A DNA stretch of 64,000 bases from a virus. Position numbers and translations under genes: made by a program. How positions within the stretch are numbered: the stretch's first letter is position 1; each line of letters opens with the position of its first letter. The notes beneath the pieces were generated by a model. The model did not search any database, had not been told where the DNA came from, and saw nothing but the letters and a program-made list of their open reading frames with translations. Shown here piece by piece: positions 1 to 64,000 of the stretch. Where the stretch lies: positions 1 through 64,000 of the IMG/VR virus record IMGVR_UViG_3300044535_000472; one strand, given 5' to 3'.

Positions 1-5
1 TTAAT

Positions 6-224
6 ATGTTATGTCTTATGTATAAATGGCAAGACAAGTGTTACCAGTTCTTATTACGCAAAGGTTTTAATAAGGAACAAGCCGATCATCATATCTTTAA
101 TTTTGTTAGAGATAATATGCACCGCGATTTTCATTTTAACGTGGACACCCGCGTAAATGAGAAAGATATGTTTAAGGTTTTAGTATGGCTTACAGCATAC
201 TACAACGAGAATTTAGTGTGTTAA
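6..224 (+). CDS. Hypothetical protein, 72 aa
   Basis: Small soluble protein rich in aromatic and charged residues, with an N-terminal His/Cys/Tyr-rich stretch and no motif I recognise. It heads a run of short plus-strand genes before the large structured RNA. It begins only five bases inside the window, so an upstream extension cannot be excluded; two further in-frame ATG codons follow within the first five codons. No function can be assigned. Confidence 0.55.
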   Translation: MLCLMYKWQDKCYQFLLRKGFNKEQADHHIFNFVRDNMHRDFHFNVDTRVNEKDMFKVLVWLTAYYNENLVC

Positions 225-243
225 ACCTTTTAATACTTATAGA

Positions 244-432
244 ATGAGTAAGTTGATTTTGTTTTTCTACTTGTTAACCGGGAAGGTTGAGAAGGTAGAC
301 GGGTTGTATACTATACATACACCCGAGAGTTCTGTTATTGAGTACGCTTGCAAAGGTGAAGTGTTATCGTATATAGAGACTGGTGTCTTTAAGTATGATG
401 ACTTCCTTTGTGAAGCAGGTGAGTTGGAATAG
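244..432 (+). CDS. Hypothetical protein, 62 aa
   Basis: Short, mildly acidic protein with a hydrophobic N-terminus (residues 4-12) followed by a soluble tail. The ATG lies behind an A/T-rich leader like those of neighbouring genes. A GC-rich hairpin follows the stop codon, so the gene may end a short transcription unit. I do not recognise the family. Confidence 0.55.
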   Translation: MSKLILFFYLLTGKVEKVDGLYTIHTPESSVIEYACKGEVLSYIETGVFKYDDFLCEAGELE

Positions 433-440
433 GTAGGAAG

Positions 441-473
441 CCGGGGAGTTTTGTGATGATTTTCTCCCCGTGC
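441..473 (+). terminator. GC-rich hairpin, possible terminator
   Basis: Seven-base perfect arms (442-448 with 464-470) enclose an AT-rich loop. The tail is T-rich but interrupted, so it is a weak intrinsic terminator candidate. It lies between two small genes in otherwise AT-rich sequence. Confidence 0.4.
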
Positions 474-514
474 TGTTCTATATTTTAAACAAGTTTAACT
501 TAATACTTAATACC

Positions 515-862
515 GTGGAAAAGAAGTCGTTTTTAATTGGCGCGAGCATAGCCTCCGCCGTGTGGCTATTTGTTATAACTATACTGTTATACAATGCCGA
601 ACCTGTTGTTATATGTGATTCACCATCATATTGTAACGAGTTACCTGCTGATAGTGCTAATGTTATGTACTATGAGCGTGGCTATTTCAATTGTCTTCGT
701 GATGCAAACCCAAGAATGTATAATGCTTATATCTTAAGCGTATATTACTTAAGGGGTGCAGAAGAACAGCGTGTTATTGATAGTGTTGTGTTTGCAGTTT
801 CTAATGAGTATAACTTTGATGATTCTGACCGTGAGTATTTACATACATTAATAACTGATTGA
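515..862 (+). CDS. Hypothetical membrane-anchored protein, 115 aa
   Basis: One strong N-terminal hydrophobic helix (about residues 5-25) after a Lys-Lys start, then a Cys/Tyr-rich soluble domain with C-x(6)-C spacing just outside the membrane, which suggests an exported or membrane-anchored domain. I chose the GTG at 515 because it follows an A/T-rich leader like other starts here. An in-frame GTG at 470 would add 15 residues but lies in the preceding hairpin. The stop is one base from the next ATG, so the two are probably co-transcribed. Function unknown. Confidence 0.55.
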   Translation: MEKKSFLIGASIASAVWLFVITILLYNAEPVVICDSPSYCNELPADSANVMYYERGYFNCLRDANPRMYNAYILSVYYLRGAEEQRVIDSVVFAVSNEYNFDDSDREYLHTLITD

Positions 863-863
863 T

Positions 864-1082
864 ATGACAAGAGAACTTGCTAGAATTAAGACCATACAGA
901 AGTTTACTAACTTACTTGATGGCACGTTGTTACCAGGATATAGTGTGGCTCAAGTAATTAGTTACTATGAGTCACAGCTTCTTGGTGTTTCTACTGATAA
1001 TATTAGTAGGATAGATGGTATCACCGCCAACTTCATGGAGGATTATATAAATAATCTCGATGATGGTGATCAAATATTGTAA
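864..1082 (+). CDS. Hypothetical protein, 72 aa
   Basis: Small helical protein with a basic N-terminus and an acidic C-terminus (N-N-L-D-D-G-D). It starts one base after the preceding stop, so it is translationally linked to the membrane-anchored protein upstream. It is the last gene before the large structured RNA. No recognised domain. Confidence 0.55.
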   Translation: MTRELARIKTIQKFTNLLDGTLLPGYSVAQVISYYESQLLGVSTDNISRIDGITANFMEDYINNLDDGDQIL

Positions 1083-1083
1083 A

Positions 1084-1745
1084 GCGAAGAATGCATACTG
1101 CACTATAAACAAACTATGGTAAAGTTAAAACGCATTCTGTATCTTTACAATCTATTATGTGTTTAGTTGTAGGTAGCAATACCATTTAAAGATGTGAATA
1201 CTATATTTAGAGCGGGTGCTTAACACATCCCAAGTATAGTTACAACTAAATGCATAATTATTTATAGCCCATAAGGGCAAATTTTAAAATTATATACCTT
1301 ACATTATTCAATTGAAGTTAAATGGTGACGCCTATAATCTATTAGGCTATGTGTATTTACCCGAAGGTCAGTCTACCGGGATATTGCAGGAATGTAATAG
1401 TTACACAAATGATTGGTAAAAGAACTGTGACAGGTTCTAACCAAAGGTCGTTTGAAAGTTAAGGGTGCATGTCAAAGCACCGCAAGCTTGTTCTTATGTT
1501 AGTGAAGTATAGTTCAGCACTATAAAAACTACAATTATAAGGTTAAACAACTATTCTGTTTAACATAAGAGCATTTAGCACATGAAAGAATGAATCAGCA
1601 CTGTAAACTACAAATACAATGCTAACGGATAGGGATTCCCTGTCTAAGAGACGGTAGGCCACAGCAGTTAACTGTAAGGCTATTATCATTCTGTAGTATG
1701 TGCAAAGCCGAGTAGTGATACTCGTGGCCTACCACTCTAAATTAT
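1084..1745 (+). ncRNA. Large ornate structured RNA candidate (about 660 nt)
   Basis: The longest gene-free stretch in the window, with many mutually compatible helices. Found by eye: hairpin 1119-1124/1143-1148 whose loop (1132-1138) pairs with 1088-1094; an 18-bp helix 1154-1171/1241-1258 with two G-U pairs; inside it a GCAA-capped hairpin (1172-1183) and an H-type pseudoknot (1191-1196/1224-1229 with 1200-1208/1232-1240); hairpins 1267-1278, 1330-1347, 1413-1444 and 1464-1481; a 13-bp helix 1489-1501/1561-1573 enclosing hairpin 1508-1524; hairpin 1628-1644; a perfect 10-bp helix 1653-1662/1724-1733; a GTGA-capped hairpin 1710-1723; and a long-range pairing (1578-1583/1698-1703 with 1587-1593/1686-1692) crossing the 10-bp helix. 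Size and pseudoknots resemble giant phage RNAs such as ROOL or GOLLD; membership is untested. No T-tract separates it from the next gene, so it may also be a 5' leader. Confidence 0.8.
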
Positions 1746-1769
1746 TGTTTAACTAAAACCTTTTACACA

Positions 1770-3158
1770 ATGGACAATTTTGTCGATGCAATGTTTTCTA
1801 ATGACGCTTTTACCAATAACGGCGCAGTTACTCATAGTACTGCAGGTATAAGTTGTCTTGACCTGTTTTTTATAGCAGGTGCGAGCCGTTTTATGTCTGA
1901 AGAAGATATAATAACTCTTTTTATGCGTGCTTTCCGTGAGGATAAGCTTGCCGCTGTAAAGATTTTGTTCTGGGCACGTGATGCTCGTGGTGGTGCAGGT
2001 GAGAAGCGTTTCTTCCAAGTAATAATGAAGTACTTGGCTGAAAGATTACCTGAAGTACACGAGCAATTAGCTATACACATTCCTACTTTTGGGTATTGGA
2101 AGGATATATTTGTTACTGAATCTCCTAATGATAACAATCTTAATTGGTTGGCTACTCAATTAAAGGAGAATGCTAATGCTAATCTATTGGCCAAGTGGTT
2201 TCCTCGCAAGGGTCCGTGGTTTGTAGGTATGCATAAGTATATGGGTATCAGTGCAGGTGTATTCCGCCGTATGCTTACAAGTATGTCTAATACCGTGGAG
2301 CAAAAGATGTGTGCTAATGAATGGGAAACTATTTCTTATTCACAAGTACCCTCTGTTGCTGGTAAGAGATATGCTCAGGCCTTTACCAAACACGATTATG
2401 TAAGATACGCCTCTTATATTAGCGATGTTATGGAAGGTAAGGAGAAGATTAATGCCTCGGTATTATTCCCAAGTGACCTTGTAGCAAAAGTATTTACAGA
2501 ACACGATGTTCTTGCATACAATGCTATGTGGAAGAATCTTCCTAACTATATGGAAGGTTGCACTGAAAGAATCTTACCTGTTTGCGATGTTAGTGGTAGT
2601 ATGACGGGACAACCTATGGAAGTATCTATAGGATTGGGCCTCTATATCAGTGAGCGCAATGAAGGTCCTTTCAAGGATGTAGTGTTAACATTTAGTGAGT
2701 CACCGCAATTTCATAAGATAAGCGGTATGACATTAAGTGAAAGAGCACATAATCTTAGACAGGCTGATTGGGGTATGAATACTGATCTAGCTAAAACATT
2801 TAAGGTCATACTTGAACGCGCTATTGAAAACAAGGTTCCTCAAAAGGATATGCCTACCAAGTTACTGATTATCAGTGATATGGAGTTTGACCAAGCGTGT
2901 GGTAGACGCACTAATCTTGATGTTATCAGAAATATGTATGCTGAAACAGGTTACACAATGCCTGATATAGTATTCTGGAATGTTAACGGAAGATTGGGGA
3001 ATGTGCCGGCTAAGGCTAACACACCAAACACTGCCCTTGTTAGCGGGTATAGTCCAAGTATTATTACAAATATCTTGGGCGGTAAGGATTTGAGTCCTTA
3101 TAGTGTGATGATGGAAACTATTGGCAATGCGAGATACAACTGTATCAAACTTGACTAA
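1770..3158 (+). CDS. Ro60-like DUF2828 protein with vWA/MIDAS domain, 462 aa
   Basis: The N-terminal two thirds are helical repeats with the DUF2828-type segment K-I-L-F-W-A-R-D-A-R-G-G-A-G-E (about residues 64-78). The C-terminus is a von Willebrand A fold with an intact MIDAS motif, D273-V-S275-G-S277, then a later Thr and the strand I-S-D-M. TROVE/Ro60 proteins share this helical-ring plus vWA plan and bind structured non-coding RNAs such as Y RNAs, and DUF2828 is related in design. The gene begins 25 nt after the large structured RNA and is followed by a strong terminator, so RNA and gene may form one unit. An RNA-binding role is inferred from architecture and context. The vWA could instead serve a MoxR ATPase, but none is adjacent. 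Confidence 0.82.
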   Translation: MDNFVDAMFSNDAFTNNGAVTHSTAGISCLDLFFIAGASRFMSEEDIITLFMRAFREDKLAAVKILFWARDARGGAGEKRFFQVIMKYLAERLPEVHEQLAIHIPTFGYWKDIFVTESPNDNNLNWLATQLKENANANLLAKWFPRKGPWFVGMHKYMGISAGVFRRMLTSMSNTVEQKMCANEWETISYSQVPSVAGKRYAQAFTKHDYVRYASYISDVMEGKEKINASVLFPSDLVAKVFTEHDVLAYNAMWKNLPNYMEGCTERILPVCDVSGSMTGQPMEVSIGLGLYISERNEGPFKDVVLTFSESPQFHKISGMTLSERAHNLRQADWGMNTDLAKTFKVILERAIENKVPQKDMPTKLLIISDMEFDQACGRRTNLDVIRNMYAETGYTMPDIVFWNVNGRLGNVPAKANTPNTALVSGYSPSIITNILGGKDLSPYSVMMETIGNARYNCIKLD

Positions 3159-3170
3159 TTATATAATCTT

Positions 3171-3204
3171 AAAAGGGTGCGGGAACTATCTCGTACCCTT
3201 TTTA
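3171..3204 (+). terminator. Intrinsic terminator after the Ro60-like gene
   Basis: An 11-bp stem (3171-3181 with 3192-3202, one G-U pair) closes a 10-nt loop and runs into a T tract. It sits 13 nt after the stop codon. Confidence 0.85.
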
Positions 3205-3238
3205 TTTCAATAAAGTAAATTTTTAAACTGTTATAAAT

Positions 3239-3415
3239 ATGAGCAAGATGCTTATTACAATTGAAGTTAGTATGCAAGATCTTTGGAAGCATACAGCACC
3301 GCGTGTTGAGAGAAACAAGAAAAAGTATTATCGTAAACGTAAACACAAGAAAAATGACGACGAGTCTAGAAACGCAAAAGATTACAAAGATTACTCTTAT
3401 AGAAGATATAAATAA
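3239..3415 (+). CDS. Small basic protein, 58 aa
   Basis: After a short amphipathic N-terminus the protein becomes extremely basic (Lys/Arg-rich, residues 22-40) and ends in a Tyr/Lys/Arg tail. The ATG follows an A/T-rich leader after the terminator, so it probably opens a new transcript. The composition suggests nucleic-acid binding, but no fold is recognisable. Its 3' end overlaps the next gene in another frame. Confidence 0.6.
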   Translation: MSKMLITIEVSMQDLWKHTAPRVERNKKKYYRKRKHKKNDDESRNAKDYKDYSYRRYK

Positions 3416-3551
3416 GAGTGTTCTGTTTTTATTTGGGAGAACCATTGATGTACAAGAGTTTGATACATTATATGATTTCTCTGAGTTTGAGCTAGAGTTA
3501 ACGCTCAAAGAGTTACAAAGTTATATTGATTTTAAAACATCTATAGGATGA
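3354..3551 (+). CDS. Hypothetical acidic protein, 65 aa
   Basis: Starts at the internal ATG (3354). A longer reading from a TTG at 3261 would lie wholly inside the preceding gene and is Arg/Lys-rich, unlike the rest, so I reject it. The remainder is acidic and leucine-rich with a C-terminal amphipathic helix. Its TGA overlaps the next ATG (ATGA), indicating translational coupling. Function unknown. Confidence 0.55.
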   Translation: MTTSLETQKITKITLIEDINKSVLFLFGRTIDVQEFDTLYDFSEFELELTLKELQSYIDFKTSIG

Positions 3552-3856
3552 GTAAGACAAAAAACACCCCGGAGTTTGAAGCAATGATGCGTGACCAAGA
3601 GATGACTGCATCATTTGACTATCAAGAAAAAGAACAATTGATGCAAGATCTTGCTGCACATGAAGCAATAGAGCAAGCATGTGATGAGTACATAGAAGCA
3701 CAAAAAGTTTTTATGGAGGCTCAGAAAAAGTTTAGTGATGCATTACAGGATTATAAAGACTATAAAGGTGGTCTTACGCCTAATGAAGAGCGTTTAGATG
3801 ATGCTGTTGCACAGTTAAATGATATGTTTAAGGGCTTTAACCCTAATGACATATGA
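3548..3856 (+). CDS. Hypothetical coiled-coil protein, 102 aa
   Basis: Almost entirely helical: Gln/Glu/Ala/Lys-rich heptad-like sequence from about residue 20 to 72, then a short region ending in F-N-P-N-D-I. It overlaps the previous gene by four bases and the next small lipoprotein gene by four bases, so the three are probably one operon. No known family; a scaffold or oligomerising role is possible but unsupported. Confidence 0.6.
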   Translation: MSKTKNTPEFEAMMRDQEMTASFDYQEKEQLMQDLAAHEAIEQACDEYIEAQKVFMEAQKKFSDALQDYKDYKGGLTPNEERLDDAVAQLNDMFKGFNPNDI

Positions 3857-4005
3857 GAAAGAGTAACGCTTATATCCTAATGTACTTTGTGTTAATCACA
3901 TTAGTAGGATTAATGACATCTTGTGCTACTACGCACAGTTGTGAAGACAGTTTTAAACCAAAAAGTAACGGGGGTTATAATTCTCGTGGTACTAATTGGT
4001 GGTAA
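3853..4005 (+). CDS. Small predicted lipoprotein, 50 aa
   Basis: The N-terminus has a basic start, a hydrophobic core (residues 8-22) and a lipobox-like L-M-T-S-C with Cys at residue 24, so the mature product would be a lipid-anchored peptide of about 27 residues ending in N-W-W. The ATG overlaps the end of the preceding gene by four bases. Phage lipoproteins of this size serve in superinfection exclusion or lysis; which applies here is unknown. Confidence 0.6.
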   Translation: MRKSNAYILMYFVLITLVGLMTSCATTHSCEDSFKPKSNGGYNSRGTNWW

Positions 4006-4009
4006 GATA

Positions 4010-4132
4010 TTACCTCGCGTCACATACTTTTTTCATCGGGAAGGACAACGGTCCTCATTAAAGTTTAATTATTACTGTTAAATACAACGGTGACGCGGGG
4101 TAACCCTACCAGCTAGGACATGCTGCTGTTTT
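4010..4132 (+). ncRNA. Small structured RNA candidate (about 120 nt)
   Basis: A 14-bp helix (4010-4023 with 4090-4103, one G-U pair) encloses a 5-bp hairpin with loop AACG (4042-4055) and a weaker hairpin (4064-4068/4078-4082), giving a three-way junction. It is followed by a 4-bp hairpin (4105-4108/4114-4117) whose loop CAGC (4110-4113) can pair with GCTG (4122-4125), an H-type pseudoknot, and then eight T residues. The compact GC-rich stem in an AT-rich gap and the T tract fit an independent small RNA. I do not recognise the class. Confidence 0.6.
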
Positions 4133-4149
4133 TTTTCATAAATATACAT

Positions 4150-4182
4150 TACCCCCGAAGTCCAAGGGGGTATACCTTTTTA
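4150..4182 (+). terminator. Intrinsic terminator upstream of the PcfJ-like gene
   Basis: A perfect 7-bp stem with five G-C pairs (4150-4156/4166-4172), a 9-nt loop and a following T tract. It separates the small RNA from the next gene. Confidence 0.75.
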
Positions 4183-4187
4183 CAAAT

Positions 4188-4197
4188 AAAACCAACT
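4188..4197 (+). promoter_or_regulatory. Leader motif AAAACCAAYT, copy 1
   Basis: AAAACCAACT lies four bases from the ATG at 4201. The same ten-base pattern precedes three other genes here (5915, 6414, 10981). It could be a translation-initiation element or part of a phage promoter. Confidence 0.4.
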
Positions 4198-4200
4198 TAA

Positions 4201-5334
4201 ATGATTACTACTATAATTGGTAATTGTGGTCCACAAAAAGATACTTACCTTAATTTGAAAACACAACCTATTGATAAACAAAGGTTTGCATTCTTTAAGG
4301 GTAGTTTATATACGTGGACCGAGGAGACTCGTGCGGAGTCAGATACCCATGTATATTGGGCTGTTAATGTTTGTGATCCTAAATGGAATAAGACAAGCGG
4401 ACTATATCTTAAAAGAAATAGTGTAGCAGGTTGTACTTATGATAAGGTTACCAAGAAATTCAAGTGGTGGTATGGTAAACACGCTGTTATGGTTATGTCT
4501 AATATAGTTACTGATATGTGTAACTATTTTAAGACTGAATGGTTTACTAATGCACCGAAAGGTTTAATAGCCAGTACTACTAATGGTACTTTAAGTAAAG
4601 TATTGTTAGGTAAGGTTACTAATCCAAGAGACCATATCAAGGCTATTATTAAAGTTAACCCAACTTTACGTGGTATGAATATCTCTACAGAATTACTGTG
4701 GAAGTATTGTAATAAAAGTATAGGTTCAAGAATACAGGCTCTTTGTGATATGTTAAGCATAGCCAAGGACCCTAACCACGCTATTGAATATATGCTTGAA
4801 AAGGATTATCTAGACCATCATTTAAGTGACCTAGTTAAACAGGCTCAAATGCTTAATCGTAAGATAGATTTCAAGTGGTCTAAATCTCGTATAGCCGAAG
4901 TTCATATTGAATGGACCAAGGAGATTATGGATATAGAGCAGGAGTATGTTGAGCAAAAGGACTATAACTACATTAATGAGTTACCGGCTAATGGTTCTCT
5001 TGAACTTATCACAAATAGTAAAGACCTTTATATAGAAGGTAGAACTATGTCTCATTGTGTATTTACTAACTATGCGGATTCAGTAGAGAACAAGGGATAC
5101 TTTGTATTTAAGTTTACTGACCGTGATGTACGTGCTACCGTTGGTATTAACAAATATTGGGACAAGAATGAGTTTGTAGTTAACCAAATGTATGGTAAGT
5201 TTAATGGTGTTATAGACCGCTGTTACCGTGATTATGTGGATGAATGGGTAGCAAGACCTGATGTACAACAGTGGTTTAAGGATAACTATAAATCTAATGA
5301 GCTAGCATCACCACCAGAAGTGGTATGGATATAA
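4201..5334 (+). CDS. PcfJ-like protein, 377 aa
   Basis: The C-terminal third carries the PcfJ-family signature: G-R-T-M-S-H285-C286-V, then a Gly-Tyr-Phe strand, a strand carrying the Ala-Thr-Val element and a Q-M-Y-G-K-F-N segment. The N-terminal 200 residues are mixed alpha/beta without a recognised domain. PcfJ was named from the conjugative plasmid pCF10 and homologues are common in phages, but its biochemical role is not established. The gene is monocistronic in appearance: a terminator and a leader motif precede it and a strong terminator follows. Confidence 0.75.
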   Translation: MITTIIGNCGPQKDTYLNLKTQPIDKQRFAFFKGSLYTWTEETRAESDTHVYWAVNVCDPKWNKTSGLYLKRNSVAGCTYDKVTKKFKWWYGKHAVMVMSNIVTDMCNYFKTEWFTNAPKGLIASTTNGTLSKVLLGKVTNPRDHIKAIIKVNPTLRGMNISTELLWKYCNKSIGSRIQALCDMLSIAKDPNHAIEYMLEKDYLDHHLSDLVKQAQMLNRKIDFKWSKSRIAEVHIEWTKEIMDIEQEYVEQKDYNYINELPANGSLELITNSKDLYIEGRTMSHCVFTNYADSVENKGYFVFKFTDRDVRATVGINKYWDKNEFVVNQMYGKFNGVIDRCYRDYVDEWVARPDVQQWFKDNYKSNELASPPEVVWI

Positions 5335-5342
5335 TTTTAAAA

Positions 5343-5372
5343 AGTGGGGGAGTAATCCCCTACTTTTATTTT
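5343..5372 (+). terminator. Intrinsic terminator with GTAA tetraloop
   Basis: Nine-bp stem (5343-5351/5356-5364, one G-U pair) capped by a GNRA-type GTAA loop and followed by T residues, eight bases after the PcfJ-like stop codon. Confidence 0.88.
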
Positions 5373-5392
5373 ACAATCTTAAAGAAACGATA

Positions 5393-5572
5393 ATGAGTGA
5401 GCAAGATAAAAGGCCCGTGTTTATGGGTAACTTTGAGCGTTTTAAGAAAGAAACGCAAGTAAAACATGAAGATGTTATGAGACAAGCAAAGAAACTAAAT
5501 GAAAAAATGACGCTTGCATTAGCTATGGCAACAGTTGCTATTATAACAGCTATTGCAGCTTTAGCTATATAA
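5393..5572 (+). CDS. Small tail-anchored membrane protein, 59 aa
   Basis: The first 40 residues are polar and charged. The last 19 (about 41-59) form one hydrophobic Ala/Ile/Leu-rich helix ending at the stop codon, so the protein is probably tail-anchored with its charged part in the cytoplasm. It starts 20 nt after a terminator, so it probably has its own promoter. No family recognised. Confidence 0.6.
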   Translation: MSEQDKRPVFMGNFERFKKETQVKHEDVMRQAKKLNEKMTLALAMATVAIITAIAALAI

Positions 5573-5642
5573 TGCCGATTTTTTTCTAGTAATTATTGTA
5601 TATTAAAGCAATTTATAGTAAGCAGTTTTACCTTTGATATAT

Positions 5643-5915
5643 ATGTATTACCAGCTCCCAAATGGGAAAACAATATGGCTTGACGTTAATGATATTCTTA
5701 ATCTTACAGATAGGGATATTAGAGAACTCGTCGCCTGTAATGCTGGTGAACATTTATCCAATCCTTGGCATGGTGCTTCTATAAAAACGCAACAAGATGA
5801 TGAGGAAGACTTTCAAGATGAGGAAGAACAAGAGAACTATTATAAAGAGTTCTTTCCTGATGAGTTTCCTGATATAGCAGATGATGCTATAGACTTTGAC
5901 AATTTAGAAGACTAA
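5643..5915 (+). CDS. Hypothetical acidic protein, 90 aa
   Basis: The N-terminal 45 residues look folded (a strand with P-N-G-K-T-I-W, then a helix). The second half is extremely Asp/Glu-rich and ends in D-N-L-E-D. I use the ATG at 5643; a TTG three codons upstream is less likely. Such acidic tails are common in phage proteins that mimic DNA or bind basic partners, but nothing shows either here. Confidence 0.6.
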   Translation: MYYQLPNGKTIWLDVNDILNLTDRDIRELVACNAGEHLSNPWHGASIKTQQDDEEDFQDEEEQENYYKEFFPDEFPDIADDAIDFDNLED

Positions 5916-5924
5916 AAACCAATT
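5915..5924 (+). promoter_or_regulatory. Leader motif AAAACCAAYT, copy 2
   Basis: AAAACCAATT lies five bases before the ATG at 5929 and overlaps the last base of the preceding stop codon. Confidence 0.4.
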
Positions 5925-5928
5925 ATTT

Positions 5929-6384
5929 ATGAGTTATCGTGTTATAGTATCCTCTAATGAGGACGGCTCGGTTATTTCTTTGAGTAAAAATAACCCAGTA
6001 TATGGATACATTCGTGTATCACAAAAGCGTTTAGTTATTAATAGGAAGGGCTGGGTAAATATGAAAGAATTATCCGCACTTGTCCAAGCTGATGTTGAGA
6101 CGCTTAAGCAATTAGATTGGAAAGCAGGTCAAGAACTTAATGGTCACATTGTGATTAAAGAAAGTGTTGAGCCTTTTTCCCCAGAGAATTCTGATAAAGA
6201 CCTTAAAGTAGCAGGTGACAGCGATGTTGTTTGTAGCATTAATGGTCAACCAATTTATCGTAAGTGTTTTTATGATCCTACTGCTAATGACGTTGATGTC
6301 TTAGTGCAGCATGATAATTTGGAAGAAATTCGTAGTGCTATGGCGGCTGCTAAGTTAGCAGAAGCAGACAATTTTAGTTTATAG
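5929..6384 (+). CDS. Hypothetical protein, 151 aa
   Basis: The first half is beta-rich, with basic strands around I-R-V-S-Q-K-R-L-V-I. The middle has the helical segment M-K-E-L-S-A-L-V then a G-H-I-V-I-K-E strand, and the tail is Ala-rich. It is led by the AAAACCAAYT motif and followed directly by a strong terminator. I do not recognise a domain; an OB-like or DNA-binding fold is possible but unproven. Confidence 0.6.
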   Translation: MSYRVIVSSNEDGSVISLSKNNPVYGYIRVSQKRLVINRKGWVNMKELSALVQADVETLKQLDWKAGQELNGHIVIKESVEPFSPENSDKDLKVAGDSDVVCSINGQPIYRKCFYDPTANDVDVLVQHDNLEEIRSAMAAAKLAEADNFSL

Positions 6385-6408
6385 AGAGGGTAAGTTTACC
6401 CTCTTTTT
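6385..6408 (+). terminator. Intrinsic terminator
   Basis: A perfect 9-bp inverted repeat (6385-6393/6396-6404) with a two-base centre and a run of T, starting at the base after the stop codon. Confidence 0.85.
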
Positions 6409-6413
6409 GTATA

Positions 6414-6423
6414 AAAACCAACT
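6414..6423 (+). promoter_or_regulatory. Leader motif AAAACCAAYT, copy 3
   Basis: AAAACCAACT follows the terminator and precedes the ATG at 6433 by nine bases, so it lies in the presumed 5' leader of a new transcript. Confidence 0.4.
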
Positions 6424-6432
6424 CAAATAAAT

Positions 6433-6912
6433 ATGAATAACAAGTACACTTTTGCACAAAAGGTAGTTTACAAAGGTAAGATGCAGTCTTACCAGTTGTA
6501 CGGTAATCCTGGCCGTAAACAGCAGGTGGTCTATGAAAAAGACGAGTTTAACGCACAGCAGAATTTTCTGTATAAGCGTGTATTATTCGGATTAAGTGTA
6601 TACTCCGAAGAAGAATTGGCGAAGATGCATTGGGATAAGAAAAAGCGTATCCAAAAGGTGCATAGTCGCGCGCAAAACGTTTTAAATATTTGGAAGCATC
6701 AGCTTACTAATCAATGGACAGCAGACCTATTAGGTAACCTCTTTTGGAATAGTAGCTTTGTTAAAGAATATTCTGAAAAATTTGTTAATGATATTGACCC
6801 TACGTATATTAGCAATCTAGAATTTAAATCTCTAGGTGTTAGTAAGAAGGAAGTAATTAACAAATTGATAGATGAAAAGGTGTTACCTTATAATTTTTAT
6901 CAACTAAAATAA
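6433..6912 (+). CDS. Hypothetical basic protein, 159 aa
   Basis: Lys-rich and mostly helical in prediction, with a K-K-K-R segment around residue 70 and many aromatic residues. It opens a tightly packed operon that continues with only small gaps or overlaps. Its charge suggests nucleic-acid or capsid contact, but no domain is recognisable. Confidence 0.6.
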   Translation: MNNKYTFAQKVVYKGKMQSYQLYGNPGRKQQVVYEKDEFNAQQNFLYKRVLFGLSVYSEEELAKMHWDKKKRIQKVHSRAQNVLNIWKHQLTNQWTADLLGNLFWNSSFVKEYSEKFVNDIDPTYISNLEFKSLGVSKKEVINKLIDEKVLPYNFYQLK

Positions 6913-6917
6913 ACGGC

Positions 6918-7229
6918 ATGAGACTCAGTGATTTAGATAACCGTGAAATTCTATTTATCTACTTTAGCAATAGAAAATGGTTAGATACCTATGAGGATAT
7001 ATTTGAGTATAAGTCAATAGAAGATGTTTTAAACGTTCTTGACTTTGGTCAAATCCGTATTACTCAACCTCTTACTGATGAGGATATCATAAAGATACAG
7101 GAATCTGAACATTTTATACTTGCTACTAATATCAATAGGAAACTTGAAGATATAGTAGATATGATTGAAGAGGCGGATAAAGATCTTTACACTGATGTCA
7201 AAGGCTGCTTTGAAAAAGCCAGGATTTAA
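6918..7229 (+). CDS. Hypothetical acidic protein, 103 aa
   Basis: Acidic, Ile/Leu/Asp-rich small protein of alternating helices and strands, beginning five bases after the previous stop. It holds one Cys near the C-terminus and no motif I can assign. Position and spacing support a real operon gene. Confidence 0.55.
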   Translation: MRLSDLDNREILFIYFSNRKWLDTYEDIFEYKSIEDVLNVLDFGQIRITQPLTDEDIIKIQESEHFILATNINRKLEDIVDMIEEADKDLYTDVKGCFEKARI

Positions 7230-7232
7230 TCT

Positions 7233-7442
7233 ATGAAAACAACATTTATAATGAACGGGTCAACTAGACTTGTTCTCACTCCTGAAACGGAGGCTGAAGA
7301 GGTTATGTTAAAGCAACTAACCAAGCAAGATAATATTATTACACATGTAGGAGAGGGTAGTCATATTGCCCTTACTTATGGTGGTGATTCAATAATCATT
7401 ATGCAAAATTCTAATGTTACAACCCAAGCTGAAGAAATGTGA
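7233..7442 (+). CDS. Hypothetical protein, 69 aa
   Basis: Short beta-rich protein with a Thr/Ile-rich core and a G-G-D-S-I-I-I-M strand near the end. It overlaps the next gene by 29 nt in another frame. No family assignment. Confidence 0.5.
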   Translation: MKTTFIMNGSTRLVLTPETEAEEVMLKQLTKQDNIITHVGEGSHIALTYGGDSIIIMQNSNVTTQAEEM

Positions 7443-7833
7443 TGGGTGCAGTGAAGTAACAACAATCTGGAAGAAAGAAGGTAAGCAAAAGTTTTGTAAG
7501 CAATGCTGGAGTAAACAATTTAAGGGTTTATCAAGCACTAAAAAACCAACTGCAAAGAAACCTATGCGCCTTCAATCTTCCAAGATTGTTAAACTTAATG
7601 CTGCATATACCATCCTTAGAGAGCAATTTTTGAAGAGAAAACCTCATTGTGAAGCACATTTACCCGGTTGTGCAATCAACGCAACGGACGTCCATCACAA
7701 AAAAGGTAGGACTGGTACTCTATTTCTAGATGATACCGAGTTTTTAGCAGTGTGTAGAACCTGCCATTCTTGGATAGAAGAGCACCCAAAAGAAGCAAAA
7801 CTATTAGACTTTAGTAAATCAAGAGAATCATGA
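7414..7833 (+). CDS. HNH/NinG-like zinc-finger nuclease-like protein, 139 aa
   Basis: The N-terminal zinc ribbon has two C-x2-C pairs (C9/C12 and C28/C31), followed by a basic linker (residues 40-60). The C-terminus has C79-x6-C86, the D-V-H94-H95-K-K-G catalytic-type motif and C114-R-T-C117-H118. This arrangement matches HNH nucleases and the NinG family of lambda-like recombination proteins. It overlaps both neighbours. A role in phage recombination or DNA processing is inferred; a free-standing homing-type HNH nuclease is the alternative. Confidence 0.7.
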   Translation: MLQPKLKKCDGCSEVTTIWKKEGKQKFCKQCWSKQFKGLSSTKKPTAKKPMRLQSSKIVKLNAAYTILREQFLKRKPHCEAHLPGCAINATDVHHKKGRTGTLFLDDTEFLAVCRTCHSWIEEHPKEAKLLDFSKSRES

Positions 7834-8177
7834 TTATAAAATTTGAAAAGTTACCTGATGTTCCTAACCTCAGAGTAATAGATCCCACATGGCGTGGGGA
7901 TAGTGGTGAACTTGTAGTTCATCATGAACTTACTAATGGTATACTTAAGATGTGGGAAGAAGAAATAAAGGATGGTGACATACTAACCTTTGAAATATCT
8001 CCTATACCTATTAATGGTGAGTCTTATATGTTTACCAAAGAGGGTAGTCCTAAAAGCATTGGTGGTTGTATGTATACAAATCCTAAAATAGGATTGCATT
8101 ATGTATGCGAACTACTACTTATGTATGTAGGACCTGAATACCCAGAGCATTTTTATATTAAAAAACAAACAGCATGA
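7830..8177 (+). CDS. Hypothetical protein, 115 aa
   Basis: Beta-rich soluble protein with an F-E-I-S-P-I-P-I-N-G segment and a C-terminal Y-V-G-P-E-Y-P-E-H-F motif. It overlaps the HNH-like gene upstream and the lipoprotein gene downstream by four bases each, so translation is coupled. No recognised family. Confidence 0.6.
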   Translation: MIIKFEKLPDVPNLRVIDPTWRGDSGELVVHHELTNGILKMWEEEIKDGDILTFEISPIPINGESYMFTKEGSPKSIGGCMYTNPKIGLHYVCELLLMYVGPEYPEHFYIKKQTA

Positions 8178-8416
8178 AGAAGTTAATTATGATTTTTATG
8201 CTAGCTATTGGATTAGTTAGCTGTAGCAAAGAAGAAGAAAATAAACCATGTAATTGTGGTACAATTCTCAATGATGGTATCAATGGCTCATGTTATTGGT
8301 TAGAGATTGAGAATGACTGTACCGGTAACAGAAAAACATTTTGCTTTGACCAAAGTGTTTGGATGAGCGCTTATGTAGGCAGTAACTTCTGTGTTACTAA
8401 CCAAGGTCAATGGTAA
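8174..8416 (+). CDS. Predicted lipoprotein, 80 aa
   Basis: A basic M-K-K start, a hydrophobic core (residues 4-15) and an L-V-S-C lipobox with Cys at residue 17 predict a lipid-anchored protein. The mature part has several further Cys residues (C-N-C, C-Y-W, D-C-T, F-C-F, F-C-V), suggesting a small disulphide-stabilised extracytoplasmic domain. A superinfection-exclusion role is possible. It is the second small lipoprotein gene in the window. Confidence 0.7.
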   Translation: MKKLIMIFMLAIGLVSCSKEEENKPCNCGTILNDGINGSCYWLEIENDCTGNRKTFCFDQSVWMSAYVGSNFCVTNQGQW

Positions 8417-8417
8417 T

Positions 8418-9509
8418 ATGAGTAGAGAAGAGATACAAAAGCAAGCGCTAGATACACTTATTTCTAATAAGAGATCTGGCATTGCTGTATCTATGGGAGT
8501 TGGTAAAACTCTTATTGGCCTACAGCATATTGCAACTAATTACTATGAAGAACTCAAAGTATTAGTTGTAGCACCTAAGAAGTCTATATTTAAGTCCTGG
8601 GTTGAAGAGGCTGATAAGTTTAATATGTCTTATTTGAAAGAGCATATTAAGTTTACCACTTATTTATCTTTAGGGAAACAAGATTTAGACTATGATGTCG
8701 TGTACTTGGACGAGTGCCATAACTTATTAGAATCACATGAGCCTTGGCTATCTCAGTACAAGGGTACTATTGTGGGTCTTACTGGTACACCTCCGCGAAT
8801 TGCAAAGTCCGAGAAAGGACAAATGGTGGCCAAGTATTGTCCTATTAAATACCGTTACATTACCGATGAGGCAGTGGAACATGGTATTCTAAATGATTAT
8901 GAAATTATTATACATTTATTAGATTTAGATAAAAGTTTAACTTATAAACAAAAAACTAAAAAAGGTTATTTTCCATCTTCAGAGTTAAAGAACTATAACT
9001 ACTGGACGGAGAAACTAATGAATGCTAATGGTTTCAAAGAAGAGCAAATACTTAGAGTAATGCGTATGAAATCTATGATGGGTTATCCTAGCAAAGAACG
9101 CTATGCTCTAAAGTTATTCAATAAGATAACTGATAAAGTGATTTTGTTTGCTAATACGCAAGAACAAGCAGATAGAATGTGTACCCATAGTTATCACAGT
9201 GCTAATAAAGCATCTGAAGAAAATCTTAAACTATTTAAGGATGGTGATATAACCAAATTGAGTTGTGTATTACAACTTAATGAAGGTGTAAATATACCAA
9301 ACCTTAAACAAGGTATTATCATGCATGCGTATGGTAATGAGCGCAAGTCAGCACAAAGACTTGGTAGATTGTTAAGATTAAACCCTAATGAAAAAGCAGT
9401 TGTTCACATATTATGTTATGATGATACTGTAGATACTACATGGGTGCAGAATGCTTTAGAGCAATATGATGATTCAAAAATTAAATGGATTAAAGCAAAT
9501 GAACAGTAA
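8418..9509 (+). CDS. SF2 DNA/RNA helicase, 363 aa
   Basis: Superfamily 2 helicase with the DEAD-like and C-terminal RecA domains. Walker A is M-G-V-G-K30-T, the Walker B/DExH box reads D98-E-C-H, motif III is G-L-T-G-T-P, and motif VI is Q-R-L-G-R-L-L-R near residue 315. It is compact and probably works as a translocase or annealing helicase of the UvsW/SSL2 type in replication or recombination. I use the ATG one base after the lipoprotein stop; an ATG 27 bases upstream lies within the lipoprotein gene. The helicase call is secure; the substrate is inferred. Confidence 0.88.
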   Translation: MSREEIQKQALDTLISNKRSGIAVSMGVGKTLIGLQHIATNYYEELKVLVVAPKKSIFKSWVEEADKFNMSYLKEHIKFTTYLSLGKQDLDYDVVYLDECHNLLESHEPWLSQYKGTIVGLTGTPPRIAKSEKGQMVAKYCPIKYRYITDEAVEHGILNDYEIIIHLLDLDKSLTYKQKTKKGYFPSSELKNYNYWTEKLMNANGFKEEQILRVMRMKSMMGYPSKERYALKLFNKITDKVILFANTQEQADRMCTHSYHSANKASEENLKLFKDGDITKLSCVLQLNEGVNIPNLKQGIIMHAYGNERKSAQRLGRLLRLNPNEKAVVHILCYDDTVDTTWVQNALEQYDDSKIKWIKANEQ

Positions 9510-9741
9510 TTTACCCGCTGGTGCAGAACAAGATGTTAATGCACCTTGGAATCAAGTAAGTGATTTATGTAGGAATTGTGATCGTGATATCATTAGAGGT
9601 ATGGCTTATGAATCAGCACCTGATGAGTCCGATGTTGATGAACATTTTGAGGCAATGCTTGATGAAGCAGACATATGCCATGATTGTTTTAAAGAAGAAC
9701 AAGCAGATGATGACGATGACTGGTGTAACTGGCGAGACTAA
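9499..9741 (+). CDS. Small acidic double-CxxC protein, 80 aa
   Basis: Contains L-C-R-N-C and I-C-H-D-C, two C-x2-C knuckles about 33 residues apart that could bind one zinc ion, within a very acidic protein ending in a run of Asp then W-C-N-W-R-D. The ATG at 9499 overlaps the helicase gene by 11 bases; an in-frame upstream ATG would sit deeper in the helicase. Its stop codon lies five bases before the base of a long hairpin covering the start region of the ClpS-like gene. Confidence 0.65.
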   Translation: MNSNLPAGAEQDVNAPWNQVSDLCRNCDRDIIRGMAYESAPDESDVDEHFEAMLDEADICHDCFKEEQADDDDDWCNWRD

Positions 9742-10009
9742 GACTATTGAACTTGAGGATGTAAAGCTTGACCTGTCCTTTATGGAGGACAGCAAGCTCA
9801 TCCTGTTCAATGATGACCACAATAGCTTTGATAAAGTTATTATGGCTTTGATTGTATATTGTCAAATCTCTAGCGCTAAGGCTGCTGAGATTACTATGAA
9901 AGTTCACAATGATGGTAAAGCTGTAGCAAAGTATGGTCCTCGTAAAGACCTAGAAGTTATAGCTGGTATATTTGGTGAATTAGATTTAACATGTGAAGTA
10001 GAAGATTAA
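9716..10009 (+). CDS. ClpS-like N-degron adaptor, 97 aa
   Basis: Resembles ClpS, the adaptor that delivers N-degron substrates to the ClpA or ClpC unfoldase. From this start, N32-D33-D34 corresponds to the ClpS Asn-Asp-Asp motif, followed by the helix F-D-K-V-I-M-A-L. The V-H64-N-D-G-K-A segment matches the substrate-pocket His of ClpS (V-H-x-x-G-K-A). Length is close to the family norm of about 106. A phage copy could redirect host proteolysis, which is inference. The start is uncertain: 9716 keeps a normal-length N-terminus but overlaps the upstream gene, while an in-frame ATG at 9782 lies in the loop of a 25-bp hairpin. Confidence 0.7.
   Translation: MTGVTGETKTIELEDVKLDLSFMEDSKLILFNDDHNSFDKVIMALIVYCQISSAKAAEITMKVHNDGKAVAKYGPRKDLEVIAGIFGELDLTCEVED
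9746..9811 (+). promoter_or_regulatory. 25-bp bulged hairpin over the ClpS-like start region
   Basis: Four helices stack in register: 9746-9752/9805-9811, 9756-9761/9799-9804, 9765-9770/9793-9798 and 9773-9778/9787-9792. The 3' arm (9787-9811) is fully paired; the 5' arm has only small bulges of 3, 3 and 2 nt. The 8-nt loop contains an in-frame ATG (9782). It begins five bases after the upstream stop. It may control translation of the ClpS-like gene or be an RNase III-type processing site. Confidence 0.65.
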
Positions 10010-10022
10010 TAAGAAGTAAAAA

Positions 10023-10448
10023 ATGAAAGTATATTTAGATGACGTAAGAACACCCTCTAATTTAGTTTTTGAAGAGTTAGGCAATTGGGTTGTAGTAAGA
10101 AACTATGACGAGTTTGTGGAAAAAGTAAGTGAGATTGGCTTAGATAACATTGATTTAATTTCATTGGATCATGATTTAGGCGACAGTGCAATGAAAGAGT
10201 GGTATAATAATGTTTCTAAAAATTTTACTTTAGATTATAATAACATTACTGAGAAAACTGGAATGGACTGTGTAAAATGGTTAGTAAATCAATGGCTTAA
10301 TGGTGCAGCTGTACCAAAAGTAATGGTGCACTCAGCAAATGCAATCGGTTCTGCTAATATGATGGGTTATATCAATAACTATAAACATATTTCTGGTTTA
10401 GAGCAAGACTGTTTAAGATGGGTTATACCCCATACTATTCAAGCGTAA
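10023..10448 (+). CDS. cREC-type cyclic-phosphate-processing receiver domain, 141 aa
   Basis: A stand-alone domain matching the cREC family: L-D-D-V-R-T-P at residues 5-11, a central S-L-D-H-D-L-G motif, a T-G-x-D helix and a late H-S-A-N-A-I-G-S-A-N-M segment. cREC is a receiver-like fold proposed, from gene neighbourhoods with RNA ligases and other RNA-repair enzymes, to process 2',3'-cyclic phosphate ends. No ligase or kinase is adjacent here. Together with the Ro60-like protein and the MoxR-vWA pair it suggests an RNA-maintenance function, which is inference. Family call fairly sure, activity unproven. Confidence 0.75.
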   Translation: MKVYLDDVRTPSNLVFEELGNWVVVRNYDEFVEKVSEIGLDNIDLISLDHDLGDSAMKEWYNNVSKNFTLDYNNITEKTGMDCVKWLVNQWLNGAAVPKVMVHSANAIGSANMMGYINNYKHISGLEQDCLRWVIPHTIQA

Positions 10449-10461
10449 TATTTATAGAATC

Positions 10462-10755
10462 ATGAAAAGTAAAAAACTAACTGATGATGACATCATCAAA
10501 GAGCTAATAGACATCATGTTTATAATAGCTGGTCATAATGTATCCTATGAGGACATTAAAGACCGTAAGGACAAATGGTATGAGCAATGGACCATGACTC
10601 CTGAGCAAGAAGAAAAGTGGATGGAACATATGGTAAAGTATTTCCGTAAACACAGAAGTATGACCATTAGGCATGCTCAAACTTCAGCATCTATGTTTAA
10701 CCTGATGTATGGCCTTAAGGTCAACCGTCCTGAACTAGAACAAGAGAATGAGTAA
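10462..10755 (+). CDS. Hypothetical protein, 97 aa
   Basis: Helical, Met/Lys-rich soluble protein with the segment T-M-T-P-E-Q-E-E-K-W-M-E-H and a basic F-R-K-H-R stretch near residue 62. It overlaps the following membrane protein gene by eight bases. No motif recognised. Confidence 0.55.
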   Translation: MKSKKLTDDDIIKELIDIMFIIAGHNVSYEDIKDRKDKWYEQWTMTPEQEEKWMEHMVKYFRKHRSMTIRHAQTSASMFNLMYGLKVNRPELEQENE

Positions 10756-10957
10756 GTATATCCTATGGGCTATAGCCTTTTTATTATTGCTAGATTGTGC
10801 AGGTACAATAGCAATGTATATGATCTGGAAAGACAAGCCTCTTGAGAGAGAGGATTACCAAATGTTTAAAGCGGTAGCTATTCCTAAAGATACTGTATAT
10901 GTAGATCCTAGTACTATAGGTACAACTACAGATCCTACGGATGAGGAATTAAAATAA
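10748..10957 (+). CDS. Small membrane-anchored protein, 69 aa
   Basis: One N-terminal hydrophobic helix (residues 5-25) then a polar tail of about 40 residues rich in Thr, Asp and Pro. The topology suggests a type II-like anchor. It overlaps the upstream gene by eight bases and is followed by a short leader carrying copy 4 of the AAAACCAAYT motif. Function unknown. Confidence 0.6.
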   Translation: MSKYILWAIAFLLLLDCAGTIAMYMIWKDKPLEREDYQMFKAVAIPKDTVYVDPSTIGTTTDPTDEELK

Positions 10958-10980
10958 ATGTAGTATATTTGTTAAACTAA

Positions 10981-10990
10981 AAAACCAATT
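10981..10990 (+). promoter_or_regulatory. Leader motif AAAACCAAYT, copy 4
   Basis: AAAACCAATT abuts the ATG at 10991. A TAnnTTTG-like box (10964-10971) lies just upstream but lacks a matching -33 element, so the promoter reading is uncertain. Confidence 0.4.
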
Positions 10991-11263
10991 ATGAAATTGC
11001 ACGGAAAAAGAATTCTCATTGAGAAGCCTATTAAACCTGAGTCTCAGGTATTGTTAACAGCAGAATCTGAAGCTGCTATGGAACAAGAATGGATGAAGAG
11101 CTGGACTAAGCTTAAGGTACATGCTACTGGATCTGATTGTACTAATGTACAACCAGGAGATTTGGTATATGTAGGAAACGCTTTAGCTAACTCTGAGATT
11201 ATTGACATTGATGGTAGCTTATACTTTCTTGTTAACGAGGCTGCGGTATGCATAACTTGGTAA
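10991..11263 (+). CDS. GroES-like co-chaperonin candidate, 90 aa
   Basis: Length and strand pattern fit a Cpn10/GroES fold: N-terminal L-H-G-K-R-I-L-I-E-K-P strand (GroES has L-x-D-R-V-x-V), a mobile-loop-sized Ser/Glu-rich insert, then K-V-H-A-T-G-S-D-C, V-Q-P-G-D-L-V-Y-V and the C-terminal Y-F-L-V-N-E-A-A-V strand. T4 gp31 is a known phage co-chaperonin that helps fold capsid protein with host GroEL. The similarity is structural in style rather than strong in sequence, so this is a moderate call. Confidence 0.5.
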   Translation: MKLHGKRILIEKPIKPESQVLLTAESEAAMEQEWMKSWTKLKVHATGSDCTNVQPGDLVYVGNALANSEIIDIDGSLYFLVNEAAVCITW

Positions 11264-11421
11264 ATACATTAAAGGAACTAACAGTGCAGATGGATAATCT
11301 GCGTAATAATAAAACTGTTCCTTATCTTAACCCATACAAGGGTATAGATGATTGTATTGATCTAGTTAACCGTAAAATACGTGAGCTTGAAAGAAAAAAG
11401 CCTAATCAAGAAAGTAACTAG
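11248..11421 (+). CDS. Hypothetical protein, 57 aa
   Basis: Small helical protein overlapping the end of the GroES-like gene (16 bases) and the start of the radical-SAM gene (41 bases), both in other frames. It ends in a basic R-E-L-E-R-K-K helix. Overlap at both ends fills what would otherwise be a 117-base gap between genes, which supports it. No family. Confidence 0.5.
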   Translation: MHNLVNTLKELTVQMDNLRNNKTVPYLNPYKGIDDCIDLVNRKIRELERKKPNQESN

Positions 11422-12268
11422 AAAACAATTAAAGATTACTGAATCTGGCCGAAGCACGGACTTTATAGCTCCAAGTTTCGGCCACGGTTGTCTTTATAAC
11501 TGTAGTTACTGTTATATGAAACGCCACCGTCCTACAGGAGTACAGGTGGCAGATAATGTAGATGATGTATTAAAAGCTATAACTGAGCATTACTCCGATA
11601 TAGTTTACTCGCCTTGGTATAATAAGAATAAGCCTAACCAAACTGATGATCATGATATAACTTATGATATAGGTAGCAATGAGGATCTTGCGTTACATGC
11701 TAAGTACTATGACATAGACCATATTTTTAAAACTGTATATGGTAGAACATATCTTAAATTTTCGTTTGCTACTAAGTATGTAAACTATGATTTACCTAAT
11801 GTTTTTCATGGTATTAGAATTAGATTTAGTCTTATGCCGCAGAAGTATTCGGATGTGCTAGAGCCAGAGACCAGTTCTATTATAGAAAGGATCCAGGCTA
11901 TAGATAGGTTTATAGATATGGGTTATGAAGTTCACATTAATTTTAGTCCTGTTGTAGTAACAGATACTTGGTTAGATGACTACCGAGATTTGTTTATGCT
12001 TGTAGATAAGCATGTTACAAATAAGGATAAAGTAAAGTGTGAAGTTATATTCCTTACTCATAATGAGAAGAAGCATGCGTATAATCTACTGAATAATATC
12101 TCCGGTGAGGATATGCTATGGACTCCTGAGATTCAGGAAGATAAGATATCTGGTAACGGTGAGAAGAATATTAGGTACAAGCATGTGCTAAAGAGAGAGT
12201 ATATTAATCAGTTTAAAGCACTGCATGATATACTGATACCTTGGTGTACAATACGTTATATTTTTTAG
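11381..12268 (+). CDS. Radical-SAM spore photoproduct lyase-like protein, 295 aa
   Basis: Carries the iron-sulphur motif C37-x3-C41-x2-C44 in G-C-L-Y-N-C-S-Y-C, followed by spore photoproduct lyase-type segments: the F-A-T-K region, R-I-R-F-S-L-M-P-Q near the middle and I-N-F-S-P-V-V. SPL enzymes split the 5-thyminyl-5,6-dihydrothymine UV lesion using S-adenosylmethionine. The natural substrate in a non-sporulating host or virion is unclear. The start is a GTG inside the preceding gene. It sits upstream of another DNA-repair gene (uracil-DNA glycosylase). Family call good, substrate inferred. Confidence 0.8.
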   Translation: MSLKEKSLIKKVTRKQLKITESGRSTDFIAPSFGHGCLYNCSYCYMKRHRPTGVQVADNVDDVLKAITEHYSDIVYSPWYNKNKPNQTDDHDITYDIGSNEDLALHAKYYDIDHIFKTVYGRTYLKFSFATKYVNYDLPNVFHGIRIRFSLMPQKYSDVLEPETSSIIERIQAIDRFIDMGYEVHINFSPVVVTDTWLDDYRDLFMLVDKHVTNKDKVKCEVIFLTHNEKKHAYNLLNNISGEDMLWTPEIQEDKISGNGEKNIRYKHVLKREYINQFKALHDILIPWCTIRYIF

Positions 12269-12269
12269 T

Positions 12270-12578
12270 ATGAAGACGCAATACAGAAACAGGTATGGTG
12301 ATGTGATCACCTTTGAAAAAAAAGACAATGTAATAGAGATGACAGGATTCAGTGAGCACTACCGTGTAGGTGGTTGGCCAGGTGAATCAGAGATGCCTAA
12401 CTATAAGTTCTCTATGATAGACCCTAGCGGTGGACCATATATTACTGCACAAGCGGAGTGGCATGGTGAAGACATGAGTGGTACAGATATGGGAGACTTT
12501 TTAGAAGAATGGAAAGGTCTTAAAATAGAATACATTACAGTAGAAGATGGGCTAGCTAAATTACATTTATGTCATTGA
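12270..12578 (+). CDS. Hypothetical protein, 102 aa
   Basis: Beta-rich with the segment H-Y-R-V-G-G-W-P-G-E and an acidic G-E-D-M-S-G-T-D-M-G-D patch; no known motif. A 6-bp hairpin with a three-base loop (12297-12311) lies 27 bases after the start codon, one of several strong hairpins close to start codons in this block. It overlaps the next gene by ten bases. Confidence 0.55.
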   Translation: MKTQYRNRYGDVITFEKKDNVIEMTGFSEHYRVGGWPGESEMPNYKFSMIDPSGGPYITAQAEWHGEDMSGTDMGDFLEEWKGLKIEYITVEDGLAKLHLCH

Positions 12579-12913
12579 CAAAAGAAGAAGAAGAAAGAAT
12601 CAAGATTGCTAATCTTGTAGTATGGCTGCAGATGTGTGTATTTGCAGCAGATGAGACCATGAATATTACATGGTTTAATAGGCACAAGACTAAGTATGCT
12701 TTAAATAACTTTAGTGATACCGTTGTTAAGGAACATGGTAGACTACTGAAAGCATTCTGGGATATGCCTGAACAAATAGATATGCCTAATGTATGTAATA
12801 GGCTATCTGAATTTGCTGAGCTGATAACCCATATGGATTATGCAGAGATGCAAGATGTAGTAGAATTAATTAAAAATTATTTAAAAGAAAAAAGAAATGG
12901 TAACACTAATTGA
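12569..12913 (+). CDS. Hypothetical helical protein, 114 aa
   Basis: Predicted all-helical soluble protein with a charged N-terminus (K-E-E-E-E-R-I-K) and a basic C-terminal tail. It overlaps both neighbouring genes, so translation is probably coupled. No recognised domain. Confidence 0.55.
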   Translation: MSLTKEEEERIKIANLVVWLQMCVFAADETMNITWFNRHKTKYALNNFSDTVVKEHGRLLKAFWDMPEQIDMPNVCNRLSEFAELITHMDYAEMQDVVELIKNYLKEKRNGNTN

Positions 12914-13184
12914 TGTTGTTGTATTAACAGGTGCTGGTTTAGTTGGCGGTATCTGCACAGGATTGCTTATTAGAAACAAGCAAATTAAAAGTCTTAAGGA
13001 TGAGGTTATTGCTGGTGATAGCTCATACGCTCGTTTATTAGAGATGTATATGGAGAAGTTATATGCTAATAGAAATACTATTTCTGTTAGAAAAGGACCT
13101 GGAAGACCTAAAGGAAGTAAAAATAAAGTTAAAAAAGATGGCAAACCAACTACCCGTAAGTATACGCGCAAAAGTAGTAAATAA
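12897..13184 (+). CDS. Membrane-anchored protein with AT-hook-like tail, 95 aa
   Basis: The N-terminus is a hydrophobic Gly-rich helix (residues 3-25). The C-terminus has the AT-hook-like core G-P-G-R-P-K-G-S-K-N-K (about residues 67-77) followed by more Lys/Arg/Thr. AT hooks bind the minor groove of AT-rich DNA, so this could tether phage DNA to the membrane. That role is inferred; the two sequence features are clear. Confidence 0.65.
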   Translation: MVTLIDVVVLTGAGLVGGICTGLLIRNKQIKSLKDEVIAGDSSYARLLEMYMEKLYANRNTISVRKGPGRPKGSKNKVKKDGKPTTRKYTRKSSK

Positions 13185-13512
13185 GAATTTAGAGATAGAT
13201 CCACTAGGATCTGCTAAGCTTGGCTTATTTATTAAAGGATTGCAAGAAGGTGAAAGAGTTATTATCACCTATGAGGTTCAGACTGAAGATGCTAGCTATG
13301 CTCAAATAAGCAAAGTACATAAGCATATTCGTGAACTTGCTAACTATACTGGAGATTCATTTGAGGATATGAAATTACAAGTTAAGTTACGTGCAGGACT
13401 TTGCACTGACACTAACTGTAAGTCATTTTCGGAATGTGATAAAGAAGAATTATCTATGGCTATTCAGGCGTCGATTGAGATTGGGGAGCTTGTGGGTTTT
13501 TCTCTATATTAA
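13138..13512 (+). CDS. Hypothetical protein, possibly NinB-like, 124 aa
   Basis: Starts at the ATG 13138 inside the tail of the AT-hook gene; upstream in-frame codons belong to a Lys-rich shadow reading. The product has basic N-terminal strands and a helix-rich C-terminal half with K-V-H-K-H-I-R-E-L-A and S-F-S-E-C-D-K-E-E-L. The size and late Asp/Glu helices recall small phage recombination proteins such as NinB, but I cannot confirm this. Its 3' end converges with and overlaps the lone minus-strand gene by 53 bases. Confidence 0.5.
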   Translation: MANQLPVSIRAKVVNKNLEIDPLGSAKLGLFIKGLQEGERVIITYEVQTEDASYAQISKVHKHIRELANYTGDSFEDMKLQVKLRAGLCTDTNCKSFSECDKEELSMAIQASIEIGELVGFSLY

Positions 13513-13807
13513 TACGTTCTCCAGTCTCAATATCAATTTCAATTTCTTCCATTAGACCTTGTTCTTCAGCAAGGTCTTCTAGGAAGATTTGGAATGCCAT
13601 GACGGTATATATATGATAGGCTAGCGGGGTTTCCTGCTTGCCTTCTTTTATATCCTCCATGATTTGCTTAAAGTGCTCTTTATCTTTGTATTCAAAGTGT
13701 TCACCGAGCATTTTATTAAATCTATAATAGAAAATACCGGGTATTTCAGCTTTGATAACTTTACTCTTATCAATGATTTTTACCTTTTGGGTTTTCTTTT
13801 CAGACAT
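13460..13807 (-). CDS. Lone minus-strand gene, hypothetical, 115 aa
   Basis: An open frame on the opposite strand filling the 319-base plus-strand gap between the NinB-like and uracil-DNA glycosylase genes. It starts at an ATG (13805-13807) in the usual short A/T leader. The product is a plausible soluble protein: a basic N-terminal strand, an aromatic centre (G-I-F-Y-Y-R-F-N-K) and an acidic helix, with a Pro/Gln/Ser tail. Neither strand has another credible gene here. Its orientation matches the giant-gene block, so it may be expressed late. Function unknown. Confidence 0.65.
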   Translation of the reverse strand: MSEKKTQKVKIIDKSKVIKAEIPGIFYYRFNKMLGEHFEYKDKEHFKQIMEDIKEGKQETPLAYHIYTVMAFQIFLEDLAEEQGLMEEIEIDIETGERINIEKNPQAPQSQSTPE

Positions 13808-13831
13808 AACAATTTTATTTGTAACAAACTT

Positions 13832-14533
13832 ATGACTCAAGAAGTTAACATACAAGAAATTAGTCAAAAACTTTATGATAAGGTAAGAGACAAAGGATGG
13901 AATAAACTTCGCACTTTTTTATTATCATCTGATATGGATGATATCTTAGAAAAATTAGTGAAAGAAGTTGAGCAAGGTAAACGCTTTACTCCTCCTGTTA
14001 AAAGTCTATTTACTGCTTTGGAAAAATGTCCTATAGATAATGTTAGAGTAGTTATTATAGGACAAGATCCCTATCCACAATTAGGTGTTGCGGATGGTAT
14101 TGCGTTTAGTTGTGGCAATACAGGTAAGATTGAGAAATCATTACAGTATATGCATAGTTCAATTAAAGATACTGTTGATGCGGAATATGTAGGAAGTCCT
14201 GATTTGTCCCCTTGGGTGGAGCAGGGTGTACTTATGTTAAACTCAGCATTAACTACAACTATTGGCAAACCAGGTACGCACCAAGAATTATGGCAACCGT
14301 TTATGGCCTATCTCCTAGATATACTAACTCATTATAAAGATGATTTAGTTTATGTATTCTTAGGTAAGAAAGCACAAGAATTTGCTGATATGGTACCAGA
14401 TACTAATCATAAGATTATGGTATCGCATCCTGCTAGTGCTGCATATAGTGGAAGTAAGTGGGATTGTAACGACATGTGGAATAAAATAAACAATTACTTA
14501 AATGATAAAGGAGAAAAACCCATATCCTGGTAG
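13832..14533 (+). CDS. ung: Uracil-DNA glycosylase, family 1, 233 aa
   Basis: Removes uracil from DNA for base-excision repair. It shows the family 1 motifs: the water-activating loop G-Q-D79-P-Y-P at residues 77-82, the M-L-N-S-A-L-T-T segment (135-142) and the minor-groove His loop S-H199-P-A-S-A-A. Length is typical. I use the ATG at 13832; an upstream in-frame reading would run back through the minus-strand gene. The 24-bp divergent gap to that gene must contain or overlap any local promoter. Confidence 0.9.
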   Translation: MTQEVNIQEISQKLYDKVRDKGWNKLRTFLLSSDMDDILEKLVKEVEQGKRFTPPVKSLFTALEKCPIDNVRVVIIGQDPYPQLGVADGIAFSCGNTGKIEKSLQYMHSSIKDTVDAEYVGSPDLSPWVEQGVLMLNSALTTTIGKPGTHQELWQPFMAYLLDILTHYKDDLVYVFLGKKAQEFADMVPDTNHKIMVSHPASAAYSGSKWDCNDMWNKINNYLNDKGEKPISW

Positions 14534-14807
14534 AATTAAAGTTAGAATGATATTAGATCCTGCATTTGGTGAGGTGTCATTTGAAATAGAAGACAGTGTT
14601 ATTAAAAATAAATGTCTATATGATGCATTATCTGAATACGGTATAGAACTCGAAAGAGCTAAATACATTGTAGAGGATATAGCTAAGTCAACAAACACGG
14701 CTAAGTATTATCATATGGAACCAATAGATTACGTAAAATATGGCAGAAAAAGACGTCGTGAAGCTGAGGAGCAACATCAGGCAAGATTTGGCCCAGCTAA
14801 ACTATGA
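14502..14807 (+). CDS. Hypothetical protein, 101 aa
   Basis: Overlaps the uracil-DNA glycosylase gene by 32 bases and the DnaA-like gene by 68 bases. The N-terminal half is strand-rich and the C-terminal half is a very basic helix (G-R-K-R-R-R-E-A-E-E). Overlap, composition and operon position support it as a real gene; no domain is recognised. Confidence 0.55.
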   Translation: MIKEKNPYPGRIKVRMILDPAFGEVSFEIEDSVIKNKCLYDALSEYGIELERAKYIVEDIAKSTNTAKYYHMEPIDYVKYGRKRRREAEEQHQARFGPAKL

Positions 14808-15261
14808 CCTAAACATGGTCATTAGTAAATTCTTTACAAGTATCCAGAAAGATTTGAATGCCTATGATAAATACATAGGTGATACACATGCTATTATACC
14901 TGGCATAGATAATTTTAAAATTATAGTTGATTTAGCTGAAGAGCTTTATCCTGATGATAAACCTTTTACCAAGAACATGAAACATCGTAAGCAACAAGTT
15001 ACTATTATTAGACAATGTTGTTACTTGATAGGTAATGAACTTGGTTTAAGTTATTCTCATATGGTAAGAGTTCTTAATGATATGCACGGCGAGAAAGTTA
15101 CGCATCATGCTACTATGCTACATGGCGCTAAGAAAACTCGTATTGCATTGGAAATCAAGGACAAAAGTGTATTACCTATATGGAGTAACCTAATGGCTAA
15201 GATGCAAGAAAGAAATTATTCAAAATCATTCGTATCTTTAGAGTCTATAGACAAGCTATGA
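14740..15261 (+). CDS. DnaA domain IV-like DNA-binding protein, 173 aa
   Basis: The C-terminal half (about residues 86-134) reads like the DnaA origin-binding domain: a helix ending in a Gly-Leu-Ser turn, a second helix, then T-H122-H-A-T-M-L-H-G-A-K-K, matching the DnaA signature D-H-S-T-V-L-H-A-x-x-K. There is no AAA+ ATPase domain. DnaA domain IV alone binds DnaA boxes, so this could mark the phage origin or compete with host DnaA. It precedes the DnaB-like helicase by two genes. The family call rests on one motif region. Confidence 0.65.
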   Translation: MAEKDVVKLRSNIRQDLAQLNYDLNMVISKFFTSIQKDLNAYDKYIGDTHAIIPGIDNFKIIVDLAEELYPDDKPFTKNMKHRKQQVTIIRQCCYLIGNELGLSYSHMVRVLNDMHGEKVTHHATMLHGAKKTRIALEIKDKSVLPIWSNLMAKMQERNYSKSFVSLESIDKL

Positions 15262-15818
15262 AAGAACTATTTGACTTCTTAATAACTAAGGGTTTGTCGC
15301 CTAATAGTTATTATTTATTGTGGTCCATTTATAATGGTACAGCACCTCAAAATATCAAAGTGCCTTTGGAAATGAGAACTGTTACTCAACAAGGGTATAT
15401 TGATGAAGAGGGTAAACTAACTTCTAAAGGTTTAGAAATTGTAAGATTTAACTCTAAAGTTGTAAGTGCTTTACCAGATGATGCATTAGATAATATTGAT
15501 AAGTATATTTCTATATTTCCTAAAGGTAAACTACCTAGCGGTAAAGCTGCTAGAGTAAACAAAAAGAATATAGAAGATGCTTATAAATGGTTCTTTAAAA
15601 ATTATACGTATGATTGGGATACTATCTTACGTGCTACATTTTATTATGTAGAGACGTATGAAAAGACTAATTATATGTATATGAAAAATTCACAGTACTT
15701 CATACGCAAGCAAAATACAGATAAGTCCTGGGATTCTGAGCTTGCAAACTACTGTGATATAATTATTAATGGAGATGATGAGCCAGAAACTCCTCATTTC
15801 AGTGATAACGTAGTATGA
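15258..15818 (+). CDS. Hypothetical replication-operon protein, 186 aa
   Basis: The N-terminal 60 residues resemble a winged-helix domain (helix, L-S-P-N-S-Y-Y-L-L helix, then a Gly-rich wing E-G-K-L-T-S-K-G-L). The rest is helical with many Tyr and Trp. It overlaps both neighbours by four bases and lies between the DnaA-like and DnaB-like genes, which would suit a helicase loader or initiator. That is inference; I do not recognise a named family. Confidence 0.6.
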   Translation: MKELFDFLITKGLSPNSYYLLWSIYNGTAPQNIKVPLEMRTVTQQGYIDEEGKLTSKGLEIVRFNSKVVSALPDDALDNIDKYISIFPKGKLPSGKAARVNKKNIEDAYKWFFKNYTYDWDTILRATFYYVETYEKTNYMYMKNSQYFIRKQNTDKSWDSELANYCDIIINGDDEPETPHFSDNVV

Positions 15819-16018
15819 ATAGATCACGCCTTATGAAAAAAAGATCACTAAATATAATTGTTAGTATCTTTTTCTCAGTACTTAGTTGGTTTATAACCAA
15901 CGCATTAATTATAGAAATAGCACTTTGGCAGTACTTCCTCATAGAGATGCTCTTGCTTTTTCTAAGTTATTTTTATACATTCGTAGTAGAAAGATTACAT
16001 ATACCTCGTGCCGAATAG
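15815..16018 (+). CDS. Small two-helix membrane protein, 67 aa
   Basis: A basic N-terminus (residues 1-12) followed by two hydrophobic helices (about 13-34 and 37-58) and a short polar tail. It overlaps the previous gene by four bases, and its 3' end forms part of a terminator stem. A holin-like or membrane-modifying role is possible, but lysis genes lie elsewhere. Confidence 0.6.
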   Translation: MNRSRLMKKRSLNIIVSIFFSVLSWFITNALIIEIALWQYFLIEMLLLFLSYFYTFVVERLHIPRAE

Positions 16019-16032
16019 GTACGGGGTTTTTT
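16003..16032 (+). terminator. Intrinsic terminator overlapping a gene end
   Basis: Ten-bp stem (16003-16012/16018-16027, two G-U pairs), five-base loop and six T residues. The stop codon of the small membrane protein lies in the loop and stem, so the hairpin doubles as coding sequence. Confidence 0.85.
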
Positions 16033-16043
16033 ATCCTCAATAA

Positions 16044-17042
16044 ATGACAACAAAGAAAAAAAATACAAGCTGGAATAGCCAGCGGGAAGGATTTCTTGAC
16101 TCTTTGAAGTACATGAAGGGACGTCAACAAGGTCAAATCAAAAGCTTAAAGACACCCTGGGATAAGTTTAATGACGCAACAACAAGTGGTTTAGAGTGGA
16201 ACTCAATGACGGTTATAGGTGGAAGACCGGCAAGTGGGAAAACTCTTATTAAAGATCAAATAGTACGTGAAGCTTTTGTCTTGAATAAAGGCGAAAACTT
16301 TAGAGTACTGGAATTTCAGTTTGAGATGATAGCACGTACTTCGGCTATCCGTGAATACTCCAGCGTACTTGGTAAACCCTATAAGTACTTATGCAGTGCA
16401 TCAGGGACAATTACCGATGATGATCTTCAAAAGTGTTATGATTACGCAAAAGAAAGAGTACAATACCCTATAGATATCGTAGAGGATCCTTGTACAGTTA
16501 ATGAATTCAAAGAAATCATTAAGGACTACATGGAATACTATGCTGAATCTGATGAAGATGGGGAAAAGGTATTTACAAAAACAATTGTAACGCTAGACCA
16601 CTCGCTCTTACTCAAGAAGGCACCCTTTGAGAAAGACAAATATGACACGTTGTATAATTTAGGTGAGGCGCTAACGGAACTTAAACGTAAGTATCCAATA
16701 GCGTTTATTATCTTAAGTCAGCTTAATAGGAATATTGATAATCCTGAGCGTAGTGAAGATGGCAAGTATGGTAATTACATACTAGAGTCTGACCTATTTG
16801 GAGCTGACGCTTTATTACAGCATGCCGACACATTAGTAGGAATCAACAGGCCTGGGAAACAAAAGATACGCTTATATGGTCCCGATAGATTTATTATCGA
16901 AGATGATAAGATTCTTGTAATGCATTTTATCAAGTGCCGTAATGGCGATGCTAGAATGAGTTTCTTTAAAGCCGAGTTTGAAAAAATGAAGATAGTTGAA
17001 ATTTCTACTCCGCCACAACAAGAAAGAAAAATTAAATTCTAA
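16044..17042 (+). CDS. DnaB-like replicative helicase, 332 aa
   Basis: RecA-fold ATPase with Walker A G-G-R-P-A-S-G-K-T (59-67), a Walker B-type strand V-T-L-D-H-S, the sensor-like I-I-L-S-Q-L-N-R segment and a C-terminal A-D-T-L-V-G strand, all typical of DnaB/RadA-type helicases. It is shorter than DnaB (about 470) because the N-terminal primase-interaction domain is missing, as in other phage forms. It should unwind the fork ahead of the polymerase, near genes for SSB and primase. Confidence 0.85.
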   Translation: MTTKKKNTSWNSQREGFLDSLKYMKGRQQGQIKSLKTPWDKFNDATTSGLEWNSMTVIGGRPASGKTLIKDQIVREAFVLNKGENFRVLEFQFEMIARTSAIREYSSVLGKPYKYLCSASGTITDDDLQKCYDYAKERVQYPIDIVEDPCTVNEFKEIIKDYMEYYAESDEDGEKVFTKTIVTLDHSLLLKKAPFEKDKYDTLYNLGEALTELKRKYPIAFIILSQLNRNIDNPERSEDGKYGNYILESDLFGADALLQHADTLVGINRPGKQKIRLYGPDRFIIEDDKILVMHFIKCRNGDARMSFFKAEFEKMKIVEISTPPQQERKIKF

Positions 17043-17047
17043 GTAAC

Positions 17048-17608
17048 ATGTCAATAAGTACAACACCAAAAGCAGACAATGTAAAGGATAAGCTTCAAGA
17101 CCTTAGACAGTATCATCAACCAACTTTTGATGCGCTAGGTATTCCAGATGCACTTTACATCCCTAAGTTAATTTATCGCCCACAAGGTAAAGATGAAATG
17201 CATTTCAGCATGTTTGTCGGCGAGCTTCGTAAAGAGCAAGATGTTTATACCGAAGCTGTAAGCCAAGCAAAAGATCCTGAAGATATTAATCGCACCTTGT
17301 ATGTTTGGCGTTATAATCCACACTGGTTAGAAGAATATGATACTACCGAGCCTATGGCTAATGGTCAAGTAAGATATCTTATTCCAGCTGCTGAATTAGT
17401 TAAAGTTAACGTTCCTGGTAAAGAAGACAAAAAAGCTATTTCTACTAAAGGTAAATCTCCTGCAGCTCCATTAACTATGGACTTTGATGAGATTTTAGAT
17501 CCTAATAGCGACGCACCATTTGACCAATTAACAATTCGTGATTTGGCTGCATTACTATTAAAGAAGCCTGTAAGTAACAAGAAATGGTTGAATGATTTAT
17601 TAAAATAA
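17048..17608 (+). CDS. Hypothetical protein of the replication operon, 186 aa
   Basis: Soluble protein between the helicase and a RecA-like ATPase, one base from the latter. The C-terminal 45 residues form a compact helical module (F-D-Q-L-T-I-R-D-L-A-A-L-L-L-K-K-P). A Lys/Ser/Pro-rich linker near residue 125 joins it to the front part. No recognised domain; an accessory role in replication is inferred from position only. Confidence 0.55.
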   Translation: MSISTTPKADNVKDKLQDLRQYHQPTFDALGIPDALYIPKLIYRPQGKDEMHFSMFVGELRKEQDVYTEAVSQAKDPEDINRTLYVWRYNPHWLEEYDTTEPMANGQVRYLIPAAELVKVNVPGKEDKKAISTKGKSPAAPLTMDFDEILDPNSDAPFDQLTIRDLAALLLKKPVSNKKWLNDLLK

Positions 17609-17609
17609 C

Positions 17610-18353
17610 ATGGAAATTAAATTACCGTTAGAAAAAGTTAAGGCTGTATCTCAAAGCCCAAGTAACTTGATTATCTTTTCAAAGCCTAAGACTGGTAAAA
17701 CAACCTTGTTTGCCAACTTAGAGAATTGCCTTATTCTGGATTTAGAAAATGGTGCCGATTATATTGACGCTATTAAGATTAAAGCAACTTCAGTTGAAGA
17801 AATCAAGCATATTGGTAAAGCTATTAAAGATGCTGGTAACCCATATCAATACGTTGCTGTAGATACTATTACAGCATTAGAGGAGATGTGTGTTCCTTAT
17901 GCCGAAGAACTTTATTCTAGAACACCTATGGGTAAAAACTGGTTCACATCAGGTAAGGCACAATATGGTACTATTCTTAGTTTACCAAACGGTGCTGGTT
18001 ATCCATATCTTAGAGAAGCTTTTACAAAGGTTGTTGATTATATCAAGACCTGGGCTCCTAGAACAATATTGGTAGGACACGTAAAAGACACCCTTCTTGA
18101 GAAAAACGGTTCCGAGTTTAACTCTTTAGACTTGGATTTAACCGGTAAACTAAAGAGAATATCTTGTTCTAATTCTGATGCTATAGGTTATCTATACCGA
18201 AAAGGCAAAACTAACATCTTAAGTTTTAAAACTTCTGATGAAATTGCCTGCGGTGCAAGACCTGAACACTTGAGAAATCAAGAGTTTGTAGTATCTGAAT
18301 TAACAGATGAAAACGTAATTAACGTAGATTGGAGTAAAATTTATATCGATTAA
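17610..18353 (+). CDS. Sak4-like RecA-fold ATPase, 247 aa
   Basis: A single RecA core with Walker A S-K-P-K-T-G-K-T-T (24-32) and Walker B Y-V-A-V-D-T-I. Size and motif layout match the phage Sak4 family of Rad51-related single-strand annealing proteins (AAA_24), which act with a cognate SSB. An SSB-like gene follows 11 bases later, the usual arrangement, and a RecB-type exonuclease lies further on, completing a likely recombination set. Confidence 0.8.
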   Translation: MEIKLPLEKVKAVSQSPSNLIIFSKPKTGKTTLFANLENCLILDLENGADYIDAIKIKATSVEEIKHIGKAIKDAGNPYQYVAVDTITALEEMCVPYAEELYSRTPMGKNWFTSGKAQYGTILSLPNGAGYPYLREAFTKVVDYIKTWAPRTILVGHVKDTLLEKNGSEFNSLDLDLTGKLKRISCSNSDAIGYLYRKGKTNILSFKTSDEIACGARPEHLRNQEFVVSELTDENVINVDWSKIYID

Positions 18354-18364
18354 CCCTAAGTAAA

Positions 18365-19057
18365 ATGATAAGTACAAAAGATGTAGTAAGTACAACTGGT
18401 GGATCCAGTGTACCTAAAGTAATTCAACCAGGTAATGAAACATGTACAGTGTTGAACATTAAGCTAGAACCAGCTCGCTTTAAAGAAGGTGGTTATGATA
18501 TTATCCTTAACGTTGAAGGTCCAGCAATGGGCGATGACTTTGAAGGCTTTTGGATTAACAAAGACAACCAATCTTTGGGACGCCATTTAGGTCAAGTAGG
18601 TCGCATTCGTGCAAGTGAGTATCCTTATGCTGATGGTACTACTAAAAGTGGTATTGAGGTAAGTCGTGATAAAGAGCTTCTACGTTTCTTGCAATCTTTT
18701 TGTAAGGAAACTAAATCTCTTGAATGGTTTGTGCAGCAAGATAACAAGCATGAAACCATTGAATCTTTATTTGAGGCTTTCAACAATGATAAGCCATTCG
18801 CAGGTAAAGAAATTCGCATGTGTGTTGCGGGTAAAGAGTATGTGAATAAAGAAGGTTATACTAACTATGATTTATTCTTGCCTAAGTATTCTCGTGGTCA
18901 AGTACCATTTGAGTCTGCTAGCATTGAAGAAAATTCTAGTAAAATTGTAACTTTTGATGAGCAAATCCACGTTAAGAAACGTAAAGTTGAAAGCGTAAGC
19001 TCATTTGGTGATGATCAGCCTGCAGCTCCAAAAGCTACAGGTGACTTTGAACTATAA
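18365..19057 (+). CDS. Single-stranded DNA-binding protein, 230 aa
   Basis: A beta-rich OB-fold-like N-terminal domain (about residues 20-180), then a flexible Ser/Lys/Pro-rich linker and an acidic, hydrophobic-ended tail G-D-F-E-L, like the partner-binding tip of SSB proteins. Position right after the Sak4-like gene supports SSB. A terminator follows 18 bases after the stop. Core sequence resemblance is weak, so confidence rests on tail and context. Confidence 0.7.
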   Translation: MISTKDVVSTTGGSSVPKVIQPGNETCTVLNIKLEPARFKEGGYDIILNVEGPAMGDDFEGFWINKDNQSLGRHLGQVGRIRASEYPYADGTTKSGIEVSRDKELLRFLQSFCKETKSLEWFVQQDNKHETIESLFEAFNNDKPFAGKEIRMCVAGKEYVNKEGYTNYDLFLPKYSRGQVPFESASIEENSSKIVTFDEQIHVKKRKVESVSSFGDDQPAAPKATGDFEL

Positions 19058-19074
19058 TTTTTAATTGAATATGG

Positions 19075-19100
19075 AGGGGAGTGTAATGCTCCCCTTTTTA
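19075..19100 (+). terminator. Intrinsic terminator after the SSB gene
   Basis: Perfect 7-bp stem (19075-19081/19089-19095) with a 7-nt loop and a T run. Confidence 0.85.
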
Positions 19101-19117
19101 TTCTTAATACATTTAAC

Positions 19118-20074
19118 ATGATTAGTACAAAATTACAAGCTACAACTGCTAATAGCATTCCATCTTATTGGGTGTTTGAACATTTTTGCAAATTAGATAC
19201 TAAACTTGTTGGTCAAAATATCAAGATTAAATCTCCTTTTAATCCAGCGGAGACTAATCCTAGCTTTTGTATATATGTAAGAGGCAATAAATATTGCTTC
19301 AAAGATTTCTCTACAGATAATGGGGGCAATCATATTGAGTTTGTAAAACTTGTTTATAATTGCGATGCTATGCAGGCTGCAACAATTATGCTTGAGGAGT
19401 ACAACAAAACTATTGGATTAGATGATGAAAGGTTTATTGAACCTGAGGGTCGCTATGAGGTAACTAGCTATCAAGAAAGAAAGTGGACTAACCTAGACGC
19501 AGAATATTGGACGCAATTTAAGATTGACTCTAATACTCTTAACCATTATGATGTAAGACCTATTGAGTCTTATATTATGGAGAAAGAGAATGCTCCAGAT
19601 GTTACTATGAAAAGTGCATATTTCTATGGTTACTTTAGAAGTAGCGGCGAGTTGTATAAAATTTATCAGCCAAAAAATAAAGAGAACAAGTTTATAAAGG
19701 TTAATGGTTATATCCAGGGTACTGATCAATTAAAATTTGATAAACCTAATCTTATAATCTGCAGCTCTCTTAAAGATATTATGGCATTAAGCAAGTTTGG
19801 CTATAACGCTGAATTTGTAGCACCGGATAGCGAGAATACAATGATTCCTAGCGGGTCAATTGCAATGTATAAAGATCGTTATAAGGCAATATGTACTCTA
19901 TTTGATTATGATGAAGCCGGTATAAGATCTGCAGATAAGTATAAAAAACTATATGGGATAAACAAAGTTATTCTACCTATGTCTAAAGACTTATCCGATT
20001 CTGTACGTGATTTTGGTATTCAAAAGGTACATGAAGAATTATTTCCTTTATTAAAAGAAGCATTAAAGAAATGA
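19118..20074 (+). CDS. Toprim DNA primase, 318 aa
   Basis: The N-terminal part resembles the DnaG zinc-binding region (F-K-D-F-S-T-D-N-G-G-N-H at 61-72) but lacks the full Cys/His set. The Toprim domain spans about 211-290: strand L-I-I-C-S-S-L-K-D (212-220) and L-F-D263-Y-D265-E. The first strand normally ends in the catalytic Glu, here a Ser, while the D-x-D pair is kept. It should make primers for replication with the DnaB-like helicase. The call is firm on Toprim and context, less firm on activity. Confidence 0.78.
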   Translation: MISTKLQATTANSIPSYWVFEHFCKLDTKLVGQNIKIKSPFNPAETNPSFCIYVRGNKYCFKDFSTDNGGNHIEFVKLVYNCDAMQAATIMLEEYNKTIGLDDERFIEPEGRYEVTSYQERKWTNLDAEYWTQFKIDSNTLNHYDVRPIESYIMEKENAPDVTMKSAYFYGYFRSSGELYKIYQPKNKENKFIKVNGYIQGTDQLKFDKPNLIICSSLKDIMALSKFGYNAEFVAPDSENTMIPSGSIAMYKDRYKAICTLFDYDEAGIRSADKYKKLYGINKVILPMSKDLSDSVRDFGIQKVHEELFPLLKEALKK

Positions 20075-20490
20075 GTTGGATATATCAGCATAAAGAATTC
20101 ACCGAGGACATGATTCCTGATGGTGCTGTAGGATTTGTATACCAGATGGATGTTATCATAGATGGTGAACGCAAGTCCTATATAGGTAAGAAGAACTTCT
20201 TTGCTGATGTAAAGACTAAGCTCAGCAAGAAGGCTATGCCTACTGATAAGCGTAAAAAAACTTACAAGCGCGTAAGAAAAACTGTATATCAAAATTACTA
20301 TAGTAGTAATGAAACACTTAAGGCAGCTCATAAAGCTGGAGCAGCTATTAGGAGAACCATCCTAAAGATATGCTACTCTAAGACAGAGCTCTCTTATCAA
20401 GAGGTTAAATACCAATTTATGTGCGAGGTGCTAGAAAAAGATTTCTGGTTAAACGCTAATATCTTAGGTAGGTTTTATAAACAAAAGTAA
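20071..20490 (+). CDS. GIY-YIG-like phage nuclease, 139 aa
   Basis: The N-terminal strands G-F-V-Y-Q-M and S-Y-I-G-K-K match the two GIY-YIG half-motifs of phage endonucleases. They are followed by Y-Q-N-Y-Y-S-S-N, a basic helix with I-R-R-T-I-L, and S-Y-Q-E-V-K-Y-Q-F, segments typical of this phage family. GIY-YIG enzymes cut DNA using one Glu and conserved Tyr and Arg. It overlaps the primase gene by four bases. A homing or DNA-processing role is inferred. Confidence 0.65.
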   Translation: MSWIYQHKEFTEDMIPDGAVGFVYQMDVIIDGERKSYIGKKNFFADVKTKLSKKAMPTDKRKKTYKRVRKTVYQNYYSSNETLKAAHKAGAAIRRTILKICYSKTELSYQEVKYQFMCEVLEKDFWLNANILGRFYKQK

Positions 20491-20491
20491 C

Positions 20492-20842
20492 ATGGCAAGT
20501 ACTAAAGTAGCAGCGCTAATGTCTCGTCTAAGAGACTTAGATATTCAGCGTGTAGAAATAAGATATGATGGCTCTGGAGATTCTGGATCCATAGAAGATG
20601 TAGAATTTTATAGAGAAAAGTGGGAAACTATAGATGACGTAGCTGAAGATTTACGTGGACTATGTGAAGATTTAGGTTATCATATATTAAATAACCACTA
20701 TAACTGGGACTGGTATAATAATGATGGTGGATATGGTACCGTTATCATAACACCTGATACAGACAATATTACCATTGATGGTTATGTTAGAAGTGTTACC
20801 GAGGCAGATGAATTGGTATCTTTAGAGAACATAGAATTCTAA
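20492..20842 (+). CDS. Hypothetical protein with SGDSG motif, 116 aa
   Basis: Contains Y-D-G-S-G-D-S-G-S-I-E-D near residue 25 and a later Trp/Tyr/Asn-rich segment, resembling an uncharacterised phage and bacterial family (of the DUF6878 type, from memory). Very acidic. Its stop shares a base with the next start codon. Function unknown; the paired next gene also belongs to a phage-common DUF. Confidence 0.6.
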   Translation: MASTKVAALMSRLRDLDIQRVEIRYDGSGDSGSIEDVEFYREKWETIDDVAEDLRGLCEDLGYHILNNHYNWDWYNNDGGYGTVIITPDTDNITIDGYVRSVTEADELVSLENIEF

Positions 20843-21183
20843 TGGCCCATCCATATGACCATGCCCGTAGCTCCGTTAAGAAATGGGGCGGGGAGATTGG
20901 AGATTACTTACCTATTCATGAGTGGTTTGATGAAACTAAAGGGTGGCTAGGAGATAGTCGCCACAGATTATTCAGACATCATAGTGAAGGTATCTTCCAA
21001 TGTGAAGAAATATTTGGCATCTATATTACTAACTCAGCCGGTAAAAAGGTTATGGTAAGGTATATAGGTGAGCAACATGTAAAAGAAGATTGCAATGGTT
21101 ATATACCAAGTGCAAAGGAGTGGATTACTAATCTAGACAAGCCACCTATGTGGATGTTAAAAACCCAAAAGATAAATGACTGA
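20842..21183 (+). CDS. DUF6915-like protein, 113 aa
   Basis: A highly recognisable conserved phage family: M-A-H-P-Y-D-H-A-R-S-S at the start, Y-L-P-I-H-E-W-F-D-E-T-K, R-H-R-L-F-R-H-H-S-E-G-I-F and V-R-Y-I-G-E-Q-H-V. The His-rich centre suggests metal binding. Biochemical function is not established. It overlaps the previous gene by one base and the next by eight. Confidence 0.75.
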   Translation: MAHPYDHARSSVKKWGGEIGDYLPIHEWFDETKGWLGDSRHRLFRHHSEGIFQCEEIFGIYITNSAGKKVMVRYIGEQHVKEDCNGYIPSAKEWITNLDKPPMWMLKTQKIND

Positions 21184-21592
21184 AGTACATAAACTTACAG
21201 AGCAGAACTATTTTAATTTGCTAGACATGATTAACTCTACAGATACAGAGAATCATACTATTGCAAAAGCTTTGATATCTAACCTAGATGTTAAAGAGAA
21301 CCTTGTATATTTAATCTTATTGTATAAAGAGTTACCTTCTGCTAATACGCGTAAGCAATTCTTTGATGAAAAAGTAATGGCGGATCTTAAGTTATACTTT
21401 GAAGTAGACTTGGGTTATACGCATGTAGATTGGGATAACATAATAAAGTATTTCTCTGCACCTAATCAGGACCCGTTACATCTAGGATTCTGCCTTAGCA
21501 GATTCTCACATGATTTAACTAGCAGATTAAATGATGCAGGGTTTGCCTTTATCAATAATTATAAAATTAACCTAGTGCCTAAACATGGATAA
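21176..21592 (+). CDS. Hypothetical protein, 138 aa
   Basis: All-helical, Leu/Asn-rich soluble protein overlapping both neighbours by eight bases. It directly precedes the metallopeptidase-vWA/MoxR pair and could be an accessory partner, but no domain is recognised. Confidence 0.55.
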   Translation: MTEVHKLTEQNYFNLLDMINSTDTENHTIAKALISNLDVKENLVYLILLYKELPSANTRKQFFDEKVMADLKLYFEVDLGYTHVDWDNIIKYFSAPNQDPLHLGFCLSRFSHDLTSRLNDAGFAFINNYKINLVPKHG

Positions 21593-22787
21593 ACATGAAA
21601 GCCTAGCCAAGACCGGTAAAGAACTAATGTTAAAGGAGCCCTTCTACGGGCTCTTTCTCATTGGTCTAAACAAGGTATGGCAGAAGAGAGTTCCTACTGC
21701 AGGTGTGAGTAAGAACAATATTAATTATCAGCTAACGATAAATGAAGATTTCTGGAATAGCCTTAGCTCTGACCACAAGCTTGGTCTACTAAAGCATGAG
21801 CTATTGCACATTGCATTCTTCCATTTAACTATGCATGATAACTTTGCAGATAAGCGCCTAGCTAACATAGCTATGGACTTGGAGATTAATCAGTACATAG
21901 ATCCACAGTATCTTCCTGAAGGTGGATGTACTATAGATAGTGATGCATTTAAACAATATAACTTACCTGTTAAGGCCGGTTGTAGAGAGTATTATGATAT
22001 CCTATCTAAAGAAAGAGATAAGCAAGAACAGCAAGGTGGTGGTAAAAGCAAACTTCAAAAGATTCTAGAGGCTATGGCTAAAGGAGATAGTCACGATGAA
22101 GATGGTGACCCAGTTCCTGATCATAGTACATGGCAAGACTTTGAAGACATGCCTGAAGCTGAAAAGAAGCTTATGGAAAAGCAATTGGAGCATATACTTA
22201 AGGAAGTAGCACAACAAGTTAAAGGTCGTGGTACTGTACCTGGAGAGATGCAAGGATTGCTTGATAAGATTAATACTAAAGAGCCGCCGAAGTTTGACTG
22301 GCGTGGTTATCTTAGAAGATTTGCTGGGGGTTCCCAGAAAGTGTATACTAAAAAGCTTAGAAGAAAACATAATAAGCGTTTTGAAGAGATGGCAGGTTTA
22401 AAGATTAAACCAAGAAAACATATTCTTGTTGCCATAGATACTAGTGGTTCAGTATCAGATGATGAGCTCCGTGAGTTCTTCCATGAGATTGACCATATTA
22501 ATAAGACTGGTGCTGAAATTACTGTTGTACAATGTGACACACAGATTAACAGCGTTAAGAAGTATAGTGCCGGTGATACTGTAGAAATTTTTGGTAGAGG
22601 TGGGACCGAGTTTGATCCCGTAATTGAGTATTATAACCAACATGTTAGAAGCTATAGTTGTATGGTATATCTAACTGACGGTGAATGCTATTGTAATGTA
22701 AAGCCAAGAGGCAAAATGTTGTGGGTAATTTCTTCTAGATCAGAGATGAATGAAGGATTACCAGGACCAAAGATCAAGTTAAATTAA
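21585..22787 (+). CDS. DUF2201-type protein: metallopeptidase-like plus vWA domain, 400 aa
   Basis: The N-terminal domain carries a zincin-type H71-E72-L-L-H75 motif. After a Glu/Gln/Lys-rich linker the C-terminal vWA domain has the MIDAS motif D285-T-S-G-S and the strand L-T-D-G-E. This matches the DUF2201 family, usually encoded next to MoxR AAA+ ATPases, as here (13 bases downstream). MoxR-vWA pairs act as chaperone-like remodelling systems and occur in some bacterial RNA-repair loci. A bulged hairpin (21632-21656) lies about 47 bases after the start codon. Confidence 0.82.
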   Translation: MDKHESLAKTGKELMLKEPFYGLFLIGLNKVWQKRVPTAGVSKNNINYQLTINEDFWNSLSSDHKLGLLKHELLHIAFFHLTMHDNFADKRLANIAMDLEINQYIDPQYLPEGGCTIDSDAFKQYNLPVKAGCREYYDILSKERDKQEQQGGGKSKLQKILEAMAKGDSHDEDGDPVPDHSTWQDFEDMPEAEKKLMEKQLEHILKEVAQQVKGRGTVPGEMQGLLDKINTKEPPKFDWRGYLRRFAGGSQKVYTKKLRRKHNKRFEEMAGLKIKPRKHILVAIDTSGSVSDDELREFFHEIDHINKTGAEITVVQCDTQINSVKKYSAGDTVEIFGRGGTEFDPVIEYYNQHVRSYSCMVYLTDGECYCNVKPRGKMLWVISSRSEMNEGLPGPKIKLN

Positions 22788-22800
22788 TAAGTAAAAGAAA

Positions 22801-23997
22801 ATGAGCAATCAAGTAAATCTTAACACAGACGAGTTAAAAACATTTGTAAATCACATTGTAAATAATAACCGCTATCTTCAAGAGAACGGTAAAATCCCTG
22901 TAGCAATTGCTGTAGAGGGTGAGGCCGGTATCGGTAAGACAAGTACTATATTGGAGATAGGTCAAGACCTAGGTCTTAATGTAGTTAAGATTAATCTTTC
23001 TCAGATCGAGGAGATTGGTGACTTGACTGGTTTTCCAGTTAAGGAATTTGAAGTAGTTAAAACTACAGATGATGGCGCTAAGGTATCTAAGTGGGTACCT
23101 GAGAATGTAATGCCAATGTATATTCAAAATAAGTATGTACCTAGTGGAGAGAAGCGCATGACGCATGCTACTCCAGAGTGGATTCAAGGTAAAGAAGAAG
23201 GTGGTATCTTAATTCTCGATGACTATACCCGCGCAGATAGCAGATTCTTGCAGGCGTGTATGGAGTTGATTGACCGCCAAACTTATATCTCTTGGAAACT
23301 ACCAAAGGACTGGCACATCATCTTGACTACTAACCCAGATAATGGTGACTATAATGTTACTAGTATTGACGTTGCTCAGAAGACTCGCTTCATCACTACT
23401 TATCTTAAGTTTGATGCAGAGTGCTGGGCTCGTTGGGCAGAGCAAAATGACATTGACTCTCGTTGTATTAACTTCTTGTTGATGCACCCTGAGACGGTAA
23501 CACAAAAGACTAATGCTCGTAGTATTACCACTTTCTTTAACTCTATCTCTAGTGTAGAGAACTTTGAGGAAAGCTTACCGCTAATTCAAATGATTGGTGA
23601 GGGTAGTGTAGGTGGCGAGTTCGCTACTCTATTTACTACATTCATCCATAACAAGTTGGACAAGATGGTATCTCCTAAAGACATGTTGACTAACACAAGT
23701 TGGGAATATGTTAAAGGACAAATGGGTAGTGCTATGGGTAAAGTAGCAGATGACGGGTACCGTGCAGACATTGCTAGTGTACTTGCTCACCGTCTAATTA
23801 ACTTTACTGTAGTTTATTCTGAAAAGAATACTGTAGATCAAAAGATCTTGGATCGCATCACTAACTTTATTACTGACAAGGACATCTTTAACAATGACCT
23901 TAAGTATGCAATCATTAAAGGTATTGTAAATGGTAATAAGGCGAAATTTACACGTCTAATGATGAACAGCGAGATAGCAAAGATTGCGGTTAAGTAA
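22801..23997 (+). CDS. MoxR-type AAA+ ATPase, 398 aa
   Basis: Walker A G-E-A-G-I-G-K-T (40-47) and Walker B I-L-I-L-D-D-Y-T near 137-143, in an AAA+ core with a long C-terminal helical part. The gene follows its vWA-domain partner, the standard MoxR-vWA arrangement. The pair probably remodels a protein or ribonucleoprotein target using ATP. Which target is unknown. Confidence 0.82.
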   Translation: MSNQVNLNTDELKTFVNHIVNNNRYLQENGKIPVAIAVEGEAGIGKTSTILEIGQDLGLNVVKINLSQIEEIGDLTGFPVKEFEVVKTTDDGAKVSKWVPENVMPMYIQNKYVPSGEKRMTHATPEWIQGKEEGGILILDDYTRADSRFLQACMELIDRQTYISWKLPKDWHIILTTNPDNGDYNVTSIDVAQKTRFITTYLKFDAECWARWAEQNDIDSRCINFLLMHPETVTQKTNARSITTFFNSISSVENFEESLPLIQMIGEGSVGGEFATLFTTFIHNKLDKMVSPKDMLTNTSWEYVKGQMGSAMGKVADDGYRADIASVLAHRLINFTVVYSEKNTVDQKILDRITNFITDKDIFNNDLKYAIIKGIVNGNKAKFTRLMMNSEIAKIAVK

Positions 23998-24015
23998 AAA
24001 AGTTAAGTATTTATT

Positions 24016-24060
24016 TTGATGGTAACAAGTTTAATCGTATATTATTCTTGTTACCATTAA
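24016..24060 (+). repeat. Perfect inverted repeat upstream of endonuclease VII gene
   Basis: Eleven perfect base pairs (24019-24029/24047-24057), extendable by a G-T and two A-T pairs, with a 17-base AT loop. There is no T tail on the plus strand, so it is not a typical terminator. It lies in the 71-base gap before a probable mobile endonuclease gene. Confidence 0.65.
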
Positions 24061-24068
24061 TAATACTT

Positions 24069-24608
24069 ATGAAAACATGTTCTAAATGTAAAATGACCAA
24101 ACCTTATTCTGAGTTTCAAAAGAATAAGAGGATGAAAGATGGGTTTTGTTCACCTTGTAAAGCTTGTGAGAGCATGCGAAATAAAGCAAGATATGATCCT
24201 GAAGTTAATTCTGAAAAGTATAATAAGAATAAAGAAAAATACTTAGCTCAGCAAAAGGTTTACTATGCTAATAACATAGATAAGATAAGGGAGATATCTA
24301 AGATGTATTACCAATCTAATAAATCTAAATGGCTGGAAATGGGTTGGAAACAAAAGGGTATCTTAAACAAAGAAGGTTTACCTTTTACTCTTTCTGATTT
24401 TGAAGAATTAGCTGGTACTGCTGAGTACAAATGCCAAATATGTGGCTCTGATGGTAGTTCCCATAAAAAAGGATTATGTGTTGATCATAACCATGATACG
24501 GGAATAGCTAGAGGACTTTTATGTGGTCATTGTAACTCAGGCATAGGTCATTTTCATGATGACACTAATAAATTAAAAAACGCTATAGCGTACTTAAAAA
24601 ATAAATAA
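24069..24608 (+). CDS. Endonuclease VII-like HNH nuclease, 179 aa
   Basis: The N-terminus has zinc knuckles (C4-x2-C7 and C27-x2-C30) common in phage intron-associated nucleases. The C-terminus has the endonuclease VII core: C122-x2-C125, D139-H140-N-H142-D and C152-x2-C155. T4 endonuclease VII resolves branched DNA; many relatives with this two-part layout are free-standing homing endonucleases. It is a self-contained gene flanked by an inverted repeat, which favours mobility. The ATG at 24069 is used; a TTG upstream is unlikely. Confidence 0.8.
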   Translation: MKTCSKCKMTKPYSEFQKNKRMKDGFCSPCKACESMRNKARYDPEVNSEKYNKNKEKYLAQQKVYYANNIDKIREISKMYYQSNKSKWLEMGWKQKGILNKEGLPFTLSDFEELAGTAEYKCQICGSDGSSHKKGLCVDHNHDTGIARGLLCGHCNSGIGHFHDDTNKLKNAIAYLKNK

Positions 24609-24610
24609 TA

Positions 24611-25741
24611 ATGAGAGGTAACCTTCTTAACAATAATGTTACTCCTGAGATGCTTGCACAACTCCCCTTCATTGAGGGGGAGTTGCAAGTTGTCATGGCT
24701 AGGGGTAAGAAGGTAGGGAATATATACAAGCTATATAACCTTACTAAAGAAAATATGGAGAAAGCTAAAAAGCTTTTGGCCGGGGATCTAATGCCTACTC
24801 TACCAAAAAAGAGCAGGGTTTATGTATTACCCAATTGTATATATACTCAAGTGCAAATTAGAGAGTTGTGTAAGTTTCATGGGTTTACGATTACTCATGA
24901 TATATCTAGGGCAGACTTATTTGTGGGTAATAAAAATACCATTCTTGCTGGCATGGATAAACATGAGTTTCCTGATGCACTCGGTAGTCTAGAGACTAGA
25001 CTGCATAAGTATGAAATGAAAGATGACTTTGCTAAAGCAGCATTCACTACAAGGTATCCAGATTTTTTAGAACCTGTTACTGATACCAATGCAGATGTGT
25101 ATTTTAGCCGTCAGTATTATAATAATATAGACGCTTGGTCTACTTTATACGGTACTGATGATTACTATACGCTGATTAGTGGAGAAGCTGTAGAAGTTTT
25201 ACATAGAATACTTTCCGGTAAAGTCCCTGTTGTAAATGAGGATAACATCTTTAATTCTATTGAGCGTCTAGTTATAGATGACGAAATGTATAATACCCTA
25301 AGCATGATGTTTGATGCATCAATGGATGATAAGAAGATTGCTTGTGAGTTACTTTTTAATGCTGACTATGATAAGTCTTACTATAACATTTATAAGTTAA
25401 TTAAGAATTATTACTATACTATAGACAGCTACATGACTCGAAATAATAGAGAGATAATTTCTAGAACTTTTCCAATGAGAGAGATATATAACTCAGACTT
25501 TAAAAGAGATTTGGATAGGATCTATACAGCGGGGTATCTTACCGAAGAAATATACTTTAATATTTTATATCACCAAGCAACTCAGGATACCAAGAACATA
25601 CATGATTCTCTAGGTAGACTCCAAGATTTCTTTGCCGTAGATCTGTTTGTGAAAAAGAGTTATGAAGAATACATAGAATCTAAAAAACCAAAAGTAAATG
25701 AAGAAAATGCAAAAAGTGTTGTATCTGGAACACCAGTCTAA
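24611..25741 (+). CDS. BRCT-like domain protein, paralogue 1, 376 aa
   Basis: A BRCT-like module (about residues 67-105) has strand S-R-V-Y-V-L-P, a helix, G-F-T-I-T and A-D-L-F-V-G. A helical C-terminal part has D-D-E-M-Y-N-T-L-S-M-M-F then a Y-Y-N-I-Y-K-L segment. The next gene has the same layout, so they are tandem paralogues. BRCT domains usually mediate protein or DNA-end contacts in repair; the specific role is unknown. A 9-bp hairpin lies 48 bases after the start (24659-24685). Confidence 0.55.
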   Translation: MRGNLLNNNVTPEMLAQLPFIEGELQVVMARGKKVGNIYKLYNLTKENMEKAKKLLAGDLMPTLPKKSRVYVLPNCIYTQVQIRELCKFHGFTITHDISRADLFVGNKNTILAGMDKHEFPDALGSLETRLHKYEMKDDFAKAAFTTRYPDFLEPVTDTNADVYFSRQYYNNIDAWSTLYGTDDYYTLISGEAVEVLHRILSGKVPVVNEDNIFNSIERLVIDDEMYNTLSMMFDASMDDKKIACELLFNADYDKSYYNIYKLIKNYYYTIDSYMTRNNREIISRTFPMREIYNSDFKRDLDRIYTAGYLTEEIYFNILYHQATQDTKNIHDSLGRLQDFFAVDLFVKKSYEEYIESKKPKVNEENAKSVVSGTPV

Positions 25742-26867
25742 CATTGATCAATTTAAGGTAGAAGAGACATATGTCTTGCCAGATGAATCTGGAAACATTA
25801 TAAGAGGCTGGGGACATCAAATACCAGCTAATATTGTAGATAAAACTAAAGAGTTAGATATTAACTCAATTAAAACTATATACTTTGCTCCCAAAGTAAA
25901 TGTACCTAGAGAAAGAGTAAGACCTTTCTTGGAAGAAAAAGGTATTAAGATTATTAGAGATGCTGCTAAGGCTGATGCAATTGTTGTATCCGATGATACT
26001 TATGACTATAACATTGATCGCTGGTGGGGTAATGCATGTAGTACAACATCTGTATTAAAATTCTTAAAGACTTTTAATGGTGCTATAAATACCAACCAAA
26101 TTATAGCTCAGATTGAAGCATATGTGAATGCAAGTGTGCTTGATTCTAACAAGGTAATCTTTGATATTAATTCTTTAAACACTGCCTACCAAAAACATAA
26201 CCCTAACTGTATTACACAAAGATTATCGTGGGGTACAAGTAGAAGTACTGTAAGCTATAATGATTTTGGTGGAGATAGAAATGCTGACCAAAGAGGTCAC
26301 ATATCTCAGGTTAAAGATTATTGTATCTATGACCCTGTATATACTTCTAGATGCTATGACCAAACAGCAATTCTTAAGCACCTTGGTGAAAATGTTATAG
26401 ATAAAGAATCATACGAGAGTCTTAAAACCATGTTCCAAAGTACTGATAAGAGTAATCATCTTATTGCTATGACTATTATGGCTAATGCTAACTATGAGCA
26501 AAGCTTTATGTACTTAGCATTCTTGCTAGAGGAGTTTGGCCGTCACCAAATCTATAATCATACTTATAGAAATACTGTAGGGTTTAAGTCTTTAACTAAG
26601 TGGATAGGGTATAGTAAATATCGTTTTGATAAAGACGCTATCCTAGAGATAAGCTTAGAGAAGAAGTTACTTACACATGAACTATTGGCTATTGCTAAGG
26701 AGTATTATCTCCAAGGAGCAAGCGCATTTAGTTCTCACTTTGAGGTAGCAGATATTAAGTTAAATGCTGAGACTCAAGAAAAGATTGATAAATACTTTAA
26801 AGAAAAAGAGAATGGTAACAGACTTCCAAGCGGAGGAGAACTTCTACAAGAAGAAGTATCACTTTAG
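25698..26867 (+). CDS. BRCT-like domain protein, paralogue 2, 389 aa
   Basis: Parallels the preceding gene: strand K-T-I-Y-F-A-P, a helix, G-I-K-I-I and A-D-A-I-V-V-S-D-D in the N-terminal third, then D-K-E-S-Y-E-S-L-K-T-M-F and the later A-N-A-N-Y-E-Q-S-F segment in the helical part. It overlaps its neighbours by 44 and 56 bases. Divergence is high, so duplication is old or both copies were acquired. Position beside nuclease and polymerase genes suggests DNA repair or replication, as inference. Confidence 0.55.
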   Translation: MKKMQKVLYLEHQSNIDQFKVEETYVLPDESGNIIRGWGHQIPANIVDKTKELDINSIKTIYFAPKVNVPRERVRPFLEEKGIKIIRDAAKADAIVVSDDTYDYNIDRWWGNACSTTSVLKFLKTFNGAINTNQIIAQIEAYVNASVLDSNKVIFDINSLNTAYQKHNPNCITQRLSWGTSRSTVSYNDFGGDRNADQRGHISQVKDYCIYDPVYTSRCYDQTAILKHLGENVIDKESYESLKTMFQSTDKSNHLIAMTIMANANYEQSFMYLAFLLEEFGRHQIYNHTYRNTVGFKSLTKWIGYSKYRFDKDAILEISLEKKLLTHELLAIAKEYYLQGASAFSSHFEVADIKLNAETQEKIDKYFKEKENGNRLPSGGELLQEEVSL

Positions 26868-27801
26868 TTATTCGGGCTTAAACAAGTTATTGTTTAGTCC
26901 TAGATCATTTTATAATCATTACATCCTAAACCAAAGAGAGGACAAGATGGAGCAGCACCTAATTGAGGGTACGCTGCTTCACTGTCTTCTCCTAGAGGAG
27001 GATAAGTTTAATGAGAAGTTTGTATTATCTCCTAACAAGCTACCTGGGGACAGCGCTAAGAAAGTTCTTGACAAAGTATTCACTAGAGCCTTAATTGATG
27101 GCTATACTGAGCTATCTTTGGAAGACCTTTCTAATGATATCATAATGGTATTGCAAGAAATAAATCTTCATCAAAGTCTTAAGACTGATGAACAACGTGT
27201 AGAGAAAATGATAACTGAGGAAAACAAAAGTTATTATGACTTTCTACGCACTAAGGGTGACAAGCTTGTCATTGACAACGAGACCCTGGACAAAGTAAAG
27301 ATATCTGTAGATGAAGTAAAAGGTAATAGTAAAGCTTGGAGCTTGCTTGGTATCGGTAACCCGGATACAAAGAGCGAGGTGCCACTCCAGACTGATTTGC
27401 TTAACTATAACTTTGGACTTAAAGGTATAGTAGATAACATCCGTGTAGCCCACGATGAAAAAACTATCTACATCAATGACCTGAAAACTACAGGTAAAAT
27501 GATTCAGGATTTTCCTGAAACAGTAGAGTATTACAAGTACTGGTTGCAAGCTGCAGTGTACTGTAAATTAGTAAGAGCAAATAACCAAGAGTTAAATCCA
27601 GAGTTAAGTGATTACAAGATTAAGTTTCATTTCGTAGTGGTTGATAAGATTAACCAGTGTTACGCATTTGAAGTTAGTAAAGTAACACTTAACAAGTGGT
27701 TAGATGATCTAGACGACGTGTTAAAAATTGCGGCATATCATTATGATTCACGCAATTATGACTTACCTTATATGTATAAGGAAGGTAATGTAATCTTGTA
27801 A
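26812..27801 (+). CDS. PD-(D/E)XK (RecB/Cas4-type) exonuclease, 329 aa
   Basis: The catalytic core is G-I-V-D208 then I-N-D223-L-K225, followed by the RecB-family Q246-A-A-V-Y250 motif. The N-terminal E-G-T-L-L-H (52-57) fits the helix-borne acidic and His positions of this fold. Such enzymes resect double-stranded ends for annealing recombination and would pair with the Sak4-like protein and SSB. The ATG at 26812 is used; 16 upstream codons of the longer reading are a Lys-rich shadow inside the previous gene. Confidence 0.8.
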   Translation: MVTDFQAEENFYKKKYHFSYSGLNKLLFSPRSFYNHYILNQREDKMEQHLIEGTLLHCLLLEEDKFNEKFVLSPNKLPGDSAKKVLDKVFTRALIDGYTELSLEDLSNDIIMVLQEINLHQSLKTDEQRVEKMITEENKSYYDFLRTKGDKLVIDNETLDKVKISVDEVKGNSKAWSLLGIGNPDTKSEVPLQTDLLNYNFGLKGIVDNIRVAHDEKTIYINDLKTTGKMIQDFPETVEYYKYWLQAAVYCKLVRANNQELNPELSDYKIKFHFVVVDKINQCYAFEVSKVTLNKWLDDLDDVLKIAAYHYDSRNYDLPYMYKEGNVIL

Positions 27802-27814
27802 AACAATCATCTCA

Positions 27815-28384
27815 ATGATTAATAAATTGTATACTGATCAGTTCCAAAAGTCACGTGCATTTTTGTACCCACTTTTAGGAATAAGAAGAGGTGCTATTAT
27901 AACTCCTATGGAGACTTATGTCGCATGGGAGGATGAGTTTCTTGCAGAAGATAGGAAGCTTATATTAACATATCACCTAAGGGAAGATAAGGAGTTCTCA
28001 GATTTTGAGAAGTCTAAATTACTTGATAACAGTTTGTTGTGTGACTTTAGAGAAACAAACCATAAAGTTGGTGTATATATCTTCGACTATGAAGGTTTTG
28101 CCAATGATTGGGATTGTTTCCTTAAAGGTCATTACTCTAAGATGTCTGCTCCTGTTAAACGCAGGATACTAGATTTCTTTAAAAACAATCACAGTAATTA
28201 TAAATACTTAGAAAGTTATCTATACCCTGAAAAGTATTTTAAAACTTATGCAGAACTACTTGATGTACCTATTGAAGTACTACAAGAAGTTGGTGAACTT
28301 ACTAGTCCACCAGATATTGCTAAAGAAACTTTACGCCTAAAGGCTGAAGAACTAATTAATTTTAATATTTTTGAAAAAAAGTAA
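27815..28384 (+). CDS. Hypothetical protein, 189 aa
   Basis: Mixed alpha/beta soluble protein rich in Tyr, Phe and Asp, with F-D-Y-E-G-F near residue 91 and a helical C-terminus. It lies between the exonuclease and a small gene before the polymerase, three bases from the latter. No domain recognised. Confidence 0.55.
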   Translation: MINKLYTDQFQKSRAFLYPLLGIRRGAIITPMETYVAWEDEFLAEDRKLILTYHLREDKEFSDFEKSKLLDNSLLCDFRETNHKVGVYIFDYEGFANDWDCFLKGHYSKMSAPVKRRILDFFKNNHSNYKYLESYLYPEKYFKTYAELLDVPIEVLQEVGELTSPPDIAKETLRLKAEELINFNIFEKK

Positions 28385-28387
28385 TTT

Positions 28388-28762
28388 ATGAATAACATGA
28401 TGTTGATCTCTTCTGGTACTAAAGAAGGAGATAAAACTTTTAAAATGATTCCGCTAACTGAGGAATGTGCTTATGTAGAGGGTATTTTCTATCCTGGTAA
28501 TAATATCTTAGCGCTTATTGGCGTAAACAAAAAAGATATTTTCCATATGATGCCTAAGTTAGATCCTAATGGTGATCCTGAATTCCGTAAGACTCCGTCT
28601 AAAGATGGTGTACCAGTTAAACAAGAGCGCCGTACTATTGAAACTTATCAAGAGTATTATTTAGAAGAACGTGCTGATATTGACGCATTCATTAAGTATT
28701 TTGCTATTAATGCAGATACTTTTAACTATGGTCAATACTTCAAAGAAGAACCTGCAGCATAA
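28388..28762 (+). CDS. Hypothetical protein, 124 aa
   Basis: Beta-rich N-terminal half with I-F-Y-P-G-N-N-I-L-A-L-I-G-V, a polar middle and an acidic helical end (Y-F-K-E-E-P). A terminator follows at once, so it closes a transcription unit. No recognised family. Confidence 0.6.
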   Translation: MNNMMLISSGTKEGDKTFKMIPLTEECAYVEGIFYPGNNILALIGVNKKDIFHMMPKLDPNGDPEFRKTPSKDGVPVKQERRTIETYQEYYLEERADIDAFIKYFAINADTFNYGQYFKEEPAA

Positions 28763-28767
28763 ATGAG

Positions 28768-28788
28768 AGGGGGAGAAATCCCCCTTTC
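28768..28788 (+). terminator. Intrinsic terminator with GAAA tetraloop
   Basis: Perfect 7-bp stem (28768-28774/28779-28785) capped by GAAA, with a short T tail, right after the stop codon and 39 bases before the polymerase gene. Confidence 0.78.
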
Positions 28789-28823
28789 TTAACTTTATAC
28801 GGGGGGACAGCTTAACTGAACAA

Positions 28824-30821
28824 ATGTATATGAGACACTGGGTCATGGATTATGAAACCTTAACAAATTGTTTTGTTGCGGTATTCATACACTATAAAGA
28901 AGAAGAGCAAAGAGTATTTACAATACATAAATCTAAGAATGATTTTTATGCTCTGTGGAATTTCCTACATACATGTAAAGAAGATAATGAATGGCATGTA
29001 TCATTTAATGGTTTAGCATTTGACTCCCAAATCACTGAGTATATCCTTAAGCAAGGAGAACAACTTATTGATTTACCTGGGGAAGAAATAGCTAAGGCTA
29101 TATATAGGAAAGCCCAAAATGTAATTGAACGTAGTAATAATAATGAGTTCTCGGAGTATCCTGAGTGGAAGTTATCTATTCCACAAATTGATTTATATAA
29201 ACTAAATCACTGGGATAACAATGCTAAAAGATCTAGCCTTAAATGGATTGAGTATTCAATGGATTGGCATAACGTACAAGAGATGCCTATACATCATACT
29301 ACAGTTATTGAAACACAAGATCAAATAGATAGCATTATATCTTATTGTATTAACGACGTACTAGCAACTAAAAAGATCTTGCATATTAGCAAGGAGCAGA
29401 TTGCTTTACGGAAGAATCTTACTGAAGAATATAATGTTAATTTATATAGCGCATCTGAGCCGAGAATCTCTAAAGAGCTATTTGCTTTATTCTTATGTGA
29501 ATCGCTTGGTATGAAAAAAGCTGAGCTTAAATCACTAAGAACAAGAAGAGGAACAATTGCTGTTAAAGATATCATATTAGATTATGTAAAGTTTAACCGT
29601 AAGGAATTCCAAAATCTTCTTGAAAAGTTTAAAAGCCTTAATATTGATGCGAGCAATACCAAAGGTGCCTTCAAGTATACAATGACTCACAAAGGGGTTA
29701 AAACAGATTTTGGTTTTGGTGGTGTTCATGGTGCTACAAAAGCGGGTGTTTACAAAAGCCAGGATGGTATGATAATAATGACGTCTGACGTTACTAGTTT
29801 TTATCCTAATCTTGCTATCCGTAATAAGTGGTCGCCGGCACATTTACCAAAGAAGATTTTTTGCGATCAATATGAGTGGTTCTTTGAAGAAAGAAAGAAG
29901 ATACCCAAGAAAGATCCAAAGAATTATGTATATAAGATTATTCTTAATAGTACTTATGGTTTAAGTAATGATGAGAATAGCTTCCTATATGATCCTGAGT
30001 TTACTATGCGCATTACTATGAATGGTCAATTAAGTTTGATGATGTTATATGAAATGTTGTCTGAAGGTATTCCAGGTAGTATTCCGATTATGCAAAATAC
30101 AGATGGTCTTGAGATGATGATTCCTGAAACTTATAAGGAAAAGTATTTGGAGATCTGCGAAGAGTGGGAAAAGATAACCCAACTTCAGCTAGAGCATGAT
30201 CAATATGATAAGCTAATACTTGGTGATGTAAATAATTATATTGCAGTCTTTAGTCCTAAGGAGGTATCTATAGAAGACTGGGAAGCGTTGAAGAAAAAGA
30301 ATCCGCATTATGTTTTTAAACAGGATGGCGGAAAGTATTTCTATCAAGCTACTAAGTGTAAAGGTAGATTTGAGTTTACAGACCTAGCCTTACATAAGAA
30401 TAAAAGCTTCCTAGTAATACCAAAAGGTATTTATAATTATTTTGTACACGATGTTGTTCCTGAGCAATACATAAAAACCAATAGAAACATATTTGATTTC
30501 TGCGCCGGTGCCAAGATAAAAGGCGATTGGTATTTTATAGAGACATGCTTTAGGAATAATCAAAGGTATGATACTGAGTTACAGCATATTGTAAGATACT
30601 ATATATCTAATAGAGGTTGTAAGATAATCAAGCATAACAAAATAGATAAGCGCCAAATCCAGCTTGAGTCTGGTAAATGGATGCAAACTGTTTATAATGT
30701 ACATGAAGACAAACCTTGGAGCTCTTATGGTATTAATGAAGAGTATTATCTTCAGAATATCTATAAAGAAATAGAGCACATTACAAAAGCAAAGCAAAAT
30801 TCACAATTAAGTTTATTTTAA
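28824..30821 (+). CDS. Family B DNA polymerase, 665 aa
   Basis: Replicative polymerase. The N-terminal 3'-5' exonuclease domain has M-D-Y-E (8-11), F-N-G-L-A-F-D and Y-C-I-N-D-V-L-A. The polymerase domain has motif A D322-V-T-S-F-Y-P, motif B N375-S-T-Y-G and motif C Q-N425-T-D427-G. Canonical motif C is D-T-D; the first Asp is Asn here. At 665 residues it is compact. Crassvirales members carry either an A- or a B-family polymerase, and this one is B-type. A second ATG two codons in could be the real start. Confidence 0.9.
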   Translation: MYMRHWVMDYETLTNCFVAVFIHYKEEEQRVFTIHKSKNDFYALWNFLHTCKEDNEWHVSFNGLAFDSQITEYILKQGEQLIDLPGEEIAKAIYRKAQNVIERSNNNEFSEYPEWKLSIPQIDLYKLNHWDNNAKRSSLKWIEYSMDWHNVQEMPIHHTTVIETQDQIDSIISYCINDVLATKKILHISKEQIALRKNLTEEYNVNLYSASEPRISKELFALFLCESLGMKKAELKSLRTRRGTIAVKDIILDYVKFNRKEFQNLLEKFKSLNIDASNTKGAFKYTMTHKGVKTDFGFGGVHGATKAGVYKSQDGMIIMTSDVTSFYPNLAIRNKWSPAHLPKKIFCDQYEWFFEERKKIPKKDPKNYVYKIILNSTYGLSNDENSFLYDPEFTMRITMNGQLSLMMLYEMLSEGIPGSIPIMQNTDGLEMMIPETYKEKYLEICEEWEKITQLQLEHDQYDKLILGDVNNYIAVFSPKEVSIEDWEALKKKNPHYVFKQDGGKYFYQATKCKGRFEFTDLALHKNKSFLVIPKGIYNYFVHDVVPEQYIKTNRNIFDFCAGAKIKGDWYFIETCFRNNQRYDTELQHIVRYYISNRGCKIIKHNKIDKRQIQLESGKWMQTVYNVHEDKPWSSYGINEEYYLQNIYKEIEHITKAKQNSQLSLF

Positions 30822-30822
30822 A

Positions 30823-31785
30823 ATGAGTAAAAGAATTCCAACGGGTATTACCCGCGAGTATTTGGAGTCTGTAGCCCTGCCTAACCACGGTGGGCGCTAC
30901 ACTCCTATTAGCCACAAGTCTATTATAGATAAAGTTCATGAAGAACTTGCTACTCGTGGCTTTAATGTAGAAACAGAATTATACCGTGCAAGTATTGGCG
31001 GTAATGTTGCAAACGGGATGTATATCCTAGACCAAGGATCTGATCCTGATATGAAGATGATGTTTGTATGGGGTAACTCATATGACAAGTCTATGAGATT
31101 TAAGTGTGGTGTTGGTGTGTATATACCAAAAACTGGTAACTATATCTTTGCCGGTAACATTTCCAGTTATGCTAGAAAGCACACGGGTAAGGCTGATGAA
31201 GAAGCTATTGCTATGATTCAGACTCAACTTAACCAAGCTAATGCTCATTATACTGAGCTACTTGCGTCAAGAGACATGCTTGTAAATCATAAAGCTACAG
31301 TACGTACATATTCTGAATTAGTAGGTCGTATGTTTATTGAGAAAAATTGTCTTAATAAGGAGCAAGCATCTGCAGTAAGAGATCGCATTGTAAATGAAGT
31401 TGCACTATTGGACAACTTAGAGTGGGATAATGCATGGAACTTCTACAACTCTGTAGCTACATCTTTGCGTATGTCACACCCTAAAAATTGGTTTGAGGAC
31501 CAGTCTACATGCCACGAACTTATTAATGGTTATTTTAATCTAGTGGAGCTAACAAAACTCGGTGAAGAGTTAGAAGAGCGTGTTCTACAAGATTCTGTAC
31601 ATGAGGATGTACAAGATGTTGTACAAGAACCTACTAACCAACTGAATATTTTTGATGTTATTGAGGAAGTAGATGTAACACCTAAATTAAGTTCTCCTAC
31701 AGATGTTATTGTTGATGAAATTCCAGAAGAATTCTTTACCTTTGAAGAACCTGAAACAACAACATTTGAATTACCTGATCTATGA
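30823..31785 (+). CDS. DUF932-like phage/plasmid protein, 320 aa
   Basis: The central region has the DUF932-like pattern: A-N-G-M-Y-I-L, then S-M-R-F-K-C-G-V-G-V-Y and a helical part with N-A-W-N-F-Y-N-S-V-A. Proteins of this family are common beside replication genes of phages and plasmids, with unknown biochemistry. The last 80 residues are an acidic, Val/Glu/Thr-rich low-complexity tail with a repeated V-x-E-D-V-Q-D pattern. A 5-bp hairpin (30842-30854) sits 16 bases after the start codon. Confidence 0.6.
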   Translation: MSKRIPTGITREYLESVALPNHGGRYTPISHKSIIDKVHEELATRGFNVETELYRASIGGNVANGMYILDQGSDPDMKMMFVWGNSYDKSMRFKCGVGVYIPKTGNYIFAGNISSYARKHTGKADEEAIAMIQTQLNQANAHYTELLASRDMLVNHKATVRTYSELVGRMFIEKNCLNKEQASAVRDRIVNEVALLDNLEWDNAWNFYNSVATSLRMSHPKNWFEDQSTCHELINGYFNLVELTKLGEELEERVLQDSVHEDVQDVVQEPTNQLNIFDVIEEVDVTPKLSSPTDVIVDEIPEEFFTFEEPETTTFELPDL

Positions 31786-32303
31786 CAAGAGAAGAGTTTA
31801 CTAAAAGAGTTGAAAAACGCATTGATCTAGTGCGCCAGACTCTATTAACTAAGCATAAGGAGTACGCTAAAGACGATAATGTATTCAGAAACTTTGATGA
31901 AGCTGCGGGGGGATTTTCCCTCCACAGCACATCAGCTGAAGTTCTCTGGAGTTATATGACTAAGCACTTGGTTTCTATTAAAGATATAGTCTCTGACAAT
32001 GTACCTGTTAACAATGCTGTAGTATCTGAAAAGATTGGAGATGTAATTAACTATCTTATCTTACTAGAGGCTATGCTGAATGAGAAATGTGAAAGACACT
32101 GTAAGCTTAAAGAAGCATATGATAAATACAAACTTTATAATAAAGATTCTGTAGATAGATTGTCTATGTGGACTAGTGACTACACTAAGAATACGGACAT
32201 GTTAGGTCTTGTTAAGATGACAGCTACTAATCCTATTAGTAAAGGTAGTGACTATGATGTAGATAAGGTAAAGTATAATACTAACGGAGATAAAGGATAT
32301 TAA
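31782..32303 (+). CDS. DUF1599-like nucleotide-metabolism protein, 173 aa
   Basis: All-alpha protein with L-L-T-K-H-K-E-Y-A, F-R-N-F-D-E-A-A, a W-S-Y-M-T-K-H-L-V-S-I helix and V-S-E-K-I-G-D-V-I-N-Y-L-I-L-L-E-A, matching DUF1599-type proteins related to NTP pyrophosphohydrolases. It overlaps the DUF932-like gene by four bases and the MazG-like gene by one. A likely role is shaping the nucleotide pool. A strong hairpin (31902-31928) lies inside the gene. Confidence 0.65.
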   Translation: MTREEFTKRVEKRIDLVRQTLLTKHKEYAKDDNVFRNFDEAAGGFSLHSTSAEVLWSYMTKHLVSIKDIVSDNVPVNNAVVSEKIGDVINYLILLEAMLNEKCERHCKLKEAYDKYKLYNKDSVDRLSMWTSDYTKNTDMLGLVKMTATNPISKGSDYDVDKVKYNTNGDKGY

Positions 32304-32686
32304 TGAAGAAGTTTATAGATATGGTAGCGGAATTCCATACCGCGTTTAACATGCCAGACCCACAAGATTACAAACAACTTACACAAGAACAATATGAGTT
32401 ACGTCACAGGCTCTTGGATGAAGAGAACAGGGAGTACCTTGAAGCTTGCGATGCTGATGACTTGGTGGGTATCGCTGATGCTCTTGGTGACCAGTTATAT
32501 ATTATTTACGGGACTATTCTTAAGCATGGCTTACAAGATAGGATTGAAGAAGTCTTCGCGGAGATTCACAGATCAAACATGAGTAAGCTAGATAAAAATG
32601 GAAAACCCATCCTCAGAGAAGATGGGAAGATCCTTAAAGGTGAGAATTACTTCAAACCTGATATCAAGAAAATACTAGGGGTTTAA
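32303..32686 (+). CDS. MazG/PRA-PH-like NTP pyrophosphohydrolase, 127 aa
   Basis: The motif D-E-E-N-R-E-Y-L-E-A then D-A-L-G-D-Q-L-Y-I-I-Y matches the E-E-x-x-E ... E/D-x-x-D metal-binding pattern of all-alpha MazG and HisE-type enzymes. The C-terminal H-R-S-N-M-S-K-L and G-K-x-L-K-G segments are typical of the phage branch. These enzymes hydrolyse NTPs or related pyrophosphates. It is the last plus-strand gene; its stop overlaps the last bases of the first convergent minus-strand gene. Confidence 0.78.
   Translation: MKKFIDMVAEFHTAFNMPDPQDYKQLTQEQYELRHRLLDEENREYLEACDADDLVGIADALGDQLYIIYGTILKHGLQDRIEEVFAEIHRSNMSKLDKNGKPILREDGKILKGENYFKPDIKKILGV
32593..32626 (-). terminator. Possible minus-strand terminator inside the MazG-like gene
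   Basis: Read on the minus strand, 6-bp arms (32621-32626 and 32606-32611) are followed by a T-rich stretch down to about 32594. It would end the giant-gene and lysis transcript just past the convergence point, within the opposing gene. Confidence 0.4.
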
Positions 32687-32826
32687 CGACCTTGTCCTCT
32701 GTAAGCTTTCTTGTAGTTCTTACTAGACTTTAATCGACTAGTTTTAGTTTTTGCTATTACTCCAGGGCGACTAACCTTAGTTGCTCTCGGAGCATAGCTA
32801 TTCTTTGCATTTACAACTTTTGCCAT
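32683..32826 (-). CDS. Small very basic protein, 47 aa
   Basis: Lys/Arg/Ser-rich throughout, with no acidic residues. It starts M-A-K like the basic 165-residue protein upstream. The composition suggests DNA binding or condensation in the virion. It is the last gene of the minus-strand block, and its stop overlaps the plus-strand MazG-like stop by three bases. Confidence 0.6.
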   Translation of the reverse strand: MAKVVNAKNSYAPRATKVSRPGVIAKTKTSRLKSSKNYKKAYRGQGR

Positions 32827-32842
32827 TATTTTATATTTTCAA

Positions 32843-32989
32843 TTAAGATCCGCAATATAAACAACCGTCATCAGCATCTTCGCTGTCGCCTGCTAATATC
32901 TTTTTGCATTCAGCATCCACCTGGTCATCAGACCATTGTGGATGGAATGCTTTTACTTGAGCTCTAAGAAATTGGTAATCGTTATTCAT
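32843..32989 (-). CDS. Small acidic Cys-containing protein, 48 aa
   Basis: Ends in an acidic stretch followed by C-L-Y-C-G-S, a C-x2-C pair, with another Cys in the middle. Its start codon overlaps the stop of the upstream basic protein by one base (TAATG), so translation is coupled. Function unknown. Confidence 0.6.
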   Translation of the reverse strand: MNNDYQFLRAQVKAFHPQWSDDQVDAECKKILAGDSEDADDGCLYCGS

Positions 32990-33486
32990 TACTTTTTACC
33001 CATTTTCTTCATAGTCATTTTAGATTTAGGACTTGCTGCACCACCCATTTTTTTCTTCATGTTCATGACTCTATCAGAAGCTTTTTTACCAGCTGCATCC
33101 ATTTCACTTTTAACAGTTGGTAGGTTCATGTAAGGTCTAACAGTTTCTTGTATACTGAATAATCTTGGATTTATATCAGCACCTTCTGACTTATAAACTC
33201 TTTCTGCTGCAGCATTACCAGCTACTTTAGCAGCTTTTGCTTTTTCAGATGCTGACATTGATGCTATTCTTGATTCAAGTGCTTTTTTTGCCGAACTAGC
33301 TCCTGATTTTGCAGCAGTACTAGCTACTTTACCTTTAGTTACAGTACCCTTGTACTGATACTTTGCGGTACCACCTTTAGACATAACGCCTGCTACTTTA
33401 GTAGTTCCACCTTTTTTGTAACTAGCTGCTTGTCCAGCTCCTCCACTACGTGGATTACGTCCCATAGGACTTGAAATTTTTGCCAT
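32989..33486 (-). CDS. Basic Ala/Lys/Gly-rich protein, 165 aa
   Basis: I start at the M-A-K-I-S-S ATG (33484-33486); an upstream in-frame ATG adds 23 residues inside the neighbouring gene. The protein is low-complexity and strongly basic: Gly/Lys-rich in the first half, an Ala-rich helical middle and a Met/Lys tail. A structured stretch (about residues 105-135) contains Pro, Arg and aromatic residues. Probably a DNA-associated or virion protein by composition. Confidence 0.65.
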   Translation of the reverse strand: MAKISSPMGRNPRSGGAGQAASYKKGGTTKVAGVMSKGGTAKYQYKGTVTKGKVASTAAKSGASSAKKALESRIASMSASEKAKAAKVAGNAAAERVYKSEGADINPRLFSIQETVRPYMNLPTVKSEMDAAGKKASDRVMNMKKKMGGAASPKSKMTMKKMGKK

Positions 33487-33497
33487 TGTATTGTGTT

Positions 33498-33962
33498 TTA
33501 GTTTGTTATAATAAGAATACTTAATAAAAATACGGAGATTCCTCCGAATATCCAATTATTTTTTTTAGCTATACCAAGATTATCTTGTGATATCTTTAGG
33601 GAATCCCTGGTTCCTAAAAGGTTTGCATGTAGCTCTGCATTGTTATCCAGGCAATCTTTTGTTCTCTGGTTTGCATCATCGAGGAAACCGCTAATCTTTT
33701 TAATTTCGTATTCTTTATCAAGGATACGGAGCTCATGGGTTTTAATGATCTCGTCTTTTCTTGCAATACTTTTCTGCAGGTAGTCATAGTCCACAATAGA
33801 TTTAAGCAAGATCTCCTCTTGTTTATCTGTGAAGAAGACACCTTTGTTACCATTGTAGTTAATTCTTTGGGGAGTAAGCTGCCCATATACGGTCACGCTG
33901 CTCATCGGTTGCGTTAGGGATAATAGCAATAACAATATCCCGGTTACCCTTGTCTTTGTCAT
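33498..33962 (-). CDS. Exported coiled-coil protein with C-terminal TM helix, spanin-like, 154 aa
   Basis: A signal-like hydrophobic N-terminus (residues 7-16), a periplasmic coiled coil (about 40-130, rich in Lys, Glu, Asp, Ile) and a terminal hydrophobic helix (about 137-152) give a protein able to span the periplasm. No lipobox Cys is present. It overlaps the 3' end of the spanin-like gene upstream by 104 bases in another frame, recalling overlapping Rz/Rz1 spanin genes. It lies in the lysis cassette. Confidence 0.6.
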   Translation of the reverse strand: MTKTRVTGILLLLLSLTQPMSSVTVYGQLTPQRINYNGNKGVFFTDKQEEILLKSIVDYDYLQKSIARKDEIIKTHELRILDKEYEIKKISGFLDDANQRTKDCLDNNAELHANLLGTRDSLKISQDNLGIAKKNNWIFGGISVFLLSILIITN

Positions 33963-34224
33963 CTTGTTGGTTTATTGTGTTTATGTGGTTAACTCTCTGA
34001 ATATCAACTATATGTAGGCTGTCTTGTAGTATCTTAAATTTTAAAGAGTCAATAGCAATACTATCTCTGATATCATCAGCATAAGACTTACGCTTGAGTT
34101 CTTCTATCTGAAGGTCCTTTACTTTATTCTTATACATAAGCAAACCTATAGAGCCCCCTATTATAAGTATAACAACTAATACAGCTATCTCACTGTACAG
34201 TTTCTTCATTTGCTGGCGTGTCAT
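33859..34224 (-). CDS. Putative inner-membrane spanin (Rz-like), 121 aa
   Basis: One N-terminal transmembrane helix (about residues 13-31), then a charged periplasmic coiled coil with L-K-F-K-I-L-Q-D-S-L and a C-terminal segment A-T-D-E-Q-R-D-R-I-W. This is the i-spanin design, which joins the membranes for final lysis of Gram-negative hosts. It overlaps the holin-like gene and the next coiled-coil gene. Called from topology and context, not sequence identity. Confidence 0.6.
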   Translation of the reverse strand: MTRQQMKKLYSEIAVLVVILIIGGSIGLLMYKNKVKDLQIEELKRKSYADDIRDSIAIDSLKFKILQDSLHIVDIQRVNHINTINQQDDKDKGNRDIVIAIIPNATDEQRDRIWAAYSPKN

Positions 34225-34471
34225 TTGTTTCTTCTTTAGGTTTAAATGGTATGTTCATCTTCTGAGTAAATACACCTTCAAGCATTGTTCCTACAAATAC
34301 CCCACCGCCTATAAACATAATAGTATTATACATGTACTCCGGGGTTTTGTATTCTGAGAATGTAGCTATCCATGCTAAAGCAGACCCTGTTATAATACAG
34401 TAGAGACCCACAAGTCTTTTAGAACTCTGGTCTCCGTCTTTACTTAATATAGATAGTACCCACTTTTTCAT
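34190..34471 (-). CDS. Putative holin, 93 aa
   Basis: Two hydrophobic helices (about residues 20-37 and 48-68) joined by a short loop and followed by a polar Pro/Glu/Thr tail. The position between the lysin-proximal genes and the spanin-like gene is what is expected for a holin. Its ATG overlaps the upstream TGA (ATGA). No family match claimed. Confidence 0.6.
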   Translation of the reverse strand: MKKWVLSILSKDGDQSSKRLVGLYCIITGSALAWIATFSEYKTPEYMYNTIMFIGGGVFVGTMLEGVFTQKMNIPFKPKEETNDTPANEETVQ

Positions 34472-34638
34472 CTCTTTAATTCTTTAATAGTGTCATTGCA
34501 CTCTTCCAGTCTCTTAATTAACCTTTCTTTTTCAGCTTTGTCTCTCTTCCAATATTGCCATAAAATAAAACCCATTGCTAAGGTCATCACCCCTAGGGCA
34601 CCAAAGTCTATAAGTCTTTCTATAAACGCCTGTTCCAT
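34468..34638 (-). CDS. Small one-helix membrane protein, 56 aa
   Basis: One hydrophobic helix (about residues 12-28) ending in W-Q-Y-W-K-R-D-K, then a charged helix. It lies one base from the lysin gene and overlaps the putative holin by four bases, so it belongs to the lysis operon. It could be a holin, antiholin or pinholin; sequence alone does not decide. Confidence 0.6.
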   Translation of the reverse strand: MEQAFIERLIDFGALGVMTLAMGFILWQYWKRDKAEKERLIKRLEECNDTIKELKR

Positions 34639-34639
34639 T

Positions 34640-35185
34640 TTAAAATTCTCTTAGTAGTGTATATGTAAATGCTTTTTTACCAGAAGCTTTACAAGCTGCA
34701 ATCAATGTAGCATATTGCTTAGGATCATTAAGTACTTGACATCCTGCTGACCACTTATCTATAAGACTAGAGATAGCTGATGCATTAGCGCGATGGATAT
34801 TGATACCAAATAAACCGGTATCTTCTTTACCTTGCTCTTCTGCCGTATCATCTTTGTCACCATCGCGGTATACAGTTACAGGTTTACGTTGTACTAACGC
34901 TTCATACTTACCTTGGTGTAATCCTAATTGGTAAGCGTCGACATATTGTCCTGGTTTCAACACTGCTGTACCTTTAGGGTTTAGCAAATTTTTTAACCAG
35001 TGTGTACCAGGATTAGTTGTTCCTGAGAATACATGCATCATTGGACCATTCACTAAGTAAAAGGTATCATCAAACTTGTTTTTCTCATTAGCCTTAGACC
35101 TTACTCCAATAACGTGTAAGGTTGGCCATTGATATCCTAGTCTAGCAAATTCTGCTTCTAGCTCTGCGTATGAATACTTTTTCAT
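34640..35185 (-). CDS. YkuD-like (L,D-transpeptidase fold) putative lysin, 181 aa
   Basis: The motif I-N-I-H131-R-A then S146-A-G-C149-Q-V has the spacing of the YkuD catalytic signature (H-x14-17-S/T-H/x-G-C). The N-terminal part has strands typical of this fold (L-H-V-I-G-V-R-S, T-F-Y-L-V-N-G-P-M). YkuD-fold proteins act on peptidoglycan peptides; as the last step of a phage lysis cassette this is a good endolysin candidate. The residue after S146 is Ala where YkuD often has His. Confidence 0.65.
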   Translation of the reverse strand: MKKYSYAELEAEFARLGYQWPTLHVIGVRSKANEKNKFDDTFYLVNGPMMHVFSGTTNPGTHWLKNLLNPKGTAVLKPGQYVDAYQLGLHQGKYEALVQRKPVTVYRDGDKDDTAEEQGKEDTGLFGINIHRANASAISSLIDKWSAGCQVLNDPKQYATLIAACKASGKKAFTYTLLREF

Positions 35186-35197
35186 AAGTTTTATTTA

Positions 35198-38100
35198 TTA
35201 ATCTCTAACCGTTAACTTTTTACGTTCTGTTTCCATTTGTTTTTGTCTACCCGCAGGATTTATAAACTGACCACTTAATCCAAAAAATCCAGCAAGTGTT
35301 GCATACCATTTTGGATCACCAGCTTTTTCCCAAGGATATGGACCAGAATCCTGTTGATATATACCAGCTCTATCATCGTTAATATCAGCTGCAATATAGT
35401 TAATTAATTCTACAGAACGATTTAAAGTAGGATTAAGAGCTGCTCCAGTTTTAAGGTTAAATATACTCATAAGATTACCTAACCCATAGCCAGACATTGC
35501 AAGCCAGTCTTCTTGGTCATGACCTACACGAGTTGTAATATATAAAGCTTGTAACTTTAACCATTCTTGTGAATTAAATCTTGCAGTTTCTTTTTCATTA
35601 CCTCCATATAAATCAGCTTCAACTTCAGCACCTAAAATAGGTAATGGTCCACTTCTTCTATAAAGTTTTTTCCAGGTATCAGGAGTTGGTAATTCTACTA
35701 TTCCTTTTTCTTCTTTTTCACGTTGTTCTTTTCTTTTTTTCAAATAGCTTATCATAGCTCTTTCGTCTCCAGTTGTAGCCAGCCTTAGTTTAGCTTTTAA
35801 ATCCTCTTTTCTTTTCTTTCTAGCTTGTTCTTCTAAAGCTTCTTCTTCATCATCATCTGGATTGTAACCTAACCATACGGACTTCATATAGCCAATTGCC
35901 ATTAGCATAGTAATCCACCTTACGGTTTTCATTATATATACACCCTCTTCTCTTGAAGGAGATACTAATCCTGATCCGTATGTTCTTACACTTTTAGTAA
36001 TATAGTTAGTTACAGCACTAAAGAATCCCATGTGAATGTCATCATTACCCCAATCATATCTTCCAGAACCTTCTCCTTTAAACAGGTTACCTTTTATACC
36101 ATAGTGGTTAATTAACATTCTAGTTAAGTGCTTTTGAATAAAAGACACTATTCTATATAAGGCCCATTGAGCAGCTCTAGGTTGATCAAATTCTCCAAAT
36201 GCTCCGTTTATATTAGATGTAACGGTTTGCATTCTACTTTTCATTTTTAAGAACTCTGAACCATTTATACCATACTTTGGATCAATACCATCTTTTAGCT
36301 TTATAACTTTATCTGGTCCTATTTCCCAAGCATCTAAGTAGTTTATATATTTTGTTTTAGTACCTATAGTTCGCGGAACTTTTTTATAATGCATTAATGC
36401 ACCCATAGTTTGCATCGTTGCTAACATCTCAAACCACTTACGTGTGTTAGTTAAGAAGTTAAGTCTAACAACATCACCTGCAAGATTTCTAGAAAGACCA
36501 TCGTCTAATGCTCTTTTTTGGTAGTCTTGCCCAGGATCAAAAATTTCAATAAGTTGACCCACAAGTGATTTAGGACCTGTTTTATAAATCTCAGCAGTTA
36601 CCGTACTCATTGCATGTACACCAAAGAGCTTACCAGCTTGTAAGCTAACTGGATTAGTATACTTAAATGCCCAACCTTCAATTTTTAATTCCATTAAGGC
36701 ATCATAGTAGTTTACAAGAGCACTACTTGGGTCTAAAGAAAAGTAACCAAATGATGCTATTTTAAACAATCCCCCAAAGAAATTATTTAGTCCTACTGCA
36801 CCAGCGCCTTTACCATATTTTTGACCTTCAAATTCTCTTGCTACAAGATAATCTAATGATGCGTATCTTGGGGTATCTTTAAACCAGCCAATTGTTTTAT
36901 CTACACGACCTTTTCTTTTTTGTTGTTCAGATGTAACTATTTCACCAGCACTATCTAGTTTATTTTTTACATAAATTCTTTCTCCGGTTTTAGAATCTTT
37001 CTCATAATAAAATTCTCTCATGGCCTTAGCCATTGGAGATAGTTCAACAAGCTTCTGATGCTTTTCTAAAGATGCCATATAACGCATTGTACTTTTTACA
37101 AAGTTTCTTGATACGTTATTAAACTCAATATTAGATCTACCTTCAATAGGAATTTTTGAATTTTGCTTAGCAAAGAAACTTAATGCTTCTACCTCATAGC
37201 TTTCTTCAAAGTTTGTATCACCTTCTTCAAATGAACCAGCTTGTGGTTTAAAGAATCTTACTACATCGTCATACCAACGACTAAATACTTTTGGTTTCTT
37301 TAAGTTAGATTTACCAAATACACTTTTCTTTGTATTTCTTAATGCATCTCCTATATCTTCTGCTATATCTGTGGTATATCTAGGAAGCTCTAAGTACATT
37401 TTTGTGCTACGGTCTTTGCCTTCTTGAATACCTACATAAAATTCTTTATACTTTTCAAGGGCATCAAACATAGCTTTATCTGTACGGCGAAGTTCTGCAT
37501 ATCGGCTATTTATAAAACGACCATCTGGTGCACCTTGTGTTAAGCGTTTAGGTAACCAGTTTCCTTTATTGTCCTTGTTAGGCGGAATCACATTACCATC
37601 TGCATCATATGTGTTAGGTAATATTTCTTCAGTTAAGAACTCTGGTTTAACATCAAACGTGTAGTACTCTAAATTAGGTGCTGCAAATAGTGTTTCTTTT
37701 ATAATATTACCTTTTTCATCTGTTTCATGAGTTGCATTAGGAATTTCAGTGCTTTCAAATAATCTATTATCTGAAGGTACATTGTAACTCCAAACTTGTA
37801 CTCTTTGCCAAGCATCTGACCAGCCTCCTTTACCATCATACTTTTTTACGCGTATGTGATTTTTATCAAACCAAATTGCAAACTGTGCATTTTGAGATTT
37901 TATTTCATCTACAACGTCATCTAATAAAAAGTAACTATCTGCATTTGTTTCATCTATATGATTAACACCTATGTCATCAATCATAAATTGTTTATCTATA
38001 AGACTTATGTAGTTGTTATAGATATCTAAGTAGTATGCAGTAGGTTCTTTATCACTAATACTTCTTAAAGTTTTATATGCAGTAGCTAGTGCTTTATTTT

Positions 38101-41100
38101 CATCTTTAGTTAGACCATTATAAGATTGCTTTTCAAATAATTCAGCAGCACGATCTTGTTCATCTTGTGATGGCATTTGTCCTATACCAACATTAGCAAG
38201 TGCAAAGCGTTCTACATAATCAAGTAAGAAATCATTTTCTTCTTCGGTAAGATTATTTATTTTACCTGAGTTTTCTTTAGTGTAAGCAATAACTTCTTGA
38301 AGGCTTTTGATAAGCTCCATACCTTCTTCTGTTATTTCACTAGCTGCTACTACACCACTTTCATCTCTATTAATAGAAGCAATATCATTTATAATAGCAT
38401 ATAAGTCACCAACTGATTCTATTTGATCAATTATATCTTGACTTACATTTCTTTTTGCTAATTCATCCTTAATAACTTTAGCAGTTGCCTCTGCTATTTT
38501 AGGATCTTTTTTAGCTTCTAATTGTTTAATACTTTCATAAAGAGCAGCTTGGATCTCATAGTATTCTTTCTTTGGAACCTTTCTTGTATTTTTTGCAAGC
38601 CACGCTTCACGCTCATTTAAAAATTCTTCAGAAGTTCTATCTCCACCTATGCTTGGTCTCAACAATAATTGTTGCTCGTAGTCTGCTAGTGCTTTTAAAA
38701 ATACTCCAGGACGAGGCTTAGACTCATAAAAACTAGAACTTAAATCTCTATATTCACGTAATCTTTCGGCAATAAGTTTATCCTCACCTTCTTTAAGATT
38801 TCCAAATTCATCTACTAAGCTATATAAAAATCTTTTTTCTCTTAATGCTAGCTTACGTACTTCGGTTTCATCTTTAATTTCAAAACCTTGACGCTTCATG
38901 TCTTTCCACATTTGAAGCTTTTCATTAACAATATCAAGTCTTCTTTTAGCTTCGGCGCCTATATCATCTCTTTCAAATAACTCTTGTCTTTCATAGTACT
39001 CTGGTTTATACTTATTGTTAAAGTATAAACGTCGCATCTTATTATACTCTTGTCTAATGTTGTTATATTCTTTTTTATCATCATCATTTAAAGTACTATA
39101 GTATTTTAAACGAGCTTTTTCAAGTCTAAAAGTTTCTTGGGCATCCCACCATTCATACCCTACAAATTCATCTAAGAACTTTAATACTTTAAATTCATAA
39201 AGATTACCATCTGGATGTTTTTCAGCTATGCTATCTTCCATTAAGAAGGTATCTGCTTTACTAATTAAGTTTCTAGCATTAATACCAGCTTTTTTAAGTG
39301 CTGGTATAACTTGCGATGAAAACATAACTTTATGCATATGGATTTTTGATTCCATTTCCATATAGTTAGTTCTTAAATATTTAGCAAATGCTCCTATAAC
39401 AGGATCTTGATTGACTAAGTAACTTTCAAATAATGAATTCATTTGACTTGCAAAACCATTGTTTACAATATCACCCATTACCATTTTTTCAAAAGTCTCT
39501 TTAGTAAGCTTTATACTATTGTAAGCAGCCTCTTCTACAGCTAGTAATCTTCTAGTAGCTAATGGAGAGTTCTCTAAAAATGCTTTACGCTTTAACCAGC
39601 GCTCATCTATTTTTTTAGCTGTTGGTTCAACAAATTCCCAAAGTGTATCTGTTAAGTTTTCTCCATAGATGTATAGTGCAGATCTTTTACCCCTTTCGGA
39701 TGCATTTCTAATATCTGATACAAGACTATAAAGTTCGGATTTTTCCGTAATACCAAGATCTTCTAAATCTTTAATAACCTTTGTTGCTAAGTCAATATAT
39801 GAATCTAAATAGTCAGTAAGATTTTTAACACGATAAATACTATCTGGAGTTACACCAAGTTTTTTTATTTCCTCAATTCTATTAGTTATCTTATCAGCAA
39901 TCATGTACGTTTGCTGCAAGCTGTTAACAAAAGCAATAGCAAGTTTTCTATTCTCTTCTACCAAATCTTTAATATGCCTAACTCTATTAGACTCATAACT
40001 ACTAAGAGTAGATGTTATATATGCTAAATCTCTACTATCGTCATTTGTTAGTAGGAGAGCAAGTTCTTGGTACTCATCTTTAGTGGTAGCTCGGAGCTGA
40101 TCACTAAATAATTTATACATGGCATCTATATTCTTTTTAAGCTGCGCATGTGTTTTTTTGGCAGTCTCATCATCAACTGCATTATCCAATTCTTTGATGA
40201 AATCGTTAATCTCCTTAGCATACTGTACTCTATTATCTTCAATAGACTCTTTAGTAGCTATAGACGTATCTATATTAAACTTCTCAGATAGCATTTCATT
40301 TGCTAAATCCATAAAAGAAGTATTAACTCCTAGGTCACTAAGCTTAGGTCCAGCACCAAATAGTTTTCTAAAGAACTTTTTAATTTGATAAAGTATATTA
40401 GAAACCATTTCGCTAAATGAATTTGGCATTGGTGTATTAGAAAGCTGAGCCTGTCCAGCCATAGTTAATACATGCACAATAATCTCTTCTGAAAAGCCTT
40501 GTGGATCTCCTTCAAGTTCAGGATACTGTTTTAAAAAGTTTTCTTGTAGTCCTAGTTTACCTAACTCAGACCAAGCTTTTTTAGCTAATTTTTGAAACAG
40601 CTCTGGGTTTTCTTTTGCCAAGTACTTTACAAAAGGGTGAGCAAACTCGTGAAATAAAGTCTTTGTGCTTAATGCACCATCTACTACATATACTTTTCCA
40701 TTATAAACAAATGCAGGTTCATTATTATAAGGAGCCTTTGTATTTTTAGTAAGCTCAATAGCATCATTTACAGATATAAATTCTACTTCAGGTTCACCAA
40801 ATACATTTGTCATGTTCATGCTAGCAGCTAAGTTTTTTACAACTTGCATGGCTTGAACATGTTCGGCTTGCTCCTGTGTTAAAGTATCTGTTAATAAATC
40901 ATCTATTGCAGCATCCTCTTCACTACGAGTAAGACCTAGTAAATCATCAATAGCTTCAATCTCCCTAATAAACCACGCCCTATCTATACCACTTTCTTGT
41001 GAATTAGGTGAGTTAGGTTGTATCGGTAGCGGGGTTTTAAATACTTTTATGTAATACTTTTGAGGCCCGTTTCTTAAATCATTCTCCTCTTTTACAACAT

Positions 41101-43426
41101 CTAAGTAACGCAAATTACCATTAAGCCTATTGTAAGCATTAACTTCATTTACTGCATTAGTATATCCACCTTGTGATAAGTATTTCTTATTATATATATT
41201 TGTATCACCGTTCAGCTTCATAAGATGTTTCTTAAACTGAGCAGGTGTTAAATCATATATGTTTTTGTTATACTGTGGAGTCTCACTTGTAATGTCTGTA
41301 ACAGCATCATTGCTAAATGCAACTAGGTATTGACTATCCGAAAACATTGTATAGTCAAGTCCCTTATAGCCTCTATCTTTAAGAAAGTTAAAGAAGTTAT
41401 TTTGAATAGCTAATCCTTCTGGAGAATTATCAAGTATATTAAAATCAGTTCCAGTTTGTTTTGCAAACTCAGACCTAAGAGGTCTATATTCTTTACTATC
41501 TCCTTCTAAAAAACCTTTTGTATCTACATTTACTTGTCTTACGTTTTTACCGTAGTTCTTTGCCTCTGCTTTATCAACAGTAAAATAATTAATTTCTCTA
41601 TTATCTAGAGTATCGTATCCTTGATATACAGCTTTAATGTCATCATTTGTTTCTTCAGTTTCTTGTATGATATCATCTATAAAAGAAAAGTATCTAAAAC
41701 CAGGAGCATTAAATTTATAAATGTCTTTCTTAAATGGGGCAAAGTAAATTAAGTCCATGATATCTTTACCACGGCCCATATTTATTTTTGCTTCAAAGAT
41801 TTGTTTCCAATCTTTCCAGTAGTTATCAAATATCTCTGGATAGTTACCTTGTGCAGTTCTTAAAAAGAAATCTAGTACATATCTTTTAGGTCTTGTTTCA
41901 CCGGTTTCCTCATCAATTTCAAATGCTGTAGGATGTTCAATGTACCCAGTAATTGTAACACTTTCACCTTTTTTATGGTCACGTCCTATGAATGCAGTTT
42001 GGAATGTCCATGAAGGAAATACTTCTTTTAGATTTTTATACCAAGATTGACCTTCTAAAAATGGTATGATCTCTTTATTAAATTTATTACGACCTAAAGC
42101 TGAGCCAACACTTGATTTACGTTGCATGTAACTCAGACCTTTAGTTTGAATCCAATCTAAAAACTCCTGAGCATTTGCCTCTTTCATGAAATGTTCAAGT
42201 GTAATAACACCATCAATATCATGCAGGTCTTCACTAAAGCTTCTGTATGTAGCTCCATATCTTCTCAATACTTGAGAGCCAGATAGTTTATAAGCTTTAC
42301 CCTCAGGGTCTAATGAGTTAAATAGTTTTTGCAACACATCTGCTGCAAAAGGATCTGCAGATAATGTAGTGTAATAGTTTTTTTGCTCTAGTAGATTACC
42401 TTTTTTATCATAGAGCATCCCATCGCGGACCTCTATACCACGCATCCACTTTTTGAAATCCTTCTCATAGATATCATCTACTAAGTCAAAAAGTAAATCA
42501 TTAAGCTTTTCAGCATTGTACTTAGTAAAAGGTTTACCATGTATTGCTTTATGTACAAAGTTATATATGGCAGCTAAAGCTGTTTTAAGAACTGTTACTG
42601 CATATGGGCTTTTGAAACCTTTTTTCTCAAAGAAAGATTTATCAATATCTGGATTTTCAAAGTCTATCTTTTCACGTTGATCAGGTCTATAAGCAAGTAA
42701 GCCATCTGTAATAAACTCAATAATAACTTGTTTGTGAGCCCAAGCGTTTTTTGGCGCATCCTTGCTTTCTGAAAACTCATCAACAGTTTCTTCAATAACA
42801 TCTAAGTCAGCATTTTGTATACTTTTTGTTTTACTTAGTGCATCGTACTTATCGTATAACTCATCATACTTATTCCAAAGTTTAATGTTAAACCATAAGT
42901 CTTTTGAAATCTTAGATTTTCTACCTAAGAAAGAATATGCAATGTTAGCAGTTTGCTTAGCTAGTCCTCTATCGGAAAGATTTTTTGGTATTGCTAGGAG
43001 TTTTTGAAGCATATCAAATGCAGCAACGGGAGGACCTAATTCTCCTTTATCCCATCTTCCGGCAGAGTTCATTTGTTCTGCTAGGCCTGTCCACTCTTGA
43101 CTACCTTCTTCAATGATATCAATACGTAATGCTCTTATAAAGTCATATAGTGAATCTCTAAATTGCTTTTGTTGACCCTCAAATTTTTGGTAAGACTTAA
43201 GATTACCTTTAAAGTTTCTTACTTTAAACTTTTTAAGATCATAGCGTTTAGCTTCATAAAAATCTCTACGCTCTGGATAAGCTTCTTGTAAAGTATCTAA
43301 AATAGCAAAAGGGTCTATTAAAGAACCTTTATCTTCTGTAAGTAGTAAATAATTACTTACGTCGTAGTCCCCTAACAATCTTCTTGCTGCTTCTAATGAA
43401 GGATTAAAAACTTGACAACTAGCCAT
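35198..43426 (-). CDS. Giant multidomain protein with ART-like and zincin motifs, 2,742 aa
   Basis: Probably an injected virion protein. An ADP-ribosyltransferase-like segment (about residues 595-712) has Y601-Q-G-Y, then Y-F-T-V-D-K-A-E-A-K-N-Y-G, G-Y-K-G-L-D-Y and Y-L-V-A-F-S-N, a pattern of the ART domains in phage polyvalent proteins. A zincin motif H926-E-F-A-H930 follows. The rest is long helical and coiled-coil sequence with a more hydrophobic C-terminal quarter (G-Y-M-K-S-V-W-L-G). It sits three bases after the RNA polymerase gene. Domain calls rest on motifs, and the key ART Glu is not identified. Confidence 0.7.
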   Translation of the reverse strand: MASCQVFNPSLEAARRLLGDYDVSNYLLLTEDKGSLIDPFAILDTLQEAYPERRDFYEAKRYDLKKFKVRNFKGNLKSYQKFEGQQKQFRDSLYDFIRALRIDIIEEGSQEWTGLAEQMNSAGRWDKGELGPPVAAFDMLQKLLAIPKNLSDRGLAKQTANIAYSFLGRKSKISKDLWFNIKLWNKYDELYDKYDALSKTKSIQNADLDVIEETVDEFSESKDAPKNAWAHKQVIIEFITDGLLAYRPDQREKIDFENPDIDKSFFEKKGFKSPYAVTVLKTALAAIYNFVHKAIHGKPFTKYNAEKLNDLLFDLVDDIYEKDFKKWMRGIEVRDGMLYDKKGNLLEQKNYYTTLSADPFAADVLQKLFNSLDPEGKAYKLSGSQVLRRYGATYRSFSEDLHDIDGVITLEHFMKEANAQEFLDWIQTKGLSYMQRKSSVGSALGRNKFNKEIIPFLEGQSWYKNLKEVFPSWTFQTAFIGRDHKKGESVTITGYIEHPTAFEIDEETGETRPKRYVLDFFLRTAQGNYPEIFDNYWKDWKQIFEAKINMGRGKDIMDLIYFAPFKKDIYKFNAPGFRYFSFIDDIIQETEETNDDIKAVYQGYDTLDNREINYFTVDKAEAKNYGKNVRQVNVDTKGFLEGDSKEYRPLRSEFAKQTGTDFNILDNSPEGLAIQNNFFNFLKDRGYKGLDYTMFSDSQYLVAFSNDAVTDITSETPQYNKNIYDLTPAQFKKHLMKLNGDTNIYNKKYLSQGGYTNAVNEVNAYNRLNGNLRYLDVVKEENDLRNGPQKYYIKVFKTPLPIQPNSPNSQESGIDRAWFIREIEAIDDLLGLTRSEEDAAIDDLLTDTLTQEQAEHVQAMQVVKNLAASMNMTNVFGEPEVEFISVNDAIELTKNTKAPYNNEPAFVYNGKVYVVDGALSTKTLFHEFAHPFVKYLAKENPELFQKLAKKAWSELGKLGLQENFLKQYPELEGDPQGFSEEIIVHVLTMAGQAQLSNTPMPNSFSEMVSNILYQIKKFFRKLFGAGPKLSDLGVNTSFMDLANEMLSEKFNIDTSIATKESIEDNRVQYAKEINDFIKELDNAVDDETAKKTHAQLKKNIDAMYKLFSDQLRATTKDEYQELALLLTNDDSRDLAYITSTLSSYESNRVRHIKDLVEENRKLAIAFVNSLQQTYMIADKITNRIEEIKKLGVTPDSIYRVKNLTDYLDSYIDLATKVIKDLEDLGITEKSELYSLVSDIRNASERGKRSALYIYGENLTDTLWEFVEPTAKKIDERWLKRKAFLENSPLATRRLLAVEEAAYNSIKLTKETFEKMVMGDIVNNGFASQMNSLFESYLVNQDPVIGAFAKYLRTNYMEMESKIHMHKVMFSSQVIPALKKAGINARNLISKADTFLMEDSIAEKHPDGNLYEFKVLKFLDEFVGYEWWDAQETFRLEKARLKYYSTLNDDDKKEYNNIRQEYNKMRRLYFNNKYKPEYYERQELFERDDIGAEAKRRLDIVNEKLQMWKDMKRQGFEIKDETEVRKLALREKRFLYSLVDEFGNLKEGEDKLIAERLREYRDLSSSFYESKPRPGVFLKALADYEQQLLLRPSIGGDRTSEEFLNEREAWLAKNTRKVPKKEYYEIQAALYESIKQLEAKKDPKIAEATAKVIKDELAKRNVSQDIIDQIESVGDLYAIINDIASINRDESGVVAASEITEEGMELIKSLQEVIAYTKENSGKINNLTEEENDFLLDYVERFALANVGIGQMPSQDEQDRAAELFEKQSYNGLTKDENKALATAYKTLRSISDKEPTAYYLDIYNNYISLIDKQFMIDDIGVNHIDETNADSYFLLDDVVDEIKSQNAQFAIWFDKNHIRVKKYDGKGGWSDAWQRVQVWSYNVPSDNRLFESTEIPNATHETDEKGNIIKETLFAAPNLEYYTFDVKPEFLTEEILPNTYDADGNVIPPNKDNKGNWLPKRLTQGAPDGRFINSRYAELRRTDKAMFDALEKYKEFYVGIQEGKDRSTKMYLELPRYTTDIAEDIGDALRNTKKSVFGKSNLKKPKVFSRWYDDVVRFFKPQAGSFEEGDTNFEESYEVEALSFFAKQNSKIPIEGRSNIEFNNVSRNFVKSTMRYMASLEKHQKLVELSPMAKAMREFYYEKDSKTGERIYVKNKLDSAGEIVTSEQQKRKGRVDKTIGWFKDTPRYASLDYLVAREFEGQKYGKGAGAVGLNNFFGGLFKIASFGYFSLDPSSALVNYYDALMELKIEGWAFKYTNPVSLQAGKLFGVHAMSTVTAEIYKTGPKSLVGQLIEIFDPGQDYQKRALDDGLSRNLAGDVVRLNFLTNTRKWFEMLATMQTMGALMHYKKVPRTIGTKTKYINYLDAWEIGPDKVIKLKDGIDPKYGINGSEFLKMKSRMQTVTSNINGAFGEFDQPRAAQWALYRIVSFIQKHLTRMLINHYGIKGNLFKGEGSGRYDWGNDDIHMGFFSAVTNYITKSVRTYGSGLVSPSREEGVYIMKTVRWITMLMAIGYMKSVWLGYNPDDDEEEALEEQARKKRKEDLKAKLRLATTGDERAMISYLKKRKEQREKEEKGIVELPTPDTWKKLYRRSGPLPILGAEVEADLYGGNEKETARFNSQEWLKLQALYITTRVGHDQEDWLAMSGYGLGNLMSIFNLKTGAALNPTLNRSVELINYIAADINDDRAGIYQQDSGPYPWEKAGDPKWYATLAGFFGLSGQFINPAGRQKQMETERKKLTVRD

Positions 43427-43429
43427 CTT

Positions 43430-46400
43430 TTAACATTTATTGAGTTCTTGTACTTTATTTAAGATATCTTCACGAGTTACTCGTATAAATTTTTTAGGTG
43501 CTACAACTTCATAGTTCTTATTCTTGTACCCAAATTCTTCGTAAAGCCTCTTAGACAAATATACGAAAGTTTTAGGGGCTTTTGCCCTCTTTTGGTTTAC
43601 ATTTTCACCATTAACATCAGCACCGATCATGTATTGCCCATAACCAGCAGCATTCCAAAAGATTTTATTATCATAGTCTTTAGCTGCTTTCTTAAGAGCT
43701 TGAATACTGTTTTCAATAGCTTTGATGTTTTCATCATAATTGTTATCAGTCATTTGCTGACTCACAACATCTTGATAGCCAAGCTTACTAGTTAAACCAA
43801 ATGAGTTTGTATTTTCTTGAGAAAGTGCAAATACTGAATCATTTGTCTCTAAAGGCTTAGCTGTTGGATTAGATGCGCCATTATATACAAACAGGTAGTT
43901 TGATCTATCACTAAGTAATTTGTTTATGGCTTGTTTAATATCTACATCTTTTTCTGCTTTACCTACTATGAAACTTGGACTTTGGTAGTTATCTCTAAAT
44001 GTTTGTACTGCACCAAATGATCCAGTAAGATCTGCAGCAGGGTTTCTAGAAGCTTTCCATAAAGGTTGATCTAGCGTATAGTTTCTAACCTTGTATCTAC
44101 TAGACGTATTCTTATATGAGTTAACAGTACTAAACTTGTTAAAGTAGCTATTAATTAAATTCCAAGTCATTAACTTATTGGTTTCCATATAGTTAATCAT
44201 GCTTTCTAAGATTGGAGTTAATCTTGTATCAGGCATAATCTGCCCTATACCATACTCACCTTTTGAGTTAAATCCTGTAGTAAACATTGTATATATAGGT
44301 AGGTTAGTGAAGAACTTTGAAATCTCCTGGGCCTCGCTTGAGGTCATGTTAGCAGTTTCAATTAAGTTAAATGGATCTGTTAGCTCAACTAAATCCTCAT
44401 GGAACCTGTTTATTCTATCTGCATCTAGCTTACCTGACTTAAATTTAATAACACGCTCTTTAGTCTTTGCTTCATCAGCTGTTAAAAAGTCCAATACTTT
44501 ATACTTCTGTACAAGGTCTGGGTACTTTTCTTTGATATCAAGAAGTCTTTTTGCGTATGATTTAGTAGGGCTCTTTAAAATATAGTATTGGTTAAATGTA
44601 TTATCCAACGCCATATCTCTCAAAGTGTTTTCATAAGCAAATGTTGTTGCTTTATTTTCCAACTCGCTTTCTTCAATCTCCTCAAACTTAGCTGCTATAA
44701 AGTCTTTTTTATACTGAATGTAATCACTTCTCTTAATGATATCAGATACTGGTATAGCATTTCTTAAATATTCACGCTCCATTACATATCTACCATATTC
44801 ACGTATGTTTTGAAACATGCCAGATCTAATGATACCAAATTCAAATGGAAGTTCTGGATTAGTGATGTTAATATTTTCCTTACCGCTATTAGCTTGTAAG
44901 CTTTCAAACTCTTCTACCAATTTTTGTTTGTCAAAGTACATCATTGGTATAGTAGTCTTGTCTTTTAACTTAACGTTTTTAACAAATACCGATACAGGAG
45001 ACTTAGTTGTTGGCTTAAGTTTTACTGATTTAGACGCAACTTGCAAACTCTTATAGTACTTAATAGAGTCAAGATCCAAATTACGCATGTAGTTTTGGAA
45101 CATAAACATTACTAAGTCATTTCTAAAGTTAGAAATAAATGCGTCTTGCTCACCAAATGTATCTGAGACTGCACTTTTAAACTTCTTATCGCTTAGTTTT
45201 TTAAGTAAGAAGTCATTTACTAATTTAGAATCTCTAATGGTAAATAGGTTCTTATATATATCTGACATGAATTCAGCTATACCAAAACTTGATATAGATG
45301 ATTCATCTAAGATTTTACTAATAACATCTTCACCAAATCTATCATCTTCACGTAGTTGATCAGCCTGATGTTGTCTTAAGTTAGTTTCAAATAAACTTGA
45401 TGCAACCTGCGTATCTAAATTAGTAGTACGCTTTACTGCAGTAATTACTTTAGACATATCTTCTATATCTAGGAAGTGTAATAACAATGCTAGTTGGTCA
45501 GTGTTTTCAAAATCAAGCTCATCTTGCAAGTGATCTTCAAAGTATTGTTGATTAAATACCTTATCCTTCAATGATCCAGCAATATCTGAAGCTGCATTCT
45601 TAATTGATTTTGAATAAAGTACAGTTTCACCATCATCATTTGTATCAGTATAAGCTAGCATTTCTGGGAAGTTCATAAGAACTTTTCTACGTGCTTCACT
45701 TCTAAAGAAGTTAGGGTTTGATAATTCAATACCTAGAGGACCTGCATAAGCAGACTTAGCTTTCTTAACCTCGTTAATGTATTGACGAATAATAGGTTGT
45801 GATACAAAGTAAGCAGCTTGTCTAATAGGTACACCAGCTTGAACCATTAATAGTAATGCTGGAGCTACAAAGTTGTTACCTTGAATATCAAAGATCCACG
45901 GATCTTTAGCAATATCTACCCAACCATTGATAAGCTGAGAAATAACATCTGATACCTTGTTTACACCATCTGCATCATATAAGTTACTCAATGATATGGC
46001 AGCACCATCTGGAGTTAATAAAGTATTGTGAGGCAAATAAATAGTTTGCTCTTTTTTAATTGGGTCGCCTTTTTCATCTTCTCCAATTATATATTTAGGT
46101 TGAAGATACGCGCCAACGGTATTAAAGATTACGCTATAGGTATTGTCTACGGCACCTTGACCTAGAGTTCTCTTACCGATACTATTAGAACCATGCTTAT
46201 AGATGTTATATTCTATTTCAAATATTCTTGTACCCTTAATTTCTTTACCTCTTTCAGTAAATACATTTTGTAAAGAGTCATATGGTCTTACCTTAGAAGC
46301 AAGCTCTTGGGCAATTGGTAATACAATATCAGTTGCGTTAGGTGTAATAAGATCTACATAGTTACTCTCTAAAGAAAGTATATCCATAATGTCTGTGATA

Positions 46401-49400
46401 ACATCATTTTGGAAATCCTCTGCTATAGATACTGAGCCATCTTCATTTTTGGTAAGCTTATACATTAAAGTAGTAAGCTTATCAATGTCAAAGTCACCTC
46501 CTGACTTAGCTACAATCTCGGCAGGAAGTACAATTTGGTTACTACCTTCTGGTAAGAACTCATATACTTCCATAAACTCCATAGAGTTAAGACCTTGCAC
46601 AGGAATACGCACACCAGCTAAAGAAACAAGCTTGCGATTATTATCTTCATTTAACCAGCTTTCATCTTTAAGAAGTTGGTTAAGAGCTTGAAGACGAGTA
46701 AGTGACTGCCCTTTTCTTGCAGCATCCTCAATCATCTCAGTAACCTTTGGTAAGTCTAAAAGCTTTTTATATTCTCCTTGAATACCAATCTTAATTTTCA
46801 TGGCCATTGTCTTACCATCTTTTTTTCTATAGAATGGTAAGTCATTAGTACCTAATACTTCTAGACGCTCCTTAGAGTCTTTGTTAGCATTAAAGAAATC
46901 ACGGTTAGTATAACCAGCACCTGATACTTGAACAAGAGCCTCTCCCGTAACCTTTTGCTTAATAAGTTTCTTATTAATAATAGATACAAGAACCTTTTCA
47001 ATTTCAGCCGCTGCTAGAGATACGTCTAGAGAAGATTTTAATTTACCTTCTTTATTAAGCTTAACAAAATCTAAATGGTGTTCAGCAAGTTCTCGCTTAG
47101 TTAATTGACTTTCTATATAAGCAAATAACTTATCTAAAGGTCCTGTTGGTTTACCATTTTCATATGTCCAACCTATTTCATCTAATAACTCTTGTTTCTT
47201 TTGAGCCATAAGATTTTCAAGGTTACCTTGAAAACGTTTAATTAAACTATAGTTTTTAGATTCTCTACGCTTAGCTCTATCATCTCCAATTTTACTCCAG
47301 TTAGCAATCCTAACTTCTTTAGGCATATCTGGTTCAAAGTCTGTAGGTACACCATTCTCCATTAGTCCAGACTCAATAAGTTTACGTAATTGAGTAGGGA
47401 ATGTAGTTTTATTCTTATACTTAGGTGCAATCTCTAACTGCTTCTTGAAGTACTTTAAGAATATATCGTTAGGAGTAAACATGTATCCGTCTTCTGTAAA
47501 TGCCAACTCACGGTTAGTAGCATCTTCCGAATTTTTATAAAACTTATCTGGTTTACCATTAGGTGTAATAGTAGCAATCTTAGATCCTGATCCGAATAAA
47601 GCATAGTCGACCTTTTGCTCAACCATCTTATTATGAAGCTTTTCAAGATCGGAGCCTTCAATAGTAGATGGAATTAATGGTACCAATGAGAATTTATGGA
47701 ATGCTGTAAGTGGTAAACCATTTGTTGCAAGTGGTCCCCAGTATTGCATCTTAAGTACAGGGAAGAATTCTTTAATCTTAGTTTGATCAATATTCTTCTT
47801 AGCCAATACATCTCTATATAATAACTCTTGTGTATCTGACCATGCACCCATCATAATGCTAAGTGCCTTATAACCATCAAAAGTTATCCAGCCTTGAGCA
47901 TCCCCTTCTTTCATTTCACGGTATGGCTTAGCACGTTCTTTAACAATTTTTTCAACGTCCTCGTCTGTTAACTTACCATTTTTATAGCCAGGTGAATTTT
48001 TGATAGAAGTTCTAATGTCATCTTCAATGGCAGCGTAGTATAATGATTTTGTTTCAACATCTTCTAATACTGCACTTCTAAATTGTTCACCATAAGACTT
48101 CTCTACACTTTGACCTGTATACCAGCTACTTGAACGATAGCTAGCTTTATCAGGGGCAAATACAACATTATTTAAATAGCGTAACATTGCAGGGTCGGTT
48201 CTTGGAATAATACCACCGCTATTAATACCGGCGTTACGTTTTTGGAACTCCTCCTTAGCCATGTTATATAAAGCTGGATCACCATGATAAAGCAATACAG
48301 TTTCTACATTATGTATAAAGCTATTATAAACATGCGTTTTAATAGCAATATTTCTAGTTTGATTTCTAGTTAATTTTTTAGCTTTAGTATCATTACCAGC
48401 ATAGAGTTCTTGAATTTTATTGTGCATGGTATCATCCATGTATTCAGCTTCTACTAGCTTTTCAGTAAATTCATTTATCTTATTTGCAAAGTATACTTTT
48501 ATAACATCATCTGCTATTCTCTTTTTAAGATCGCTTGACTCTGGTAAATCTAAATAATCACGTAATCTACCACCATATTCAGCTGGGATACTCTTTAACT
48601 CTTCCTGTAACTCAGGTCTTATCATGTCTGAGAATATCACAAACTTTTCACCCTCTACACCATAAGTAGATTTACCTACTGGTATCATACGCTCTGGAGC
48701 ATTTGCAGGTAAAGCTTTTACCCTATTGATACGATCAAGCTCGGCCTCTAAATATCCCAGTAAGATATTAAATGCTGCAGCTTCACCATTAGTACCAAGA
48801 GCAAATTCTCTAGGGTTTACATAATACTTTCTATTAGATAAGTGATATACAAGTATTGTAGATTTATCTGCAGGAGTAGTTCCCATAGGTAAACCGTGGA
48901 TAACGCTTACGTGAAAGTCTGTAAGACGCTTTGTAAATTCATCTGAGTCTGATGCTGCAATACCATTACTTGGTTCACCATTAACTGTAAATGAAACACC
49001 AGCTAAGTTATTGATATCAATGGTAATCTTTTCATTAGATCCAACCTCTTCTTTAATACCACGCTTAGGCCCATTGGCCTTAGACATGTCAAACAACTCA
49101 TGAATTGTTACAAGACGTTTTCTTCTAGGATCTGGGTCATTACTTACAAAAGGATTGCGTAGTGCAGATAAGTGACTCATCTCAGGTTTTGCAATAAGAG
49201 TATTAAAATCAGGTGCCTCCTGTAATTCTCTAATCATTTGAGTAATGGTATTGTTTTCCATAAACTCATACTGCGCATCACCTGCTGCATTTAATACCAT
49301 GAAGTCTGAATAATCATCGGTATATGTAGCTTGAATCTTTTGCAAAGAGTTGTAGAATCCGCGTAAACCTTTTAGAACATCACCATCTTGTCTAACCTTT

Positions 49401-52400
49401 TTAGTAGGATTAATTAAATCATCAATTTTTCTTACTACAATTATACTCTTTGGCTTATTCTCAGCAATCATTTTATCATTATGAAGCTTAATAGCTTCAA
49501 TACGATCAAACATTACTTTAGCTGGATTTGGAATCATTTTATTTAATGCCGCAATAATCTTAGACTTATTGTCAAAGTATATTCCTACATCTTGTAAAAA
49601 TTTAAGTCTGTTAAGACTATTATACTGTGATGCATAGTCATTATATATAGCATCAATGTCTAGGAAGTTATTGCCATTAATATCAGGTTTGATATACTTA
49701 GTTGTAGTTGTTTTAAACCTGTCATTCCAGTCACGCCCTACCTTAGCATCTGCCGTTGAAGCACCCCCTACTTTAGCACTATACTCAAACTCGGTTTTAA
49801 TAATATTACCCTCTGCATCTCTTTCAAGAACATTAGTTGTTCTATCAATAACTAAAGCAACAAGTGGAACACGAGTTTTATTAAATGCATCATTAAATTG
49901 TGTCCATAAGTTTTGGGCATTAGCCGTCATTTGCGTATCAGGATTGCCAAGTTTAATTAGCAATTCTTGTATAAATGGATAGTCTTCTTTTGAATCCTGT
50001 AAACGACTATACATTTCTTGTGGACTATTAGCACCTTGTAGTATTCTAGTAATACGGTTCCAAGCAATACCAAAATCCATTAGTGTATTAAAGCCTAAGT
50101 TGTTTAGAGCTTTATCACCATTAGACTCTAAAGCATGTAAACTTTTAATTAAATAGATAACACTTTCATTAGCAAGATCTAATAATGAAGCTTCATTACC
50201 TCTTCTGTCATGACCATCTCTACTTTTGAATTCACCAGTGTCTTCAAATAATAGTACTGCTTTTTCCGATGCTGTAACAAAATCTGAGAAGCGAGATTTC
50301 TTATTGTAATACGCAATAATACCTTTATCACTTTCAGTATCCCAGTTATCTGTTGCCCATACTAAAGCATCTTGTTGATTTAAAAGTCTTTGCTTTTCAC
50401 TATCTGTTGTAGCATTTGCTATTTGAATATCTAGTGCTTCAATAGCTTCTTCTATTTTAGTCTTAGCATATTGTAATGCTGCTTCTCTACCTTTTGGTAT
50501 GGCTAGGAGAGCCGTTGTGTAATATGCTTTATCGCCGGAACCATCTTCGGTTACACCAATTCTTAGGTTAACAAAGTCAGATACTAATGAGTCTAAGGTA
50601 TCTACTATTTCCATAGAGTTACGCATAGTAAGCAATGGTGTGCTATAGTCTTCATTTATAGCCTCAGCACCCTTATTCATTACTTGCTGTCTAATCTCTG
50701 CAGGTAAGTTTTGCTCAGAGTAGCTATACTCAGTTAATCTTCCAAACTGTAGCTTATTATAAATATCATTAGCATAAGTCAACGCTTCTTGGTTTAAAAC
50801 CATGTCGTTGTAACTCTGTACTCCAAATAACTCAAGGAAGAAATCAAGAATTTTCCTAAAGATACTACGCTGTGTAACATCTTTAATTTCCATTTTACCA
50901 CCAGACAACATATAAGCTCTAAACTCTTCAGCTAGGAACTCTTCAAGTTCAAGGTCACTTGCTTTAGCAAAGTCTCTATATACACCTTTGTAAGTTCTGA
51001 AGTTACCGCTACGCTTTCTAGTTTTTTCATAAAGCTCTTGTCTTTGAGCATCAGTCATAAACATGCGGGTAAACCCGTGCCATGCTTCGTGGTATAAGTC
51101 TGAGTAATTAGCACCTTCAAAAAGTATAATAGCATTTTGATACCACTTTGCAACTGATGTTGGGTCATAAGTATTAACCTCATTCATTAAGTTTTCAAGT
51201 GGAAACTTATCTTTAAATATGCTATTATCAAACCACTTCTTAGCTTCTTCAAGCTTAGCTTTTAATTCATTTGGGCTAAGTTGTGCAATGTCAAAACGTA
51301 AACCAAATTGTCTAACAAAATCTCTAGCTTGTTTTTTATTTCTAGAAAGCCCTTGGAATTCGTCATCCTCAAGGCTATCATTCTTAACAATCTCATTTAT
51401 AACTTCCCAAGCTGATGGCTTAGGTGCTTCCTCAACTTTTTCTGCTGGAGCTTTTTTACCTTTTTCTTTAGCAGCTGGTTTAGTAGTAGCAGACTTCTTA
51501 CCCTTATTTGTTTTAGTAGGTGCAGCCGCTTTTTTTCTTTCGTAGTTTAAGATCTTTTCAAAGTTTTCATCACTAGGATCAAACTTAATATGACCGTTAA
51601 GCCCTACTATTTGATTGTCTTTATTAAGTGGTATATTAATAAAGAAGTTATCTTTAATGTAATCTACATAGTTAACTTCATTCTTTGTCTTAATCCACTC
51701 GCCGTCCTTTTCGTTAATGTTAAAGTTATCAAATAGACCATTAATATCACCAAGTACATCTGACTTAATGTGAAGACGTCTTTTATATACTTTAAAATAG
51801 CCAGTACCCTTATCTCTTTTTCTTGCTATAGGATCTTCAACTATAGTATTTTCATCTAGCTTATCTTCATAAGCTTTATCAATTTGTTTATTTATAACAG
51901 TTTTACCATCTAGAAATCCTGATTTTAATTCTTTTTCAGTAACCTCAGTTCCTGATACATAAAACTTTTCAAAAAGGTGTTTGTATATAGCATCTTCTGC
52001 CTCAGCTTCTTTTTGTGCGTCAATGCTTTTTCCAGACAATTTTAATACCCGACCAAGACCTTTAACATAGTTGAACTCAATACCTGATTCAGGTAAGTAT
52101 ATATATTCAGATAGGTATTTGTTTTTTTCATCTACCGTAAGCTCTCGCTTTTCACCTAAGTCGTTTATTTCAAATACAGGTCTGGCAATTAATCGAGCAA
52201 GCTTTCTAGCTATATCACTAGACATTCCTCTACTAATAATAGGAATAGCACCAGTTACACCATTAATATAAAATACCTGGTTAGTTTTAGTTTGACCAGA
52301 TGCTCTATAATTTTTTTCAGGTACGATAACTGGCTTAAATACTTGATTGATAAAGTTGACTTTACTAATTGGAGTAAGTAAGTTATAGTCAACATACATT

Positions 52401-53398
52401 GCGCCTAAAGAAGTTCCAGAGATTGGGACTGTAACCCAGTTTTCTGGTTTATTAAAATTATCCTTCGTGTAAGCAAATAAGTTTGTCATAAACTTAATTT
52501 CTTCATTAAGGATTTCCTGAGCCTTTTCTACAGATATCCCCTTACGCTTAGCAATATCTTCTGGAGCAAGTACACGCTTTCCTATATTTTCTGAAGCTGC
52601 TCTACCTGATCTAGCCTCAAAGTAAATAGGCTTACCGTTATTCTTGTTTGTAACATTATAGTCATTGTCAAAGAAAAGAATGTTACCACTTGCATCTGTA
52701 ACAGCTAGCAAAAGATTGTCAGCTCTTGAATAAGCTGTGGTATCATAAATATCATTTTTCTTTACTAGAGTTTGCAATGCACCTCTTGGTATAGCCGTTA
52801 AGTGATATCCGTAATCTTTATCTTTTGCGTTGTTAGTTATGTGTAGGATGAAATCGTAGTAAAATGCTTTTGCAGGGTCAGCTACGCGATCTTCTAATTT
52901 AGTTGCAGCATTAACTAAGTTCTGAATACCAGTTGTAGAAAAAAGACTATCTACAATATAGTTAAATGATGTAGCAAGTTCTAATGCATTACCCGCTGGT
53001 AATTCACCACTAGTAGATCTTTCAATTGCAGCTTTAACTTCTACCTCTTCAACTTTTTCTGCAGTTTCACCAGTGCCTAAATATGCTTGAACTTTAGAAT
53101 AGTCTTCAAACTCTAGCATTTTATCCGTAACAAAGTTTACATTAAACCCTGTTTTGATTAAGTGCATAGTAACATTGTTGTTAATAAAGGCAGCCTGACT
53201 AATAATACTTGGTAGTATTTGGGTATATGCCTCAGTAACTAATTGGTCATCTGCATTTTTAGAAATAAGACCCACAATATCTTTCATGTAGGTCTCTGGA
53301 TTTATCGGAGTATTATTTGAAAACGCTTCATAAAAATCACGATATACCATTTGGTAAAGCGAGTCTCTTTCTTTTTGACTTATACTACAGATTGCCAT
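43430..53398 (-). CDS. Giant virion RNA polymerase of crAss type, 3,322 aa
   Basis: Carries D2302-F-D2304-I-D2306 in a K-S-G-G-D-F-D-I-D-K-L loop, the metal-binding motif of the DPBB-fold crAss-like phage RNA polymerase (as in phage phi14:2 gp66) and of eukaryotic RNA-dependent polymerases. Crass-type enzymes are packaged and transcribe early genes after injection. Other features: an N-terminal part of about 615 residues, a Lys/Ala/Pro-rich linker (about 622-662) and a zincin motif H-E-A-W-H near residue 770. At 3,322 residues it is well above phi14:2 gp66 (about 2,180). It shares a base with the stop of the upstream gene. Confidence 0.85.
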   Translation of the reverse strand: MAICSISQKERDSLYQMVYRDFYEAFSNNTPINPETYMKDIVGLISKNADDQLVTEAYTQILPSIISQAAFINNNVTMHLIKTGFNVNFVTDKMLEFEDYSKVQAYLGTGETAEKVEEVEVKAAIERSTSGELPAGNALELATSFNYIVDSLFSTTGIQNLVNAATKLEDRVADPAKAFYYDFILHITNNAKDKDYGYHLTAIPRGALQTLVKKNDIYDTTAYSRADNLLLAVTDASGNILFFDNDYNVTNKNNGKPIYFEARSGRAASENIGKRVLAPEDIAKRKGISVEKAQEILNEEIKFMTNLFAYTKDNFNKPENWVTVPISGTSLGAMYVDYNLLTPISKVNFINQVFKPVIVPEKNYRASGQTKTNQVFYINGVTGAIPIISRGMSSDIARKLARLIARPVFEINDLGEKRELTVDEKNKYLSEYIYLPESGIEFNYVKGLGRVLKLSGKSIDAQKEAEAEDAIYKHLFEKFYVSGTEVTEKELKSGFLDGKTVINKQIDKAYEDKLDENTIVEDPIARKRDKGTGYFKVYKRRLHIKSDVLGDINGLFDNFNINEKDGEWIKTKNEVNYVDYIKDNFFINIPLNKDNQIVGLNGHIKFDPSDENFEKILNYERKKAAAPTKTNKGKKSATTKPAAKEKGKKAPAEKVEEAPKPSAWEVINEIVKNDSLEDDEFQGLSRNKKQARDFVRQFGLRFDIAQLSPNELKAKLEEAKKWFDNSIFKDKFPLENLMNEVNTYDPTSVAKWYQNAIILFEGANYSDLYHEAWHGFTRMFMTDAQRQELYEKTRKRSGNFRTYKGVYRDFAKASDLELEEFLAEEFRAYMLSGGKMEIKDVTQRSIFRKILDFFLELFGVQSYNDMVLNQEALTYANDIYNKLQFGRLTEYSYSEQNLPAEIRQQVMNKGAEAINEDYSTPLLTMRNSMEIVDTLDSLVSDFVNLRIGVTEDGSGDKAYYTTALLAIPKGREAALQYAKTKIEEAIEALDIQIANATTDSEKQRLLNQQDALVWATDNWDTESDKGIIAYYNKKSRFSDFVTASEKAVLLFEDTGEFKSRDGHDRRGNEASLLDLANESVIYLIKSLHALESNGDKALNNLGFNTLMDFGIAWNRITRILQGANSPQEMYSRLQDSKEDYPFIQELLIKLGNPDTQMTANAQNLWTQFNDAFNKTRVPLVALVIDRTTNVLERDAEGNIIKTEFEYSAKVGGASTADAKVGRDWNDRFKTTTTKYIKPDINGNNFLDIDAIYNDYASQYNSLNRLKFLQDVGIYFDNKSKIIAALNKMIPNPAKVMFDRIEAIKLHNDKMIAENKPKSIIVVRKIDDLINPTKKVRQDGDVLKGLRGFYNSLQKIQATYTDDYSDFMVLNAAGDAQYEFMENNTITQMIRELQEAPDFNTLIAKPEMSHLSALRNPFVSNDPDPRRKRLVTIHELFDMSKANGPKRGIKEEVGSNEKITIDINNLAGVSFTVNGEPSNGIAASDSDEFTKRLTDFHVSVIHGLPMGTTPADKSTILVYHLSNRKYYVNPREFALGTNGEAAAFNILLGYLEAELDRINRVKALPANAPERMIPVGKSTYGVEGEKFVIFSDMIRPELQEELKSIPAEYGGRLRDYLDLPESSDLKKRIADDVIKVYFANKINEFTEKLVEAEYMDDTMHNKIQELYAGNDTKAKKLTRNQTRNIAIKTHVYNSFIHNVETVLLYHGDPALYNMAKEEFQKRNAGINSGGIIPRTDPAMLRYLNNVVFAPDKASYRSSSWYTGQSVEKSYGEQFRSAVLEDVETKSLYYAAIEDDIRTSIKNSPGYKNGKLTDEDVEKIVKERAKPYREMKEGDAQGWITFDGYKALSIMMGAWSDTQELLYRDVLAKKNIDQTKIKEFFPVLKMQYWGPLATNGLPLTAFHKFSLVPLIPSTIEGSDLEKLHNKMVEQKVDYALFGSGSKIATITPNGKPDKFYKNSEDATNRELAFTEDGYMFTPNDIFLKYFKKQLEIAPKYKNKTTFPTQLRKLIESGLMENGVPTDFEPDMPKEVRIANWSKIGDDRAKRRESKNYSLIKRFQGNLENLMAQKKQELLDEIGWTYENGKPTGPLDKLFAYIESQLTKRELAEHHLDFVKLNKEGKLKSSLDVSLAAAEIEKVLVSIINKKLIKQKVTGEALVQVSGAGYTNRDFFNANKDSKERLEVLGTNDLPFYRKKDGKTMAMKIKIGIQGEYKKLLDLPKVTEMIEDAARKGQSLTRLQALNQLLKDESWLNEDNNRKLVSLAGVRIPVQGLNSMEFMEVYEFLPEGSNQIVLPAEIVAKSGGDFDIDKLTTLMYKLTKNEDGSVSIAEDFQNDVITDIMDILSLESNYVDLITPNATDIVLPIAQELASKVRPYDSLQNVFTERGKEIKGTRIFEIEYNIYKHGSNSIGKRTLGQGAVDNTYSVIFNTVGAYLQPKYIIGEDEKGDPIKKEQTIYLPHNTLLTPDGAAISLSNLYDADGVNKVSDVISQLINGWVDIAKDPWIFDIQGNNFVAPALLLMVQAGVPIRQAAYFVSQPIIRQYINEVKKAKSAYAGPLGIELSNPNFFRSEARRKVLMNFPEMLAYTDTNDDGETVLYSKSIKNAASDIAGSLKDKVFNQQYFEDHLQDELDFENTDQLALLLHFLDIEDMSKVITAVKRTTNLDTQVASSLFETNLRQHQADQLREDDRFGEDVISKILDESSISSFGIAEFMSDIYKNLFTIRDSKLVNDFLLKKLSDKKFKSAVSDTFGEQDAFISNFRNDLVMFMFQNYMRNLDLDSIKYYKSLQVASKSVKLKPTTKSPVSVFVKNVKLKDKTTIPMMYFDKQKLVEEFESLQANSGKENINITNPELPFEFGIIRSGMFQNIREYGRYVMEREYLRNAIPVSDIIKRSDYIQYKKDFIAAKFEEIEESELENKATTFAYENTLRDMALDNTFNQYYILKSPTKSYAKRLLDIKEKYPDLVQKYKVLDFLTADEAKTKERVIKFKSGKLDADRINRFHEDLVELTDPFNLIETANMTSSEAQEISKFFTNLPIYTMFTTGFNSKGEYGIGQIMPDTRLTPILESMINYMETNKLMTWNLINSYFNKFSTVNSYKNTSSRYKVRNYTLDQPLWKASRNPAADLTGSFGAVQTFRDNYQSPSFIVGKAEKDVDIKQAINKLLSDRSNYLFVYNGASNPTAKPLETNDSVFALSQENTNSFGLTSKLGYQDVVSQQMTDNNYDENIKAIENSIQALKKAAKDYDNKIFWNAAGYGQYMIGADVNGENVNQKRAKAPKTFVYLSKRLYEEFGYKNKNYEVVAPKKFIRVTREDILNKVQELNKC

Positions 53399-56300
53399 TA
53401 TTCACAACGATTTTTAAGATTATTTAAAAAGTTATTTTGCGCTTGGGCCTTAGTCATCTTTTCAGCATCACTAGCAAGTTTAGCTTGAGCATCTTTATCA
53501 TTAGCTAAAGTTTCTGCATTTGACTTTGATTCATTCATAACTTCATCAGTTTCAGGTTTTGGAGCAGGAGCCTTTTTCTTTTTTGTAGATGAAACAACCA
53601 TCTTATCAATATCTTCTACAACTGATTCATCTAGGATTTCACCTATGGCATCCTCGTCATTCAAAGGTACAACAGTAACTTGTTTTTTACTAACTTTTTT
53701 AACCTTAACTACACGACCATCTTCAAGTTTAATGATCATTCCCACTTCAGGTTTTACTTTAGCTGTTTCTTCAGTTTCAAGAACTTCTGGTTCTTTAACA
53801 ATTTCTTCAATAGCAATACCGTATAGCTTAAGCTCATCAACTATCTTTTTAATTTTTTCATTTAAATCATTGATTTTAACTAAGTTACCTGAGCTTATAG
53901 CTGCAATTTGTTCACCTCTTAGTTTAGATAACTTAGTTTTTAAACCGTCAATTCTTTTTTGCTGTTTAGTTTTTTCAGCTTCAGCTAATGCATCTTCTTC
54001 CTCTTGAGTTCTAGTAACTTCAGAACCTGCTGGTCTACCATATCCAGTAACCTCAAAGATATCACGTGATGTGTTTAGCTTTAATAGTATACTAGGGTTT
54101 TCTGCAGTTCCTGTATTTAAACTAGTAAGACCTTTTACAACACCTCCAGCATTAGTAGAAAGTTGTATTGGTAGGATGTAAATATCGGTGATGTCTTCCC
54201 CAGTAGCTTGGCGAATTAATTCACGGTATGCTAACTGTTGAATTGTATGTCCACGCTCATATTGATATTCATCTGCAGGATCATTATAGCTATCAACTAA
54301 GTTTCTAGTAGACGTCTTTAAGTCAATAATACCTAAATCGCCATTTTCATTATACATAAGAAAGTCAATTTCCCCAGCACGTGGTCCAGCAATATCACCA
54401 AATAAAGTTGGGATACTACCTACTACTTTAAAGCCTTTATCTTTTAAGTATTGTTTAACTTCAACCATTGTGTTGTACAATGCACTTGGGAAAGTCGCAC
54501 TATACTGCATCATTTTCTCACCACTTTCTGAGTCAACTTTACCAGATAACTCTTCTAGTTTTTGTTTTACTTGCTCTGGTGTAGTTAATTTACCATCAAA
54601 GAAATCACGAAAAATAGGGTCAAGTACATTACCACGGTTAGCAGCAGTAGTATTAGTAAACTTCTTGGCTAAGATATCCCTAACGATATCACTAACACGA
54701 GCTACCTTATTGCCATCCTTTTCATATCCACCTTCTACTTTAGTAACTCCACTAGCTTTAAAGCTATCGCTAAGTTTCTTAATTAAAGCTTGTACCTTTT
54801 TATCAGCTTCAGCAAACTTAGCAGCAAACTGAAGATCAGCTATTGCTTGTTGTAGTGTTTGACCTTGAGCATGTAAAGCAACAACCTCATCTTCGGTTAA
54901 ACCATTAATATGTTCTGGTAACCAACCTCTTGCAAATAGATCATCTCTAATCTGCTGAATATCAAGTGGTTTAGGTTCTTCTGGTTTTTCTTCAACAGGA
55001 GCTTCAGTTTTACTTTTCTTCCAGTTTTCAATAATTGTAACAGCCTTTGGGTTAGTTTGAATAAAGTTTTTAAAGCCTATTTTGCTTTCTTTTATTTTAG
55101 CAACGGCAGCTACTTTTTTATAAGCATCATAAAGTAAATCGGAAAGATCTTTAGGAAGCTTTTCAACAGGGGTGTTAATATCAATATTATCTACATCTTC
55201 TGCTGTTGTACTAAATCCTTCTAATGGTGTAACCTCAGGAACTTCTTCAGTAGTAGCAGTAGAGGTTTTAGTAGATGCTGTTTTTACCAATACAGGTAAA
55301 CTAATCATTACCGAACCATTTGCTGCATTAAATCTTAATTCAGCTTCGGGTAGTAACTTAGTTACTTGTTCTTTAATTTTATTAAACTCTTCTCTAGTTA
55401 AACCTGTTTTTTGCTCATATAAATCACTTATTTCATCTTCTGTTTTTGCAGAACGTAATGCATCTAAAGTAGCAGCATTTAAACTAACATTGCTAGTAAT
55501 TATATTTCCAGATGCATCTCTTAATAACTCATATCCTCTTTTTAAGTTATTAGCATATACTCGTAAACCGTCAAGAGAAATGTTTGTTTTTTCAGTGTAC
55601 TCATGTTCTGCAGGTAAAGACTTTTGAACTTCTGCAAGCATAGTCTTAAAGTTATCTTTATTACCAGACTTGTTCTCCATTTTAGAAGTCCATCTATTAG
55701 TTGGAGTAGTAACAACTTTACCATCTTTTATAGACCTTTCATATATTCTTATATAACCAACATAATCATTATCAGATGTTCCTGTCATGATAACATCTAC
55801 TAATCCATTATCTGGGTTAGTATATTCAGCAAGACCAATTCCGTTAACTTCTCTATAGCCTGATATTTTTGAATTTTTACCACTACCTCCAACTACATCA
55901 GCAAACTCAGTTTCATCTGGGAATAAATCTTTTCTTTTTCTATTCTTAATTGCATCTTCTGGTGTTTCTGTTGCAGGTTTAGTACCCTTAGCTTTTGCTC
56001 CTAATGCATCTGCCTCAGCATTAGCTTCTTCAAATCCAATTACCTCACCATCTACTGTTACAGTTAATGGTTGAACACCAAGTTTTAAAGCTCTAGATGT
56101 TGCATATATTATTGCCTGTAAAAGCTTTACTCTTCTATCATTTTCTTCTGGAGTAAGTTTATCGCTTTTTTCTATTACAGGAGTTTCTTCAGCCGTAGTT
56201 GTTTCTTCTTCTTCAATAGCAACTTCTTCTAGTACTTCATCCTTTGGTTCTTCAACAGATTCCATAGCAGGAGACTTTCTACGCTCACCCGGTTTTTGTA

Positions 56301-59300
56301 AGTAATCCGTTTGATCAATAGTTAATCCTACTAATGCTACAGCTTGCTTTAATACATTATCATCAGAACTTTTTATCTTAAATGTATTCTTAATAAACTT
56401 TTTAATAGAGTTTACTACTTGAGTAAATGTACTTTCTTTTGGAGTTCTAGTAGATTTAACCTGAATAAGTAACGCCTGAAACTGTGGGTTAGTCATTACC
56501 TCATTAATAAAACTAACAGGTGACGCCATACCCATTGGTATCTTACCTCCAAAGTCATCAAGTAAAGATGGATTAGTTTGAACTGTTGCTTTTACAGCAT
56601 CCATCATTTCTTCTACCTCAGCTGCAAATTCTTCATCTTGTAAAAAGTCTGTAGTTAAAGACATCATCATACCTTTTAATACAAGGTATTCTGCTCTATA
56701 CTCATTGTCTTTATAATTAGAAGACGCATATCTAAAATCAATAATGAGCCCGTTTTTAGGATCATGTGAAATAGGTACGCTATGATTAGGTCTAATGGTA
56801 ACTTTCATGTCACCCTTGTTTAGACTTAAAATCTTTTGCGCTAATTTCTTTTCAGCTGACGTTGCAAACTTGCTATTAATAATAAAATTACAAAGATCAT
56901 CCATAGATACTTGAGATGCTTTAGACATATCAATACCTAACTCGTTAGCATAATCTTGTACATTGCGGGTATCTTGACCATTTTTTTTCTTATGTGCAAA
57001 ACTAAAATACTCTTCTAGTAAACCAAGTTCTGCAGCCGCTTCACGAATAGGTCTTTCTTTAACAACCTTATTGTATACCTTTTCATAGTTATCAAACATT
57101 TCTTCAATAGCTGGTATACGAAGATCATTTCCTTTTATAGGCTCTAATGTCTTTGCATCAATTAGTGTTGGATACCTATCATTTTTTTCAAATGCTTCAA
57201 TATCCTCTACACTTACAAATACACCTTGTTGTTCAAATAAAGCTTTTAAGAATGCGTTTTGGATCATACCCTTCATGAACTTCTTTTTCTGTTCTCTAAG
57301 GATATCCTTACGCTTTTCATATACACGCTTTAATGAGTAGCCAATATTATTTTTAAACTCATTAAAACCAATAGGATCGGTTAACATATTAACCCACTTA
57401 GCCATATTTCTATTATCTGTACCTAATGAATGCCAATCATTATACATGGTAAACATATCATTAAGCTCTTCTGCTAAGAAAGGTCTAACGTTACTTGTAG
57501 TAGTCATGTCATTAAAGTACTTATCAAAAGCGCTCTTTAATACATTCTTATATTCGTCTAATGCATCTTGAGATGTTAAATCATCTAATGTAAACTCTGT
57601 TTCATCTTCTAGATTTTTCTTATCTAGGTTTTCAATAAAAGCTTTTCTTGCATCTTCAAGTTCTCTTTTTTCTTCTGCAGTAAGTGTGCTTTTTCCAGCA
57701 AGACTTAAAAGAGTTGAATAAATAGAAGATGCATTGGCAAGATTCTCAAGGTTATCAGCTTCACGTGTTAAACGTTTTGCAATTTTAGTTTCACCATTCT
57801 CTTCATTTATTTTAGCCTGAGCTCTTAATGATTTAACATCATCTTGCATTTGTGATACAGAGAATATCTTAGATGCACGCATTCCAGGCATTCTAGAAAA
57901 ACTAGGAATTGCAGCAAACTTTTCTTGTATGCCTTGAATTCTATCTAAAGTTTCTTCAAATGTTTTACTAGAATATACAGCAAAGAATGTAGCCTCCTCA
58001 TGCGCATTATAATTATTTACTTCTGCAGCATAAGCCTCAGGGTTAGTAAACTTATTAATCTTGCTTGGATCATACTTGTTAGGCATTTTTTCACGGAAGC
58101 TTTCAAAACGCTGACCTAAATCTTGTACGTTTCTAATAGCTTTTTCTAATCTTGAAAAATATTTTGCTTGATCAGCTTCTACATAATTTTCACCTAAAGC
58201 ATTTGCTAGCTCTTCAGCATTAAGTTGTCTTAAGTCTTTTAGGTTATCTATAAGAACATCTAAGCGTCCGGCTTGAGCAAGTGTATGCACATAGCTTATT
58301 GTAGCATCATTTCTAATATCACGTTGATCTTTTTCATCACCTAAAGCTTCAGCTACATGTCCAACTCTTGCATAGTTAATTTGTTCTCCACCCGCTTTAT
58401 CAAATAACTTATAGAATTCTCCAGGATCATCTGCAGATTTTTGAGCAGCTGTTAAAACTCTATTAGCTTGATCATTTAAATCAGCTGCGTATTTCTCATA
58501 GTTTTCTTTACCCATCCAAGTCTTTTTGCCAAGCTCAACCATTGGATTAGCAACTGATTTTACCATAGAGGTTCCAGTGTATATTGCTCCACCGCTTAAT
58601 AAACCTTGTGCAAAAACTTCTAGACCTTCTTTACTATATTGACTATTAGCACCAACAAGTATAGATTCTCCCAATACTCCTTTGTGAAATTTAAGCGGAT
58701 CTTGAAACTTGGTAGTGTAGTAGTGGTCAACACCTTTAATAGCAGCCTCTTGGAATAATTCCTGAATACCTTCTGGTACATTTTTACCTAAGTAATCAAG
58801 TAGTCTACCAGGAGTTTGCATCATCGCATGTTTTAAATATGCTTTCTTACCCCACCTTTTAATATTATTTTCAATAAGCTCGTAACTAGCTTTACCAGCT
58901 GCACCAGCTATAGTAGATTTTACTAAATGCTTGTTATAATTTTTTACAAATTGATCTGCTAAACTTCTTTTTACTGCACCATGTCCAATTATTTTTTCAA
59001 AACCAAAAGCGTTGGTCATGTATATAATAGGAAGATTTATAAGCGTAACAGCTTTACCGTTTTGCTCAGCAATAGTTAAAATTTTTGAAGCATCTTCACC
59101 AGTTGGTCCAGTAGAAAGTTTTTGCTTAGCATCTATTAACTCATTGTGCAATTGCTCATAACGAGTTTTATCTGTAATCTCATTATTTTCATTAATAAGA
59201 GATTGCATTTCTTTATTAATACTAGCAATTTTCTTTTGTTGAACTGCACCATATTCTTGTCTACCTGATTCAATTTTTTCTAGTATAGCACCACCACCTT

Positions 59301-60294
59301 CAGTTTGAGCTTCATTAATACCAAATCTTATACGCTGAAGATCTGCATAGCCTCCACCAACACTTCTCATTATTGCAGCAACCCCATTTAATTCACGAGC
59401 TTCATCAAGACCTCTTATTGTATTTTTTAAAGGATTAATTTCTTTTGCAAAACCAACACCCATGCCTTTTATACCACCTAAACCTTTTTGACCTTCCCAG
59501 ATCATTCTTAATTTAGCCACATTATCTGCTTTGCTAAAAGCGGATAATCCAGTTTTTATAGCCTTACCTCTTTCAATAAGAGAAGGTATACGAAGTATAT
59601 TTCTAGCAGCTGCGGCGTCTAATGGTTTTGTTGCTGCAGTAAGTCCCAATCTTGAAGCAGTAAACTTAGTAGCAGCTATAGCACTTTCTTCTATTAACAC
59701 ACCTGCTGCTATACCTAATGTAGGAGCTAGGTTTGCAAAAAAGTTTACAGAGCTACCAGCAAATCCTGGCTTACTTGACATCATAATAGACATACCATCT
59801 TGGTATGCCTTAGCACCTTCTATATCAGGAGTAGCATCAAATAAATCACTAGGCTTTGTATATGGCTTTAAATAATCTTTAGTAAAACCCCACATGGTAC
59901 TAGGAAGGTATTTAGCCATCCTAATAAAATCACCGCCCACTCTACCATGCTCATTATAATATTGCTCAGTATCAAAGTTTGCAGGATTAATACCAAGTAC
60001 ATCTACATCAGGATGTGCATAATATCTTTTTAAATTAAGACCTTCACTACCAGCACCAAATTGAGTAGGTTGTGAAAAACGCAAAGGATCAACTTTAACA
60101 CTAGCAATCTCGGAAATTTTATTGTTCCAATCATTAATTGTTGGTGCTCCCGTATTTGTAACTTTTATTGGCGTTGAGGTTTTTGGTTTAAATTCTGGCG
60201 CAGGTTTAACAGCTGGCTGTTGCGCCTTTGCTGTCATATTATCCCAAAATTCAAAAACAGAAGGTGTGCCTTGCGGAGTTTGTTCGTTTGCCAT
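53398..60294 (-). CDS. Giant protein with C-terminal PD-(D/E)XK nuclease domain, 2,298 aa
   Basis: The N-terminal third is Ala/Gly-rich with a few hydrophobic segments, then long helical stretches. Low-complexity acidic and Thr-rich linkers occur near residues 1,335-1,375 and 1,670-1,700. A RecB-like nuclease module follows: G-E-I-D1977-F then I-I-D1991-L-K1993-T-S and Q-Q-L-A-Y, the motif II, III and Q-x3-Y set. The end is Lys/Ala/Asp-rich. It lies between the partial giant gene and the RNA polymerase, with gaps of two bases or less. Probably ejected with the genome; the nuclease could process host or phage DNA. Confidence 0.72.
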   Translation of the reverse strand: MANEQTPQGTPSVFEFWDNMTAKAQQPAVKPAPEFKPKTSTPIKVTNTGAPTINDWNNKISEIASVKVDPLRFSQPTQFGAGSEGLNLKRYYAHPDVDVLGINPANFDTEQYYNEHGRVGGDFIRMAKYLPSTMWGFTKDYLKPYTKPSDLFDATPDIEGAKAYQDGMSIMMSSKPGFAGSSVNFFANLAPTLGIAAGVLIEESAIAATKFTASRLGLTAATKPLDAAAARNILRIPSLIERGKAIKTGLSAFSKADNVAKLRMIWEGQKGLGGIKGMGVGFAKEINPLKNTIRGLDEARELNGVAAIMRSVGGGYADLQRIRFGINEAQTEGGGAILEKIESGRQEYGAVQQKKIASINKEMQSLINENNEITDKTRYEQLHNELIDAKQKLSTGPTGEDASKILTIAEQNGKAVTLINLPIIYMTNAFGFEKIIGHGAVKRSLADQFVKNYNKHLVKSTIAGAAGKASYELIENNIKRWGKKAYLKHAMMQTPGRLLDYLGKNVPEGIQELFQEAAIKGVDHYYTTKFQDPLKFHKGVLGESILVGANSQYSKEGLEVFAQGLLSGGAIYTGTSMVKSVANPMVELGKKTWMGKENYEKYAADLNDQANRVLTAAQKSADDPGEFYKLFDKAGGEQINYARVGHVAEALGDEKDQRDIRNDATISYVHTLAQAGRLDVLIDNLKDLRQLNAEELANALGENYVEADQAKYFSRLEKAIRNVQDLGQRFESFREKMPNKYDPSKINKFTNPEAYAAEVNNYNAHEEATFFAVYSSKTFEETLDRIQGIQEKFAAIPSFSRMPGMRASKIFSVSQMQDDVKSLRAQAKINEENGETKIAKRLTREADNLENLANASSIYSTLLSLAGKSTLTAEEKRELEDARKAFIENLDKKNLEDETEFTLDDLTSQDALDEYKNVLKSAFDKYFNDMTTTSNVRPFLAEELNDMFTMYNDWHSLGTDNRNMAKWVNMLTDPIGFNEFKNNIGYSLKRVYEKRKDILREQKKKFMKGMIQNAFLKALFEQQGVFVSVEDIEAFEKNDRYPTLIDAKTLEPIKGNDLRIPAIEEMFDNYEKVYNKVVKERPIREAAAELGLLEEYFSFAHKKKNGQDTRNVQDYANELGIDMSKASQVSMDDLCNFIINSKFATSAEKKLAQKILSLNKGDMKVTIRPNHSVPISHDPKNGLIIDFRYASSNYKDNEYRAEYLVLKGMMMSLTTDFLQDEEFAAEVEEMMDAVKATVQTNPSLLDDFGGKIPMGMASPVSFINEVMTNPQFQALLIQVKSTRTPKESTFTQVVNSIKKFIKNTFKIKSSDDNVLKQAVALVGLTIDQTDYLQKPGERRKSPAMESVEEPKDEVLEEVAIEEEETTTAEETPVIEKSDKLTPEENDRRVKLLQAIIYATSRALKLGVQPLTVTVDGEVIGFEEANAEADALGAKAKGTKPATETPEDAIKNRKRKDLFPDETEFADVVGGSGKNSKISGYREVNGIGLAEYTNPDNGLVDVIMTGTSDNDYVGYIRIYERSIKDGKVVTTPTNRWTSKMENKSGNKDNFKTMLAEVQKSLPAEHEYTEKTNISLDGLRVYANNLKRGYELLRDASGNIITSNVSLNAATLDALRSAKTEDEISDLYEQKTGLTREEFNKIKEQVTKLLPEAELRFNAANGSVMISLPVLVKTASTKTSTATTEEVPEVTPLEGFSTTAEDVDNIDINTPVEKLPKDLSDLLYDAYKKVAAVAKIKESKIGFKNFIQTNPKAVTIIENWKKSKTEAPVEEKPEEPKPLDIQQIRDDLFARGWLPEHINGLTEDEVVALHAQGQTLQQAIADLQFAAKFAEADKKVQALIKKLSDSFKASGVTKVEGGYEKDGNKVARVSDIVRDILAKKFTNTTAANRGNVLDPIFRDFFDGKLTTPEQVKQKLEELSGKVDSESGEKMMQYSATFPSALYNTMVEVKQYLKDKGFKVVGSIPTLFGDIAGPRAGEIDFLMYNENGDLGIIDLKTSTRNLVDSYNDPADEYQYERGHTIQQLAYRELIRQATGEDITDIYILPIQLSTNAGGVVKGLTSLNTGTAENPSILLKLNTSRDIFEVTGYGRPAGSEVTRTQEEEDALAEAEKTKQQKRIDGLKTKLSKLRGEQIAAISSGNLVKINDLNEKIKKIVDELKLYGIAIEEIVKEPEVLETEETAKVKPEVGMIIKLEDGRVVKVKKVSKKQVTVVPLNDEDAIGEILDESVVEDIDKMVVSSTKKKKAPAPKPETDEVMNESKSNAETLANDKDAQAKLASDAEKMTKAQAQNNFLNNLKNRCE

Positions 60295-60296
60295 AA

Positions 60297-63200
60297 TTAC
60301 TGTATCAATGCTTGTGGGTCTCTAATTAAATCTGGGTTACTACGCTTCCTATCAATACCCAATTGAGTTATATAACCAAAATTATCTAATCCCTGTTGTC
60401 TTAATTGTTCAGCAAAATAATATCCTGGTATTGTACCTTTACTTGCATATTGTGTTTCAATTTGCTGTGGAGCTACTAATCCTTTAAGATCATCTGCTGT
60501 TAATATTTGACCATTAAGCACATAGTTATCATACTTATCTTGTGTGATATTAAATATACCAGATCCAGGAATATTAACCGTAGCTTTTCCCATAGCCCAA
60601 AGAGCTAAGTCTACCCAGTCTGATTTTACAGTGCGTTTATACAATGTATTAACAGCTTGAGATTTAGGTATTAATGCTGTAAATACTAAGTCTTTATTAT
60701 TATTTTGAAACCCTAATGATTTAGCTTTTTCACCATTAAGTGTAATCTGATATGCTGTCATGTTAGATGAACCAGCAACTGGATACACTCGTATTTGACC
60801 TGCAGCTAAATCAAGCTTGTTAAAGTTTCCTACATTAGCTTGACCTTTAATATCATTTTCTAAGTTGGATAATAAGCCTAATAATTTATCTGCATTTTTA
60901 GAATGATTATCTTCTAAATCAGCCCAGTCCCAATCATTAATATTTTCGTCGCTTACATCAAGTTTATCAAGAAGTTTTACATAAGGCATGTCAACCAAAA
61001 ATGATTTTTGATAATACTTACCATCTTCTTTTCTACTTGCTATACTACCTTTAAGGTTATTGATAAGACCAATTAAATCTTGGTTACCTGTACCAGATGC
61101 TAAGTCTACACCTTCATTAAAGTTAATAAAGTATGGTTGTGCAGTGATACCACCTTGACCCTTATAGCTATCAGCTAAGATATTTCTAGGACTATATGTT
61201 TGCAAATCTGTATTTTTATCTGCAGCTGCAATTCCATATTCTCTTTTAAATGTATCATAGCCTACTATAGGAATTTCTGGAAACTCTAAATATGCAGGAG
61301 CTTGACCTCTTTGTTGTTGAACCGCTGCATAATCTTGATATACCTGCCATTCAGTAGTTCTACCTTCTGAAGTCCAAGTTTCCATTATTGCTTCTTTTAA
61401 AAGCTCTTTACCATTAACACCCTTTTCATTTAATCTATTAACAATACTTGCAACCTCGGAAGGATTTCCTTCAAATGCTAAATTATCAAACCATGCATTT
61501 GGATCATAGTTTAATGCCTTATTTCCTTTTTCTGCAAGTCGTTGAGCAATTTTTGGATTTAATTTATTTTGCTCAAGAACAGCACTACGAACTTCTCCTC
61601 CAAAAGTAGGGGTATATGCACCACCAATACCGGATAATTGTGATGCCCAAGTACCAGCCATATCTGCTTTACCCTCTAAAGAATTTGTTGTTACAATTGC
61701 AGCATCCGCCATAACATCTGCAGCAGCCCATATCTTAGGATTGTTGTAAATTTGATCTTTAAACTCCTGCTGTGTTTTAACTGCTTTTAACGGTGCTCCA
61801 TTAGCTGGACTATTCTCAGCATTAACAGTACCCATTTGTTTAAAGATGTACTTATCCATAAAGTCTCTTAGCTCGGTACCACTACCATAAGCTAACATAC
61901 CAGGATTAGTTTCCATCTTAGCACCTACTTTTGCAATGTTATATTGGTCTACAATTATCATTGCCTTTTCAGTTTGAGACTGAATATTAGCTAATGAAAC
62001 TTTGTCCATTATAGTCGTCTTATCAACATCATCTTTAAACAAAGGATCTTTACTATATTCTGCTACTGCTCTATCAAAGCTATCTGATGTAGTAATTCCT
62101 AATTTCATATATGGGAAGATGTCGCTATTTTTAATTTGACCATCATCACCAATAAGCCCTAATCTATCTGGGCCAGGAAACATTTTCTTTATAGATGCTA
62201 ATGCACTTTTCTTTTCACTAGGTGTACCATATGCAACCTTGTCTTGATATTTTCTTAGTAATAAATCTACAGTTGTTCCTTTTACATCATCAAGAATTTG
62301 ATTCTTGGCATCTAAGCCAGCAGTTATAGCATTTTTAGTTTGAATGTTTTGAGCTGTTAAAGCAAGTCCAGTATCCCATAAATTTTCTAAAAATGATTTC
62401 TCTCCAGGTAGTTGAATATTTTTATATTCTTGAGTCATTTCAGGACTAACTTCACCAACAAGATTTTCACGAGAGTCATCTTCAGATACTAACGGATTAG
62501 GCATTAATGTAGCTAATACTGAAAATTTATTTAAATCAGTTCCTACAATAGTTTTTCTAGCTTCAGTACGAGTTTGATCCGCTAAATAAGTTGGAATACT
62601 ATCCGTACCTAATGCAAACTTTGAATAATCTTTAGCAGCATTTACTATAGCTTCTACAGATGCACTATCCGCATTAGCTTCCAAAAGGGCATCAAATTCT
62701 GCCTTTCTTGGATTGTTTTCAGTGAACATGTAACCAAATGGATTTTGGTATTTATTAAATACATATTCATTAAAGTCTTTTACATCAGCTTCAGTTTTTA
62801 TTACATCTGCTGGATTAGGAGCTTCAATAGGTGCATATTTTTCACTAAAAGCTGTATCTTGAAATGCTGTACGTGCGGTATCGCTAGGAGTCGCACTTGC
62901 AGTTTGTGCTGTAGCTGTACCTGCAGTATCACTTGGTGGAACATAATTACTAGCTAATAACGTATCTGCTACAGTAGATGTAGTATCTGGTGCAACAACT
63001 GCTGTTGCTGTAGAATCTACTTGTGGAATATTTGTTGTAGAAGCTTGACCTGTACTATCTACAGATGATGGTGTAACTGTAGCTGTAGCTGTACTATCTT
63101 GGGGTGTAGTTGTAGTTTGTTGCTGTGTAGTTTGCTGAGAAGATTCTCCTCCACCAGTACTTACACCAGCTTTTTCAGCAGCTTCTTTTTGAGCACCATC

Positions 63201-64000
63201 ACCATCTAAAAATGATAATTGGCTTTTATCAGTAACACCTAGGGTAGCAAGTTTATCTGTACCCATACTATTCCACACAACCTCACTACCATGTCCTCTT
63301 AATTGGTGAATATAAAACTCAAGTTCATTTTCCTTTTTTTCTTTTTCTGATTTACGAGCATTATCATTAGTTGTAGTTCCCGCATCAAGAATACTTTGCA
63401 AACCAAATGGATCTGCACCTGCATCCTCTAATAATAATTTCTTAAGACTATCATCTAAGAAACCTGCTGATTTTCCAGATCTGCCACCTAATCTACTATC
63501 CCAAAGTTTTTTCTCAAGGTCGTTAGCATAATCATAAGCCGCCTTCTTCCATTGGTTTTCTAGCTCCATTGACTTAAGAGAAACCTGATGTGAAAAGTTC
63601 AAGTTTTCTAAATATATAGGATCAGCTTTTACATCTTGCTTTTGTGTAAGTTGTGCATATGATGAAGCTGCAGTAGCTAAGTCATTACTTAATAAACCTC
63701 TAGCCAAAATAGCATCAGCTCTAGCAGCTAATGCACTTTGTGATAATCCCTCAGTTGCTGTAGGAGATGTAATATCTAAAGATTGTGTATAGTAGTCATC
63801 AGTTTGCTCAGCAACTTGACCATCATCATTTAGTCGACGATAGTACTCAATAAGATCTTTATCAAGTTCTGGGTCAACACCCTTTTCCTTAATATAGTTT
63901 TCTGCTACTTCTTTTTTAGCATTAATAGTTTCTTTATTACTCTGAGCTATCTTTTTATTTTCAAGATTGGCTTTATTTTCAGACTCGATAACTTGGCGTA
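60297..64000 (-). CDS. Giant virion-type protein, 5' end outside window
   Basis: The frame stays open from the stop at 60297 to the window edge with no in-frame ATG in the last 290 bases; a TTG at 63705-63707 is an artefactual start. At least 1,233 residues are present. The part nearest the edge is a charged coiled coil, then Gln/Ala-rich helices, then a Thr/Ser/Ala/Asp-rich low-complexity stretch of imperfect repeats (about 62,840-63,150), then globular sequence to the end. It is the first of four giant genes visible in one operon and is likely a cargo or ejection protein. No enzymatic motif seen. Confidence 0.7.
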   Translation of the reverse strand, partial: RQVIESENKANLENKKIAQSNKETINAKKEVAENYIKEKGVDPELDKDLIEYYRRLNDDGQVAEQTDDYYTQSLDITSPTATEGLSQSALAARADAILARGLLSNDLATAASSYAQLTQKQDVKADPIYLENLNFSHQVSLKSMELENQWKKAAYDYANDLEKKLWDSRLGGRSGKSAGFLDDSLKKLLLEDAGADPFGLQSILDAGTTTNDNARKSEKEKKENELEFYIHQLRGHGSEVVWNSMGTDKLATLGVTDKSQLSFLDGDGAQKEAAEKAGVSTGGGESSQQTTQQQTTTTPQDSTATATVTPSSVDSTGQASTTNIPQVDSTATAVVAPDTTSTVADTLLASNYVPPSDTAGTATAQTASATPSDTARTAFQDTAFSEKYAPIEAPNPADVIKTEADVKDFNEYVFNKYQNPFGYMFTENNPRKAEFDALLEANADSASVEAIVNAAKDYSKFALGTDSIPTYLADQTRTEARKTIVGTDLNKFSVLATLMPNPLVSEDDSRENLVGEVSPEMTQEYKNIQLPGEKSFLENLWDTGLALTAQNIQTKNAITAGLDAKNQILDDVKGTTVDLLLRKYQDKVAYGTPSEKKSALASIKKMFPGPDRLGLIGDDGQIKNSDIFPYMKLGITTSDSFDRAVAEYSKDPLFKDDVDKTTIMDKVSLANIQSQTEKAMIIVDQYNIAKVGAKMETNPGMLAYGSGTELRDFMDKYIFKQMGTVNAENSPANGAPLKAVKTQQEFKDQIYNNPKIWAAADVMADAAIVTTNSLEGKADMAGTWASQLSGIGGAYTPTFGGEVRSAVLEQNKLNPKIAQRLAEKGNKALNYDPNAWFDNLAFEGNPSEVASIVNRLNEKGVNGKELLKEAIMETWTSEGRTTEWQVYQDYAAVQQQRGQAPAYLEFPEIPIVGYDTFKREYGIAAADKNTDLQTYSPRNILADSYKGQGGITAQPYFINFNEGVDLASGTGNQDLIGLINNLKGSIASRKEDGKYYQKSFLVDMPYVKLLDKLDVSDENINDWDWADLEDNHSKNADKLLGLLSNLENDIKGQANVGNFNKLDLAAGQIRVYPVAGSSNMTAYQITLNGEKAKSLGFQNNNKDLVFTALIPKSQAVNTLYKRTVKSDWVDLALWAMGKATVNIPGSGIFNITQDKYDNYVLNGQILTADDLKGLVAPQQIETQYASKGTIPGYYFAEQLRQQGLDNFGYITQLGIDRKRSNPDLIRDPQALIQ

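What the first reader, a model, noticed from the sequence alone, without database searches (positions are those of the whole stretch)
1084..1745. Roughly 660-nt ornate, pseudoknotted RNA candidate in a phage
Seen: one 18-bp, one 13-bp and one perfect 10-bp helix, several 5-9 bp hairpins, two GNRA tetraloops (GCAA at 1176-1179, GTGA at 1715-1718) and three crossing pairings: loop 1132-1138 with 1088-1094; 1191-1196/1224-1229 with 1200-1208/1232-1240; and 1578-1593/1686-1703 crossing 1653-1662/1724-1733. No ORF of 60 aa or more lies within it. Known: giant phage RNAs such as GOLLD and ROOL have this scale and complexity. Inference: a member of such a class or a new one.
Basis: partly seen in the sequence, partly recalled or inferred. 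Interest (0 to 1): 0.93.

Follow-up and report, generated by a model that had tools for sequence, protein, structure and literature searches.

The report
Phage Y RNA array beside Ro60
The stretch is not one giant RNA but three small structured RNAs in a row, encoded next to a phage relative of the RNA-quality-control protein Ro60; the same RNA module sits beside this protein gene in very diverse phages and bacteria, which points to a widespread Ro60-RNA machine.

Summary
Folding in 1084-1745 is real, but it is not one ~660-nt RNA of the ROOL/GOLLD kind. Relatives show three modules (M1 1077-1150, M2 1493-1569, M3 1578-1733) plus an insert (1152-1490) that most relatives lack; part of the insert is a decayed ORF. 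Each module has one core: a 7-bp stem, CAGCA nine or ten bases from the stem base, a variable loop, the other stem strand, then G. The next gene (1770-3158) is DUF2828; its predicted fold matches Ro60. The core lies on the gene's strand beside DUF2828 in phages of Escherichia, Listeria, Enterococcus, Mycobacterium, Staphylococcus, Bacillus, Campylobacter and Aeromonas (84 same-strand, 1 opposite, about 3 in shuffles). A gene-blind pattern search of bacterial genomes gave 75 loci; 58 carry DUF2828 in the fetched stretch, all same-strand, median 134 nt away. Some phage copies carry a circularly permuted tRNA-like domain, the layout of the bacterial Y RNA YrlA. Best reading: an array of Y RNA-like RNAs for a DUF2828-type Ro60, with a core absent from Rfam. 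Ro-Y RNA partnership is known, and phage Y RNAs were reported in a 2014 paper I could not read, so I call it a new variant of a known kind. Binding is untested.

The parts
1077..1150 (+). M1: Y RNA-like module. Outer stem 1077-1084/1143-1150, core stem 1088-1094/1132-1138, core word at 1098-1102 (CTGCA here, CAGCA in most relatives), G at 1139
1493..1569 (+). M2: Y RNA-like module. Outer stem 1493-1501/1561-1569, core stem 1506-1514/1549-1557 (one U-U mismatch here, paired in L003-L006), CAGCA 1515-1519, G 1558
1578..1733 (+). M3: Y RNA-like module with a pseudoknotted domain. Outer stem 1578-1583/1698-1703, core stem 1587-1593/1686-1692, CAGCA 1596-1600, G 1693; crossing helix 1653-1662/1724-1733 enclosing a hairpin with GNRA loop 1715-1718
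1152..1490 (+). Insert between M1 and M2, missing or replaced in most relatives; not part of the conserved RNA modules
1318..1482 (+). Decayed ORF remnant inside the insert (stops and frameshifts; relative in L011)
1770..3158 (+). DUF2828/DUF7788 protein, 462 aa, Ro60-like fold; presumed partner of the RNAs

Best explanation
The region encodes an array of three Y RNA-like RNAs for the Ro60-like DUF2828 protein encoded just downstream. Each RNA offers a conserved module: a 7-bp stem of variable sequence, CAGCA about one helical turn from the stem base, and a G after the stem. I infer that this module docks on the outside of the Ro-like ring, as Y RNAs do on Ro60, that it gates access of other RNAs to the ring, and that longer copies present a tRNA-mimicking domain (in this phage perhaps M3's cloverleaf-like, pseudoknotted domain) that tethers a further enzyme. 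Shown by computation: modules, conservation, covariation, linkage to DUF2828, Ro60 fold, permuted tRNA-like domains in relatives. Inferred: transcription, processing, binding, gating, tethering.
For: Same-strand linkage: 84 descriptor hits on the gene's strand against 1 on the other and 0-6 per shuffle, specific for the word CAGCA and for the ten-base offset. All seven stem pairs covary in 51 copies (the 3' strand was chosen by complementarity, so the offset and G controls matter). Gene-blind search of bacterial genomes: 58 of 75 loci carry DUF2828, 58 of 58 on the same strand, median 134 nt; scrambled core 0 hits in viral contigs against 83. Ro60 is the best fold match of the protein (1yvr E 4e-7, TM 0.63; 2i91; phage phiLo Ro60 9l5y). 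40 of 138 long loops hold a circularly permuted tRNA-like domain against 2 of 2760 shuffles; Rfam YrlA spans such copies at E 8e-9 to 1e-5. Copies occur upstream, downstream or away from the gene, as expected for trans-acting RNAs.
Against: No binding or expression data. TROVE (PF05731) is not detected by HMM in the phages tested. The YrlA matches stay below Rfam's gathering score, and that model also rings in tRNA-rich control genomes. Ahp1 carries DUF2828 without a copy in the 20 kb searched, and some contigs of 75-250 kb carry the motif without DUF2828. No permuted tRNA-like domain was found in the window's own lineage; M1 departs from CAGCA and M2 has a mismatch.
Confidence: 0.78

Rival explanations
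1. The modules are cis-acting leader elements: DUF2828 protein binds hairpins in its own mRNA and represses it (autoregulation).
For: In the window and in most Firmicutes loci the modules lie directly upstream on the same strand.
Against: In EC6, Tyson, S-CoN_Ph6 and KP2025 they lie downstream, in KVP40, Ci1 and DLP_6 mostly kilobases away; some hold tRNA-like domains.
Confidence: 0.08
2. The hairpins are processing or stability elements of phage tRNA-type transcripts (landing sites for a nuclease), with the Ro-like protein only loosely related.
For: Copies alternate with tRNA genes in EC6, FADO and KP2025.
Against: P100, S-CoN_Ph6, Tyson and the window have copies beside DUF2828 and not interleaved with tRNAs; linkage to DUF2828 is near-obligate in bacterial loci.
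Confidence: 0.07
3. A single ornate giant RNA of the ROOL/GOLLD kind, or an intron.
For: Overall folding z -5 and the M3 pseudoknot.
Against: No Rfam match; the middle is absent in most relatives and partly a decayed ORF; the core recurs separately in other phages.
Confidence: 0.02

Closest known systems
Bacterial Y RNA YrlA (Rfam RF02553), partner of Rsr/Ro60
   Same: Encoded beside a Ro60-fold protein; a base stem carrying, in the long phage copies, a circularly permuted tRNA-like domain (T-arm, acceptor, D-arm)
   Different: Core word CAGCA at a fixed offset is not in the YrlA consensus printed; two to five copies in tandem, most without the tRNA-like part; protein is DUF2828, not HMM-detectable TROVE
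Phage Y RNAs reported by Chen et al. 2014 (RNA 20:1715; recalled from memory: 'likely Y RNAs near Ro60 in more than 250 bacterial and phage species')
   Same: Possibly includes some of these loci; Y RNAs near phage Ro60
   Different: Could not be read here; whether it covers DUF2828 loci or this core is unknown
Ro60 of Thermus phage phiLo (PDB 9l5y) and animal Ro60 (1yvr, 2i91)
   Same: Fold of the neighbouring protein
   Different: 11-14% sequence identity in the fold alignment; RNA partner of the phage protein not known to me
ROOL / GOLLD giant phage RNAs
   Same: Structured RNA in a phage, region of similar length
   Different: No Rfam match; an array of small modules

Membership tests
Bacterial Y RNA (YrlA type) | Encoded near a Ro60 orthologue | tested here: met
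   Linkage to DUF2828, whose model has Ro60 as best fold match
Bacterial Y RNA (YrlA type) | Circularly permuted tRNA-like domain in at least one copy | tested here: inconclusive
   Met in 40 long copies of other phages and YrlA model hits in L055/L056; not found in the window's lineage
Bacterial Y RNA (YrlA type) | Match to Rfam RF02553 at its gathering score | tested here: not met
   Best 45.2 bits against a gathering score of 69 in L056; none in the window
Bacterial Y RNA (YrlA type) | Binds Ro60/Rsr | not testable with these tools
   Needs biochemistry
Ro60/TROVE protein | TROVE HMM (PF05731) | tested here: not met
   Pfam scan of the window protein gives only DUF2828 and DUF7788; no TROVE match in 35 related genomes at E 0.01
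Ro60/TROVE protein | Ro60 fold: helical-repeat ring plus vWA domain | tested here: met
   Foldseek 1yvr E 4e-7, TM 0.63; model pLDDT 89
ROOL / GOLLD | Match to the Rfam covariance models | tested here: not met
   No match at gathering or at E up to 10
Group I / group II introns | Match to the Rfam covariance models | tested here: not met
   No match

The most novel reading that the evidence does not exclude
DUF2828-type Ro60 proteins and their RNAs form a separate Ro-Y RNA lineage with its own binding code, spread over phages and Firmicutes; in the phage lineage of the window the permuted tRNA mimic has been replaced by a pseudoknotted, non-permuted cloverleaf-like domain threaded onto the Y stem (M3), a new way to build a tethering Y RNA.
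Probability: 0.35. Interest if true: 0.88.

Novelty: new variant of a known kind. Interest (0 to 1): 0.77.

Why it matters
DUF2828 proteins occur in hundreds of phage records (682 here), yet Pfam still lists them as of unknown function. Giving them an RNA partner with a simple, searchable signature turns them into a testable Ro60 ribonucleoprotein system in culturable phages (Felix O1-like, Listeria P100, mycobacteriophages). It bears on why phages carry RNA-quality-control machinery, often near tRNA genes.

Tried and rejected
Rfam scan of the window and of the region: nothing relevant. Nucleotide search in named phages: no match. A giant RNA: rejected on the relatives' module content. The ornate helices of 1152-1490: partly a decayed ORF; no relative of that ORF in named phages. 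A pairing of CAGCA with the sequence after the 3' stem strand (H-type pseudoknot): considered by eye, not consistent across copies. A covariance model of the core was built but not used, because the trimmed loops of the seed do not represent the real loops. YrlA hits elsewhere in tRNA clusters: not counted, since the model also rings in control genomes. Profile search of PDB sequences: no Ro60 hit by sequence; the fold comparison was needed.

Full report
Observation. The stretch 1083-1769 is intergenic between ORFs ending at 1082 and starting at 1770. It folds better than shuffles (z -5.07). No Rfam family matches and ARAGORN finds no tRNA in the window. A second copy of its first 293 bases (82% identical) lies at the other end of the same 122,614-base contig.

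Modules. A search with the downstream protein gave 44 related loci. Comparison with them showed that bases 1-78 and 410-687 of the stretch are kept in most close relatives while the middle is missing, and that the two ends resemble each other. Reading the intergenic sequences side by side showed one repeated unit: an outer stem, a short purine run, an inner stem, CAGCA, a loop, the other strand of the inner stem, UGU, and the outer stem. In the window these are M1, M2 and M3. The middle insert is partly a hairpin of another RNA family and partly a decayed ORF.

Generality. The same core appeared upstream of DUF2828 in metagenomic phages with 36-57% identical proteins. It then appeared beside DUF2828 in named phages: Escherichia EC6, Klebsiella KP2025, Campylobacter F372, Bacillus FADO, Listeria P100, Mycobacterium Tyson, Enterococcus EfV12, Aeromonas APT65 and Staphylococcus S-CoN_Ph6. 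The distance from the stem base to CAGCA is ten bases in most copies (nine in a minority, M2 and M3 among them) and a G follows the stem. A strict descriptor gives 84 hits on the gene's strand, one on the other, and 0-6 per dinucleotide shuffle (mean about 3); other offsets and permuted cores give far fewer. Some of the loci are near-duplicates, so 84 is not a count of independent events. All seven stem positions covary. In whole genomes the strong hits cluster at the gene; KVP40, Ci1 and DLP_6 have their copies mostly kilobases away from it; these lie where the YrlA model rings on tRNA-rich stretches, but I did not check tRNA positions there one by one.

Gene-blind tests. Patterns made from one stem sequence plus the core, without reference to any gene, hit 83 viral stretches, 120 or more with a second stem, and 75 bacterial-genome loci; the scrambled core hit none in the viral set. 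Of the 75, 58 carry a DUF2828 gene in the fetched stretch, all on the same strand, median distance 134 nt. Of the 80 viral stretches fetched with the first stem, 46 carry the gene inside and 22 of the 32 other contigs have it elsewhere; one of these 22 is only a 46-residue end fragment. Most of the ten without it are under 25 kb; three are 75-192 kb. Among phage records in general the gene is found in 682 of 50,697. The second stem gives weaker linkage: 39 of 122 stretches, and 27 of 48 contigs chosen by me for a whole-contig search.

Protein. The window protein matches DUF2828 and DUF7788 and PHROG 850 'RNA-binding protein'. TROVE was not detected by HMM. Its AlphaFold2 model (pLDDT 89) has as best Foldseek matches Ro60 (1yvr, 2i91) and a phage Ro60 (9l5y). 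Annotators already call mycobacteriophage members 'Ro-like RNA binding protein', and a mycobacteriophage survey reports a Ro60-like fold for cluster C and AF proteins (PMC12363180).

tRNA-like domains. Loops of several long copies hold T-arm, acceptor 3' strand, short loop, acceptor 5' strand and D-arm in that order. Under strict criteria 40 of 138 long loops have it, against 2 of 2760 shuffled loops and 17 of 2310 random stretches of the same loci. Rfam's YrlA model spans three such stretches at E 8e-9 to 1e-5, below its gathering score. This permuted layout is, from my knowledge of Chen et al. 2014 and later structural work, the hallmark of YrlA. Salmonella YrlA is described as holding a tRNA-like domain in PMC7790460.

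M3. In 11 relatives the Y-type stems and the crossing helices are paired in 97% of cells; three pairs show double changes and the GNRA loop is kept. The evidence for the crossing 10-bp helix itself is modest: eight of ten pairs never vary, one varies U-A/U-G/C-G and one C-G/U-G. The enclosed domain looks like a cloverleaf with M3's 3' strand in the position of the anticodon loop. That it replaces the permuted tRNA mimic is a guess.

Mechanism, shown and inferred. Shown computationally: the module, its covariation, its linkage to a Ro60-fold protein, tRNA-like domains in relatives. Inferred by analogy with Deinococcus, where Y RNA tethers Rsr to PNPase (as stated in PMC7790460): the RNAs dock on the Ro-like ring, gate it and tether a partner enzyme.

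Novelty. Ro60-Y RNA partnership, permuted tRNA mimicry and phage Ro60 proteins are known. The core signature, its strict linkage to DUF2828 across phages and Firmicutes, and M3's architecture were not found in Rfam or in the papers searched. The key 2014 paper was not readable here, so part of this may already be described.

Noticed in passing
L002 near 236-345 and 1571-1685; L003 2098; L004 2177; L011 3058; L012 2467; L013 2615, 3287, 3703; degenerate in window 1156-1246: A second recurring structured RNA family in these phages: TGCA, a 5' hairpin that varies compensatorily (CTTAC..GTAAG, CTCAC..GTGAG, CTGAC..GTCAG), CAGTTGT..ACAACTG, then A(A/G)TGCA; function unknown.
   Followed up: partly
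window 244-1376 and the contig end (L002 617-1801): The gene block before the array and the first part of the array are duplicated, diverged, at the far end of the contig; the record breaks off inside the second copy.
   Followed up: partly
window 1318-1482; L011 2695-2847: Remnant of a protein gene (LNGDAYNLLGYVYLPEGQS..), decayed in both loci; no relative in named phages.
   Followed up: partly
L047 4539-5480, L053 160-2930, L051 4634-5670: In several phages the CAGCA RNAs alternate with true tRNA genes in one array.
   Followed up: no
L054 5732-7015: Listeria phage P100 has a tRNA-splicing ligase gene close to DUF2828 and its RNAs, recalling bacterial rsr-yrl-rtcBA operons.
   Followed up: no
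L031-L394, bacterial loci L320-L394: DUF2828 with the CAGCA RNAs also sits in contigs of Clostridia, Enterococcus and other Firmicutes genomes; whether in prophages or on the chromosome proper was not resolved.
   Followed up: partly
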